The translations under genes were made by a program, and so were the position numbers. A DNA stretch of 46,657 bases from Oscillibacter sp. (lineage in GTDB: Bacteria; Bacillota; Clostridia; Oscillospirales; Oscillospiraceae), in the NCBI GenBank assembly GCA_014799925.1, contig JAAVHC010000033.1:1-46657 (forward strand). The letters are read 5' to 3'. Position 1 is the stretch's first letter. Each line of letters starts with the position of its first letter. The notes under the pieces were generated by a model. It was not told the DNA's origin. It did not search any database and worked only from the letters and a program-made list of their open reading frames with translations. Shown here one piece after another: positions 1-46,657 of this stretch.

Positions 1-130
1 GAGGGGTCATGCATAATCCTGGGCGGCCCTAAACTTTACTGATTTTGAACTGCGGTTACGATATAATCCGTAGAACGTCAAAAAATTTCGCCAGGAGGAT
101 GAGCTTTTCGATGGCGGAATTGGAAAAAGA

Positions 131-160
131 CGAAGGGCGGGCATAGAAGCCCGCCCTTCG
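131..160 (-). terminator. Terminator of the rimP-infB operon
   Basis: A perfect 12-bp inverted repeat (arms 131-142 and 149-160, loop ATAGAA) lies just after the infB stop. On the minus strand it is followed by TCTTTTTCC. This is a classic intrinsic terminator closing the operon. rbfA, the usual next gene after infB, does not follow within the window; positions 1-130 show no recognisable gene. Confidence 0.8.
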
Positions 161-182
161 ATGCTGCTATATTTACAAGGAA

Positions 183-2591
183 TCACACCTCGATCTGCTC
201 CATGACGAAGCACTCGATGATATCCCCTTCTTTAATGTCATTGAATTTCTCAATGGACATACCGCACTCGTACCCGGAGGCAACCTCCTTGACGGCGTCC
301 TTGAACCGCTGGAGGGACGCCAGCATCCCCTCGTGGATGACGATGCCGTCCCGGACAATGCGCACCTGGCAGGAACGCTGGATCTTGCCGTCCTGAACAT
401 AGCAGCCCGCCACGGTGCCCACGCCGGACACCTTGTAGGTCTGCCGGATCTCCGCGTGGCCGATCAGGGCCTCCCGGAACTTGGGGGCCAGCATGCCCTT
501 CATGGCGGCCTCCACCTCGTTGATGGCGTCGTAGATCACCCGGTACATCCGCATGTCCACGTTGCTCCGGGCGGCGTTGTCCCGGGCGGAGGCGTCGGGC
601 CGCACGTTGAAGCCCACGATGATGGCCTTGGAGGTAGACGCCAGCATCACGTCGCTCTCGCTGATGGCGCCCACGCCGGAGTGGATGACCCGGACCCGGA
701 CCTCCTCGTTGCTCAGCTTCTCCAGACTGGCCTTCACCGCCTCCGCGGAGCCCTGAACGTCGGCCTTCACAATGATGTTCAGGTCCTTGACCTCGCCGGC
801 CTGGATCTGGCTGAACAGATCCTCCAGGCTGACCTTCTGAATGGGCGCGTTGGCCTTGGCGCGCTCCTCCGCCTTGCGCTGCTCTACCAGCTCCCGGGCC
901 AGACGCTCGTCGGCCACGGCGTTGAAGGGACTGCCCGCGCCGGGCACCTCGCCCAGACCAGTGATCTCCACAGGCACGGACGGTCCGGCCTCTGTCAGGC
1001 GGCTGCCCTTGTCATCCACCATGGCCCGCACGCGGCCCACGGCGGTCCCGGCAATGATGATATCCCCGGCGTGAAGGGTGCCGTTCTGCACCAGCAGAGT
1101 GGCCACGGGGCCCCGGCCCTTGTCCAGCCGGGCCTCCACCACCGTGCCCTGGGCGGCGCGGTTGGGGTTGGCCTTCAGCTCCGCCACCTCGGCGGTGAGG
1201 GTCACCATCTCCAGCAGGCTGTCAATGCCCATGCCGGTCTTGGCGGAGATGGGGCAGATGATGGTCTGGCCGCCCCACTCCTCGGCTACCAGCTCGTACT
1301 CGGTGAGCTGCTGCTTGATGCGCTCCGGGTTGGCCTCCGGCTTATCCATCTTGCTGATGGCCACGATAATGGGAATGTTCGCCGCCTTGGCGTGGTTGAT
1401 GGACTCCACGGTCTGGGGCATGATGCCGTCCTCGGCGGCCACCACCAGGATGGCAATGTCCGTCACCATGGCGCCCCGGGCCCGCATGGAGGTAAACGCC
1501 TCGTGGCCGGGGGTATCCAGGAAGGTGATGGGCTTGCCGCCTATCTCCGTCTGATAAGCGCCGATATGCTGGGTAATGCCGCCGGCCTCGCCCTTGGCGA
1601 CGCTGGCAGAGCGGATATAGTCCAGCAGGGAGGTCTTGCCGTGGTCCACGTGGCCCATGACCACCACCACGGGGGCGCGGGGAACCAGGTCCTCCGGCTT
1701 ATCCTCGGCGGTGTCAATGAGCTTCTCCTCAATGGTGACCACCACCTCTTTCTCCACCCTGCATCCCATCTCCTCGGCGGTGATGGCGGCAGTGTCGAAG
1801 TCGATGATCTGGCTCAGGGAGGCCATGACGCCGTTCTTCATCAGGCACTTGACCACCTCGGCCCCGGTCTTCTTCATCCGGCTGGCCAGCTCGCCCACGC
1901 TGATCTCATCGGGAATTTTCACAGTCAGAGGCGTCTTCTTGGCAATCTCCAGCTGGAGGCGGCGCATTTTTTCGGCCTCCTCCTGCTTGCGCTTGTTGGA
2001 GAAGGACATCTGACCCCGCTTCTTGCCGCCGGCGTTGCGGAACTTCTCCTTGCCCTGATCCCGGTCCCGGCGGCCGCCGCCGGAACGGTCGCTCCGGTCG
2101 GCCATGTCCTGGAGCTTCTCGTCGTACTTGTCCAGATTGACGTTGGTGGCCTTGCGGGTGTCCACCACCTTGGTCTTGGGCACCCGGGAGGCGGGCTGCT
2201 GCGGCTGGGCCGCGCTCTGCTGCTGGGGCTTCTGCGCCGCGGCCTGGGGCCGCTGCGGCTGAGCGGCCTGGGACTGCGCCGCCGGCCTGGCCGGCGTCTG
2301 CTGGGCGCGGCCGGCAGTCTTCGGCCTGGCCGCCTCCTTCGCGGGCGCGGCGGACGGAGCAGGCGCGGGCGTCTCCGCCGGAGGCGTGTCCGCGTAAATG
2401 GTCTTGATGTCGCTCACCTGATGATTCTGGGTGAGATACTCAAAAACAAGGTTCAGCTCCCGCTCATCCAGATTCTGGCCGGACTTTTTCTGCGTGGAAA
2501 AATATTTGCCAAGAATCTCGATAATCTGCTTGGTCTGCATTCCAAAATCCTTCGCCAGCTCGTTTACTTTATACTTATTCACAATGCCCAA
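183..2591 (-). CDS. infB: Translation initiation factor IF-2
   Basis: IF-2 is the GTPase that places initiator fMet-tRNA on the 30S subunit and promotes subunit joining. The 802-residue protein has an N-terminal IF2N helix bundle, a low-complexity Ala/Pro/Gln linker at about residues 68-140 and a second basic linker, then the G domain. G motifs are visible: GHVDHGKT (about residue 312), DTPGHE, SKMD and SAK, followed by the beta-barrel domains and a C-terminal fMet-tRNA-binding domain. It starts 26 bases after the ylxQ stop, as last gene of the rimP-nusA-ylxR-ylxQ-infB operon. The length is normal for a Firmicute IF-2 with a long linker. Confidence 0.98.
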
Positions 2592-2617
2592 TCAGGCCAC
2601 CTCCCGTGTGTGATTCC

Positions 2618-3070
2618 CTATTTCTTATGCTTCCTGTTATATTGAACGGGTCTCCCGGCGGTCTTTTTCCGCCGCGGGTCCCCCGGTTTTTTCTCTTTCC
2701 GCCGGGCGGCGCGCGCCGCCTTGAGACGCAGCCGCTCCGCCGTTTCGCCGAATGCCTCCGGGTCCGCCTGGGCCAGCCTCTCCACAATGGCCCGGGCCAG
2801 GCCCAGGTCCGTGACCGCCGCCATGGCGCAGGATTTCCTGCCCAGAGCCGCGCCCAGCTCCTCCCTGGAGCAGGGAAGCTCCGCCAGAAGGCACTGGCCC
2901 TCTTCGGCAAAGCGGGCGGCCCGCCGCCGGGCGCTCTCGCCGGCGTCCGCCGCCACCAGGAGCAGGCGGCAGCGCTTGCACTGACAGGCGTCTCCCGCCG
3001 CTTCGTCCCCCACCTCCAGCCGCCCCGCCCGGAGGGCCATGCCGGTCATCAGAAGAGCGTCGTTACTCAT
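2618..3070 (-). CDS. ylxQ: L7Ae/L30e-family protein YlxQ
   Basis: A 150-residue protein in the ylxQ position between ylxR and infB. YlxQ proteins are small L7Ae-fold RNA-binding proteins; the exact role is unsettled. The fold pattern is visible in the first 100 residues (LLMTGMALRAGRLEVGDEA, then KRCRLLLVAADAGESARR, then the segment with LPCSREELGAALGRKSCAMA and LGLARAIVERLAQ). The tail after residue 110 is very basic (Arg/Lys-rich), consistent with RNA binding. The start overlaps the ylxR stop by 8 bases, suggesting translational coupling. Assignment rests on operon position plus fold pattern. Confidence 0.9.
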   Translation of the reverse strand: MSNDALLMTGMALRAGRLEVGDEAAGDACQCKRCRLLLVAADAGESARRRAARFAEEGQCLLAELPCSREELGAALGRKSCAMAAVTDLGLARAIVERLAQADPEAFGETAERLRLKAARAARRKEKKPGDPRRKKTAGRPVQYNRKHKK

Positions 3071-3341
3071 GACGTTCTTCCCTCATCTGTTCTTCCAGCT
3101 GGTCATAGACCTCGGGGGGGATCGCCGCGCTGAAGGCGCGCTCCAGGGCGCGGGACTTCTTTGCCCTGGCAAGACAGGCCGGTTCGGGGCACACGTAAGC
3201 GCCCCGTCCCGGTTTCTTACCCCTGAAGTCCAGGGAGATTTCCCCCTCCGGGGAGCGGACCACGCGGATCAGGTCCCTCTTGTTTTTCATCTCCCGGCAG
3301 CCCAGGCACTGGCGCTGGGGGATTTTTCTTGGTTTCTGCAT
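3063..3341 (-). CDS. ylxR: YlxR/RnpM family RNA-binding protein
   Basis: A 92-residue member of the YlxR (DUF448) family. It carries the family signature near the N terminus, RQCLGCREMKNKRDLIRVV, and the later GRGAYVCPEPACL segment with paired cysteines. In Bacillus the family member RnpM binds the RNase P RNA and modulates its activity; here that is by homology only. The start has AAGGAG seven bases upstream. It is immediately preceded, on the coding strand, by a 640-bp repeat element that separates it from nusA, so the usual tight nusA-ylxR spacing is lost. Confidence 0.95.
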   Translation of the reverse strand: MQKPRKIPQRQCLGCREMKNKRDLIRVVRSPEGEISLDFRGKKPGRGAYVCPEPACLARAKKSRALERAFSAAIPPEVYDQLEEQMREERHE

Positions 3342-3985
3342 AGGCAGGCTCCTTCTTGCCGCCTCCGGCGGCAGGGGCGATTGTTTCTGCCCGATAGCCC
3401 GGGGCTTTCCCAGCCCCGGACCCCGGGCTTACTTTTTGTGTGGACAAAAAGTAAGCAAAAAGCCACCAAAACCATACGGTTTTGGATTCCCTTATAATTA
3501 CGGGGGTTATTTGTTTTGCGCGGGTCCTGTAGTCCGTCCGGACTAACCTCGTCGGGGCGAAATTCACTCCGTTCCGTTTCCGGCGCAAGCCGAAAACTGC
3601 ACTCCGTTACTTTGCCCCTCCTCTTCCCCACGCGACCCGCTTCGCTGGGCTCGCGCGGGGGCCCCGTGGGGTTCGTTGGGCGAAGCGGCTGCCCAACGAT
3701 GCTGCCAGGAGTCCCTGCCGTATTGCTTCGGGTTCTCCCGGCGGTGGTGTACGGTCCGACCAGAAGCGGCTTAGCTTCCTCCGGGTACATTAGAATCCGT
3801 GGGTAGACGATAGGCACCGGCGGGTTCTGATAGGCAGGATCAGGAGAATCAGCGCACCACGTTGTGCCAATAAACAAATCATTCGGGGATTCTCAAGGGG
3901 GCGGGCCCCCTTGAGCGTGCTTTTGGTTACTTTTCCCACGAGGGAAAAGTAACCAACGTCCCCGCCCCCGGCAGGGGCAGAGGCA
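3342..3985. repeat. Structured modular intergenic element, copy A
   Basis: This 644-base non-coding stretch between nusA and ylxR is homologous, block by block, to 9468-10018. Its hairpins include GCTTACTTTTTGT/ACAAAAAGTAAGC (3427-3439, 3444-3456), CCAAAACC/GGTTTTGG (3466-3473, 3478-3485), CTCAAGGGGGC/GCCCCCTTGAG (3892-3902, 3905-3915) and GGTTACTTTTCCC/GGGAAAAGTAACC (3925-3937, 3942-3954). Shared unpaired blocks include TTATTTGTTTTGCGCGGGTC, GGGCGAAGCGGCT and AGCGGCTTAGCTTCCTC. No plausible gene lies in it. I do not recognise it as a named family. Confidence 0.85.
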
Positions 3986-5047
3986 TCACTCCTCTTCCTT
4001 GTAGGACTGCGGCTTGATGTCAATCTTATACCCCGTCAGGCGGGCGGCCAGGCGGGCGTTCTGGCCCTCCTTGCCAATGGCCAGGGACAACTGATCGTCC
4101 GGCACGATGACCCGGCACATCTTCCCCTCGTCGGCCAGCTGCACATCCACCACGTCGGCGGGAGCCAGAGCGGCGGCAATAAACTGAGCGGGGTCCTCGC
4201 TGTATTTGACGATGTCGATCTTCTCGCCCCGCAGCTCGTTCACAATGGCGCCCACCCGCTGGCCGGCCGGGCCCACGCAGGCGCCGATGGGGTCGATGGC
4301 CTCGTCGCTGCTCCATACCGCCATCTTGGTGCGGCTGCCCGCCTCACGGGCGATGGACTTCACCTCCACCACGCCGTCGAAAATCTCCGGGACCTCCAGC
4401 TCAAACAGCCGCTTCACCAGTCCCGGATGGGTCCGGGAAATGAGCACCTGGGGGCCGCGGGTGCTGCGGCGGACCTCCACCACGTACACCTTCACATGCT
4501 GGCCCTCCACCAGCTCCTCGGTTTTGATCTGCTCTCCGGAGGCCAGCATGGCCTCCGTGGACTCCGGTCCGGTGCCGATGCGCAGAGAGACGTTGCCCGT
4601 GCGGGGGTCCAGACGGCTGACCACGCCGGTGAGGATCTCGTGCTGCTTGGAGTTGAACTCGTCGTAAACCATGCCACGCTCGGCCTCCCGCAGGCCCTGG
4701 ATGATCACCTGCTTGCCGTTTCCGGCGGCGATGCGCCCGAATTCCACGTTGTCCACGGGAATATTCACCACGCCGCCCACGTCTATCCGGCCGTACCGGG
4801 CCCGGGCCTCTTCCAGGCTCATCTGGGCGCCGGGATTCGCCACTTCCTCCACGATCTCCTTCTGGACGTACATCTTCAGGTCCTTTTTCACCTCGTCCAC
4901 GTCCACGATCACGTTCTCCACGCCCTCGTGGTCCTTCTTATAAGCGGTGGTCAGGGCCTGGATGATCTTATCCATCATGAAGGTGGGGGAGATGCCGCGC
5001 TCCTTTTCCAGCAGATCCAGCGCGGCGAAGATTTCATCACATTTCAT
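3986..5047 (-). CDS. nusA: Transcription termination/antitermination factor NusA
   Basis: NusA binds RNA polymerase and promotes pausing, hairpin folding and intrinsic termination. The 353-residue form has an N-terminal polymerase-binding domain (LDLLEKERGISPTFMMDKII), an S1 domain near residues 135-200 (GTVEVR-like VVSRLDPRTGNVSLRIG), and two KH domains (IDPIGACVGPAGQRVGAI and LSLAIGKEGQNARLAARLTG). It lacks the C-terminal acidic repeats of proteobacterial NusA, as is usual in Firmicutes. The start at 5047 is chosen because AGGAGT lies eight bases upstream; a longer frame to 5176 would run through a repeat. It is flanked on both sides by repeat elements within its own operon. Confidence 0.97.
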   Translation of the reverse strand: MKCDEIFAALDLLEKERGISPTFMMDKIIQALTTAYKKDHEGVENVIVDVDEVKKDLKMYVQKEIVEEVANPGAQMSLEEARARYGRIDVGGVVNIPVDNVEFGRIAAGNGKQVIIQGLREAERGMVYDEFNSKQHEILTGVVSRLDPRTGNVSLRIGTGPESTEAMLASGEQIKTEELVEGQHVKVYVVEVRRSTRGPQVLISRTHPGLVKRLFELEVPEIFDGVVEVKSIAREAGSRTKMAVWSSDEAIDPIGACVGPAGQRVGAIVNELRGEKIDIVKYSEDPAQFIAAALAPADVVDVQLADEGKMCRVIVPDDQLSLAIGKEGQNARLAARLTGYKIDIKPQSYKEEE

Positions 5048-5261
5048 GTCGTTTACTCCTATTCCAGCTCTTATACTTTTTCTTGAAAGAAGTATCAAAA
5101 AGAACTTGTAATTCTGCAACGGCCACATCGAGTGGCCGTGCAGAATAGATTGTGCATGACCGCTCGATGCGGTCATTGCACAATCTATACGAGACTAAAC
5201 CCATTGCAAATCCCGGATTTCCACCCGGTTACGAAAGAAATCATTCAAACGAGAAACCGTA
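5048..5261. repeat. Family-2 intergenic repeat with paired TCGA hairpins
   Basis: Between rimP and nusA. It contains a weak TACTTTTTCTTGAAAGAAGTA hairpin near 5068, then two adjacent long hairpins: 5111-5146 (ATTCTGC and GGCCAC arms, ATCGA loop) and 5147-5186 (AGATTGTGC..GACCGC arms, TCGAT loop). It then has the tail CTAAACCCATTGCAA, which is repeated at 28058. The paired hairpins recur at 15101-15175 with compensating base changes. Confidence 0.8.
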
Positions 5262-5717
5262 TTAAAACTCAACCCGCAGGCGGCACAGGGCCACCTCGTT
5301 TTCGGCAAAGGTCATATCCGTCCCGCCCACGGTGATGGTGACGGCTCCATCGTCATACCCGGCCAGCACCCCGGCGAACTCCTTCCGGCCGTCCCTGGCC
5401 TTATAGAGCTTCACCGCCACGGGGCTGCCCATGAACCGCTCATAGTCGCCGGGCCGCTTCAGGGGCCGCTCCGCCCCGGCGGAGGACACCTCCAGGGTAT
5501 AGCTCCCCTCAATGGGGTCCGCCTCGTCCAGCAGGTCGCTGAGCGTCCGGCTGACGCGCTCGCAGTCCAGAATGTCCACGCCGGCCTCCTTGTCGATATA
5601 GATCCGCAGAAACCAGGTCCCGGCCTCCCGGACGTACTCCACGTCCCACAGCTCGCACCCGGCCTCCTCCACCACGGGGAGGGCCAGCTTCGTTACCAGT
5701 TCCGTTATTTTTGCCAT
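5262..5717 (-). CDS. rimP: Ribosome maturation factor RimP
   Basis: RimP assists assembly of the 30S subunit. The 151-residue protein is the normal family length. It shows the characteristic N-terminal alpha/beta domain (PVVEEAGCELWDVEYVREAGTW, then LRIYIDKEAGVDILDCE and VSRTLSDLLDEADPIEGSYTL), the EVSSAGAERPLK motif and a C-terminal SH3-like barrel. It is the first gene of the nusA operon and lies downstream of a good promoter (5843-5871) with a roughly 120-base leader that contains a hairpin plus T-tract. Confidence 0.96.
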   Translation of the reverse strand: MAKITELVTKLALPVVEEAGCELWDVEYVREAGTWFLRIYIDKEAGVDILDCERVSRTLSDLLDEADPIEGSYTLEVSSAGAERPLKRPGDYERFMGSPVAVKLYKARDGRKEFAGVLAGYDDGAVTITVGGTDMTFAENEVALCRLRVEF

Positions 5718-5793
5718 GGTTTCTCCTCAATTCGCCCACCGAACGACATTTGTGCGCGGCAGAAGGAATTTTCTCCAATGAAAATTAGTCAAG

Positions 5794-5818
5794 AAAAAAA
5801 GCGGACCGAAAAGTCCAC
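5794..5818 (-). promoter_or_regulatory. Leader hairpin with U-tract (possible NusA attenuator)
   Basis: On the minus strand, GTGGAC (5818-5813) pairs with GTCCGC (5806-5801) around a six-base loop, including one G-U pair, and is followed by seven T residues (5800-5794). It sits between the promoter and rimP. In Bacillus subtilis nusA is autoregulated by NusA-stimulated termination at a weak leader terminator; this weak hairpin is placed to do the same. That function is inference. Confidence 0.55.
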
Positions 5819-5842
5819 TCTGGTCTACTCATCCTGTCTCAA

Positions 5843-5871
5843 AGAATACCACAATTCTCCTGATATGGCAA
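5843..5871 (-). promoter_or_regulatory. Promoter of the rimP-nusA-infB operon
   Basis: On the minus strand, TTGCCA (5871-5866), a 17-base spacer, and TATTCT (5848-5843). The predicted transcript begins near 5836 and has a leader of about 120 bases. Confidence 0.6.
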
Positions 5872-5932
5872 GTGTTTTCTTGCAAATATCCGGAGGAAAG
5901 CCATAATTTTTTTGACATAACGCCAATCAAGA

Positions 5933-5950
5933 GCGGGCACAAATGCCCGC
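5933..5950 (-). terminator. Weak hairpin after yfbR
   Basis: A GCGGGCA/TGCCCGC stem with loop CAAA lies just after the yfbR stop. The following minus-strand bases (TCTTGATTGG) form only a poor T-tract, so it is a tentative terminator. Confidence 0.4.
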
Positions 5951-5959
5951 CCTCAGGGG

Positions 5960-6538
5960 TCAGCCCCTTTGCAGCCCGTCCAGCGTCATCCCGAAGGCCT
6001 CGGCAAAGTGGTCCAGGAACCAGACGACCTCCTCCATCTCCATGGCCCGAAGGGCCTCCAGAGTCTCCCTGGCGGCGTCGTCAAACTCGTTGTTCCCCGC
6101 CTCCAGCTCCTCCAGGCACTTGATGTAGGCGGAGAGCTTGTCCGCGGCCTTGACAATGCGCCGGACCTCCCCGTCCTCCTCCCGAAGCAGGGGGGCGTAG
6201 GCGGGGCGCAGCTCCTCCGGCAGCATTAGCAGCAGTTTCTCTGTGGCCTCCGCCTCCACCTGCCGGTAGGCCTCCCGGATGGCGGGAGTGTGGTACTTGA
6301 TGGGCGTGGGCAGGTCGCCGGTGAAGATCTCGGAGGCGTCGTGGAACAGAGCCGCCGACGCGCAGGCGTCGGGGTCGCAGTCCTTCCCGAATACGTCCCG
6401 GCGGATGACCCCCAAAGCGTGGGCCAGCACCGCCGCCATGTGGCTGTGCTCCTGGATGTTCTCCTGCACGCTGCTGCGCATCAGGGACCAGCGGGTGATG
6501 TATTTCATGCGGGATATGTAGGCGAAGAATTTGTACAT
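5960..6538 (-). CDS. yfbR: HD-domain 5'-deoxynucleotidase, YfbR family
   Basis: A 192-residue HD-superfamily phosphohydrolase that aligns end to end with E. coli YfbR, which removes phosphate from deoxynucleoside 5'-monophosphates. Family marks are all present: N-terminal FFAYISRMKYITRWSLMRS, the first metal histidine in QEHSHMAAVLAHAL, the HD pair in AALFHDASEIFTGDLPTPIKY, and the later IVKAADKLSAYIKCLEELEAGNNEF containing the last metal aspartate. The start has AAGGAA upstream. It stands alone on the minus strand; a repeat copy lies just upstream. Confidence 0.92.
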   Translation of the reverse strand: MYKFFAYISRMKYITRWSLMRSSVQENIQEHSHMAAVLAHALGVIRRDVFGKDCDPDACASAALFHDASEIFTGDLPTPIKYHTPAIREAYRQVEAEATEKLLLMLPEELRPAYAPLLREEDGEVRRIVKAADKLSAYIKCLEELEAGNNEFDDAARETLEALRAMEMEEVVWFLDHFAEAFGMTLDGLQRG

Positions 6539-6609
6539 AATCTGATGGTTCCTTTCTTCGCGCCGGGATGGTCGTTTAGATGCCGAAGGCAGCTAAATGA
6601 CGTCCCCGC

Positions 6610-6880
6610 GCATAGTAAGCTTTGATTCTTCCGTTCGATAGACCGGGCTCCCGCGCCCGGACGGCGGCCTGCTTTTCGACCCCGCGAAAAGCAGGCAAAA
6701 GCGGGCTTAGGAAACTACGTTTCCTAAGAACCTTCCTGAATGACGGGATATTATTTTTGCGCCCGCGGCACAATCCGGTTTGCCGCTCGGACTGCCGTCC
6801 GCGTATGGGCCTTCCGTGTCTATTTTAGTGTGGTCACTGATAGCCCCTACCGTATTGCTTTGGGGACTCCCGGGGTGCTG
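6610..6880. repeat. Structured modular element, partial copy C
   Basis: This stretch shares the order of blocks seen at 3342-3985 and 9468-10018, but is more divergent. The hairpin GCCTGCTTTTCG/CGAAAAGCAGGC (6667-6678, 6685-6696) is followed by CAAAAGC. Next come TTAGGAAAC/GTTTCCTAA (6707-6715, 6719-6727), a TTATTTTTGCGCCCGCGG block and the CCCCTACCGTATTGCTTTGG block at about 6844. The hairpin positions are kept although the arm sequences differ. It lies upstream of yfbR on the minus strand. Confidence 0.65.
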
Positions 6881-6889
6881 GGGGCGGAT

Positions 6890-6919
6890 TTGCGTTCCGC
6901 GTGGATTTTGTGCTATAAT
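6890..6919 (+). promoter_or_regulatory. Promoter of the membrane XRE gene
   Basis: TTGCGT (6890-6895), an 18-base spacer and a perfect TATAAT (6914-6919). It would give an approximately 120-base leader before the gene at 7044. Confidence 0.5.
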
Positions 6920-7043
6920 TGGCCCAAAACGGGCGATGCAACCGCAAGTTTACATCCCATCCACTCAAACGCAACCGCGTATCGCTGGATTTTACGTCCC
7001 CGCGCGGGTACCATAGGCCCATCTCAACAAGGAGGACGCAGCA

Positions 7044-7943
7044 ATGTCTTTAGCCGAAAATCTTCAATTTCTCCGCGCCCGGGAGGGCGTGACGCAGGAA
7101 CAGCTTGCCGAGCGCCTGGACGTAAGCCGCCAGTCCGTCTCCAAATGGGAGTCCGGCGCAAGCTACCCCGAAATGGATACCATCTTAAAGCTCTGCGACA
7201 TGTTCCATGTGGACCTGGACACCCTTCTGCGGGGCAGCGTGGAGCGGTCCTCGGGCGAGGATACCGCCGGGTACGACCGCTTCATGACCGCTTTCGCCCG
7301 GAAGATCGCCAGCGGGGTGGCCGCCATTATCGCGGGCGTCGCCGTCTTCTGTCTGGCCAGCCTGACCGGCGAAGGGCAGGCCGGGATGCTGTGCATGGCG
7401 GCGTTCTTCCTGATTATAACGGCGGCGGTGGTGGTCTTCATCGCCAGCGGCATCGAGGAGGAACAATTCCGCAAGCAGCACCCCGTCATCACGGATTTCT
7501 ACACCGAGAAGCAGAAGGCGGATTTCCGCCGCCGGTTCGTCTGGTACATCGCCGGAGGCGTGGGGGCCATCCTCTTCGGCGTGTTCCTGATGATCCTGAC
7601 CTTCGCGTTCTTCCCCGAGCGGGAGCCCTACGAGACCATTGCGGGAACAGCGTTCCTGCTGATCGTGGCGGGAGCGGTGTGGTTTTTGATCTACGGCGGG
7701 ATGATGGCGGCCAAATACAATATCCCCGAATACAACTGGGAGAACAACCCCTCCCCGGAGGACAGGGCGAAGCGCCGCCGCGCCGCCACCGCCTGCGCCG
7801 TTATCATGCTGCTGGCTACCGCGCTGTATCTCTTCCTGGGGCTGTCCTATGACAAGTGGGAAACGGCGGCGGCCATCTACCCCGTGGGCGGGATCCTGTG
7901 CGGCGCGGCGTGGGTACTGCTGGGGCCCAGGTTCGAGGAGTGA
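7044..7943 (+). CDS. XRE-family regulator with multi-pass membrane domain
   Basis: A 299-residue protein. Residues 1-65 form an XRE/Cro-type helix-turn-helix (LRAREGVTQEQLAERLDVSR, QSVSKWESGASYPEMDTI). The rest contains about five or six hydrophobic segments (for example IASGVAAIIAGVAVFCLASL and MAAFFLIITAAVVVFIASG), so it is a membrane-tethered DNA-binding protein. Such proteins usually regulate nearby or own genes; target and signal are unknown here. The start has AAGGAGG seven bases upstream. It converges on the P-loop gene with only four bases between the stops. Confidence 0.85.
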   Translation: MSLAENLQFLRAREGVTQEQLAERLDVSRQSVSKWESGASYPEMDTILKLCDMFHVDLDTLLRGSVERSSGEDTAGYDRFMTAFARKIASGVAAIIAGVAVFCLASLTGEGQAGMLCMAAFFLIITAAVVVFIASGIEEEQFRKQHPVITDFYTEKQKADFRRRFVWYIAGGVGAILFGVFLMILTFAFFPEREPYETIAGTAFLLIVAGAVWFLIYGGMMAAKYNIPEYNWENNPSPEDRAKRRRAATACAVIMLLATALYLFLGLSYDKWETAAAIYPVGGILCGAAWVLLGPRFEE

Positions 7944-7947
7944 GGCC

Positions 7948-8463
7948 CTACAGCTCTATATCTATGTGATATACGTCGTCGATCAGGATATAGTCCGCAT
8001 GGTGCAGACGGCACTGCTTCAGCGTTTCCGCGTTGTCCCGCAGCACGGTCTCCATGGTGCAGCAGGAATCGTCCAGCCGCTCCTCGATCGTGCTGGCGTA
8101 CTTCCGGATGTCGTCGAAGTGACCTCGTATATACGCCTCGCTCATGACCAGGCAGCGGTACCTGATGTGCCGGAGATATTCCTCTTCAAAGCCTTTTGTC
8201 CAGTCGAATGGGATATAGCAGCCCTCCACGATCAGGTTCTGCCTGTTCTCAACGGCGGTCTTGACCATCTCCCTGACAATGGGCCACAGGTAGTCCGTCA
8301 GGTCCTGATCGCCGCTCTCCGGCGTCAGGTCCGTATGTCCGCTGCGGATCAACCCCATTTTCAGATGGTCGATGGAGAGGTACGGGTATCCGTACTTCTC
8401 CATCAGTCTCTGCGCCAGGGCGGTCTTCCCTGTGTGGGACGCGCCCGCGATCAATAAGACCAT
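7948..8463 (-). CDS. P-loop kinase-like NTP-binding protein
   Basis: A 171-residue protein beginning MVLLIAGASHTGKTALAQRL, a Walker A motif (GASHTGKT) of the small-molecule kinase/zeta-toxin-like type. It then has YLSIDHLKMGLIRSG (a likely substrate-binding Asp) and VENRQNLIVEGCYIPFDW, the second strand region. The natural substrate cannot be read from sequence. The start at 8463 is chosen over an in-frame upstream ATG because the longer version would overlap the asparaginase gene by 100 bases and GGGGAT precedes the chosen ATG. The asparaginase stop is only two bases upstream, so the two genes are probably co-translated. Confidence 0.8.
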   Translation of the reverse strand: MVLLIAGASHTGKTALAQRLMEKYGYPYLSIDHLKMGLIRSGHTDLTPESGDQDLTDYLWPIVREMVKTAVENRQNLIVEGCYIPFDWTKGFEEEYLRHIRYRCLVMSEAYIRGHFDDIRKYASTIEERLDDSCCTMETVLRDNAETLKQCRLHHADYILIDDVYHIDIEL

Positions 8464-8465
8464 AT

Positions 8466-9467
8466 CTATATCCCCGCCAGGATGTCGCAGGCCACCGGAG
8501 TGTAGAACAGATCCTCCACCCACTTCCGGTCGGTGGTCTGGCTCAGAATCCACATGAGCTTGGCGCACACCGCCTCCGTGGTCATGTCGTAGGCCTCCAG
8601 AATCGGCAGGTTCCGCTTGATGGAGCTGCCCACGTGGTACACCGCCAGGTCGCTGCCCTCGTTCTCCACCTGAGTGGTCATGACCACCGTCTTGCCCGCG
8701 TCCAGCCCCGCCTTCACGGTGTCGTAATAGTCCCCGGCCTTGTAGGTGGGCAGGCCGCCCACGCCGAAGCTCTCAATAATCAGCGCGTCGTTGTGCTCCA
8801 AAAGGTAGGCCGCCGCGCCGCAGTCCGCCCCGGGGATCAGCTTCATCAGCGCCACTTTGGGGTTTACCTCACCGTAAAACTGGGGCACGGCCCGCGCCTC
8901 CGGCCGGATATACCGGATGATGCGCCCGTCCCGCACCATGCCCAGAAGCGGGTAGTTGATGCTGGAGAACGCCTCGAAGCTCTTGCTGCGGGTCTTCCGG
9001 GCCCGGGTGCCCATGATGATCTTGCCGTTGAACACCAGCAGGACCCCGGCCATGTCCGACGCGGCCACGGTCACCGCGTCCCGGAGGTTCTGCTTGCTGT
9101 CGGTGGTCTCAAAGCCAATGGGCTTCTGAGCCCCCGTCAGCACAATGGGCTTGGGACTGCCCTGGACCAGATAGCTGAGCCCCGCGGCGGTGTAGGCCAT
9201 GGTGTCGGTGCCGTGGGCGATGACAAAGCCGTCAAACTCCCGGTAATTCTGCCGGATGGCCCCGGCGATGCGGGCCCAGTGCTTGGGCTGGATGTTGGTG
9301 CTGTCCAGACTGAAGAGCTGGAGGCAGGATATCCGGCAGATCCCCGAGATGTCGGGGATATACTTCAGGAGCTGCTCGCTGGTCAGCTCCGGGGAGAGGC
9401 CGCTCTCCCCCATTTCGGAGGCAATGGTGCCTCCGGTGCCAATCAGAAGGATTTTTTTCTTCTCCAT
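8466..9467 (-). CDS. ansA: Type I L-asparaginase
   Basis: Hydrolyses L-asparagine to aspartate and ammonia; type I enzymes are cytoplasmic, and no signal peptide is present. The 333-residue protein has the two active-site threonine motifs: LLIGTGGTIASEM near residues 6-18, and FVIAHGTDTMAYTAAGLSYL near residue 90, with the conserved Thr-Asp pair. The C-terminal domain carries ALIIESFGVGGLP and the VVMTTQVENEGSD segment. AGAGG precedes the start. It heads a two-gene unit with the P-loop protein and is preceded by repeat copy B. Confidence 0.95.
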   Translation of the reverse strand: MEKKKILLIGTGGTIASEMGESGLSPELTSEQLLKYIPDISGICRISCLQLFSLDSTNIQPKHWARIAGAIRQNYREFDGFVIAHGTDTMAYTAAGLSYLVQGSPKPIVLTGAQKPIGFETTDSKQNLRDAVTVAASDMAGVLLVFNGKIIMGTRARKTRSKSFEAFSSINYPLLGMVRDGRIIRYIRPEARAVPQFYGEVNPKVALMKLIPGADCGAAAYLLEHNDALIIESFGVGGLPTYKAGDYYDTVKAGLDAGKTVVMTTQVENEGSDLAVYHVGSSIKRNLPILEAYDMTTEAVCAKLMWILSQTTDRKWVEDLFYTPVACDILAGI

Positions 9468-10018
9468 TGTTGTTCCTCTTTCTCCTCTGCCGCCTCCGGC
9501 GGCAAGGGGAGTTGTTTCTATTCGTTACTCCGGGCTTACGCAGCCCGGACCCGCGGTTACTTTTTGCTTGTGCAAAAAGTAACCAAAAACACACCAGAAC
9601 CTATGGTTCTGGACTCCTCTGGGCGTCGCCGCAGGCGACGCCTTATTTTTTATTTGTTTTGCGCGGGTCCTGTAGTCTGCCCGGACTAAACCGGGCTGCG
9701 GGTGTGGTTTGACGGGCGAAGCGGCTACCCGACGATGTCGTCGGCAGCCCCTACCGTATGGCTTTGGGGACTCCCGGCGGTGGTGAGCACCGATTAGAGC
9801 AACGGCTTAGCTTCCTCTGGGTCTCGTTAGAACAAGTGGGTAGACGAACAATCCGGCGCGTTCTGATCGGTGCTGCCGGTAGAATCAAACCAGGTACGTC
9901 GGAGCGTAAATAAATAAATTCGGGGATTCTCAAGGGGCTTTGGCCCCTTGAGCGTGCTTTTGGTTACTTTTCCCACGAGGGAAAAGTAACGCCCCGTTTC
10001 CCGGCAAGGGGACACCGC
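9468..10018. repeat. Structured modular intergenic element, copy B
   Basis: A 551-base stretch without a gene between the SbcD-like gene and ansA, homologous to 3342-3985 in the same order and orientation. Hairpins: GGTTACTTTTTGC/GCAAAAAGTAACC (9555-9567, 9572-9584), CCAGAACC/GGTTCTGG (9594-9601, 9605-9612), CTCAAGGGGC/GCCCCTTGAG (9929-9938, 9943-9952) and GTTACTTTTCCC/GGGAAAAGTAAC (9963-9974, 9979-9990). Several stems differ from copy A by paired changes that keep base pairing. Confidence 0.85.
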
Positions 10019-11113
10019 TCACCCGATGTCCCTGCCCTCCAGCGCCGCCAGTCCAAACCGGACCGCCAGCGCGACCTCCTCCCGGACCGCCTCGTCCGGG
10101 GCCGCGTCATACCGCTCCTTCATCTCCCGGAGAAACAGCCCCCGCAGCGAGTCCTCTCCGGCCCGCTCCCACAGGCGGCCGGCCGGCCTCGTCTTATCCC
10201 GCAGCTCCAGGGCGTAGAATTTCGACCGGTAAGCGCTCTCCAGCACGGGGAGGTCCACACCCCGCTCGTCGGCCTCGCCGGTGAACACGATCCGGCAGAC
10301 ATCCTGGGCCGCCGTCTCCGGAATCACGGCCTCCAGGGCCTCTCCGGGAGAGGACCCGGTTACGTCCGCCTCCAGAATCCGGTAGCGCCGCCGGCACAGC
10401 GGGACAAACCGCAGCGCCGCGCCGTCCGGCTCCACCGTTCCCGCCAGCACGCCTTTGTCCCCCAACTCGTCAAATCCCCGTCCCTCCGGACAGCCGGGAT
10501 AGGCCCAGAACGTGCCTCCGTCCCGCCGCACGCCGCTGTACTGATGGATGTGCCCCAGGGCCGCGTAGCTCAGGCCGCTGGCGGCCAGCTGCTCCCGGAG
10601 GATGGGGCCATAGGCGCTGCCGGGAGCGCCCACGTCGCCGTGGAGGCAGAGGATATGGGTCCTGCCGTCCCGGGGCAGGGAGAGGTCCGCCAGGGCCTGG
10701 CCCGTCCGCTCCGGCCCGGTAAAGGCTCCGCCGTACACCACGCAGTTCAGCTCCGGCAGGGCTGCCGACGACAGCCCCTCCTCCCGGAAGATGCACACAT
10801 TGTCCGGCCAGGGGCCCAGGGCGTAGGGGCTGCGGGAGGTGTAGGGGTCGTGGTTCCCCGGCGAGATGAACACCGGACAGGCCATCCGGGCCAGGGCGGC
10901 CTTCAGCCGCTCCAGGGTCTCCGGAAACACCCGCTCCCCGTCAAACAGGTCGCCGCTGAGCAGCACCAGATCCGCCCTCTCCACCCGGACCAGCTCCGCC
11001 AGACGGTCCGCCAGCTCCCGGCTCTCCCGGCGGCGCTCCCTGGCCTTCTCGGTGGGCAGGCCGCCGAAAGCGCTGTCCAGATGAAAGTCCGCGGCATGTA
11101 TGATTTTCGGCAT
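10019..11113 (-). CDS. SbcD/YhaO-like DNA repair exonuclease
   Basis: A 364-residue calcineurin-like metallophosphoesterase of the SbcD/Mre11/YhaO group, which processes DNA ends. All metal motifs are present: IHAADFHLDS (DxH), LLSGDLFDG (GDxxD), SPGNHDPY (GNHD), CLHGDVG (His) and LGHIHQY (GHxH). The C-terminal capping domain (about residues 260-364) is typical of YhaO. It starts nine bases after the ASCH gene. The usual partner ATPase (SbcC/YhaN) is not downstream: repeat copy B and then ansA follow instead. Confidence 0.88.
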   Translation of the reverse strand: MPKIIHAADFHLDSAFGGLPTEKARERRRESRELADRLAELVRVERADLVLLSGDLFDGERVFPETLERLKAALARMACPVFISPGNHDPYTSRSPYALGPWPDNVCIFREEGLSSAALPELNCVVYGGAFTGPERTGQALADLSLPRDGRTHILCLHGDVGAPGSAYGPILREQLAASGLSYAALGHIHQYSGVRRDGGTFWAYPGCPEGRGFDELGDKGVLAGTVEPDGAALRFVPLCRRRYRILEADVTGSSPGEALEAVIPETAAQDVCRIVFTGEADERGVDLPVLESAYRSKFYALELRDKTRPAGRLWERAGEDSLRGLFLREMKERYDAAPDEAVREEVALAVRFGLAALEGRDIG

Positions 11114-11122
11114 AGCTCCTCC

Positions 11123-11563
11123 TCACTCCGGCCAGACCCGCCGGAACTCCTCGCAGACCACCGGCATGTCCGGGGTGAACGCCTGCCCCATCCGGGCCAG
11201 CTCCCGCGTAAAAAACGCCTCGTGTACCCGCCGCCACCAGGCCAGGGACAGGTCGCCCTCGCCCTCCCGGCGGGCGTGCTCCGCGCCGATCTCCCGGAAG
11301 GGAACCACCGTCACCCGCTCCGTCAGGATGACGCACACCGCCTCATCCCGGCCGTCCAGGATCACGCTGTACTCCCCCGCCTCCGGCAGAGGCTCTCCCT
11401 CCCGTTCGTAGGCGGGGAGGGCGGAGGAGGTGGCGGTCTTCACCCCCTCCAGGGTCAGACGCGCCAGCAGGTCCGCATGATCGCCGAAGGCCCAGGCCTC
11501 GTAATCCGTGTCTTCTATGTTCTTTCGGGCGGCAAATTCCGCCCACATCTGTTCTCCCGTCAT
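11123..11563 (-). CDS. ASCH-domain protein
   Basis: A 146-residue ASCH-fold protein. It shows the family core: EAWAFGDHADLLARLTLEGVKTATSS, then LPEAGEYSVILDGRDEAVCVILTERVTVVPF, and later EGEGDLSLAWWRRVHEAFF. ASCH proteins are thought to bind RNA or act on modified nucleosides; some are amidohydrolases of acetylated cytidine. The ATG overlaps the ymdB stop as ATGA, which fixes the start and implies translational coupling. It is the middle gene of ymdB-ASCH-SbcD-like. Confidence 0.88.
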   Translation of the reverse strand: MTGEQMWAEFAARKNIEDTDYEAWAFGDHADLLARLTLEGVKTATSSALPAYEREGEPLPEAGEYSVILDGRDEAVCVILTERVTVVPFREIGAEHARREGEGDLSLAWWRRVHEAFFTRELARMGQAFTPDMPVVCEEFRRVWPE

Positions 11564-12333
11564 CGGATATCCACCCTTTCCACGCCCACGCACAGCCCCG
11601 TTCCGCTGTCGAGGGTGAACACCGCGCCCTGCATCTTACAGGGGCCGTCCGCCACCTGATACCGCCCCGGCAGACCGCCCAGAAACTGCTCCACGCTCTG
11701 CTCCGGGCGGATGCCCAGCACGCTCTCGATGGGCCCGGTCATCCCCAGGTCGGTGATGTACCCCGTGCCCCCGGGCATGACCCGCTCGTCGGCGGTGGGC
11801 ACGTGGGTATGGGTGCCCCAGAGGGCGGAGACCCGGCCGTCCAGGTAATAGCCCATGGCCAGCTTCTCACTGGTTGCCTCGGCATGGAAGTCCACCAGGA
11901 CAAAGCGGGGACGCTCCTCCCGCAAAAGCCGGTCCGCCGCGGCAAAGGGGTTGTCCGCCCCCCACTCCAGGCCGCACCGGCCAATGAGGCTCATGACCCC
12001 GATCTCCACCCGGCAGCAGTCGTAAATCCCCCAGCCCCGCCCGGGGGCGCGGCCCGTGTAGTTGGCGGGGCGCAGCAGATAGGGGTCCTCCTCCAGCCGG
12101 TCCGTGATTTTCATCCTGCCGAAGGTATGGTTCCCCAGGGTCACCACGTCCGCCCCGGCCTTGTACAGCCGCTCCACCTGGTCCGGAGTGACGCCGGTGC
12201 CGGAGGCGTTCTCCCCGTTCACCACGGTGAATTGAATATCCTTCAGCTTCCTGAAGGGCCGCAGGCTCCTCTCCAGATGGGCGAGGCCCTGCTCGCCCAC
12301 TACGTCGCCGACGGCCAGAATGTGGAAAATCAA
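11560..12333 (-). CDS. ymdB: YmdB-family metallophosphoesterase
   Basis: A 257-residue phosphodiesterase of the YmdB type (2',3'-cAMP/cGMP phosphodiesterases linked in Bacillus to biofilm and motility choice). Motifs: HILAVGDVVGEQG, TVVNGENAS, VVTLGNHTFG, LVDFHAEATSEK and ALWGTHTHVPTADE. I place the start at a TTG (12333) because homology begins there and GGAGG lies eight bases upstream; the longer frame to 12432 has no homology and runs through the promoter and terminator region. First gene of a three-gene operon. Confidence 0.9.
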   Translation of the reverse strand: MIFHILAVGDVVGEQGLAHLERSLRPFRKLKDIQFTVVNGENASGTGVTPDQVERLYKAGADVVTLGNHTFGRMKITDRLEEDPYLLRPANYTGRAPGRGWGIYDCCRVEIGVMSLIGRCGLEWGADNPFAAADRLLREERPRFVLVDFHAEATSEKLAMGYYLDGRVSALWGTHTHVPTADERVMPGGTGYITDLGMTGPIESVLGIRPEQSVEQFLGGLPGRYQVADGPCKMQGAVFTLDSGTGLCVGVERVDIR

Positions 12334-12366
12334 CGCGTTCCCCTCCCAACGGATTTTTTCAAAAAC

Positions 12367-12395
12367 AGTATATCCGGGTTTGGACAAAAATGCAA
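12367..12395 (-). promoter_or_regulatory. Promoter of ymdB operon
   Basis: On the minus strand, TTGCAT (12395-12390), a 17-base spacer and TATACT (12372-12367), 34 bases before the TTG start. Confidence 0.55.
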
Positions 12396-12405
12396 GAAAA
12401 AATGA

Positions 12406-12427
12406 GCCCCCGCACATCCGCGGGGGC
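12406..12427 (-). terminator. Terminator after the PilZ gene
   Basis: Stem GCCCCCGC/GCGGGGGC with a six-base loop, followed on the minus strand by TCATTTTTTCTTG. It separates the PilZ gene from ymdB. Confidence 0.75.
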
Positions 12428-12447
12428 CTCATCCATCCGCCGGCAAG

Positions 12448-13134
12448 TCAGTAGGGGTGGCGCTGCTTGCGCTGGACAGTAAAAATACTTTGCGCGATCC
12501 GGGCCTGGTCGGCTTCGTTCAGCGCCAGAAACTGGCATCCGTATTTCGGGAAAGAGGTTTCTTTGTCGATAATGCGAAGCACCTGGCAGTACATGGAAGA
12601 GACCTCCTCACTCTCCATCAATTTGAACTTCAGCAGGAATGTGTCGCCCTCCTGAAAGGGGAAACGGGAGGTAATGAACGCGCCGCCCACGCTGATATTC
12701 AGCAGCTTGCAGGGCTTCTCCCCGGCGTCGTCTCCCTCAAATATCGTGGCCGTGGCGTCAATGTTCGTATTCAGGCGGAAGAACGCGCGGTCATTCTCGG
12801 TTCTGACAACGATCAGATTCTCCACCCGCCATATGCGCTCCGGCTGCGGTATGATGGTCCCCTCCATGTAAACGGCTTTTTTCTCCCGGTCCAGATAACC
12901 GCGGATTTTGACGGACATGGGCTCCGGCTCTTCAGAGGTGGAAAGCGCAGAATATTGCTGCAGCTCCGGCTCGAAGTCCCGCGGGCACATCAGCCTTGCC
13001 ACAAAAAGCAGATGACCTTCCATCGTCGTCACTTCGACCCGCATACCGGAATAGATTTCCATCTCCGTCCTGTTCGGGGTGTTTTCCGCCCCCTGCTCTT
13101 CCGTTCCGTGTTTGAAAAAGTCAAAAAGCCCCAT
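12448..13134 (-). CDS. PilZ-domain (YcgR-like) c-di-GMP receptor
   Basis: A 228-residue protein with an N-terminal YcgR-like barrel (about 25-105) and a C-terminal PilZ domain. Both parts of the c-di-GMP-binding signature are present: RxxxR at residues 116-120 (RAFFR) and NxSxxG at 146-151 (NISVGG). In other bacteria YcgR-type proteins slow flagella or control exopolysaccharide; no flagellar genes are in this window, but an EPS locus is. A TATAAT (13182-13177, minus) with a poor -35 lies upstream. Single-gene unit, terminated at 12406-12427. Confidence 0.85.
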   Translation of the reverse strand: MGLFDFFKHGTEEQGAENTPNRTEMEIYSGMRVEVTTMEGHLLFVARLMCPRDFEPELQQYSALSTSEEPEPMSVKIRGYLDREKKAVYMEGTIIPQPERIWRVENLIVVRTENDRAFFRLNTNIDATATIFEGDDAGEKPCKLLNISVGGAFITSRFPFQEGDTFLLKFKLMESEEVSSMYCQVLRIIDKETSFPKYGCQFLALNEADQARIAQSIFTVQRKQRHPY

Positions 13135-13176
13135 CTTCTACCTCCCCGCGGCTTACGGGCCGCTGCATTTTTATCT

Positions 13177-13182
13177 ATTATA
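13177..13182 (-). promoter_or_regulatory. -10 box for the PilZ gene
   Basis: Perfect TATAAT on the minus strand in the 492-base gap 13135-13626. The matching -35 (TTTTCC at 17 bases) is weak. The middle of this gap (about 13210-13500) shows no gene or clear structure. Confidence 0.4.
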
Positions 13183-13529
13183 GCACAAAGCGGCTGCAAG
13201 GAAAACCGTTTTTCTAAATTCGGCAAAATCATGAAGAGGGCGTAAAAATCCAGGGACGAGCAAGGCCGGCTTTTTGCGGCTCTTACATTTTACGCTCCTT
13301 TTTTGCTTTGATTTTCCCTGCTTTTCCCACTGAAGCAGGCATTCCGCGTCAAAATCAAAATTTTGTCTATAACGCCGAATCAACCGTCCGGGGCGCGCGA
13401 ATACTTTCTCCGGGGAAAATACCGTCTGTATGCAGCGGGTTCGCGCCGCAAGAACCGCCAAAAGAACGCCGTGCAAAGACAAATGTTTTGTGTAAGCAGA
13501 CAAACCTTTCCAAAACGGCGAAAAAAACA

Positions 13530-13559
13530 TTGACGGGAGCCAAAAAACTGTGTTACGAT
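13530..13559 (+). promoter_or_regulatory. gdhA promoter
   Basis: TTGACG (13530-13535), an 18-base spacer and TACGAT (13554-13559). The spacer ends with CAAAAAACTGTGT, nearly the same as in the nfnA promoter at 18660-18688. Confidence 0.6.
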
Positions 13560-13623
13560 TTAATCAATTAAAGCTCCGGCGGGAGGACCGCCTCCCCGCC
13601 GGCATCTGATTTGGAGGTAATGA

Positions 13624-14973
<1,350 letters not shown>

Positions 14974-15275
14974 TTCAAAACAAGTGGCTGCGCCACTTGT
15001 TTTGAGTGGGCGGTCATTCAGCTTCGCTGAACGACCGCCCCGGCAGCCTGTGGCTGCCCAGGTCCGGGCCGAGCGCGGCCCGCAAAGTGTTTTTCCTGCG
15101 ATTCTGCAACGGGCACATCGAGTGCCCGTGCAGAATTAGATTGTGTATGACCACTCGATGTGGTCATACACAATCACGGTACACGCCGCCGGAAAAACGA
15201 TTGAAATTTATTTCGCGCCTATGCGCGAAACTCTGCGAGGCTTTTTCCTTGAGATAGTAAGGAGTTGTAATAAAG
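14974..15275. repeat. Hairpin-rich intergenic region between the gdh paralogues
   Basis: Four or five hairpins in a row: 14976-15004 (13-bp stem with TGC loop), 15008-15040 (GGGCGGTC and TTCAGC arms), 15042-15058, then the TCGA pair at 15101-15136 (ATTCTGC and GGGCAC arms) and 15139-15175 (16-bp perfect stem, TCGAT loop). The last two match the pair at 5111-5186 with compensating changes. No gene and no clear promoter is seen in this region. Confidence 0.75.
14976..15004 (+). terminator. Hairpin after gdhA
   Basis: A 13-bp perfect stem (CAAAACAAGTGGC/GCCACTTGTTTTG, loop TGC) begins two bases after the gdhA stop. The descending arm is T-rich, but no long T-tract follows, so it may terminate only partly. 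Confidence 0.5.
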
Positions 15276-16619
15276 ATGAATGACTATATCGCCCGCGTGC
15301 AGGAGAATCTGGCGAAGCAGTACGGCCATGAGCCGGAGTATCTCCAATGCGTGAACACCTGGCTGGAGATGATCGCTCCCGCCACGGAGAACCCCCGCTA
15401 TGAGCGCCTGGACCTCATCACCCGCATGGTGGAGCCGGAGCGGATGTTCTCCTTCCTCATCCCCTGGGTGGACGACAGCGGCGTCACCCATACCAACCAC
15501 GGCTACCGGGTCCAGTTCAATTCCGCCATCGGCCCCTACAAGGGGGGCCTGCGGTTCCACCCCGGCGTCACGCCCTCGGTGGTGAAATTCCTGGGCTTCG
15601 AGCAGACCTATAAGAACGCCCTCACCGGCCTGCCCATCGGCGGAGCCGCCGGCGGCGCGGATTTCGACCCAAGGGGGAAGTCCAACCGGGAGATCATGCG
15701 CTTCTGTCAGGCCTTCATGTACGCCCTGTACCGCTATATCGGAGCGGACACCGACGTGCCCGCCGGGGACATCGGCGTGGGGAGCCGCGAGGTGGGCTGG
15801 CTCTACGGCGCGTACAAGAAGGTGACGGGCCGGGCGGAAAGCTCCGCCCTTACCGGCAAGGGCCTCACCTACGGCGGCAGCCGCATCCGCCAGGAGGCGG
15901 CGGGCTTCGGCACCGTGTACTTCCTGGCCCGGATGCTGGAGCATCAGGGAGAGACCCTGGAGGGCAAAAAACTCATCGTCTCCGGCTTCGGCAACATGAG
16001 CTGGGGCGTGTGCCGCAAGGCAGCCGAGCTGGGCGGCAGGGTGGTCACCCTCTCCGGCCCCGACGGCTATATCTACGACCCCGACGGCGTGGCCACCCAG
16101 GAGAAATACGACTTCATGGTGAAGATGCGCTACAGCGGCGAGGACCGGGTGGAGGCCTACGCGGACCGGTTCGGCGTGGAATTCTTCCCCGGCAAGAAGC
16201 CCTGGGAGGTCCCCGGCGACGCGGCCATCCCCTGCGCCACCCAGAACGAGCTGGGCGTGGAGGACGCGGTGCTGATTATCGCCAATAACGTCCGCTACTA
16301 CGTGGAGGGGGCCAACATGCCCGCCACCGCCGAGGCGCTGAAGCTGCTGCGGCTCAGCCCCAGGATCCTCACCGCCGGGGCCAAGGCCAGCGGGTCCGGC
16401 GGCGTGGCCGTGTCCGCCCTGGAGATGGCCCAGAACGCCATCCGCTACAGCTGGTCCCGGAAGGAAGTGGACGAGAAGCTGCGGGGCATCATGAGCCGGA
16501 TCTACGACGCGTCCGCCGCCGCCGCGGAGGAATACGGCCTGGGCTACGACCTGATCGCGGGCAACGACATCGCCGCATTCAGGAAAATCTCCGAGGCCAT
16601 GATCGCCCAGGGACTGTAA
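15276..16619 (+). CDS. Glutamate dehydrogenase paralogue lacking catalytic lysine
   Basis: A 447-residue full-length glutamate dehydrogenase homologue that numbers without gaps against Clostridium symbiosum GDH through the active site. K89, K113, D165, T193 and S380 are kept. The catalytic lysine K125 is alanine (motif PIGGAAGGADFDP, codon GCC at 15648-15650). Ser128 is also alanine, and the conserved Asn373 of the KAxNAGG motif is glycine (KASGSGGV). The Rossmann motif SGFGNMSWG and LSGPDGYIYDPDG remain. The frame is clean, so it looks maintained rather than decaying. It could be a regulatory subunit of the adjacent active enzyme, as GdhA is for GdhB in Thermus, or have another activity. AAGGAG precedes the start. 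Confidence 0.9.
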   Translation: MNDYIARVQENLAKQYGHEPEYLQCVNTWLEMIAPATENPRYERLDLITRMVEPERMFSFLIPWVDDSGVTHTNHGYRVQFNSAIGPYKGGLRFHPGVTPSVVKFLGFEQTYKNALTGLPIGGAAGGADFDPRGKSNREIMRFCQAFMYALYRYIGADTDVPAGDIGVGSREVGWLYGAYKKVTGRAESSALTGKGLTYGGSRIRQEAAGFGTVYFLARMLEHQGETLEGKKLIVSGFGNMSWGVCRKAAELGGRVVTLSGPDGYIYDPDGVATQEKYDFMVKMRYSGEDRVEAYADRFGVEFFPGKKPWEVPGDAAIPCATQNELGVEDAVLIIANNVRYYVEGANMPATAEALKLLRLSPRILTAGAKASGSGGVAVSALEMAQNAIRYSWSRKEVDEKLRGIMSRIYDASAAAAEEYGLGYDLIAGNDIAAFRKISEAMIAQGL

Positions 16620-16626
16620 ACGATCC

Positions 16627-16653
16627 GCCCCCCGCCGGAGCCCGGCGGGGGGC
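16627..16653 (+). terminator. Hairpin after second gdh
   Basis: A 12-bp GC stem (CCCCCCGCCGG and its complement, loop AGC) beginning seven bases after the stop. The following tract (ACCCTGTTTCCCC) is poor in T. Confidence 0.5.
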
Positions 16654-16710
16654 ACCCTGTTTCCCCTCTCCGCATACATTGTCAGGAGACCAACAAGGAG
16701 GGGACATCGG

Positions 16711-18576
16711 ATGCCTGGAGAAAATCAAGTCATTGCCCTGGTGGGCAACCCCAACGTGGGAAAATCCACCGTCTTCAACGCCCTGACCAATCTCCGCCAG
16801 CACACCGGCAACTGGCCGGGAAAGACGGTGGAGACCGCGCGGGGAACCTATACATACCACAACAGAACCTATACCCTGGTGGATCTGCCGGGGACCTATT
16901 CCCTCCATCCGGGTTCCGCCGAGGAGGAGGTCACCCGGGACTACCTGCTGTCCGGGGAGGCCGACATGACTCTGGTGGTGGCGGACGCCACCTGCCTGGA
17001 GCGGAACCTGGCCCTGACGCTGCAAATCCTGGAGACCGCATGGCCGGTGGTGCTGTGCGTCAATCTGCTGGACGAGGCGGAGAAAAAGGGGATCCGGGTG
17101 GACCTGGAGATCCTGGAGCGGGAGCTGGGCTGCCCGGTGGTGGGCGCAGCCGCCAGGGGCGGGCAGGGGCTGGGCGCGCTGCGGCAGGCGGTGGAGGACG
17201 CGGCGCTGCGTCCCGGCCCCAGGCCGGAGCGGGCCCTCCCCGTCTGCGCCGGGGACTGCGCGAACTGCGCCGAGGGGCGCGCGGCGGCGTTCATGGCCCG
17301 CGCCGGGGCCATCGCCGGAAAGGCGGCCGCCATGGACGCCGGGACCGCCGCCCGGCGGGACCGGACGCTGGACCGGCTGCTGACCAGCCGGAAAACCGGG
17401 ATCCCCGCCATGCTCCTGCTGCTGGCCGGGATCCTGTGGCTGACCATGGTGGGGGCCAACGCGCCGTCGGAGTGGCTCAGCGGCCTGCTCCTGGGCTGGC
17501 AGGAGCCCCTGCGGAGCCTGCTCGGAGCCCTTCACGCGCCCTGGTGGCTGGAAAGCGCCCTGACGGACGGGGTGTACCGGACGGTGGCGTGGGTGGTATC
17601 CGTCATGCTGCCGCCCATGGCGATTTTCTTCCCCCTGTTCACCCTGCTGGAGGACGCGGGGTATCTGCCCAGGGTGGCATTCAACCTGGACCACTTTTTC
17701 CGGAAGGCCGGGGCCCACGGGCGGCAGAGCCTGACCATGTGCATGGGGCTGGGCTGCAACGCCTGCGGCGTCATGGGCTGCCGGATCATCCAGAGCCCCC
17801 GGGAACGGCTGATCGCCATCCTCACCAACGCCTTCATCCCCTGCAACGGCCGTCTGCCCACCCTGACGGCGCTGATCGCCATGTTCTTCGTCACCGGTTC
17901 GGGGCTTTTCAGCTCCCTGGCCTCGGCGGCAATGCTGATGGGGGCCATCGTGCTGGCGGTGGCCATGACCCTGTGGGCCAGCCGGTTCCTGGCCGCCACG
18001 GCCCTGCGGGGGGAGAACTCCTCCTTCTCCCTGGAGCTGCCCCCCTATCGGGCCCCCCAGGTGGGACAGGTGCTGGTGCGGTCCATCCTGGACCGGACGC
18101 TGTTCGTGCTGGGCCGGGCGGTGGCGGTGGCGGCCCCGGCGGGACTGCTCATCTGGATCGCCGCCAACGTGACCGCCGGCGGGGTCAGCATCCTGGTTCT
18201 TCTGGCGGATTTTTTTGAGCCGCTGGGGTCCCTGATGGGGCTGGATGGCTTCATCCTTCTGGCCTTCCTTCTGGGCTTTCCCGCCAATGAGATCGTGGTG
18301 CCCTGCATCCTGATGGGATACCTGTCCGCCGGGACTCTGACGGACTACGCCAGCCTTTCCCAGCTCCACGGGGTTCTGGCGGCCCATGGCTGGACCTCCG
18401 GCACGGCGGTCTGCGCGCTGATCTTTACCCTGTTCCACTTCCCCTGCGGGACCACGTGCTTTACAATCTGGAAGGAGACGAAGAGCCTGAAGTGGACGGC
18501 CCTGGCGGTGGCTCTGCCCACCGCCGTGGGGATGGGGCTGTGTATACTGGTCCATGGCCTTTGCCTGCTGCTCTAG
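16711..18576 (+). CDS. feoB: Ferrous iron transporter FeoB
   Basis: FeoB imports Fe(II) across the inner membrane and carries a cytoplasmic G domain. The 621-residue protein has G1 GNPNVGKST, G2 region NWPGKTV, G3 DLPGTYSL and G4 NLLDEA. After a linker with a CAGDCANC cysteine cluster come the membrane segments. Gate motifs include GLGCNACGVMGCRIIQSPRERL and NAFIPCNGRLPTL, typical of Clostridial FeoB, and the C-terminal LGFPANEIVVPCILMGYL. GGAGG precedes the start. No feoA or feoC is found beside it, and the Cys cluster in the G-domain linker is unusual. Confidence 0.93.
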   Translation: MPGENQVIALVGNPNVGKSTVFNALTNLRQHTGNWPGKTVETARGTYTYHNRTYTLVDLPGTYSLHPGSAEEEVTRDYLLSGEADMTLVVADATCLERNLALTLQILETAWPVVLCVNLLDEAEKKGIRVDLEILERELGCPVVGAAARGGQGLGALRQAVEDAALRPGPRPERALPVCAGDCANCAEGRAAAFMARAGAIAGKAAAMDAGTAARRDRTLDRLLTSRKTGIPAMLLLLAGILWLTMVGANAPSEWLSGLLLGWQEPLRSLLGALHAPWWLESALTDGVYRTVAWVVSVMLPPMAIFFPLFTLLEDAGYLPRVAFNLDHFFRKAGAHGRQSLTMCMGLGCNACGVMGCRIIQSPRERLIAILTNAFIPCNGRLPTLTALIAMFFVTGSGLFSSLASAAMLMGAIVLAVAMTLWASRFLAATALRGENSSFSLELPPYRAPQVGQVLVRSILDRTLFVLGRAVAVAAPAGLLIWIAANVTAGGVSILVLLADFFEPLGSLMGLDGFILLAFLLGFPANEIVVPCILMGYLSAGTLTDYASLSQLHGVLAAHGWTSGTAVCALIFTLFHFPCGTTCFTIWKETKSLKWTALAVALPTAVGMGLCILVHGLCLLL

Positions 18577-18659
18577 GGGAAGCGCGTCCCGGAGCCGTCA
18601 GGGACGCAAAAAAGCGGCCCCTTTTTCCAACAAAACCACAAAAAACTCCGGAAATCAAA

Positions 18660-18688
18660 TTGACGCGGCAAAAACACTGTGTTAAAAT
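18660..18688 (+). promoter_or_regulatory. nfnAB promoter
   Basis: TTGACG (18660-18665), a 17-base spacer and TAAAAT (18683-18688). The spacer contains CAAAAACACTGTGT, closely matching the gdhA promoter. Confidence 0.65.
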
Positions 18689-18777
18689 GGTGACGTGCGC
18701 CCGGAGGGACGTTACTTCGCCGCCGGAGGCGTACAAAAAAACAAAGCAACCGAATCTGAGTGGAAAGAGGACACACT

Positions 18778-19620
18778 ATGTATCGGATCGTAAAAAAACG
18801 GGTTCTGAACCCCACCGTGACCCTCATGGAGGTCGAGGCCCCCGCCGTGGCCCGGAAGTGCGAGCCCGGCCAGTTCATCATCCTCCGTGTGGATGAAAAC
18901 GGCGAGCGCATCCCCCTGACCATCGCGGACTATAACCGCGAAACCGGCACCGTCACCATCATCTTCCAGATCGTGGGCGCTACCACCGAGAAGCTGAACC
19001 ACAAAAGCGAGGGCGAGTACCTCCAGGACTTCGTGGGCCCCCTGGGCAAGGCCACCGAGACCGAGGGCCTCAAGCGCGTGGCCGTCATCGGCGGCGGCGT
19101 GGGCACCGCCATCGCCTATCCCGTGGCCAAGAAGCTCCACGACGTGGGCTGCCACGTGGACCTGATCGTGGGCTTCCGCAGCAAGGATCTCATTATCCTC
19201 AAGGACGAGTTCGAGGCCGCCAGCACCAACCTCATCATCGGCACCGACGACGGCTCCTACGGCAAGAAGGCCCTGGTCACCGACCTGCTCAGAGAGCAGA
19301 TCGAGGCGGGCGCGAAATATGACAAGGTCATCGCCATCGGCCCGGTCATCATGATGAAGTTCGTCTGCCTGCTCACCAAGGAGTACAACATCCCCACCGT
19401 GGTCAGCATGAACCCCATCATGATCGACGGCACCGGCATGTGCGGCGGCTGCCGCCTCACCGTGGGCGGCGAGACCAAGTTCGCCTGCGTGGACGGCCCC
19501 GAGTTCGACGGCCATCTGGTGGACTTCGACGAGTCCATGGCCCGCGGCGCCATGTACCGCGATTTCGAGCTCCATGCCCGGGAAGAGACGTGCAATCTGT
19601 TCAAGCAGGAGGTAAAATAA
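18778..19620 (+). CDS. nfnA: NfnA-type ferredoxin-NADP+ oxidoreductase subunit alpha
   Basis: The small flavoprotein subunit of the electron-bifurcating NADH-dependent ferredoxin:NADP+ oxidoreductase (NfnAB). The 280-residue protein has an N-terminal FAD-binding barrel (MYRIVKKRVLNPTVTLMEV, then IPLTIADYNRETGTVTIIFQ), an NAD(H)-binding Rossmann part (VIGGGVGTAIAYPVAKKL), and a C-terminal [2Fe-2S] cysteine cluster (DGTGMCGGCRLTVGG and FACVDGPEFDGH). I choose the ATG at 18778, with AGAGG seven bases upstream, rather than a GTG six codons earlier. The next gene starts one base after its stop. Confidence 0.92.
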   Translation: MYRIVKKRVLNPTVTLMEVEAPAVARKCEPGQFIILRVDENGERIPLTIADYNRETGTVTIIFQIVGATTEKLNHKSEGEYLQDFVGPLGKATETEGLKRVAVIGGGVGTAIAYPVAKKLHDVGCHVDLIVGFRSKDLIILKDEFEAASTNLIIGTDDGSYGKKALVTDLLREQIEAGAKYDKVIAIGPVIMMKFVCLLTKEYNIPTVVSMNPIMIDGTGMCGGCRLTVGGETKFACVDGPEFDGHLVDFDESMARGAMYRDFELHAREETCNLFKQEVK

Positions 19621-19621
19621 G

Positions 19622-21040
19622 ATGGCTAATATGCGTCCGGATAAGAACCCCATGCCCCACCAGGACCCTGTGGTCCGCAGCGGCAACTTTGAAGAGGTAG
19701 CCCTGGGCTACACCAAAGAGCAGGCCATCGACGAGGCCCAGCGGTGCCTCAACTGCAAGAACATGCCCTGCGTCTCCGGCTGCCCGGTGAAGATCCATAT
19801 CCCCGAGTTCATCGCCAAGGTGGCCGAGGGCGACTTCGAGGCCGCCTATCAGATCATCGCCCAGGACAGCGCCCTGCCCGCCGTGTGCGGCCGCGTCTGC
19901 CCCCAGGAGACCCAGTGCGAGAGTAAGTGCGTCCGGGGCATCAAGCATGAGAGCGTGGGCATCGGCCGCCTGGAGCGGTTCGTGGCCGACTGGCACAACG
20001 CAAACTCCGCCGAGAAGCCCGTGAAGCCCGCCTCCAACGGTCACAGGGTGGCCGTCATCGGCTCCGGCCCCTCCGGCCTGACCTGCGCCGGCGACCTGGC
20101 CCGGAAGGGGTACGAGGTCACCGTGTACGAGGCCCTGCACCTGGCCGGCGGCGTGCTGGTGTACGGCATCCCTGAGTTCCGTCTGCCCAAGTCCATCGTC
20201 CAGAAGGAAGTGGACGGGCTGAAGGAGCTGGGCGTGAAGATCGAGACCAACGTGGTCATCGGACGGTCCATCACCATCGACGAGCTGATGGAGGAGTTCG
20301 GCTTTGAGGCCGTGTTCATCGGCTCCGGCGCGGGCCTGCCCAAGTTCATGAACATCCCCGGCGAGAACCTGAAGGGCGTGTATTCCGCCAACGAGTTCCT
20401 GACCCGCATCAACCTGATGAAGGCCTACCGGGAAGGCTCCGACACCCCCATCATGCCCCTGAAGGGCAAGAAGGTGGCGGTGGTGGGCGGCGGCAACGTG
20501 GCCATGGACGCCGCCCGGTGCTCCCGCCGCCTGGGGGCCGATGTGTACATCGTCTACCGCCGCTCCGAGGCCGAGCTGCCCGCCCGTGCCGAGGAGGTGG
20601 AGCACGCCAAGGAGGAGGGCATCATCTTCAAGACCCTCAACAACCCCACCGAGATCCTGGGCTACAACAATCCCGAGGACAAGCGGGATCCCAGGAACGG
20701 CTCCGTGGTTGGCCTCAAGTGCGTGGAAATGGAGCTGGGTGAGCCTGACGCTTCCGGCCGCCGCCGTCCTATCGTCAAGGAGGGCAGCGAGTTCGAGATG
20801 GAGATGGACTGCGTCATCATGGCCCTGGGCACCAGCCCCAACCCGCTCATCAAGTCCACCACCAAGGGACTGGAGATCAACAAGCGGGGCGGCATCATCG
20901 TCAATGAGGACGGTCTGACCAGCCGTGAGGCCGTGTACGCCGGCGGCGACGCCGTTACCGGCGCGGCTACCGTCATCCTGGCCATGGGCGCGGGCAAGAC
21001 CGCCGCCGCGGCCATTGACGAGTATCTGAGCAAGAAGTAA
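19622..21040 (+). CDS. nfnB: NfnB / GltA-like NADPH-binding flavoprotein subunit
   Basis: The large subunit of NfnAB, of the homotetrameric glutamate-synthase-small-subunit (GltA) family. The 472-residue protein has an N-terminal cysteine-rich [4Fe-4S] domain (CLNCKNMPCVSGCPVKIHIPEF and CGRVCPQETQCESKCVRG), an FAD motif VIGSGPSGLTCAGDLARKGYEV, and an NADPH motif VVGGGNVAMDAARCSRRLGA, ending in the GGDAVTGAATVILAMGAGK motif. Pairing with nfnA, with one base between the genes, favours Nfn over a true glutamate synthase; the glutamate synthase large subunit is absent here. A hairpin at 21048-21079 follows. Confidence 0.93.
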   Translation: MANMRPDKNPMPHQDPVVRSGNFEEVALGYTKEQAIDEAQRCLNCKNMPCVSGCPVKIHIPEFIAKVAEGDFEAAYQIIAQDSALPAVCGRVCPQETQCESKCVRGIKHESVGIGRLERFVADWHNANSAEKPVKPASNGHRVAVIGSGPSGLTCAGDLARKGYEVTVYEALHLAGGVLVYGIPEFRLPKSIVQKEVDGLKELGVKIETNVVIGRSITIDELMEEFGFEAVFIGSGAGLPKFMNIPGENLKGVYSANEFLTRINLMKAYREGSDTPIMPLKGKKVAVVGGGNVAMDAARCSRRLGADVYIVYRRSEAELPARAEEVEHAKEEGIIFKTLNNPTEILGYNNPEDKRDPRNGSVVGLKCVEMELGEPDASGRRRPIVKEGSEFEMEMDCVIMALGTSPNPLIKSTTKGLEINKRGGIIVNEDGLTSREAVYAGGDAVTGAATVILAMGAGKTAAAAIDEYLSKK

Positions 21041-21047
21041 GGCATCT

Positions 21048-21079
21048 GTACTTTTCTTTTTTGAAAAAAAGAAAAGTAC
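21048..21079 (+). terminator. Terminator-like hairpin after nfnB
   Basis: GTACTTTTCTTTTTT pairs with its complement at 21065-21079. It is followed by CAAAAGAAAAAAC. It resembles the first module of family-2 repeats (28008-28031). Confidence 0.55.
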
Positions 21080-21132
21080 CAAAAGAAAAAACTTTTTGCG
21101 GCAAAACTGCGTTTTGCCTTGTGTTAAAATTT

Positions 21133-21160
21133 GGAGCGGACCCGGCAGCGGGTCCGCTCC
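21133..21160. terminator. GGAGCGGACCC hairpin, copy 1
   Basis: An 11-bp perfect stem, loop GGCAGC, followed by TTTGC. Nearly the same hairpin recurs at 21712-21738; the two bracket the two small genes between them. It sits at the 3' side of the minus-strand Cys-rich gene. Confidence 0.55.
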
Positions 21161-21166
21161 TTTGCG

Positions 21167-21388
21167 CTATTCGCAGGCGTCGCACAGTCTCCAGACAGGC
21201 TTTTCCATCGTGGTCAGCAGCTGCCATCTTTCTCGTTCGCGCTCTTTGTCGCTGTCAATCATCGGAAACATATCCAGCATATAGTCGCATTCATCGCATA
21301 ACCAGGAATCTACCTGCACCCATTTATGTCCGTCCCAGGAAAAGCAATTGCGGCAGGCTTCGGGAATAATCCCATCAAAATAGCTCAT
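21167..21388 (-). CDS. Small CxxC-rich protein, unknown function
   Basis: A 73-residue protein I do not recognise. It has three CxxC pairs: CRNC, CDEC and CDAC, which suggests one or two zinc sites. The sequence between them is Trp- and acid-rich (FSWDGHKWVQVDSWL, then MLDMFPMIDSDKERERERWQLL). The start at 21388 is supported by AAGGAGG eight bases upstream; a longer in-frame start at 21409 has no such site. It is divergent from the small HTH gene at 21499 and may be co-regulated by it, but no evidence shows this. Confidence 0.65.
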   Translation of the reverse strand: MSYFDGIIPEACRNCFSWDGHKWVQVDSWLCDECDYMLDMFPMIDSDKERERERWQLLTTMEKPVWRLCDACE

Positions 21389-21498
21389 ACGATTTACCTC
21401 CTTGCTCACATTATACTTAAATATTTAGACATATGCAAGTCCATCTATCAAATCTATAATCTTTTATTGACAGGCAGATGATGGTGGAGATTGCTGAT

Positions 21499-21699
21499 AT
21501 GATAAGTTATGAGCCGCTGTTCAGGACAATGGAGAAAAAGGGTATCACATCTTATCGGTTACAAAAAATGGGATTCAACCGGGCCACCTACTATTCCATC
21601 AAGAGCGGGAACAGCGTTTCGACAAATACGATCCATCAGTTATGCAAGCTCCTGGATTGCCGGGTGGAGGATATTCTGGAATATATACCGGATGAATAA
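21499..21699 (+). CDS. Small Cro/C1-type HTH regulator
   Basis: A 66-residue protein of the short Cro/C1-type (YozG-like) group. The HTH runs MEKKGITSYRLQKMGFNRATYYSIKSGNSVSTNTIHQLCKLLDCRVEDIL, covering nearly the whole protein. The start at 21499 has GGAG about nine bases upstream. Target unknown; the divergent Cys-rich gene is the obvious candidate. Its stop is followed by the second copy of the GGAGCGG hairpin. Confidence 0.8.
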   Translation: MISYEPLFRTMEKKGITSYRLQKMGFNRATYYSIKSGNSVSTNTIHQLCKLLDCRVEDILEYIPDE

Positions 21700-21711
21700 A
21701 ATGCCGTAAAA

Positions 21712-21738
21712 GGAGCGGGCCCCCCTTGGGTCCGCTCC
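21712..21738. terminator. GGAGCGGACCC-type hairpin, copy 2
   Basis: Arms GGAGCGGGCCC and GGGTCCGCTCC with one G-U pair, followed by TTTGC. Located 12 bases after the HTH stop. Confidence 0.6.
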
Positions 21739-21760
21739 TTTGCTGCCACGTTTCCCCACA

Positions 21761-21789
21761 TTGACAGGGCGGACGGCATATAGTATAAT
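21761..21789 (+). promoter_or_regulatory. Promoter of the NfeD-like gene
   Basis: Consensus TTGACA (21761-21766), a 17-base spacer and TATAAT (21784-21789). Confidence 0.8.
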
Positions 21790-21838
21790 ATCGTCAGCAC
21801 ATTTGAAGAATAAATCATTGAACAGGAGGGATTTCGAT

Positions 21839-22324
21839 ATGACGCATTTCATGGTTTGGATCTGGCTGGCCGTTACGGCCCTGGCCGCTTTCCTGGAAAT
21901 GGCTACCATGGCCCTGGTTTCCGTCTGGTGCGCCGTGGGCGCGCTGACAGCGGTGTTCGCCGCCTACTTCGGCGCGTCCCTCCAGGCGCAGCTGCTGCTG
22001 TTCGTGGGCGTGTCCATCGTAGTGGCCGCCGTAGCCCGGCCCCTGGCAAAAAAATACGCCGATCCCCACAAGATTCCCACCAACGCCGACCGGCTGCTGG
22101 GCATGGAGGGCCTGGTCACGGAGACCGTCAACAACGGCCAATCCACCGGCGCGGTGTACGCGGACGGCAAGACCTGGACCGCCCGCAGCGCGGACGGTGA
22201 GATCATCCCCAAGGGGGAGACCGTGGAGATCCAGCGGATGGAGGGCGTGAAGCTCATTGTCCAGGCAGTGACGCAAAGCGGCACTGCCGGACCGGTCGTT
22301 GGCCGGGCGCAGGCCGGACAATGA
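21839..22324 (+). CDS. NfeD-like membrane protein
   Basis: A 161-residue protein with two or three N-terminal membrane segments (FMVWIWLAVTALAAFLEM, WCAVGALTAVFAAYFGA, QLLLFVGVSIVVAAVARPL) and a C-terminal OB-fold domain (about 85-150: LLGMEGLVTETVNNGQSTGAVYADGKTWTARS). This is the short NfeD architecture, often paired with flotillin-like SPFH proteins and linked to membrane quality control. No SPFH gene is seen here. AGGAGGG precedes the start. The GNAT gene follows after 45 bases. Confidence 0.85.
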   Translation: MTHFMVWIWLAVTALAAFLEMATMALVSVWCAVGALTAVFAAYFGASLQAQLLLFVGVSIVVAAVARPLAKKYADPHKIPTNADRLLGMEGLVTETVNNGQSTGAVYADGKTWTARSADGEIIPKGETVEIQRMEGVKLIVQAVTQSGTAGPVVGRAQAGQ

Positions 22325-22369
22325 CGGTCCCCGGCGGCGGTCCCTGTGGCATAAAATGGAGGATACAAC

Positions 22370-23227
22370 ATGTTAGTACCTCTGCAAGAGAAGGATTTTG
22401 ACAAGTACATCGACTTTGCCTGCGAGCTGGCCCTGGACCCCACACGGTCCGGGTATCCCGCCTACTTTGACGGAGTCAAGACCAAAGAAGATTTCATCAT
22501 CGCGGCCAGAAAGGGCTTTTCCAGGCCGGGCGAACAAATCCTGCTCTACCAGGAAAACGGCCGGGCGGAGGGCTGGATACACTATTACGATTGGCCCGAG
22601 GGCCGCTATCTTGGTTTCCGCGCCTGCTGCGTCCGGCGGAACACCGCCGGGGCGCTGGAAGAGCTGTCCGATTATCTGACGGCCCGCTATTCCGGCTGCG
22701 ACTGGACCATGGGCTTCCCGGCGGCGAACCGGGAGGCGATATCCTGGCTGGAGCAGTCCGGATTTTCTGTGCTGGACGATTTGAACGACTACCATCTCCT
22801 TTTCAGCCAGTACACGCCGGAGCCGGATGATCCCGGCGTGGAGCGGATCACAGAGGAGAATTTTGAAAAGTTCCAGCGCATTTATCAGAGCTTTGACGCG
22901 GACATGTACTGGAACTGCCGGCGGCTCCGGGAGAACCTCTCTGAATGGGACATCTTTGTGGCGGAGGAGGACGGCGTCGCCGGGGAGATCATAGCGACCC
23001 ATGAGCCCGACGGCGGCTATGAGATTTTCTCTCTGAACTGCGAGGACGGACAATTCCATGAGGGCCTGTTTCATCGGCTGCTGAAGCGAATCCTGAACGA
23101 GGGCAAGCGGACGGGAGCGGCGCACCTGTACTTTTTCGTAGACCCCGGCAGCGACGAGGACCGCATCCTGCCGGAGCTGGGTTTCCAGCTGGTGGGGCAT
23201 TATCTCGCTTACCGGAAGCACATATAA
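22370..23227 (+). CDS. GNAT-like acetyltransferase
   Basis: A 285-residue protein with probable tandem GNAT-type folds; the C-terminal half keeps the better match (IFVAEEDGVAGEIIATHE, then a helix HEGLFHRLLKRILNEGKRTGAAHLYFFVD and ELGFQLVGHYLAYRK). The classic acetyl-CoA loop RxxGxG/A is poorly kept, so substrate and even activity are uncertain. GGAGG precedes the ATG. It probably shares the promoter at 21761. Confidence 0.7.
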   Translation: MLVPLQEKDFDKYIDFACELALDPTRSGYPAYFDGVKTKEDFIIAARKGFSRPGEQILLYQENGRAEGWIHYYDWPEGRYLGFRACCVRRNTAGALEELSDYLTARYSGCDWTMGFPAANREAISWLEQSGFSVLDDLNDYHLLFSQYTPEPDDPGVERITEENFEKFQRIYQSFDADMYWNCRRLRENLSEWDIFVAEEDGVAGEIIATHEPDGGYEIFSLNCEDGQFHEGLFHRLLKRILNEGKRTGAAHLYFFVDPGSDEDRILPELGFQLVGHYLAYRKHI

Positions 23228-23284
23228 CGCGAAAATTGGGCAAACTACCTGTGGACGAATGAGTCCGGAGGGAGAGATTGCGTG

Positions 23285-23440
23285 ATGGAGAAGAAAAAGG
23301 ATAAGAAGCCGGCGGAGCCGATGGAGAAGGCCATGGACCTGACCATCTGGCAGTCGGCCAAAACGGACCCCCAGGGCAGCTACACGGGAACCCCGGCGGA
23401 CCCGTATGAGGTGCCCGTGCAGGACGCGGACGACTTATAA
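23285..23440 (+). CDS. Small acidic/basic protein of 51 residues
   Basis: A short frame with a charged N terminus (MEKKKDKKPAEPMEKAMDL) and a C-terminal part TIWQSAKTDPQGSYTG then ADPYEVPVQDADDL. GGAGG lies upstream. The clean ending, the ribosome site and the well-behaved hairpin right after it support a real gene. I do not know its function. Confidence 0.6.
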   Translation: MEKKKDKKPAEPMEKAMDLTIWQSAKTDPQGSYTGTPADPYEVPVQDADDL

Positions 23441-23450
23441 AAACAAACCG

Positions 23451-23503
23451 AAGCGCAGAGAAACCGGAACGGACTTTCTGTCAGTTCCGGTTTCTCTGCG
23501 TTT
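23451..23503 (+). terminator. Long hairpin upstream of the S8 protease
   Basis: A 20-bp stem (23451-23470 with 23484-23503) including the core AGAAACCGGAAC/GTTCCGGTTTCT. The inner loop has TTTCT. It begins 10 bases after the stop of the 51-residue gene. The same core hairpin, with the loop reverse-complemented, lies after the protease at 26951-26987. Confidence 0.6.
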
Positions 23504-23525
23504 GCCGGGTTCCTTGATTTAGCAG

Positions 23526-23554
23526 TTGCCTGGTCTGTGAAAATATAGTACAAT
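23526..23554 (+). promoter_or_regulatory. Promoter of the S8 protease gene
   Basis: TTGCCT (23526-23531), a 17-base spacer and TACAAT (23549-23554). Confidence 0.6.
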
Positions 23555-23584
23555 ATGGACATCAATCTTTGGAGGTCGCCGCTT

Positions 23585-26500
23585 ATGATACATAAAAACA
23601 AGGCCAGATGGACGCTTCTGTTCACCCTGCTGGCCGTTCTGGCCCTGTCCTCCTTCGCCCGTGCGGCGGAGGCTCCGGCAGAAGACGGGACGCAGCGCGT
23701 CATCATCCTCTACGGGGACGCCGCCAATCCGGCGGAGCTGGAAGCGGCCATTGCCCGGACGGAGGGCGTGGAGCTTCTCTGGCGCTATGATACGTTTCTC
23801 TCCGGCGCGGCCGCGGACGCCGCGCCCCAGGCCCTGGAGCGGCTCAGAGCCCTGCCCGGCGTAGCCGACGTGCGCCCCGCCCGGACCTACGAGGCTCCCC
23901 TGACATCCGCCGGACAGGACGGGCCGCTGCCCACAGACGAGGGTTGGAAGCTGATGGGCGCGGACAAGCTGTGGGAGCAGGGCTATACGGGGGACGGCAC
24001 GGTCATTGCCGTGCTGGACACCGGCCTGCTGACCAGCCACGAGGCATTTGCCGACGACTCTCTGATGACTGCGCCCGCCCTCAGTCAGGCGGATGTAGAC
24101 GCTTACGCCGCCGCCAGGGGCAATACGTCGGGACGCTATGTATCCACGCGTATTCCCTTCGCCTACGATTACTATGGCCGGGATAACGACGTATCCTCCA
24201 CCAACGGCCACGGCACCCACGTCACCGCTCTGGCGGCTGGCTACGCGCTGAACCAGGACGGCTCTGTCCGTTTCCGGGGCGGGGCGCCGGGAGCCCAGAT
24301 CCTCAGCATGAAGATCTTCCCCGACGGGGCCAACAGCGGCGCCGACGACTCCATCGTCCTGCGGGCCCTGGAGGACGCCTGGAATCTGGGGGCGGACGTG
24401 ATCAACATCTCCATCAGCACCGGCGCGGGCTTTGTCCAGGACCAGGCCCTGGACGGCGTGTACTGCCGGGCCTTCGCCCAGATGGCGGAATCCGGGGTCA
24501 TTGTCTGCTGCGCCGCGGGCAACGATAACACCGCCGCGGCGGAGAAATCCTGGCTGCCCAGGCTGCCCGCCGCCGCCTACACCGACTATGGCTCCACCTG
24601 CGCTCCCGCCAGCTATCGGGGGGCGGTGGCCATAGGCGCGGCCTCCGGCGCGGGAAGCGGGGCGGCCCCGGCGGATTACTCCTCCTGGGGTCCCGCCTCC
24701 GGACTGCATCTGGCGCCGGCGCTGCTGGCCTTTGGCGGCCCATCCGTCTCCGCCAGCGCTTCCGGCGATGACCTGTACCGCAGCGACTACGGCACCTCCA
24801 TGGCTTCCCCCAGCGCCGCCGGCCTTTTCGCCACCCTGCTCCAGATCCTGCGGGAGCGGGGCGTGACGGACAGGCCCCAGGCCGCCCGGCTGGCCCTGGG
24901 GCTGCTGGAGAGCACTGCCCAGGTGCTCGAGGACGCCGGCGGCGTCCCCGTCTCCCCCCGGAAGCAGGGCGCGGGCCTGGCAAATCTGTCCGCCGCCGCG
25001 TCCAGCGATCTGGTCATCCTGAACCCCCTGGCGGAGCCGGGAGAAAGCGCGGAGGGCAAATTCACCCTGTCCTTTACCCTGCGTAATCTCGGGCAGAAAG
25101 CCGTTGCCGTCTCCCTGCGCACCACCGTCCTGACGGACGCCTGCGAGGAACGGGAAGGGGCCCTCTACAGCGCGCTTACCGCCCGGGATATTACCGGCGG
25201 CGTTACGATAGACGGCAGCAAATCTGTCACCGTCCCGGCGGGAGGTGAGACGGAAGTCTCCCTGACCCTGACCGTCAGCGACTCCCTGCGCCGGGAGCTG
25301 TCGGCGGTGTTCCCCAACGGCTTCTATGTGGAGGGCTACGTCACCGCCTCCGGCGGCGGCCAGTCCGTCCACGCCGCTTTCCTGGGCTACTGCGGCGACT
25401 GGGACGCCGCTCCTGTGCTGGAGCCCCTGGATTTCCGTGACGTACAGGACGCGTGGTTCCGCATGGCGGGGTCCACCGCGCCCAGCAGCCGGAACAACGT
25501 GGAGGACGCCGGCCGGTATCTGCCGGAGCTGAAGGCGGACCTGGGGGCCAATCTGGCTTTCATTGGCGGATCCGAGCCGGCCGAGGACGGCCGTCTGCTG
25601 GGCGTCAATCCTTATATGTATGCCCTCCATGACGACGCCCGCTTCGCCATGCCCAGCCAGGAAACCGACGCCGGTGCTTCTCCGGACGGGCAGCTGCATC
25701 TGGACCTGTACGCCCTGCGCAATGCCGCGGGGATCGTCATGCTGGTCTCCGACCAGGAGACCGGGACGCTGTATTACGCCGCCGGTGAAACCTGGAAGGG
25801 GCGCAGCACCGTTGCCAAGAGCGGCGTTAAGCCCGCGGCATCCTTCTCCTGGGCGGGCGCCGACGCCTCGGACAACCCGCTTCCCGGCGGCACGAAGGTC
25901 CGGGTGGACGTCTATGCCTGGCTGGATACCGATGCGGACGCCGTGGCCGCCTATCAGCAGAATGTCCGCCTAGGGGCGGTCGATGAATTCCGCTGGCTGC
26001 TGGAGGATACGTACGCCGCTTACCGTGAGATGAGCTTCCCCCTGACGCTGGACGGTCAGGCTCCCACCGCGTCCGCCGCCTTCAACGGGGACGCGGCGGA
26101 ACTGACGCTGACCTTCCGGGACGACCAGTATCTGGCCTACGCCGCCGCGGGCGACCGGGAGCGGCAGATGCTGGGGGAGAAAACCTTCTTCCCCCAGGCC
26201 GCCGGGGAGAGCGGCACGGTCACCGTCAGCTTCCCGGACGGTGAATACCCGGATCTGATTTATCTCTTCGCCGAGGACTATGCCGGCAACACGGCGGGCT
26301 ATTCCCTGGATATGGGCGCTCTGGCCGCGGGAGAACAGGTTTCCCCGGAGCGGTGCGCCATGTTCCTGATAACGGACGTCAGCCTGTCCGCCTGGTATCA
26401 TGAGGCCGTGGACAAGGTCCTGGACAAGGGGATCATGGAGGCGGACGAGGAGTCGCGGTTCCGTCCCGAGGACCAGGCCACCCGGATCGAGATCGTCCGG

Positions 26501-26911
26501 GCCCTCTATCGGGCCAGCGGCAGTCCGGCCCCCGGTCTGGCGGCGGCCGATCTGCCCTTCCGGGATGTCTCCAGCCGGGCTTCCTATGCCGGCGCGGTAT
26601 GCTGGGCCTACGAGAATGGTCTGGTCGCCGGCGAGAGCGAGACCCAATTTGCCGGGGCCGCCAGCGTCTCCCGCCAGCAGCTGGCCGTGATACTCTGGCG
26701 ATGCGCCAGGCTGAACGGGACCCTGGGCAGTACCACCGGCAGTCTTGCGGCCTACCCGGACCAGAACAGTGTCGCCGGCTGGGCTGTGGAGGCCATGACC
26801 TGGGCCGTGGGGCAGGGGCTCATCAACGGCGAGAACGGGAAGCTGAATCCGGAGGGGCCGGTCACCCGCGCCCAGGCCGCCCAGCTGCTGGTGCGGTTCC
26901 TGGAGAGATAA
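23585..26911 (+). CDS. Secreted S8 subtilisin-like protease with SLH domains
   Basis: An 1108-residue exported protease anchored to the cell wall. Residues 1-27 are a signal peptide (RWTLLFTLLAVLALSSFARA). An I9-type propeptide follows (about 37-100). The catalytic triad is D145 (VIAVLDTGLL), H209 (NGHGTHVTAL) and S405 (YGTSMASPSAAG). The oxyanion Asn lies in VIVCCAAGNDNTAAA. A beta-rich region follows (about 480-900), then three SLH repeats from about residue 925 (for example DVSLSAWYHEAVDKVLDKGI and WAVEAMTWAVGQGLING) that bind pyruvylated wall polymers. The start at 23585 has GGAGG nine bases upstream; the upstream ATG lies inside the promoter region. Single-gene unit between inverted hairpins. 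Confidence 0.93.
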   Translation: MIHKNKARWTLLFTLLAVLALSSFARAAEAPAEDGTQRVIILYGDAANPAELEAAIARTEGVELLWRYDTFLSGAAADAAPQALERLRALPGVADVRPARTYEAPLTSAGQDGPLPTDEGWKLMGADKLWEQGYTGDGTVIAVLDTGLLTSHEAFADDSLMTAPALSQADVDAYAAARGNTSGRYVSTRIPFAYDYYGRDNDVSSTNGHGTHVTALAAGYALNQDGSVRFRGGAPGAQILSMKIFPDGANSGADDSIVLRALEDAWNLGADVINISISTGAGFVQDQALDGVYCRAFAQMAESGVIVCCAAGNDNTAAAEKSWLPRLPAAAYTDYGSTCAPASYRGAVAIGAASGAGSGAAPADYSSWGPASGLHLAPALLAFGGPSVSASASGDDLYRSDYGTSMASPSAAGLFATLLQILRERGVTDRPQAARLALGLLESTAQVLEDAGGVPVSPRKQGAGLANLSAAASSDLVILNPLAEPGESAEGKFTLSFTLRNLGQKAVAVSLRTTVLTDACEEREGALYSALTARDITGGVTIDGSKSVTVPAGGETEVSLTLTVSDSLRRELSAVFPNGFYVEGYVTASGGGQSVHAAFLGYCGDWDAAPVLEPLDFRDVQDAWFRMAGSTAPSSRNNVEDAGRYLPELKADLGANLAFIGGSEPAEDGRLLGVNPYMYALHDDARFAMPSQETDAGASPDGQLHLDLYALRNAAGIVMLVSDQETGTLYYAAGETWKGRSTVAKSGVKPAASFSWAGADASDNPLPGGTKVRVDVYAWLDTDADAVAAYQQNVRLGAVDEFRWLLEDTYAAYREMSFPLTLDGQAPTASAAFNGDAAELTLTFRDDQYLAYAAAGDRERQMLGEKTFFPQAAGESGTVTVSFPDGEYPDLIYLFAEDYAGNTAGYSLDMGALAAGEQVSPERCAMFLITDVSLSAWYHEAVDKVLDKGIMEADEESRFRPEDQATRIEIVRALYRASGSPAPGLAAADLPFRDVSSRASYAGAVCWAYENGLVAGESETQFAGAASVSRQQLAVILWRCARLNGTLGSTTGSLAAYPDQNSVAGWAVEAMTWAVGQGLINGENGKLNPEGPVTRAQAAQLLVRFLER

Positions 26912-26950
26912 GGAAAGGGCGTTTTCTCCGCAAAGCAGGCGGATACGCGA

Positions 26951-26987
26951 AGAAACCGGAACTGACAGAAAGTCAGTTCCGGTTTCT
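26951..26987. terminator. Bidirectional hairpin between convergent genes
   Basis: A perfect 16-bp stem (26951-26966 with 26972-26987), loop AGAAA. It overlaps the last codons of the minus-strand XRE gene and follows the protease gene, so it can terminate both. It is an inverted relative of 23451-23503. Confidence 0.6.
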
Positions 26988-27290
26988 CTGTGTCTGCCGC
27001 ATGGCGTCCGCCAGTCTGGCCAGCGCCTCTGCTTCCGCCTCCGGCAGTCCGTCGGTGTGGATGACGCCGGCCCCGCCCCGCTCCGGAAACACCAGCGCGT
27101 CCACGGAGAAGTCCAGCAGTCTCATCAAGGAGAACAGCAGCGGCACCGACGGCTTCCGGCGGGAGCTCTCAATATTCTTCAGATGTATGGGGGTGATGTC
27201 CAGCAGCTCCGACAGCGCCTCCTGGGTCAGTCCCTTCCGCATCCGGGCGGCCCGGATGGCCTCGCCCAGCTCCCGCATCTCCACGCTCAT
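26973..27290 (-). CDS. XRE-family transcriptional regulator
   Basis: A 105-residue regulator with the HTH at residues 8-62 (LGEAIRAARMRKGLTQEALSELLDITPIHLKNIESSRRKPS). The remaining part (LLFSLMRLLDFSVDALVFPE and a Glu/Ala-rich tail) is probably for dimerisation. Its last residues are encoded by the arm of a hairpin. Divergent from the gene at 27396; the gap holds a consensus promoter facing the neighbour and an imperfect palindrome, so it probably controls that gene and perhaps itself. Confidence 0.85.
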   Translation of the reverse strand: MSVEMRELGEAIRAARMRKGLTQEALSELLDITPIHLKNIESSRRKPSVPLLFSLMRLLDFSVDALVFPERGGAGVIHTDGLPEAEAEALARLADAMRQTQRNRN

Positions 27291-27320
27291 TTCTATCAGC
27301 TCCCTTTGCAGTTATCTTAC

Positions 27321-27348
27321 AGACAACGATTCCTCTTGCAAATTGTCT
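27321..27348. promoter_or_regulatory. Candidate operator of the divergent XRE regulator
   Basis: AGACAA (27321-27326) and TTGTCT (27343-27348) form an inverted repeat that overlaps the -35 box of the 27396 gene. Outside the core, the match extends imperfectly to 11 of 15 bases on each side. Confidence 0.45.
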
Positions 27349-27364
27349 AAAAGAATACTATAAT
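27336..27364 (+). promoter_or_regulatory. Promoter of the 27396 gene
   Basis: TTGCAA (27336-27341), a 17-base spacer and TATAAT (27359-27364). Confidence 0.7.
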
Positions 27365-27395
27365 ATATTCTAAAAGATAACCAAGGAGGCGCACA

Positions 27396-28007
27396 ATGAT
27401 ACATTGGTTTATTCTGGGAGCGGTTCTGCTGGCGGCAGCCGCCGGTCTCTGGTACGCGCAGGCGTTCGGCGGGAGGGTTCCGCCTCCCCGCCGGCCCGGC
27501 GCCGGGGAGGCGGACGCGGTCCACCGCCCGCAGCCGGAGGCCGCGCCCGCCGGACTGGAGGAGCTGGCGGGCGCGGTGCGGGAGCTGGAGGCAGTCATGG
27601 CCCATCCGGAGCTGGGCGGTCCCGGATTTCTGACGGTGCGGTTTACCCGGAACGCCGGCGGCCAGGCGGTCACGGTGGTAACGGCCCAGTACCCCAATAT
27701 CCGTGAGGCGATGTACCGTCTGGCTCTCCGGCAGCCGCCGGACCCGGCGGCGCTGGCGGAGGCGGGCGTGCCGGAGACGCTGCTGGCGCTGTCCCCGGTT
27801 TTTGAGACGGACAGCGGGGGCGTCGTGCTGATTTCCGTTTCCGGGGAGGGCTGGGCGGCGGTTTTGCCGACGGCCGGCCGGAGAGAGCGGCTGGAGACAT
27901 TGGAGACACTGTCGGAGCTGCTGGGACGGCGGTTCCCGGGGCTGGAAGTCCGGCCCTTTGGCACGGAGCTGCTGCTGACGCCTGTCAGGGAGAGAGGCGG
28001 AGAATAA
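27396..28007 (+). CDS. Single-pass membrane protein, unknown function
   Basis: A 203-residue protein I do not recognise. It has one N-terminal membrane segment (FILGAVLLAAAAGLWYAQAF), a Pro/Ala-rich linker (about 27-52) and a soluble domain of mixed strands and helices (about 53-200: VRFTRNAGGQAVTVVTAQYP, LLALSPVFETDSGGVVLISVSG). AAGGAGG precedes the start. It is divergent from and probably repressed by the XRE gene. A terminator-like hairpin starts directly after its stop. Confidence 0.65.
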   Translation: MIHWFILGAVLLAAAAGLWYAQAFGGRVPPPRRPGAGEADAVHRPQPEAAPAGLEELAGAVRELEAVMAHPELGGPGFLTVRFTRNAGGQAVTVVTAQYPNIREAMYRLALRQPPDPAALAEAGVPETLLALSPVFETDSGGVVLISVSGEGWAAVLPTAGRRERLETLETLSELLGRRFPGLEVRPFGTELLLTPVRERGGE

Positions 28008-28031
28008 TACTTTTTCTTGAAAGAAAAAGTA
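28008..28031 (+). terminator. Terminator-like hairpin
   Basis: TACTTTTTCTT/AAGAAAAAGTA, 11-bp stem starting one base after the stop codon; first module of a family-2 repeat. Confidence 0.6.
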
Positions 28032-28130
28032 TCAAAAAGAACTTTTATTCCGAGCCTAAACCCATTGCAATTCCTGAATTTCTGCCCGGTGACGATATTG
28101 CACTTTTAATCGAGGAATAGTATAAATATC
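28032..28130. repeat. Family-2 intergenic repeat without TCGA hairpins
   Basis: TCAAAAAGAACTT, then CTAAACCCATTGCAA and GATATTGCACTTTTAATCGAG match the element at 5048-5261, which has the two TCGA hairpins inserted between these blocks. The rest of the gap up to 28241 has only a weak promoter-like TATGGTACACT near 28199. Confidence 0.65.
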
Positions 28131-28241
28131 CCGGAGCTCCCGTCCGCCTTGCCGGCATGGTCTGCTCCCGGAAATTCTTCTGGCAATTCAACATCCGCTA
28201 TGGTACACTGAAGCCAAAGTACTGAGACGGAGGACAGCGTC

Positions 28242-28940
28242 ATGATCTATCAATTCGCCGTCTGCGACGACAAAGCGGAGGACGGCCGCCTGATTTCCCA
28301 GCTGTGCGCACAGTGGGGGCGGCGCACGGGCGCGGAGGTGGAGCTGGAAATCTTCCCCTCGGCGGAGGCGTTCCTGTTCCGCTATGAGGAAAAGAAGGAC
28401 TTCGACATCCTCCTGCTGGACATCGAGATGACCGGCATGGACGGCGTGGAGCTGGCGCGGACTGTCCGGCGGGACAACGAGGACGTACAGATCGTCTTTG
28501 TCACCGGTTATTCCGACTACATCGCCGAGGGCTACGAGGTCTCCGCCCTCCACTACCTCATGAAGCCGGTGAATGAGGAGAAATTTGATCAGGTCCTCAC
28601 CCGCGCCGTCAGCCGCCTGGCCCGGAATGAGGCATTTCTGACGCTGGAGCTCCCCGGCGAGACCGTCCGGGTGCCCCTGCCGGAGATCCGCTATCTGGAC
28701 GTCCGCCAGAACTATGTCACCGTCCACGCCAAACGGGACTACACCCTCAAGCGCCCCCTGGCGGAGCTGGAGGCCTCCCTGGACCGGCGGTTCTACCGGA
28801 TCGGGCGGTCCTGCATCGTCAATCTCACCTGCGTCCGGCGGGTGACCCGGGCGGAGGCGGAGCTGGCCGGCGGGGAACGCCTCCCCCTGCCCCGGGGGCA
28901 GTACGAGAAGCTGAACCGGGCCATCATTACACAGATATAA
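28242..28940 (+). CDS. LytTR-family response regulator
   Basis: A 232-residue regulator of the AgrA/LytR type. The receiver domain (1-115) keeps the acidic pocket (CDDKAED), the phospho-acceptor D60 (ILLLDIEMTGMDG) and K108 (HYLMKPV). The C-terminal LytTR DNA-binding domain (about 130-232) contains IRYLDVRQNYVTVHAK and FYRIGRSCIVNLTCVRRV. GGAGG precedes the start. It is followed after 13 bases by its probable kinase, then by an ABC exporter pair whose promoter has LytTR-type direct repeats. Confidence 0.92.
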   Translation: MIYQFAVCDDKAEDGRLISQLCAQWGRRTGAEVELEIFPSAEAFLFRYEEKKDFDILLLDIEMTGMDGVELARTVRRDNEDVQIVFVTGYSDYIAEGYEVSALHYLMKPVNEEKFDQVLTRAVSRLARNEAFLTLELPGETVRVPLPEIRYLDVRQNYVTVHAKRDYTLKRPLAELEASLDRRFYRIGRSCIVNLTCVRRVTRAEAELAGGERLPLPRGQYEKLNRAIITQI

Positions 28941-28953
28941 GGAGCAAAAGCCC

Positions 28954-29622
28954 ATGGGACTGTTTGACAGATGGATCGATAAGCGCCTGGCCGCCTACCA
29001 GCGGGAACTGATCGAGATCCACTACGCCGAGGTGGAGAACATGTACCGCCAGATGCGGGGCTGGCGGCACGACTACCGCAGCCATATCCAGACCATGAAG
29101 GCCCACGCCGCCGGAGGCGACTGGGAGGCCGTCCGGGCCTATCTGGACACCCTGGAGACGGACCTTGCCACGGTGGACACGGTGGTCAAAACAGGCAATC
29201 CCATGGCGGACGCCATTCTCAACAGCAAAATTTCCCTGGCCCGCTCCAAAGGGATTCCCGTCCAGGCGGATGCCAGCATTCCCGTGGCGCTGAAAATTTC
29301 CCAGCTGGATCTGTGCGTCATCCTGGGAAACCTGTTCGACAACGCCATCGAGGCCAGTCTGGCTCTGCCGGCGGAAAGGCGGCTCATCCGGGTCTATATC
29401 GACATGAAGGGCTCCCAGCTGTATATCTCCTTCACCAACCTCACGGCGGCGGGCAAGCAGCGGAAGGTGGGCTCCCTGTTCCGGACCACCAAGGGGGAGG
29501 GCCACGGCTTCGGCCTGGTCCGCATGGACGCCATCGTCTCCCGCCTGGGGGGCTACCTGACCCGCAACAGCGAGGACGGGGCCTTTACCACGGAGATCCT
29601 GCTTCCGCAGGCGGCGGACTGA
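28954..29622 (+). CDS. Soluble GHKL (AgrC-type) histidine kinase
   Basis: A 222-residue kinase with the dimerisation helix and phospho-acceptor H39 (MRGWRHDYRSHIQTMKAH), N box (LGNLFDNAIEASL) and G box (GEGHGFGLVRMDAI). AgrC-like kinases usually begin with five or six membrane segments; this one has none, so it is probably cytoplasmic and may sense through a partner such as the neighbouring exporter. Start: AAGGAG upstream. Its last codon overlaps the first of two LytTR-like repeats. Confidence 0.88.
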   Translation: MGLFDRWIDKRLAAYQRELIEIHYAEVENMYRQMRGWRHDYRSHIQTMKAHAAGGDWEAVRAYLDTLETDLATVDTVVKTGNPMADAILNSKISLARSKGIPVQADASIPVALKISQLDLCVILGNLFDNAIEASLALPAERRLIRVYIDMKGSQLYISFTNLTAAGKQRKVGSLFRTTKGEGHGFGLVRMDAIVSRLGGYLTRNSEDGAFTTEILLPQAAD

Positions 29623-29652
29623 CAGTTCGTCCCCCAATATCAGCAATTCGTC
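29622..29652 (+). promoter_or_regulatory. LytTR-type direct repeats
   Basis: ACAGTTCGTC (29622-29631) and GCAATTCGTC (29643-29652), each followed by CCC, are spaced exactly 21 bp start to start, two helical turns. That is the geometry of LytTR dimer sites. They lie just upstream of a suboptimal promoter and so probably mediate activation by the adjacent response regulator. Confidence 0.65.
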
Positions 29653-29658
29653 CCCCGA

Positions 29659-29689
29659 TTGACACAACCGGGGGACTTTGTGCTATGCT
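29659..29689 (+). promoter_or_regulatory. Promoter of the ABC exporter pair
   Basis: TTGACA (29659-29664) and TATGCT (29684-29689), but with a 19-base spacer. The poor spacing and -10 fit an activator-dependent promoter. An inverted GTCCCCCG/CGGGGGAC also spans the -35. Confidence 0.5.
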
Positions 29690-29708
29690 CCTTTCCGAGG
29701 TGAGAAAC

Positions 29709-31538
29709 ATGAAAGAACCCAAAACCAACAAGAAAAAACCTGTCTATGGCATGGCCTCCAACTGCGCGTTCATGATCGGGCGGGCGTGGCGGGACTGCAA
29801 AAGCGTTCTGGCAATCGTCCTGGGTCTGATCTTCTGCGGCGTGGGGGCGAATTTGCTGGAGCTGTTCGTGGTCCCGGCCATCCTGGAAGCCGTGGAGCGG
29901 GGCGTCAATCCCGGCGCGTTCATCCGGATGATCCTCTGGTTCACCATGGGACTGGTGGGGATACACGGCCTGCGGACTTATCTGGACACGAACACGCTCT
30001 TCAGCCGCATCGTGGTCCGCAGCAATCTGTGCATGGAGAGGCACAGGCTGTTCTGCCGCGTCTCTTTTCCCTGCACAGAGGACCCGGAGTATCTCAAACG
30101 GGGTGAGAAGGCGGGGGAGGCTCTCTACAGCAACCGCGCGGCAACTGAGGCCATTTGGAAGACCCTGACGGAGCTGTCCACCAATCTCATCAGCTTTGCC
30201 GTCTACCTTCTGCTGCTGGCGGCGGTGGGGCCGTGGATCATCCTGCTAACCATCGCCCTGGCTGCCCTGAGCTACTTCGCCGGGAAGCGGGCCCGGTCCT
30301 ACGGCTACCGCCACCGGGAGGAAGACGGCGAGATCTGGCACAAGCTGATATATGTGAAGGATTGCAGCCAGGATACCAGGCTGGGCAAGGACGTGCGCAT
30401 CTTCGGCCTGGGCCCCTGGCTGACGGAGCTGTATGACAAGTACGCCAGGCTGAATCGGGATTTCCGGATCAGAACGCAGATGTCCGTGCTGCGGGCGGAG
30501 GCTCTGGACGTGCTGACCGCCTTTCTGCGGAACGCCGCCGCCTACGGCTGGCTTATCGTTCTGGCTGTGCGGGGAGAGTTGACGGCGGCGGATTTTGTCC
30601 TGTATTTTACCGCTGTCAGCGGCTTCACCAACTGGGTGACAGGCATCTTCTCCGGTTTCGCGGAGCTTTACCGGTTCAGTCTGGACATATCGGCTCTGCG
30701 GGAATTTCTGAATACAGAGGAGATATTCCGCTTTGAGGACGGCAGGCCCCTGCCGGTAAAGCCGGACCACCAGTATACCCTGGAGATGCGGGACGTGACC
30801 TTCCGCTACCCCGGCGCGGACCACGACACCCTTTCCCACGTCAGCCTGACCATCCGCCCCGGCGAGAAGCTGGCGGTGGTAGGACGGAACGGCGCGGGCA
30901 AGACCACCCTGATCAAGCTCCTCTGCGGCTTCTACGATCCCACGGAGGGCCAGGTGCTGCTGGACGGAGAGGACATCCGGCAGTTTAACCGCCGGGACTA
31001 TTATAAGCATTTCTCCGCGGTATTCCAGCAGTTTTCCGTCCTGGCGGGGACCATCGCGGAGAACGTGGCCCAGAGCGTGGATGTGGATCTGCCCCGGATG
31101 TGGGAGTGCCTGGAGCGCGCGGGGCTGGCGGAGAAAATCCGGGAGCTGCCCAGGCAGGAAAACACCTGCCTGGATCATAAGGTGTATCTGGACGGCGTGG
31201 ACCTCTCCGGCGGACAGATGCAGCGGCTGATGCTGGCAAGGGCCCTCTACAAGGACGCGCCGGTGGTGGTGCTGGACGAGCCAACCGCCGCCCTGGACCC
31301 CCTGGCGGAGAGCGATCTCTACCAGCGGTACAGCGATCTCACCGGAAACCGGGCCAGCGTGTATATCTCCCACCGGCTGGCCTCTACCCGGTTCTGCGAC
31401 CGCATCCTCCTGGTGGAGGGAGGCGGCATTGCCGAGGAGGGCACCCACGAGGAGCTGCTGGAGAAGGGCGGGCGGTACGCTTACCTTTTCAATCTTCAGA
31501 GCCAATACTATCAGGAAGGAGCGATGGAGCATGTCTGA
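29709..31538 (+). CDS. ABC exporter half-transporter, subunit 1
   Basis: A 609-residue type-IV ABC exporter: an N-terminal membrane domain (six helices, about 15-330) and an ATPase domain. Motifs: Walker A VVGRNGAGKTTLI (Lys near residue 398), signature VDLSGGQMQRLMLARAL, Walker B VVVLDEPTAALD with the catalytic Glu, and the switch His in VYISHRLAS. The start at 29709 has GAGGTGAG upstream. The stop overlaps the next gene's start by eight bases, so the two halves probably form a heterodimer. Such pairs export peptides, lipids or drugs; no substrate gene is seen nearby. Confidence 0.93.
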   Translation: MKEPKTNKKKPVYGMASNCAFMIGRAWRDCKSVLAIVLGLIFCGVGANLLELFVVPAILEAVERGVNPGAFIRMILWFTMGLVGIHGLRTYLDTNTLFSRIVVRSNLCMERHRLFCRVSFPCTEDPEYLKRGEKAGEALYSNRAATEAIWKTLTELSTNLISFAVYLLLLAAVGPWIILLTIALAALSYFAGKRARSYGYRHREEDGEIWHKLIYVKDCSQDTRLGKDVRIFGLGPWLTELYDKYARLNRDFRIRTQMSVLRAEALDVLTAFLRNAAAYGWLIVLAVRGELTAADFVLYFTAVSGFTNWVTGIFSGFAELYRFSLDISALREFLNTEEIFRFEDGRPLPVKPDHQYTLEMRDVTFRYPGADHDTLSHVSLTIRPGEKLAVVGRNGAGKTTLIKLLCGFYDPTEGQVLLDGEDIRQFNRRDYYKHFSAVFQQFSVLAGTIAENVAQSVDVDLPRMWECLERAGLAEKIRELPRQENTCLDHKVYLDGVDLSGGQMQRLMLARALYKDAPVVVLDEPTAALDPLAESDLYQRYSDLTGNRASVYISHRLASTRFCDRILLVEGGGIAEEGTHEELLEKGGRYAYLFNLQSQYYQEGAMEHV

Positions 31539-33426
31539 GAAAAAAGGAAAACTGCCGCTGAAAGACGCTGCCGCCCATAACAGGCGCGCGCTCTCCATTC
31601 TGTGGAAAAACGACCGGCAATATGTGATTTTCCTCATCCTCCAAGGTACGGCGGCGGCCCTGACGCCCTATATTCCGCTGTACTTCACCGCCCGGCTGGT
31701 CAACGAGCTGGCCGGAAGCCGGGATCCGGCGAGGCTTTGGCAATGGCTGGTGATCCTGTTGATCTCCTCCTCAGCGGCGGCGCTCATAACGGCGGCGGTC
31801 CACCGCCGGTACTGGGCGCTTCTGGAAGCCAGCTATACCAACTGGAACGGTCTTTTGGCCAAAAAGCTGCTGGACATGGATTTCTGCGACGTGGATGACC
31901 CTGCCACCCAGGCTTTGCTGGATCAAATTGAGCAAAACAACAGCTGGGCCGGCTGGGGCTTCAACCGCGCGGCCAATAACTTCAGTGATCTGGTGGACGC
32001 GGTGTTCCGCATCCTGGGGGCGGTGGCCCTGTCGGTAAGCCTGTTCACCATGCCGGTGCCTCAGGACAGCCCTCTGGCCTGGCTGAACCATCCGGGCTGC
32101 CTGGCGGGGATATTGGGACTGCTGCTGGCGGCAGTGATCGTTTCCCCCATGCTCTATACGAAAGGACATTCCTATTGGGCCAAATACGATGGAGCTCTTG
32201 GCAACCGCGTCTGGAACTTTTTCGCCTATATTGCCATGGCGGAACGCCAGCGGGGCACGGATATCCGTATCTACCAGCAGGACGAATTCTTTCGGTTGAA
32301 AGCGGATGACCCGGCCTGCCAGTCTTTCTTTCCAAATTCCTCCATCGGGCGGGCGGGCCGGGGGCCTATGGGCCTGCTGATGGCCGGTTCCACGGCGGTA
32401 AGCCGGGTGTTCACCGGGGCTGTCTACCTGTTCGTGGGCCTCAAGGCTCTGGGCGGCGCCTTCGGCGCAGGGTCCGTGACCCAGTATGTGGGCGCGCTGG
32501 CGGGATTGGCGGAGGGTATGACCGGCCTGCTGTCTACCCTGGGCGAAATGCGGGAGAACGCCGAGTTCCTTCAACCGGCCTACCAGTTTCTGGACACCCC
32601 CAACAACATGTACCAGGGCAGTCTCACCACCGAGAAGCGGTCCGACCGGAAGTATGAGATCGAGTTCAGGGACGTGTCCTTCAGGTACCCCGGCACGGAC
32701 GCCTGGGCCCTGCGGCATGTGTCCATGAAGTTCCGCATTGGCGAGCGTCTGGCGGTGGTGGGGGAGAACGGCTCCGGCAAGACCACCTTCATCAAGCTGC
32801 TGTGCCGTCTCTACGACCCCACCGAGGGGGAAATCCTCCTCAACGGCATCGACATCCGGAAATACCGGTATGACAACTATCTGGACCTGTTTTCCGTGGT
32901 GTTCCAGGACTTCCGCCTCCTGGCCCAGCCGTTGGGGCAGAACGTGGCCGCCGCCATCGAGTACGACCGGGAGAGGGCGGCGGAGTGCCTGAAGCGGGCG
33001 GGCTTCGCTGACCGGCTGGCGGAGCTGCCCAAGGGGCTGGACACCTGCCTGTACCGGGACTTCGAGGACGACGGCGTGGAGATCTCCGGCGGCGAGGCCC
33101 AGAAGATCGCCCTGGCCCGGGTGCTGTATCAGGACGCGCCCTTCATCGTCCTGGACGAGCCCACCGCCGCCCTGGACCCGGAGGCCGAGGCGGAGGTTTA
33201 CACCAGGTTCAACGACATTGTGGAGGACAAGACCGCCATCTATATTTCCCACCGCCTGTCCTCCTGCCGGTTCTGCGACGAGATCGCGGTGTTCGACCAC
33301 GGCCGGGTGGTCCAGCAGGGCACCCACGACAGGCTGGTTTCCGCCCTGGGCGGCAAGTACCAGACGCTATGGGAGGCCCAGGCGCAGTATTATCAGAAGA
33401 AAGAACAGGAAGCCGCGCCGATATAG
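31531..33426 (+). CDS. ABC exporter half-transporter, subunit 2
   Basis: A 631-residue partner with the same layout: membrane domain (about 30-360) and ATPase domain. Walker A VVGENGSGKTTFI, signature VEISGGEAQKIALARVL, Walker B FIVLDEPTAALD with Glu, and switch His IYISHRLSS are all canonical, so both ATP sites may be active. AAGGAG lies 10 bases before the ATG. It overlaps subunit 1 by eight bases. Followed by a fragmentary repeat (33450-33545). Confidence 0.93.
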   Translation: MSEKKGKLPLKDAAAHNRRALSILWKNDRQYVIFLILQGTAAALTPYIPLYFTARLVNELAGSRDPARLWQWLVILLISSSAAALITAAVHRRYWALLEASYTNWNGLLAKKLLDMDFCDVDDPATQALLDQIEQNNSWAGWGFNRAANNFSDLVDAVFRILGAVALSVSLFTMPVPQDSPLAWLNHPGCLAGILGLLLAAVIVSPMLYTKGHSYWAKYDGALGNRVWNFFAYIAMAERQRGTDIRIYQQDEFFRLKADDPACQSFFPNSSIGRAGRGPMGLLMAGSTAVSRVFTGAVYLFVGLKALGGAFGAGSVTQYVGALAGLAEGMTGLLSTLGEMRENAEFLQPAYQFLDTPNNMYQGSLTTEKRSDRKYEIEFRDVSFRYPGTDAWALRHVSMKFRIGERLAVVGENGSGKTTFIKLLCRLYDPTEGEILLNGIDIRKYRYDNYLDLFSVVFQDFRLLAQPLGQNVAAAIEYDRERAAECLKRAGFADRLAELPKGLDTCLYRDFEDDGVEISGGEAQKIALARVLYQDAPFIVLDEPTAALDPEAEAEVYTRFNDIVEDKTAIYISHRLSSCRFCDEIAVFDHGRVVQQGTHDRLVSALGGKYQTLWEAQAQYYQKKEQEAAPI

Positions 33427-33449
33427 TCGACGCGGTTGAGAAAGAGCAA

Positions 33450-33545
33450 AAAGGAGGCGCGGCAAGGCGAAGGACGCAGGCGGCCCACAGGCAGCGATAT
33501 CGCGCTTCTAATCGAGAAGCCGTATGAAAAGACGCGGCGCGGGTT
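33450..33545. repeat. Partial repeat, mosaic of MITE-like and family-2 blocks
   Basis: GGCAAGGCGAAGGACGCAGG resembles the interior of the MITE at 45270-45425 (GCAAGGCGGAGGACACAG). GCGATATCGCGCTTCTAATC with GAGAAGCCGTATGAAAAG corresponds to the tails of the family-2 copies at 28100 and 5230. Confidence 0.45.
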
Positions 33546-33567
33546 ACTTTCCGCGCCGCATTTTGTG

Positions 33568-33596
33568 TTGACATTTTGTATTGTTTGTATTATAAT
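33568..33596 (+). promoter_or_regulatory. Promoter of the GntR gene
   Basis: Consensus TTGACA (33568-33573), a 17-base spacer and TATAAT (33591-33596). Confidence 0.85.
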
Positions 33597-33608
33597 AAAT
33601 AATACAAA
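33584..33608. promoter_or_regulatory. GntR operator palindrome
   Basis: A perfect 10-bp inverted repeat TTTGTATTAT / ATAATACAAA with a five-base centre. It covers the -10 box and start point of the GntR gene, as expected for autorepression by a YtrA-type regulator. Confidence 0.65.
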
Positions 33609-33620
33609 GGAGGTGCGCTC

Positions 33621-33992
33621 ATGCTGCTGCGGCTGGACTTCAACAGCGATGTACCTATTTACCAGCAGATCCGGAACCAGGTGGTGACCGCCATCGCGTC
33701 GGGGGAGCTGAAGCCCGGGGAGAAGCTGCCCACCGTCCGCGCCCTGGCGGAGGAAGCGGGCATCAACATGATGACCGCCAGTAAGGCGTACCAGCTTCTG
33801 AAGGCCGAGGGCTGCGTCACCACCGGACGCCGGGACGGGGCCGTGGTGCGCATCCCGGAGCGGGGCGTAAGCCCGCCAACCATGGACGGCCTGCGGCTGA
33901 GGATCTGCGAGCTGCGGCTGGCGGGAATGGGGAAGGAAGAGATACTGGAACTCTGCGGGAAAATTTTTGACGAGGAGGTGTCGGGGAGATGA
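33621..33992 (+). CDS. YtrA-subfamily GntR regulator
   Basis: A 123-residue regulator with an N-terminal GntR winged helix (VPIYQQIRNQVVTAIASGELKPGEKLPTVRALAEEAGINMMTASKAYQLLKAEGCVTTGRRDGAVV) and a short C-terminal helical part, the YtrA size. Members usually repress transporter or membrane protein genes downstream. AGGAGG precedes the ATG. Its TGA overlaps the next gene's ATG. A palindrome over its promoter suggests autoregulation. Confidence 0.92.
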   Translation: MLLRLDFNSDVPIYQQIRNQVVTAIASGELKPGEKLPTVRALAEEAGINMMTASKAYQLLKAEGCVTTGRRDGAVVRIPERGVSPPTMDGLRLRICELRLAGMGKEEILELCGKIFDEEVSGR

Positions 33993-35374
33993 CGCTGTTT
34001 TGGAGTATTATCTTGTGGGGCTGCATGATCTGGCTGGTTCCTGTCATGTATTTCATGTTGAAAAACGAGTGCAAGCCCAAGAAAAATATTATCGTCGGCG
34101 TGACCCTGCCCTATGAGGCGCAGCAGGATGAGGCGGTGCTGGCCTTGCTGGAGCGGTACAAAAAAGAAATGAAGATCACCTGCCTGGCCTCTCTGGCGGC
34201 GGTGGTCCCCGGTTTGTTTATTTCCGACGTCGGAATCGCGATGACGGCCCTGATGCTCTGGACCGTGGCAATCTGCCTTGTATTTTTCATCCCGTACGTC
34301 CGCTGCAACATGGCCCTGCAAAAGCTCAAGGCGGAGCGGGGCTGGCGGCGTGACGCTGAGGACGCGTCCCAGGCGGTCACGGACCTGAAGGCCGCCGCGG
34401 CGGAAATGCGGTGGCTTTCCCCCTGGTGGTTCCTGCCGCCGTTTATCATCAGTCTGATCCCCCTGTTCTTTGACCGGAGCATCTGGGGACTGTGGATGTT
34501 TGACGCGGCGATGGTGCCAATTTGCTACCTCTGCTACCGATATTTATACCGCAGTCGTGCCGAGGTGGTGGACGAGAACAGTCAGCGCACCATTGCGCTG
34601 ACCCAGATCAGGCGGTACAACTGGGGAAAGTGCTGGGTCGTCGCGGCATGGGCGACAGGATTTCTCAACGTCGGCATGTGGCTGACTTCAGAGCACATAT
34701 GGCTCTGCATGGCGGTGATTCTGGTCTATGGGCTCGCGGTCTCCATGGCGGTCATCGGCATCGAGTTCCGGGTCCGCCGCCTGCAGGAGAAGCTGACGGC
34801 GGACAGCGGCCGGGGATACTACGTGGACGAGGACGACCACTGGATCTGGGGGATGATGTACTACAACCCCAACGATACCCGCCTGCTGGTCAACGCGCGG
34901 ATAGGAATCAACAGTACCTTCAACATGGCCCGGAGGTCCGGCCAGGTGATCATGGGCCTGATTCTGGCGGTACTGCTGGCCTGCCCGCTGGCGGGGGTAT
35001 GGATGATCGGCATGGAACATGCCCCGGTGGAGCTGGAGGTCACGGAGACGGAGCTTGTAGGCTCCCATTACGGCGGACACTGGAGCGTGGCCCTTGCGGA
35101 CATCGCGGAGGCGGAGATCATTGAGGAGCTGCCCCGGCTGACCCGTACCATGGGCACGGGCCTCTCCACCGCCTGCACCGGGCAGTTCAGCAGCGGCGAG
35201 TGGGGCCGTGTGACCCTCTGCATCAATCCGCAGGCAGGCCCATGGCTGCTGGTGAAGGATTCCAATGGGAAGCTGTTCCTGTTCGGGGCCAGCGAGGAGG
35301 GGGCGGTGGAGAAAATCGCGGCGTCCCTCACCGCCGCCGGCGCATGGCCGCAAGGCGGCCGAGCCATTCCCTGA
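33989..35374 (+). CDS. Polytopic membrane protein, DUF5808-like
   Basis: A 461-residue membrane protein with about eight hydrophobic segments (for example FWSIILWGCMIWLVPVMYF, FIISLIPLFFDRSIWGLWMF, MGLILAVLLACPLAGVWMIG). The central stretch DDHWIWGMMYYNPNDTRLLV resembles the DUF5808 motif. The C-terminal 110 residues look like a small beta-rich PH-type domain. Function unknown. The start overlaps the GntR stop (ATGA), so it is probably the GntR-controlled gene. Its last 47 bases overlap the convergent gene at 35328. Confidence 0.75.
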   Translation: MTLFWSIILWGCMIWLVPVMYFMLKNECKPKKNIIVGVTLPYEAQQDEAVLALLERYKKEMKITCLASLAAVVPGLFISDVGIAMTALMLWTVAICLVFFIPYVRCNMALQKLKAERGWRRDAEDASQAVTDLKAAAAEMRWLSPWWFLPPFIISLIPLFFDRSIWGLWMFDAAMVPICYLCYRYLYRSRAEVVDENSQRTIALTQIRRYNWGKCWVVAAWATGFLNVGMWLTSEHIWLCMAVILVYGLAVSMAVIGIEFRVRRLQEKLTADSGRGYYVDEDDHWIWGMMYYNPNDTRLLVNARIGINSTFNMARRSGQVIMGLILAVLLACPLAGVWMIGMEHAPVELEVTETELVGSHYGGHWSVALADIAEAEIIEELPRLTRTMGTGLSTACTGQFSSGEWGRVTLCINPQAGPWLLVKDSNGKLFLFGASEEGAVEKIAASLTAAGAWPQGGRAIP

Positions 35375-35930
35375 CCCGGAGGGAAACCGGCTTCTTTGGC
35401 GTTTCCGCGCTTTTTTCAGCGGGTTCTTCCTCCCCATGGTCCGTCACGGGAGCGGCCGGCGGCTGCCGGTCCGCCGCGTCCTCGATCAGGATAGAATCAA
35501 CCAGCGCCTCAAATTCCCCGTAGATTTCTTTCTGAACCTCCTCCGGCGTGTCCCGCAGGTCGATCTCCAGCATGACCTCCATGGTATCCCCGCCGTCCGG
35601 GAAGACGCAGGCCGCCGCGATCTTCTCCGCCGTCCGGCCCTTGACCTCTATGCAGGACGGCTTCCGGGAAAAGTTGAAGTACAGCAGCTGCCCGTACCGC
35701 GCCTGCCAGGCGCTCCGGACGTCCGCGCTGCCGCACTGCCGGAAGCCGCCGCCGTACCGGTCGCTTATCAAAAACGCCATCCGGCACCCGGGGTACTTCT
35801 CATGGCAGAATACCCGGTACGCGTCGGAATGGCCGCCGCCGTCCCGGAACGCCTCGGAGGGCAGCCGGCAGGTGACCAGACTGCCCTGGACGGTCTCAAA
35901 GGTTTTCAGTTCATGATCGGATAACTGCAT
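35328..35930 (-). CDS. Hypothetical protein, 200 residues
   Basis: I do not recognise this protein. Residues 1-140 look globular (LSDHELKTFETVQGSLVTCR, MAFLISDRYGGGFRQCG, LYFNFSRKPSCIEVKGRTAEKI, MEVMLEIDLRDTPEEVQKE). The C-terminal 60 residues are Pro/Glu-rich and then basic, probably disordered. The start at 35930 has GGGGAGG upstream. It overlaps the convergent membrane-protein gene by 47 bases. The region upstream is strongly structured DNA. Confidence 0.6.
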   Translation of the reverse strand: MQLSDHELKTFETVQGSLVTCRLPSEAFRDGGGHSDAYRVFCHEKYPGCRMAFLISDRYGGGFRQCGSADVRSAWQARYGQLLYFNFSRKPSCIEVKGRTAEKIAAACVFPDGGDTMEVMLEIDLRDTPEEVQKEIYGEFEALVDSILIEDAADRQPPAAPVTDHGEEEPAEKSAETPKKPVSLRVREWLGRLAAMRRRR

Positions 35931-35953
35931 AGCGTCCTCCCCTCTCTTCGCCG

Positions 35954-36122
35954 CCTTGCCAACGGTTGTTTCCCCGCGCGTCATGAAGCGCCGGCGCGCC
36001 AGGCGCCGCCGGCTGGCGCGTCTGTTCTGCCCCCTGCCTGTAAAGCGTCCCGGCGGGCGGGCCGGAATTCACACCGCTGGTGTGCATACCGCCCCGCCCG
36101 CCGGGACCTGCGGTTGGCAAGG
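35954..36122. ncRNA. Candidate structured RNA (three-way junction)
   Basis: CCTTGCCAAC (35954-35963) pairs perfectly with GTTGGCAAGG (36113-36122), enclosing two hairpins: CGCGCCAG/CTGGCGCG (35995-36002, 36013-36020) and a 15-bp stem GTCCCGGCGGGCGGG with its complement (36047-36061, 36093-36107) capped by CACACC/GGTGTG (36070-36075, 36079-36084). On the plus strand a terminator follows at 36144-36198. I do not match it to a known RNA family; the strand is inferred from the terminator only. Confidence 0.4.
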
Positions 36123-36143
36123 GATTCTACCCGTCCGCTCTGT

Positions 36144-36198
36144 CTGACTGCGGCGGCGTCCATGCGTCTGCATGGTACGCCCCTGTCAGGCTTTTTTT
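36144..36198 (+). terminator. Terminator after the structured region
   Basis: CTGAC (36144-36148) pairs with GTCAG (36185-36189) around an inner GGCGT/ACGCC plus CCATGC/GCATGG hairpin, followed by GC and seven T residues. No plus-strand gene lies close upstream. Confidence 0.6.
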
Positions 36199-36284
36199 AT
36201 GCTATTCCCTGATTGGATGCGCAAACTCGTTACCCATGGCCGCGTGGCGGCTTGGGCTGGTACTTCTTCTTTCAAGAAAAAGCA

Positions 36285-37418
36285 TCAGCGCTGCAAGGCG
36301 TAAATGCCCTCCTCGGATAACCCGGCATACGCGTCCCAAACCTCTGAAAACACGTTCTCCAATGCGTATTGCTCCGCTTTTTCCCGGCCATTCCCGCCTA
36401 AATGCCGCTGCAAATCTTCCGACTCCAGCAGCCGCCTGATTTGCTTCGCACAGGCCTGTTCATCGCCGTAAGGGTACAACAGTCCCGTCTCACCGTCCGC
36501 GATCAGGTCGCTGTGCCCCTTCACATCGCTTGCAACCACTGGAAGCCCGGCATGCATCGCCTCCATGATATTGAACGGCAGGCCCTCGATCCTGCTGGCG
36601 GACGCCGCCGCGTCAGCCATATCGTACCACTGGCCCATATCCTTTACATGCCCCGGGAACCGCACCCTGTCCGCCACGCCCAGACGTTGGACCTGCGCCA
36701 GGCACTCATCCTGCAAAGCCCCGTCTCCAGCCAATACCAGCACAACATGTTCCGGCAGCTGCGCCATGGCCCGGATGAGCACCGCCTGACTTTTCCGGGC
36801 GGAAAACTCCGCCGCATAGAGCAGCACAAAAGCGTTGTCCGGGATGTTCAGTTCCGTTCTCAGCTGCCGCCGCGTGTCAGCTGACGCCGTGTGCAAACGC
36901 GAGAAATCTACCCCAACGCCAGGGATATGTATCACGTTTCGACCCAATTTGTATTGGACCGCCGCCTCGTAGTCCCATCGGTTCATTGTCAGCACCACGT
37001 CCGTCACGGGCGCCATCCACCGCTCTGCCGCCAGCAGCACAGTCCGCTTCAGCCAGGGCGTCCCGTCGTCAAACAGATATCCATGGACCATATTGGCCAC
37101 CGGCGGACGCTCCCGCAGCCCCCGCAGCGCCAGCCGGGTGAAAAACGCGGCCAGGGACGTGTGCGTGGTGATGAGGCTGTACCGCTCTTCTTTTATTTTT
37201 TCGCGCAGCGCGGCCGCCGCCCTGAAATTTCCGGGAGACCGCATGGATTTCTCCAGGGGAAAGGGAATCACCTCATCCGCGTAAGGAATATCCATGGCCA
37301 TGCCCCCGCAGGCTGCGTGGACGGTCCAGCCCTCTTCCCGGAATTTGCGCAGATAGGGCAGATGGAAATTCACGATGTGGGAATATGTAGAGGCCGTAAA
37401 CAGGACCTTACGATCTAT
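36285..37418 (-). CDS. GT4-type glycosyltransferase of the EPS locus
   Basis: A GT-B glycosyltransferase (family 1/4) that adds a sugar to the growing lipid-linked exopolysaccharide. The C-terminal domain has the donor-binding motifs ASASRIEGLPFNIMEAMHAGLPVVAS (ExxxxxxxE). The N-terminal strand and loop RKVLFTASTYSHIVNFHLPYLRKF are fully encoded upstream of the first canonical start (GTG at 37373). The only codon in the right place is ATA at 37418, with GGAGGGGACGACC before it. I annotate from there (377 residues); the GTG version would lose the first beta strand. It follows the priming transferase by 15 bases. Confidence 0.85.
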   Translation of the reverse strand: MDRKVLFTASTYSHIVNFHLPYLRKFREEGWTVHAACGGMAMDIPYADEVIPFPLEKSMRSPGNFRAAAALREKIKEERYSLITTHTSLAAFFTRLALRGLRERPPVANMVHGYLFDDGTPWLKRTVLLAAERWMAPVTDVVLTMNRWDYEAAVQYKLGRNVIHIPGVGVDFSRLHTASADTRRQLRTELNIPDNAFVLLYAAEFSARKSQAVLIRAMAQLPEHVVLVLAGDGALQDECLAQVQRLGVADRVRFPGHVKDMGQWYDMADAAASASRIEGLPFNIMEAMHAGLPVVASDVKGHSDLIADGETGLLYPYGDEQACAKQIRRLLESEDLQRHLGGNGREKAEQYALENVFSEVWDAYAGLSEEGIYALQR

Positions 37419-37433
37419 GGTCGTCCCCTCCCC

Positions 37434-38825
37434 TCAGTCCAGCGCCTCGCTGTTCATAAACTTTCCGCGAAACACGGTGGTTAACAGGATCTCGATATCG
37501 AACAGCAGGCTCCAGTGCTCGATGTAATACACGTCATGCTCCACCCGGGCCTTGATGGACGTATCTCCCCGCAGTCCGTTTACCTGGGCCCATCCCGTGA
37601 TTCCGGGACGCACCTGGTGCTTCACCATATACAGAGGCACCTCCTGTTTGAACTGTTCTACATAATAGGGGATCTCCGGCCTGGGCCCCACCAGGCTCAT
37701 CTCCCCCTTCAGCACGTTGAAGAACTGGGGGAGCTCGTCCAGGGAGCACTTGCGCATGAACGCACCGAATTTTGTCTTTCTGCTGTCATGGTCTGTGCTC
37801 CACTGTGTGTCCTGTCCGCTGTTCACCCGCATGGAACGGAATTTGTACATAAAAAACCGCTTTTTGTTCCGTCCTACCCGCTCCTGCTTGAATATAATCG
37901 GCCCCGGCGAGGACAGTCTTACTCCGATCACGCATACCAGCATAACGGGGGAGGACAAGAGGATCAGCAGCAGCGATCCCATGATATCCATGGCCCGCTT
38001 GCAAAACGCGTTGGCCCAGTTATCCAGCGGGATACGCCGGAAATTCAGCATCGGAATGCCCCCCACCTCGTCGAATTGGGGATTGGAGGGCATGTATTTC
38101 GCATAAGATGGAATAATAGACAGCTTCGTCCCCGTCTTCTCACAGGCTTCGATGATCTCGGGCATCCGTCCGTAGTCCTCCGGGGTGATGGCGCAGACGG
38201 CCTCGTCCGGACGCTTGCTTTCCAGGAGACTCTCCAGCGCCTCATAGCCTCCCAGCCGCTTCCGCTTGCCCATCCTCTTCTCCCGCTGGGATGACACATA
38301 ACCGATCACCGTGTAGCCCAGCTCCCGGTCCTTATCCACCGTGTTCCAATAGGTCCGCGCCATCTCCCCGCCGCCGATCAGAAGCACGTGCTTCTGGTTA
38401 TAGCCCTTTTGCCGGAAATAGTGCAGCACGCGGCGCAGTACCGCCCGCTTGACGCTCAGCAGCCCCGTGCTCAGGAAAAACCAGATAATCAGGGTGAGCC
38501 GGGAGTAGTCAATGTAATGCTGTACGAACAGGAAGCTGAGCAGCGCCGCCATCACCAGGAGATTGGCCAGCCAGAGGCGTTCCAGCTCCTGGCGCAGCCG
38601 GCCCCTCCGGAAGGACTGATACAGCCCGAAGGCGGCGTAGATAAACAGTTGGACAAGGGTAAGCAGTATCCCGAGGAGCAGATATTGGTACAGCTCCACC
38701 GAGATGTACCCGCCGGGCAGGATATAAAAGCGTATCCAGAAAGCGACAGGCAGCGACAGATACAGAATTGCGCCGTCGCTGAGTACATGCAGGCGGTTGA
38801 GCAGCTTTTGATTTTCTTTGATCAT
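37434..38825 (-). CDS. Polyprenyl-phosphate sugar phosphotransferase (EPS priming)
   Basis: Initiates exopolysaccharide repeat synthesis by moving a sugar-1-phosphate onto undecaprenyl phosphate. The 463-residue protein has four N-terminal membrane helices, a nucleotide-binding-like domain (HVLLIGGGEMARTYWNTVDK), then a membrane anchor (IMGSLLLILLSSPVMLVCVIG) and the bacterial sugar-transferase domain: PIIFKQERVGRNKKRFFMYKFRSM, SLDELPQFFNVLKGEMSLVGPRPE and RPGITGWAQVNG. This is the WcaJ/WbaP type. Sugar specificity cannot be read. Confidence 0.94.
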   Translation of the reverse strand: MIKENQKLLNRLHVLSDGAILYLSLPVAFWIRFYILPGGYISVELYQYLLLGILLTLVQLFIYAAFGLYQSFRRGRLRQELERLWLANLLVMAALLSFLFVQHYIDYSRLTLIIWFFLSTGLLSVKRAVLRRVLHYFRQKGYNQKHVLLIGGGEMARTYWNTVDKDRELGYTVIGYVSSQREKRMGKRKRLGGYEALESLLESKRPDEAVCAITPEDYGRMPEIIEACEKTGTKLSIIPSYAKYMPSNPQFDEVGGIPMLNFRRIPLDNWANAFCKRAMDIMGSLLLILLSSPVMLVCVIGVRLSSPGPIIFKQERVGRNKKRFFMYKFRSMRVNSGQDTQWSTDHDSRKTKFGAFMRKCSLDELPQFFNVLKGEMSLVGPRPEIPYYVEQFKQEVPLYMVKHQVRPGITGWAQVNGLRGDTSIKARVEHDVYYIEHWSLLFDIEILLTTVFRGKFMNSEALD

Positions 38826-38843
38826 GGTCGTTCTCTCTTATTA

Positions 38844-41174
38844 TTATAAAAGTATCCGGTCTATGAACGCCTGCGCCTGTTTGTTCAGGACGATATGGCC
38901 CATATTTTCCTCGTTCCAGGCGTCCAGCAGCCCCACAATATGGGCGACGCCCGCCCGGTACTCCGCCGTATCCTGCTCATACTCCTCCAGAAGATCAAAC
39001 GCCCTCTGCCATACGGTGGAATCTGAGGAAACATAGGCCACATACCGCTCCGTCATCTCCAGTCCCTTCTCCGTGCGCCCCGTGTCCAGATAGTATTCCG
39101 CCAGGTAGATGGGGATGGTATTGGAGTCGATTTTCTCCAGCCGGGCGGCATATTTGTCCGCCTGACGCAGGGCATCCTCGTCCGCCTCTGTACCGGTGAC
39201 CCACGCCACATAGGTGAGCATATGGTCCGCTTTCTCAAAGGGGTCCAGCGCAGCGGCCCGCTCCAGCTGCTCCAGACTCGACGCCGAGGCCGTCATGCTC
39301 TGCGCCGCCATATTGCACCCCAGCAGCACCCCAAACACCCCCAGCAGAGCGCATGCTGCCAGCGCCAGTCCGTTCCGGGCGGCTTTTTTTTCTGCCCAGG
39401 CGGGGATGGGGAGGGCGTCCCCGCAGCACAGGGAAATGGAGGCGAACACGCCGAAGAGGAAGGGAAGGGAGGCGAAATAGGAGAATATTCCTTCTACCAT
39501 GGCATGACCGGCCATAAAGGCCAGCGCCGCGCCCAGAGCCGGAGCCAGGGGATGTTTCCGCCCCCGCCAGATCGAGGCCGCGGACACGATCAGCAGGCCC
39601 AGGAACAGGATCAGCCCCACGACCCCTGTCTCCACCAGAGTCTGGATATAGTGATTGTGGGCATATTTGGTGTAGTAGTAGAAGGACTGCACGCTGGTCA
39701 CGCCGTTTGCATAGGCGCCAAGGCCCAGGCCGAATATCGGGCTGCGGCGGAACAGCTTGAGACCGTCCTCAAAGAATACGAACCGCTGGATGGCGTTCTG
39801 GTTGGCCCGCAGTCCCTGGAGCCGGTTCGCGATAAAGCCGGGGAGCAGGCGGTAACGCAGCGGGACGCTTCCCGAGCCGTTCTCTCCCGCAAAGCCCGCC
39901 GATTCCAGCCGCGTCTCTGTGCGCGCCGTAAATTGAAACCACACGACCAGGCTGTCCTCCGGTACGGTGAACGCCGCCTGAGAAAGTGCGCCTCTGTACA
40001 GCTCCGAGCTGGTATGCATCATGGTGTCCGACCGGTTCTGACTCTGGATGACGACAAGAGGGTCGCCGTCTGTCTCCGCCTCCAGGGTATAGGTCCCCGG
40101 CGCCGGATAGGCGGAGCGGCGCAGGGAATCCCCTGCCTGGAGGGTTACGCCGGCGGTGAAATTGCAGGCGGCGGCAATAAATATCACCAGGACCGCCAGG
40201 ATGGCGGCAGCCAGGAGAAGCACCGTCTTTCCGTATCCGGCCAGTTTTACCGCCAGCCGCCGCCCTGCCAGCAGGTCCAGGGCGCACAGCGCCGCCGCGC
40301 CGCCGGCCGCGCACAGCAGGGGAATGGGCCGCACCCCGTCCCAGGCAGTCATGGAGGTCAGGGAGATGGGAAAGGCCGCCAGCATGGTTACGGCCAGCGT
40401 CTCGACCATGAGGATCAGCATACTTGTCCGCTGGTCCCTCCCCGTCAGCGCCAGAAGCACCAGAAAAGCCGGAACAATCATGGCGCACGCGCCCATACTG
40501 AAGGTCAGTATAAAGGCCAGGGCGTTGATAAACAGGCAAACCAGATGGGCCGCCCGTTCTCCTTTTTTTTCGGAGGTGACGACCAGCCCCAGCGCCAGCA
40601 GAACGCCGATCCCCATACATGCCGCGAACGCGTTGGGATAAATAAAGACGGAGGTCATGCGGGCCCCGTCCTCCACCACCTTCAGGTCCATATAGTCGGG
40701 AGTAAACCAGCTCAGGACCGTCAGCACCGGCGTGCTGATCCATCGGGTGGAAAGCAGATCAATGCTGACCAGGCCCGCCACAGCCGCGCTGCCGACCAGA
40801 ACGGACGCCGCCTTCCGCTCCGGTTTTTCTTTCCCGATGAATGCAAGGAGAAGCAGCGCCATACAAAACGCGGCGACCACCTTCAGCAGTTCGTTCAGCG
40901 CGAATTTTCCCGAGATCGCGTACAAGGCGCTCACCCCGTCCATCAGGACCACCAGACCCAGCGCCAGAACGGGCGGATTGAGCCGGTCCCTCAGTCTGTC
41001 GTAGAACAGAAACGCCGCAGACAGGGTCAGCGGGACCAGCAGCATCGCCGCGGCCTTGACGGTGGCCGCCGAGCTCAGGCAGACCGCCAGGAAAAACATT
41101 GCCGCGCCCAGTACAATGTCCAGCTGTTGGAAACCGGACCATGCCAGGGAGGAAGACCTGGGTTTGCGGGTCAT
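38844..41174 (-). CDS. O-antigen ligase/polymerase-like (Wzy_C) membrane protein
   Basis: A 776-residue polytopic protein of the O-antigen ligase/polymerase superfamily, with about 12 membrane helices and a large extracellular loop (about residues 345-460). The signature YAHNHYIQTLVETGVVGLILFLGLL (Wzy_C) follows. The C-terminal 130 residues have two TPR-like helix pairs (LEQLERAAALDPFEKADHMLT, LAEYYLDTGRTEKGLEMTERY). It probably polymerises or ligates the polysaccharide made by this locus. Starts 133 bases after the secreted-protein gene stop. Confidence 0.85.
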   Translation of the reverse strand: MTRKPRSSSLAWSGFQQLDIVLGAAMFFLAVCLSSAATVKAAAMLLVPLTLSAAFLFYDRLRDRLNPPVLALGLVVLMDGVSALYAISGKFALNELLKVVAAFCMALLLLAFIGKEKPERKAASVLVGSAAVAGLVSIDLLSTRWISTPVLTVLSWFTPDYMDLKVVEDGARMTSVFIYPNAFAACMGIGVLLALGLVVTSEKKGERAAHLVCLFINALAFILTFSMGACAMIVPAFLVLLALTGRDQRTSMLILMVETLAVTMLAAFPISLTSMTAWDGVRPIPLLCAAGGAAALCALDLLAGRRLAVKLAGYGKTVLLLAAAILAVLVIFIAAACNFTAGVTLQAGDSLRRSAYPAPGTYTLEAETDGDPLVVIQSQNRSDTMMHTSSELYRGALSQAAFTVPEDSLVVWFQFTARTETRLESAGFAGENGSGSVPLRYRLLPGFIANRLQGLRANQNAIQRFVFFEDGLKLFRRSPIFGLGLGAYANGVTSVQSFYYYTKYAHNHYIQTLVETGVVGLILFLGLLIVSAASIWRGRKHPLAPALGAALAFMAGHAMVEGIFSYFASLPFLFGVFASISLCCGDALPIPAWAEKKAARNGLALAACALLGVFGVLLGCNMAAQSMTASASSLEQLERAAALDPFEKADHMLTYVAWVTGTEADEDALRQADKYAARLEKIDSNTIPIYLAEYYLDTGRTEKGLEMTERYVAYVSSDSTVWQRAFDLLEEYEQDTAEYRAGVAHIVGLLDAWNEENMGHIVLNKQAQAFIDRILL

Positions 41175-41239
41175 TTCATCTCACCTCATTTACAGATTCC
41201 CTCACCAAACCCTCCGCCGTTATGCCGGGGAGTTTGGTG

Positions 41240-41295
41240 AAGGAAGGGGCCGAAGCCCCTTCCTTTCTTTTGCCCGCCGCTTCAAGGGAAGCGGC
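41240..41295. terminator. Pair of hairpins after the secreted-protein gene
   Basis: AAGGAAGGGGC/GCCCCTTCCTT (41240-41250, 41255-41265) with a T-tract on the plus side, and GCCGCTTC/GAAGCGGC (41276-41283, 41288-41295). An outer TCACCAAAC/GTTTGGTGA pair encloses further bases. They probably end the minus-strand transcript from 41910. Confidence 0.55.
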
Positions 41296-41307
41296 GTTCA
41301 GGATACT

Positions 41308-41910
41308 TTAGGGATTAACCTGGAAGCCCTCGGCATCCTTCAGCTCCTTGCCGTTCACCCAGAGGGAAGCGGCAACGCCGTTCTCGGTAGCCTCAGCCGT
41401 GACCTTCACGATGCCGGAAGTCCCAGCCTTGGCGGTGATCAGGTCGTTGGAGATGGAGATGGTGGCCACAGAGCTCTCAATGGTCAGGTCCGCGCTGGTT
41501 TTCTTGGCCAGGGAAGTCAGGGCCCTGGCGGGGAGGCAGACATTGATCTTGCCCGCGTCCTCGCCGTTGATTACCAGCGTGATCTTGCCGTCCACAACAG
41601 CGTCGGCCAGCTTCTTCACAGCCGCATCCGTCAGCATGACGGTAGCGACGTCATCCGTCACGGTCGCATTGATGACCGCCGCGCCTTCCTCGACCGCGAT
41701 CTTGTCAGCGCCCAGCGCCGCCGCAGCGGTGGAGGTGTTGGAATCAATGGGAAGGAACACACTGGTGTCCTTGTTCCCGCTGTAGGGGTTGTTGCCATAG
41801 GGGTTGTTGCCTTCGCTGGTTCCGGCGGCGCTAACGGCCAGAGCGGTGGCGGGCACCATGGCCAGGACCATGACCAGGACCAGCAGTTTGGCAATGAATT
41901 GCTTTTTCAT
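41308..41910 (-). CDS. Secreted Ig/beta-rich protein of the EPS locus
   Basis: A 200-residue exported protein. Residues 1-30 are a signal peptide (KKQFIAKLLVLVMVLAMVPATALAVSAAG). A short repeat GNNPYGNNPYSGN follows, then a beta-rich domain (INATVTDDVATVMLTDAAVKKL, KITLVINGEDAGKI, ASLWVNGKEL) reminiscent of domains in S-layer and SLH surface proteins, but without SLH repeats. The start at 41910 has AGGAGT upstream; the longer frame to 42042 has no homology. Role unknown; it lies inside the EPS locus and may be a surface or matrix protein. Confidence 0.7.
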   Translation of the reverse strand: MKKQFIAKLLVLVMVLAMVPATALAVSAAGTSEGNNPYGNNPYSGNKDTSVFLPIDSNTSTAAAALGADKIAVEEGAAVINATVTDDVATVMLTDAAVKKLADAVVDGKITLVINGEDAGKINVCLPARALTSLAKKTSADLTIESSVATISISNDLITAKAGTSGIVKVTAEATENGVAASLWVNGKELKDAEGFQVNP

Positions 41911-41972
41911 GATTGTATTTACTCCTGTCAGATTACATTCAAATTTGGTTTGGTTTCCTCTGCTATCGCTGC

Positions 41973-42071
41973 TTATCGATTCAGCAGCCCGTTCCATTTG
42001 TCTGGAGGCCCACGCACCAAAGAGCAGTATTGACGCTTCCAATAGGTATGGGCTCTCTGATTTTTGCCCAT
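41973..42071 (-). CDS. Short ORF with strong ribosome site
   Basis: A 32-residue frame beginning MGKNQRAHTYWKRQYC, basic and without known homology. It has a very strong AAAGGAGGTG site eight bases before its ATG. It could be a leader peptide before the secreted-protein gene or the remnant of a gene. Confidence 0.35.
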   Translation of the reverse strand: MGKNQRAHTYWKRQYCSLVRGPPDKWNGLLNR

Positions 42072-42089
42072 GGACTTCTCACCTCCTTT

Positions 42090-42530
42090 CCAAGTAAACG
42101 CACCGAGTTGGCTTCGGGGATATGTGTCATGGGGGGCGGCTCTGCCGTCAGTTCTTTCGCCTTTTCACCCGCGGCGGCAATGGTCTGGTCCATTATGCAA
42201 CTTCGGTGCTCACCCAGCCGTCCGCCAAACGTAACATTGGGATATACTTCGGCCAGCTTCAGATACTGCTGGTAGAGCGCTTTGTTTTCTCATCTTTCAC
42301 CGGATCATACCGCTCTTGCCCCGGTCCCCATTCCCCGGCATGCTTCCGGGTAATGGCCGTTTCAGAGCTGTGCGCTCCAGTGAAACGCTTGTGTTCCATC
42401 ATGCGGGAGAAGGGTATGCCGCCGTCCGAATATCCGCGGCGGCCCCATCCCCCAAAATCCGGCTCCTCTAAAATTTCCTCTTCAAAACGCGGACCGTGGA
42501 ACTCCGACCGGCCCGGGCTGTACTCAAAAG
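42090..42530 (-). pseudogene. glf: UDP-galactopyranose mutase (glf) remnant
   Basis: The minus strand encodes a C-terminal part of Glf, the enzyme that makes UDP-galactofuranose. One frame reads FEEEILEEPDFGGWG, then GGIPFSRMMEHKRF, then ERYDPVKDEK. A second frame continues LYQQYLKLAEVYPNVTFGGR and GEHRSCIMDQTIAAA. The switch falls in an A run (minus strand GAGAAAACAAAGCG, near 42286); adding one A restores DEKNKALYQQY. The 5' half is missing. The rest of 42530-42920 shows no recognisable gene. Confidence 0.7.
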
Positions 42531-42786
42531 CTTTTCGGTCAGCGGACCGCGGTTCTCCGCCGGAACGTCTGCGTATTGTTTATGTAACCGCCTTACGCGG
42601 TATGGCAGGAGCGTTATGCCTTGAGCAGCACCATCCCGGAGCTCTTTTTGGCCCGTATGGAAATGTGCGCCCCGCCCTCTTTGCCGGATTTGCAAAAACG
42701 TCTTCCGCCTGCGTGACGGCAGCGGACGGCCTCTCGCCCAACTGTCTTCCATACAACGGAAGGATGCTTCTGCCGATACATAGTAT

Positions 42787-42815
42787 ATAATAGCATCAAG
42801 TGACCAAAAAAGCAA
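42787..42815 (-). promoter_or_regulatory. Promoter facing the glf remnant
   Basis: On the minus strand, TTGCTT (42815-42810), a 17-base spacer and TATTAT (42792-42787). No intact gene lies directly downstream; it may drive the secreted protein. Confidence 0.4.
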
Positions 42816-42922
42816 CAATAAATTCCCACCAAATCCAGGTGTGAAAATATCCCAGAAAGCACTTCCGGGAGTGTGGACATCCGGAGGGAAGGAAACAACT
42901 CACGTTAGGATGCGCCCCGCAT

Positions 42923-44236
42923 TTATTGCAGGATATCCCGGATATTTTCCTGGATACGCTGGGACAGCTGCTCATACTGCGTCCGTTCCTCACGGCTGAA
43001 GCCGGACAGCCGGGCCGCTTCAAAATCCTTCAGGGCGTTTTCCAATTCCTCCCGTACCGCTTCAGCGGCGGGAGGAAACGAGATTTGCAGCGTCTTTTCC
43101 CGGCTGTCCGGGATATGCGTTTCCGTGACGGAAACCAGCCCCTTGCCCGCCAGCCGCTGAAGCTGCATGGATAAGCTGCCCTTCGATAGTCCTGTGAAGT
43201 CTGCGAGGGCCTTCCGGGTACTGGCTCCGGACTGGCACAGCTGCAGCAGCAGACGTACTTCTTGAAGCAACAGGCCGTTTTTCTGCGCGACAGGCTCCAG
43301 ATAATAGTCCAGCAGCTTCCGTTCCCGGAACTGATCGAACAGGATGCCCTCCCCAATTAACATGCCGGGACAGACCTGGATGCGTTCATTGCCCAGCTTT
43401 GTGGAAACAAGAGGAAGAGGCAGCGCCGCACCGTCCTGCGCGGCGTCGAACAGGAAGCGGTAGATCTTCAGACGGTGCTTTTCGTATTCGGCCTCATCCA
43501 AAACCGACTTGTAAAACTGCTGATAATAATCAAACAGCATCAGCTTTGTGCGTACCGTTTTGGAAATGCTGATCCCCTGGTTTACCAGAGAGCCTTTGGT
43601 TTTTACATAGTAGTAAACCGGCACCTGCAGCGCAAAGAAGCGCCGGGCATGGCGGATATATTCCAGATTGAACAGAAAGTCCTCGCACCAACTGACCGCC
43701 GGGTCCATCCGCAGATGATGCTCCTCGATGATATCCCTCCGATACAGCTTGTTCCACAGTACGCCATAGTAGAAATCGGCGGGGTTTTCCATCATATAGG
43801 CGACATACTCCTCGCGGGTGAGGGGGCCGTCTTTATCAATGTCGCCTTTCGGAGAAACCCGCTCCCCCACAACGCGGAAAAAGTCGGAGATGACCATATC
43901 GCATTGGTTCTCTTCCGCCGCCCGGACGAGGAGCTTGGTGGCGTTGGGCGTGATCCAGTCGTCGGCGTCCAGAAATTGCAGGTAGCGGCCCTGAGCGATG
44001 GATATGGCCTGGTTCCGGGTGTCGGATACGCCGGAGTTGGCTTTGTGGATGACCTTGACGCGGCTGTCCTGGCGCGCAAAAGTGTCGCAGATAGCGCCGG
44101 AAGCATCCGCGCTGCCGTCGTCCGCCAGGATCAGCTGCAGGTCCGTGTATTCCTGACTGAGGACGCTTTCCACACAACGGCGCAGAGTCGCCTCCGCGTT
44201 GTAAACAGGGACAATGATACTGACATAGGGTTCCAT
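42923..44236 (-). CDS. GT2 glycosyltransferase fused to a MarR-type winged helix
   Basis: A single 437-residue frame. Residues 1-235 are a GT-A (GT2) domain: VSIIVPVYNAEATLRRCVES, LILADDGSADAS, LDADDWITPNAT and AVSWCEDFLFN. Residues about 305-437 have the full MarR pattern: KLLDYYLEPVAQKNGLLLQE, VRLLLQLCQSGASTRKALAD, FTGLSKGSLSMQLQRLAGKG, then the wing (TETHIPDSREKTLQISF) and the dimerisation helix ending GFSREERTQYEQLSQRIQEN. No stop or frameshift separates them. The fusion suggests a transferase that also binds DNA. It has its own strong promoter overlapped by an inverted repeat (44275-44310), and it is next to EPS genes. I know of no described function for this fusion. Confidence 0.92.
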   Translation of the reverse strand: MEPYVSIIVPVYNAEATLRRCVESVLSQEYTDLQLILADDGSADASGAICDTFARQDSRVKVIHKANSGVSDTRNQAISIAQGRYLQFLDADDWITPNATKLLVRAAEENQCDMVISDFFRVVGERVSPKGDIDKDGPLTREEYVAYMMENPADFYYGVLWNKLYRRDIIEEHHLRMDPAVSWCEDFLFNLEYIRHARRFFALQVPVYYYVKTKGSLVNQGISISKTVRTKLMLFDYYQQFYKSVLDEAEYEKHRLKIYRFLFDAAQDGAALPLPLVSTKLGNERIQVCPGMLIGEGILFDQFRERKLLDYYLEPVAQKNGLLLQEVRLLLQLCQSGASTRKALADFTGLSKGSLSMQLQRLAGKGLVSVTETHIPDSREKTLQISFPPAAEAVREELENALKDFEAARLSGFSREERTQYEQLSQRIQENIRDILQ

Positions 44237-44269
44237 AGAAACGCTCCTGATTCAAGATTTCAACACGAT

Positions 44270-44299
44270 ATTATAACCTTATCTCTCCACTTTTGTCAA
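44270..44299 (-). promoter_or_regulatory. Promoter of the GT2-MarR gene
   Basis: On the minus strand, perfect TTGACA (44299-44294), an 18-base spacer and perfect TATAAT (44275-44270), 34 bases before the ATG. Confidence 0.8.
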
Positions 44300-44310
44300 T
44301 TCATAAGGTT
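44275..44310. promoter_or_regulatory. Inverted repeat flanking the GT2-MarR promoter
   Basis: AACCTTAT (44275-44282) and ATAAGGTT (44303-44310) are perfect inverted 8-mers 20 bases apart. One touches the -10 box and the other lies just upstream of -35. A candidate autoregulatory operator for the MarR domain. Confidence 0.5.
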
Positions 44311-44331
44311 CTGCTCTCAGGGCAACAGCAT

Positions 44332-45611
44332 TTAAAGTTTAGCAAAAAGGATAGCAAGAAAGCGGTCGGGATCAAGAGCAGCCGAGAAGCGTTTTTTCTT
44401 CATACTGACCCTGGGACCGAAATCAGCGTGTTTGCAAAGAGCAAGAGCAGTTTTGCGGAGGATATTCAGGTTGAGAGGGGACATATCTTTTCTGGCTTTG
44501 GAAGAATCTTCGTCAAAAACAATATCCAAAGCCCAGTGGAGTTGATTTTCGATAGACCAATGTTTGCGCACAGCATAAGAAAACCGTTCAATATCTGTTA
44601 AAGAAGTAATGAAAAAGCGAGTATCCATACTTGTTGTGCCATTTTTAGTCACAGTTGAGCATACGGAACCAACCGCTTTCAGTCCAGCCCATTCGCTGCA
44701 CTCCGGCAGCCAGGACAGGTCGGTCAGCAGGCGGTATTCTCGCTTTTCTATTCTTCCATGGTCCTTATCTCTTGTGACATGGCAAGGCAAATCCTTACTG
44801 AAATCTTGGAAATACAGAGAAATATTCTCCAGCAAAGATGGTTGGTTTCCTTTTAATCCAATCACATAGTCCGCTTTGCCGTCCTGGATTTTTTGGACAA
44901 TGGTCTTTTGGCAGCTCATGGCATCTGCGGTCACTATGCTCCCCTCCACGTTAAGGGAATCCAATAGTTCCGGAACAGCCGTGATTTCGTTGGATTTTTC
45001 CTCTGTTACCAGTTCTCCCAGTACCAGTTGGTGTTCTGCCACAAACGCACTGACCACATGATAGGCCTTATGACTTTTGCTTTTGCTGCCACATATTGTT
45101 TTTCCATCTATCGCGATTACAGTTCCTTTTTCCCAATGGCAGCCCAACCAATCATACAGGCATTCTGACAACGTTTCCGGGTTGATTCGTTCAAATACTC
45201 GCCGAAATGTGTCGCTGTCTGGTATTCCATGTGGCAACTCCAGGAATTTCCGCAGCCATTCCTCTCTTAGAGCAGTTCCCAGAAATAATGAGAAAAAAGG
45301 AAGCGAGGGCAGGGAACGCAGGGCAAGGCGGAGGACACAGACGGGCTGACGCCCGTCAAGGACAACAACGCGGCCATGCGTTTTCTGGACCGCTGAACTT
45401 TTCTCAGTATTTTTGGGTGCTGCTCTAGCTCCCCGAATGCCTCCATATCCGTGAAGTCTTCTCCGTTGCACAGCAGGGTACACAGTCCGATGATGATTAT
45501 GTCTTCCAGCTTATGGAGAATGTGCCCGCCTACTGTCCTTCGTGGATCCTCCATCTCGCCAATGCTGTTTTTAAACTCCTCTAAATGAGCAAAATTAAAA
45601 ACTGCACAAAA
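44332..45611 (-). pseudogene. ISAs1 transposase interrupted by a MITE
   Basis: The DDE transposase of the ISAs1 family is readable in two pieces. The first (about 45611-45428) reads HLEEFKNSIGEMEDPRRTVG and LCTLLCNGEDFTDMEAFGEL. The second (45267-44332) reads REEWLRKFLELPHGIPDSDT, GTVIAIDGKTICGSK (catalytic Asp), SIVTADAMSCQKTIV, KADYVIGLKGNQP and HWSIENQLHWALDIVFDEDS to the end. Between them a 156-bp element plus a TA duplication shifts the frame. Removing it rejoins AFGEL with REEW in frame, so the gene was intact before the insertion. The true N terminus is unclear. Confidence 0.88.
45270..45425. mobile_element. 156-bp MITE with TA target duplication
   Basis: Terminal inverted repeats of about 27 bp start GAGCAG at both ends, with 23 of 27 positions identical and a shared TGAGAAAA. 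The element is flanked by TA on both sides (45268-45269, 45426-45427), the duplication made by IS630/Tc1-mariner type transposases. It has no coding capacity. Its interior has ACGGGC/GCCCGT and resembles 33450-33480. Confidence 0.8.
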
Positions 45612-45654
45612 GGGTTCTAAAACGACGAATAGCGGCAGACAAAGACAGCGATGC

Positions 45655-45858
45655 ATGCTGAACGAGCTTGTCCAGCGCATTGAGGTCCATCAGGCGGAGA
45701 AGGTCGATGGCGTTTGGGTACAGCGACTCACGATCCACTATAACTGTGTCGGAGCGATTACCATTCCAGAGAACTTGCCGCTCCCCATGCCGGACATCAC
45801 TGTGAATACCCGCAAGGGCGTATATGTCAGCTACCAGCCTGACAGCAAGGTGGGGTAG
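45655..45858 (+). pseudogene. Serine recombinase C-terminal fragment
   Basis: A 67-residue fragment matching the end of large serine recombinases of conjugative elements (DUF4368 region): MLNELVQRIEVHQAEKVDGV then VQRLTIHYNCVGAITIPENL and the C-terminal PDITVNTRKGVYVSYQPDS. The catalytic N-terminal parts are missing; the upstream sequence is the ISAs1 remnant, so the gene was cut by that event. Confidence 0.75.
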
Positions 45859-45862
45859 TGGT

Positions 45863-46216
45863 ATGACACAAAAAATCCGAGTTCTGCTTTATTGCCGCCT
45901 TGCCCGCGATGACAGCATGGTGATGGAGTGTCAGAAGGCATATCTGCGGCGCTGGGCTGCGGAGAATGGCTACACGGCCGTGGGTGAAATCACCGAGGTG
46001 GGCAGCGGCATCCAGCATGACCGCCCCGGCTTGGCCGAGGTTATGAGGGCCGTCCAGAAAAAAAGAATGGACGCTCTGGTGGTGAGGAAACTTGACCGTC
46101 TGGCCCGGCGTCCCCTGGACGCTTACTGGCTGATAGAGCAGCTCAAGAAAAAGGGCGTTGACCTTATCTGCACCGATGAAAAATTGACCCCTGACCTGTT
46201 TGTTACTCGCTTTTGA
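45863..46216 (+). CDS. Small resolvase-like protein lacking the catalytic serine
   Basis: A 117-residue protein equal to the resolvase N-terminal domain only: KIRVLLYCRLARDDSMVMEC, GEITEVGSGIQHDRPGLAEV, and ALVVRKLDRLARRPLDAYWL. The catalytic position of the YxRxS motif is Ala14 (codon GCC 45902-45904), so it cannot cut DNA by the usual serine mechanism. Such short variants accompany Clostridial integrative elements. The start at 45863 is close to the fragment stop at 45858. Confidence 0.7.
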   Translation: MTQKIRVLLYCRLARDDSMVMECQKAYLRRWAAENGYTAVGEITEVGSGIQHDRPGLAEVMRAVQKKRMDALVVRKLDRLARRPLDAYWLIEQLKKKGVDLICTDEKLTPDLFVTRF

Positions 46217-46225
46217 AATAAAGAA

Positions 46226-46272
46226 GGCGAGTGTTCTTACAGCATCTTTCAAATACTATAAGAACACTCGCC
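46226..46272. repeat. 14-bp perfect inverted repeat
   Basis: GGCGAGTGTTCTTA (46226-46239) and TAAGAACACTCGCC (46259-46272), 19-base loop, nine bases after the resolvase-like stop. It could be a terminator or a recombination site. Confidence 0.5.
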
Positions 46273-46425
46273 ATGGTTGCGGCGGTCTGCAACTAATTGT
46301 ATGTGCGACGTTTGATAATCGTATGGTCCGGTGATCCGGGCAGGCGCGGGGCGTTCCCCGCCACCCCGGATACGCGGTCCCCCTTATCCGGCATGAAGAT
46401 CTACAGAAGAAGAAAGGAGATCATC

Positions 46426-46562
46426 ATGCCGGTCCCTGATAATTTCGCTGATTTCCTTCGACGGTACAAGGAGGAGAATCATCTGTCTATCGCGGAGCTG
46501 TCCGATGAGCTGGGCATTGCCAAGTCCGCCGCTGTGAATTACCTCAGCGGCAGGTGCAACCC
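46426..46562 (+). pseudogene. Truncated HTH gene
   Basis: AAAGGAG precedes an ATG opening MPVPDNFADFLRRYKEENHL then SIAELSDELGIAKSAAVNYL and SGRCNP, a helix-turn-helix of the type found on integrative elements. The homology stops after about 45 codons at roughly 46560, where P-type ATPase sequence begins in another frame. Confidence 0.6.
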
Positions 46563-46657
46563 ACGGGCTATTTCAAAATGCAGGCTACCAAGGTGGGGGA
46601 TGATACCACTCTGGCGCAGATCGTCCGGCTGGTGGACGAGGCCACCAGCTCAAAAGC
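46560..46657 (+). pseudogene. P-type ATPase internal fragment (runs off window)
   Basis: In the frame from about 46566 the sequence reads GYFKMQATKVGDDTTLAQIV then RLVDEATSSKA, the actuator-to-membrane segment of heavy-metal P1B ATPases (CopA/CadA type). No start belongs to it. It is joined directly to the HTH fragment, so this is a recombination junction or an assembly join. It continues beyond the window. Confidence 0.65.

What the first reader, a model, noticed from the sequence alone, without database searches (positions are those of the whole stretch)
42923..44236. Glycosyltransferase fused to a complete MarR-type DNA-binding domain
One uninterrupted frame has a GT2 transferase domain followed by a full MarR winged helix, including recognition helix (GLSKGSLSMQLQRLAG), wing and C-terminal dimerisation helix. 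A polysaccharide enzyme that is also a transcription factor would let sugar-donor or substrate state feed directly back on EPS gene expression. Seen: the two domain patterns in one ORF. Known: MarR proteins bind palindromes and respond to ligands. Inferred: coupling of catalysis and regulation.
Basis: partly seen in the sequence, partly recalled or inferred. Interest (0 to 1): 0.78.

Follow-up and report, generated by a model that had tools for sequence, protein, structure and literature searches.

The report
Glycosyltransferase carrying a MarR-fold tail
A bacterial sugar-transferring enzyme really is fused to a domain shaped like a gene repressor, and the fusion recurs in related gut-type bacteria, but across the family the domain's DNA-reading surface is not preserved as in true repressors, so it more likely serves the enzyme than a fixed gene switch.

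Summary
One 437-codon frame (42923-44236, minus) holds a GT2/GT-A glycosyltransferase (1-275) and a complete MarR fold (298-437). The 50 listed rows of each of two PDB fold comparisons of the tail are MarR-type proteins. It is no assembly artefact: full-length copies occur in at least 17 of 400 genomes of the window's family (own included), 34 of 348 of a second family, and two named strains. All 67 fused proteins compared keep the acidic active-site residues.

Neighbours are not conserved, a 92%-identical relative is not beside EPS genes, and no excess of palindromes lies upstream. In the nearest stand-alone MarRs the recognition helix is more conserved than the scaffold (15 of 15 disjoint pairs); in the fusion it is less conserved in 19 of 26. 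The wing D-x-R motif is in 11 of 67 against 29 of 39. Yet the domain is under purifying selection and its head is basic; the window's own copy keeps D-S-R.

Best reading: a MarR fold exapted as a dimerising, possibly polyanion-binding module of the enzyme (about 0.5). A lineage-specific enzyme-regulator remains possible (about 0.25). Function is untested.

The parts
42923..44236 (-). GT2-MarR fusion gene, 437 aa, stop included
   Evidence: open frame; full-length homologues in other genomes
43412..44236 (-). GT2 / GT-A glycosyltransferase domain, residues 1-275; D40, D44, D90, D92, D93, E185, D186 the same in 67 of 67 fused proteins
43346..43411 (-). linker, residues 276-297
   Evidence: pLDDT under 50 at 267-276; most sister proteins without MarR end soon after the position of residue 275
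42926..43345 (-). MarR-fold domain, residues 298-437
   Evidence: MarR_2 above gathering score; fold
43145..43183 (-). helix in recognition-helix position, residues 352-364
   Evidence: secondary structure of the model; variable in the family
43079..43141 (-). wing, residues 366-386
   Evidence: strands 369-374 and 381-386 in the model; highest mean entropy of the stretches compared
44270..44299 (-). promoter-like site TTGACA-18-TATAAT, 12 of 12 matches, upstream of the gene
   Evidence: 1 found; shuffles mean 1.0 for the looser scan; also visible in L001, not in L079 or L028
42850..42870 (-). terminator-like hairpin just downstream of the gene, weak evidence
   Evidence: 3 found in the region, shuffles mean 1.9, sd 1.3

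Best explanation
The gene encodes an apparently active GT2 (GT-A fold) glycosyltransferase whose C-terminal tail is a MarR fold recruited as an accessory module of the enzyme. Shown here by computation: one frame, both folds, invariant acidic active-site residues, a family spread over several families of Firmicutes, purifying selection on both domains, and, compared with stand-alone MarRs, a constraint that lies less on the recognition helix and wing and more on the first helix. Inferred: the MarR part holds two enzyme copies together through its first and last helices, as MarR proteins do (recalled), and the basic heads bind a phosphate-rich partner (an acceptor polymer, the membrane or nucleic acid) without reading a fixed sequence. 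It would then resemble in role, not in fold, the C-terminal modules of teichoic-acid glycosyltransferases (recalled). A conserved operator and feedback on EPS genes are not part of this reading.
For: Full-length fusion in 17 of 400 genomes of the window's family, own genome and one contig-cut copy included, 34 of 348 of family f31, 3 of 25 of the own genus, own included. Recognition helix minus scaffold identity: mean -0.065 in 26 disjoint fused pairs (19 negative, 7 positive) against +0.289 in 15 disjoint stand-alone pairs (15 positive), Mann-Whitney p 7e-7. Wing D-x-R in 11 of 67 fused and 29 of 39 stand-alone; head charge +4.36 against +2.90. First helix: mean pair identity 0.43 in the fused set and 0.21 in the stand-alone set, at overall 0.32 and 0.33. 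MarR-part dN/dS 0.02-0.55 in the 17 of 19 pairs where dS was finite, so still selected. Neighbours not conserved across lineages; no palindrome excess; in the close relatives L002 and L003 the gene overlaps the one before it by 4 bases. A sister group has the same GT without the MarR part.
Against: The window protein itself keeps a rather canonical recognition helix and a D-x-R wing, and scores above Pfam's MarR_2 cut-off. In its own clade of four the recognition helix (0.61) is about as conserved as the four scaffold helices (0.77, 0.68, 0.43, 0.62); in clade L109 it is 0.69 against 0.70, 0.74, 0.58, 0.70. Fast-changing specificity would also give a variable head. No dimer model or ligand evidence was obtained; dimerisation and polyanion binding are inference. 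The stand-alone control was gathered by similarity to one MarR and to the fusion profile, which may favour conserved heads, and it holds two genes twice.
Confidence: 0.5

Rival explanations
1. Trigger enzyme, the first reader's idea made general: the MarR part is a sequence-specific repressor of its own or a few local genes, with an operator and a recognition helix that change quickly from lineage to lineage, and the sugar donor or product modulates binding.
For: Complete MarR fold; basic head; purifying selection; the window gene has its own 12-of-12 promoter and a MarR_2 score above cut-off; most of the 19 loci measured leave 50 bases or more before the gene. Precedent for a glycosyltransferase that also acts on transcription: GmaR of Listeria (PMC9638930, passages read).
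Against: No excess of palindromes upstream; no conserved neighbours to regulate; L002 and L003, two close relatives, overlap the gene before them and L055 starts 3 bases after a called gene, leaving no room for an own operator there; recognition helix less conserved than scaffold in 19 of 26 pairs.
Confidence: 0.25
2. The MarR part binds nucleic acid without sequence preference, holding the enzyme at the nucleoid or modifying a nucleic-acid-bound substrate.
For: Head charge +4.36 on average with wing and helix variable; the MarR protein TcaR is in the PDB in complex with single-stranded DNA and with RNA (entry titles 4kdp, 4ejt).
Against: 8 of 67 fused proteins have a head charge of zero or below; the closest solved folds of the GT part are glycosyltransferases that build or modify surface glycans (their roles partly recalled).
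Confidence: 0.15
3. The MarR part is a relic without function, carried along by the enzyme.
For: Its dN/dS is 2.6-6.2 times that of the GT part in 14 of the 16 pairs where both are finite, it is missing in a sister group of 22 proteins, and the wing is shortened in the three Erysipelotrichaceae proteins.
Against: dN/dS of 0.02-0.55; full-length copies kept across three families and recognisable as MarR in 37 of 37 fused loci; first helix more conserved than in stand-alone MarRs; in the close pairs L004-L006 and L004-L007 the MarR part has the lower dN/dS.
Confidence: 0.1

Closest known systems
GmaR of Listeria monocytogenes (glycosyltransferase and anti-repressor)
   Same: N-terminal glycosyltransferase joined to a C-terminal part that acts on transcription; PDB 22ao matched by the GT part at E 1.2e-5
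   Different: GmaR's C-terminal part is TPR, linker and anti-repressor domains that bind the repressor MogR, not a MarR fold (PMC9638930, passages)
CA_C2195 / DUF4910-HTH_47 and Met-AP2: winged helix as substrate module of an enzyme
   Same: winged helix attached to an enzyme; for CA_C2195, linked by gene neighbourhood to surface carbohydrate, the authors propose a role in substrate recognition and specificity (PMC4000134, abstract and section 8 read)
   Different: circularly permuted winged helix on a metallopeptidase-like domain; no glycosyltransferase
TarP, TarS, RmlT and GalT1 (GT-A glycosyltransferases)
   Different: their C-terminal modules are not MarR folds (recalled; not tested here)
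MarR/SlyA transcription regulators
   Different: fused to an enzyme; recognition helix and wing not conserved across the family
TIGR04176 MarR family EPS-associated regulator
   Same: MarR head, named for EPS
   Different: window tail scores 17.5 bits against a cut-off of 88, so not a member

Membership tests
GT2 glycosyltransferase (GT-A fold) | Pfam Glycos_transf_2 above gathering score | tested here: met
   128.6 bits against 23.3; 21 of 21 scanned members match at E 0.01 or better
GT2 glycosyltransferase (GT-A fold) | acidic donor-site motifs and acidic catalytic residue | tested here: met
   D40, D44, D90, D92, D93, E185, D186 in 67 of 67 fused and 22 of 22 short proteins; their roles are recalled from the family
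GT2 glycosyltransferase (GT-A fold) | transfer of a sugar in vitro | not testable with these tools
   needs an assay
MarR transcription regulators | MarR fold | tested here: met
   (window protein); profile match in 37 of 37 fused loci
MarR transcription regulators | Pfam MarR_2 above gathering score | tested here: met
   window protein 33.3 against 27; in the family only 12 of 21 reach E 0.01
MarR transcription regulators | recognition helix more conserved than scaffold, as in the stand-alone control | tested here: not met
   lower than scaffold in 19 of 26 disjoint fused pairs; higher in 15 of 15 stand-alone pairs. About equal in the window's own clade
MarR transcription regulators | wing D-x-R motif | tested here: inconclusive
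   present in the window protein (D377-S-R379); 11 of 67 in the family, 29 of 39 stand-alone
MarR transcription regulators | palindromic operator near a regulated promoter | tested here: inconclusive
   no palindrome above simulated sequences upstream of the window gene; 12 of 67 at p<=0.05 against 6 of 22 controls (20 simulations each, 160 bases); sites elsewhere not searched
MarR transcription regulators | dimer through first and last helices | not testable with these tools
   only single-chain models available
EPS-cluster regulator | conserved linkage to polysaccharide genes | tested here: not met
   clusters shared by several lineages among 37 fused loci are ABC transporter, response regulator and methyltransferase families; flanking genes of L001 unrelated
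GmaR-type bifunctional glycosyltransferase | TPR and anti-repressor domains after the GT domain | tested here: not met
   C-terminal part is a MarR fold

The most novel reading that the evidence does not exclude
A family of one-protein enzyme-regulators in gut-type Firmicutes: a glycosyltransferase that is itself a MarR repressor whose DNA specificity is being rewired lineage by lineage, so that donor or acceptor occupancy of the enzyme sets expression of a different target in each lineage.
Probability: 0.2. Interest if true: 0.8.

Novelty: new variant of a known kind. Interest (0 to 1): 0.5.

Why it matters
Enzyme-regulator fusions are a clean test of how a repressor fold can be turned into an enzyme part, or an enzyme into a sensor. 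Here a repressor fold sits on a glycosyltransferase in dozens of species, with a sister group that lacks it, so removing or swapping the domain is a direct experiment. It also warns against reading a MarR domain hit as a transcription factor: across the family the domain stays recognisable and its head stays basic on average, but the residues best conserved in related repressors are not kept.

Tried and rejected
Autoregulatory operator: a palindrome scan of 160 bases upstream of 67 fused and 22 short genes (20 first-order simulated sequences each) gave no excess in the fused set. Alignment of upstream DNA within eight clades shows a shared promoter for W and L001 only; L005, L008 and L010 align well, but mostly inside the preceding gene.

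Stand-alone MarR next to the short GT genes, as source of the fusion by gene joining: a profile of the stand-alone MarRs found no frame at E 10 in the ten short-gene stretches (9.5-15 kb each); the nine neighbours of short genes scanned include no MarR.

Own-genome MarR (L027) as control: no match at E 1e-15 in the 60 other genomes, so the L076-like set was used instead.

Direction of the domain change: the best tree puts a 21-member short clade and L032 inside fused ones (3 changes), which would mean two losses, but a tree with all fused proteins together is not rejected (p-AU 0.297). Not decided.

Mobile carriage: 0 of 45 matching plasmid records cover 80% of the query; 1 of 27 matching phage-collection records does, a 4.3-kb unannotated faecal contig; viral contigs gave 46 pattern stretches and no relative.

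Literature: searches gave no paper; two listed 12 (of 15) and 8 papers, and by title and start of abstract none describes this fusion. Only PMC4000134 of these was opened. This covers only the held library. Searches gave nothing used, PMC9638930 was opened (passages).

Limits of the counts: only 5 to 7 candidates per genome were scored, so the numbers of genomes are lower bounds. Rows dropped before the count of 96: repeated fetches and identical proteins, contig-cut copies (L021, L035, L044, L066), the distant L022, L073, L074 and L077, and own-genome paralogues. The pairs share sequences and are not independent. One search printed only the 40 largest clusters.

Full report

It is a family, not an accident. 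Of 22 loci found in other species, 20 hold the full-length fusion, at 44-92% identity, in Oscillospiraceae, Lachnospiraceae and Erysipelotrichaceae by their titles. In whole genomes a match over the length of the model is found in 17 of 400 of the window's family (the own genome and one contig-cut copy among them), 34 of 348 of family f31 (one as two pieces of one frame; f31 is unnamed here), 3 of 25 of the genus (own included), 2 of 391 of a class sample (own included) and 1 of 299, the window's own, of a phylum sample. Except only the 5 to 7 best candidates per genome were scored, so these are lower bounds. The gene is widespread but patchy. A sister group has the same GT without the tail (22 proteins after dropping repeats), with short tails in its place. 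On the GT tree these nest among fused proteins, but a single fused clade is not rejected (p-AU 0.297), so gain and loss cannot be told apart.

The enzyme looks intact. D40, D44, D90, D92, D93, W161, E185 and D186 are the same in 67 of 67 fused proteins. The role of these residues as donor-binding and catalytic positions is recalled from the family, not tested.

The context does not point to EPS. In the window, EPS-type genes lie on the same strand downstream of the gene: a Wzy_C protein at 38844-41174, a sugar transferase at 37434-38825 and a group 1 glycosyltransferase at 36285-37373, with a frame of no known family (41308-41910) between. Elsewhere neighbours include rubrerythrin, DUF4422, a GNAT protein, fructose-bisphosphate aldolase, a prenyltransferase, single-strand binding protein, a base-excision glycosylase, a transglycosylase, CarD and Obg. 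Over 37 fused and ten short loci the clusters shared by several lineages occur in at most six loci and are ABC transporter, response regulator and RNA-methyltransferase-like families, all large families. In the close relatives L002 and L003 the gene overlaps the one before it by 4 bases; in L055 it starts 3 bases after a called gene with a weak GtrA-like match, 23.9 bits against a cut-off of 26.1, which is a possible sugar link in that lineage. Most other loci leave 50 to 214 bases. Upstream palindromes are not in excess: 12 of 67 fused and 6 of 22 short genes at p<=0.05, window gene p 0.75. The window gene does have a perfect TTGACA-18-TATAAT site that is also visible in L001 but not in L079 or L028.

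What selection keeps. The GT part is 48-96% identical to the window's among 24 relatives, the MarR part 22-85%. In 19 close pairs dN/dS of the MarR part lies at 0.02-0.55 where dS was finite (17 of 19); it is 2.6-6.2 times that of the GT part in 14 of 16 pairs with both finite and lower in the other two. The nearest stand-alone MarRs (L076-like, 39 rows, mostly from family f31) serve as control. In them recognition helix and wing are more alike than the scaffold in each of four bands of overall identity; in the fusion they are less alike in each. With disjoint pairs, recognition helix minus scaffold is +0.289 in 15 stand-alone pairs (15 positive) and -0.065 in 26 fused pairs (19 negative, 7 positive); with the wing +0.214 (14 of 15 positive) and -0.125 (22 of 26 negative); Mann-Whitney p 7e-7 and 2e-6. 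Pair identity at the positions of K352 and S356 is 0.80 and 1.00 in all stand-alone rows and 0.22 and 0.20 in the fusion. The head stays basic, +4.36 against +2.90, and the first helix is more conserved than in the stand-alone set, 0.43 against 0.21. The tails are still recognisable: a profile of the stand-alone rows matches 37 of 37 fused loci, from 1.8e-21 down to 0.02. The control was collected by similarity to one MarR and to the fusion profile, which may favour conserved heads; this weakens but in my judgement does not explain a reversal in sign.

Results that cut the other way. The window protein is among the more canonical members: D-S-R in the wing, an LSKGSLS recognition helix, and a MarR_2 score above the cut-off. 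In its own clade of four the recognition helix (0.61) is about as conserved as the scaffold helices (0.77, 0.68, 0.43, 0.62), and the same holds in clade L109. A repressor with a single, fast-moving target would leave much of the same pattern.

How it most likely works. Shown by computation: two folds in one conserved, selected protein, intact acidic GT residues, and a constraint that lies less on the DNA-reading face than in related repressors. Inferred: the tail dimerises the enzyme and offers a basic surface to a phosphate-rich partner. The precedent for a winged helix as a proposed substrate module of a carbohydrate-linked enzyme is CA_C2195 (PMC4000134, abstract and section 8 read); the precedent for a glycosyltransferase that also acts on transcription is GmaR (PMC9638930, passages read). 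I put 0.5 on the accessory-module reading, 0.25 on a lineage-specific enzyme-regulator, 0.15 on non-specific nucleic acid binding and 0.1 on a relic.

Novelty. I found no description of this fusion in the searches made, which cover only the held library. Fusions of winged helices to enzymes are a known kind; the GT2-MarR pairing with a reversed pattern of constraint is a variant of it.

Noticed in passing
window 44332-45680 (-): A DDE_Tnp_1 / DDE_Tnp_1_assoc insertion sequence whose transposase is split over two overlapping frames (44332-45483 and 45267-45680) lies directly upstream of the fusion gene; comparison with L001 suggests that it ends a few bases before the -35 box and leaves the promoter intact. 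No clear terminal repeats were found.
   Followed up: partly
L002 8001-9332 and L003 2786-4123: Two close homologues are 97-100% identical per 60 bases over the first 540 bases of the gene and fall to 57-69% around the head of the MarR part, then rise to about 80%; synonymous divergence is 0.17 in the GT part and 0.63 in the MarR part, which suggests recombination inside the gene.
   Followed up: partly
L013 7247-8713: This fused protein is 489 aa long, with about 50 extra residues in the wing of the MarR part.
   Followed up: no
GT part of 67 fused, 22 short and 7 other GT2 proteins: Mean net charge of the GT part is -10.7 in fused and -10.3 in other GT2 proteins but +1.5 in the sister proteins that lack the MarR tail; some of these have very basic short tails (L040, L042, L043).
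   Followed up: partly
H10, MT837809.1 (phage collection) 6208-7050: Faecal record with a GT part 58% identical to the window's over 2-283 only; whether a MarR part follows was not examined.
   Followed up: no
L055 7113-7643: A called 176-aa gene with a weak GtrA/DPMS transmembrane match (below cut-off) lies 3 bases before the fusion gene in this lineage, a possible link to sugar-lipid handling.
   Followed up: partly
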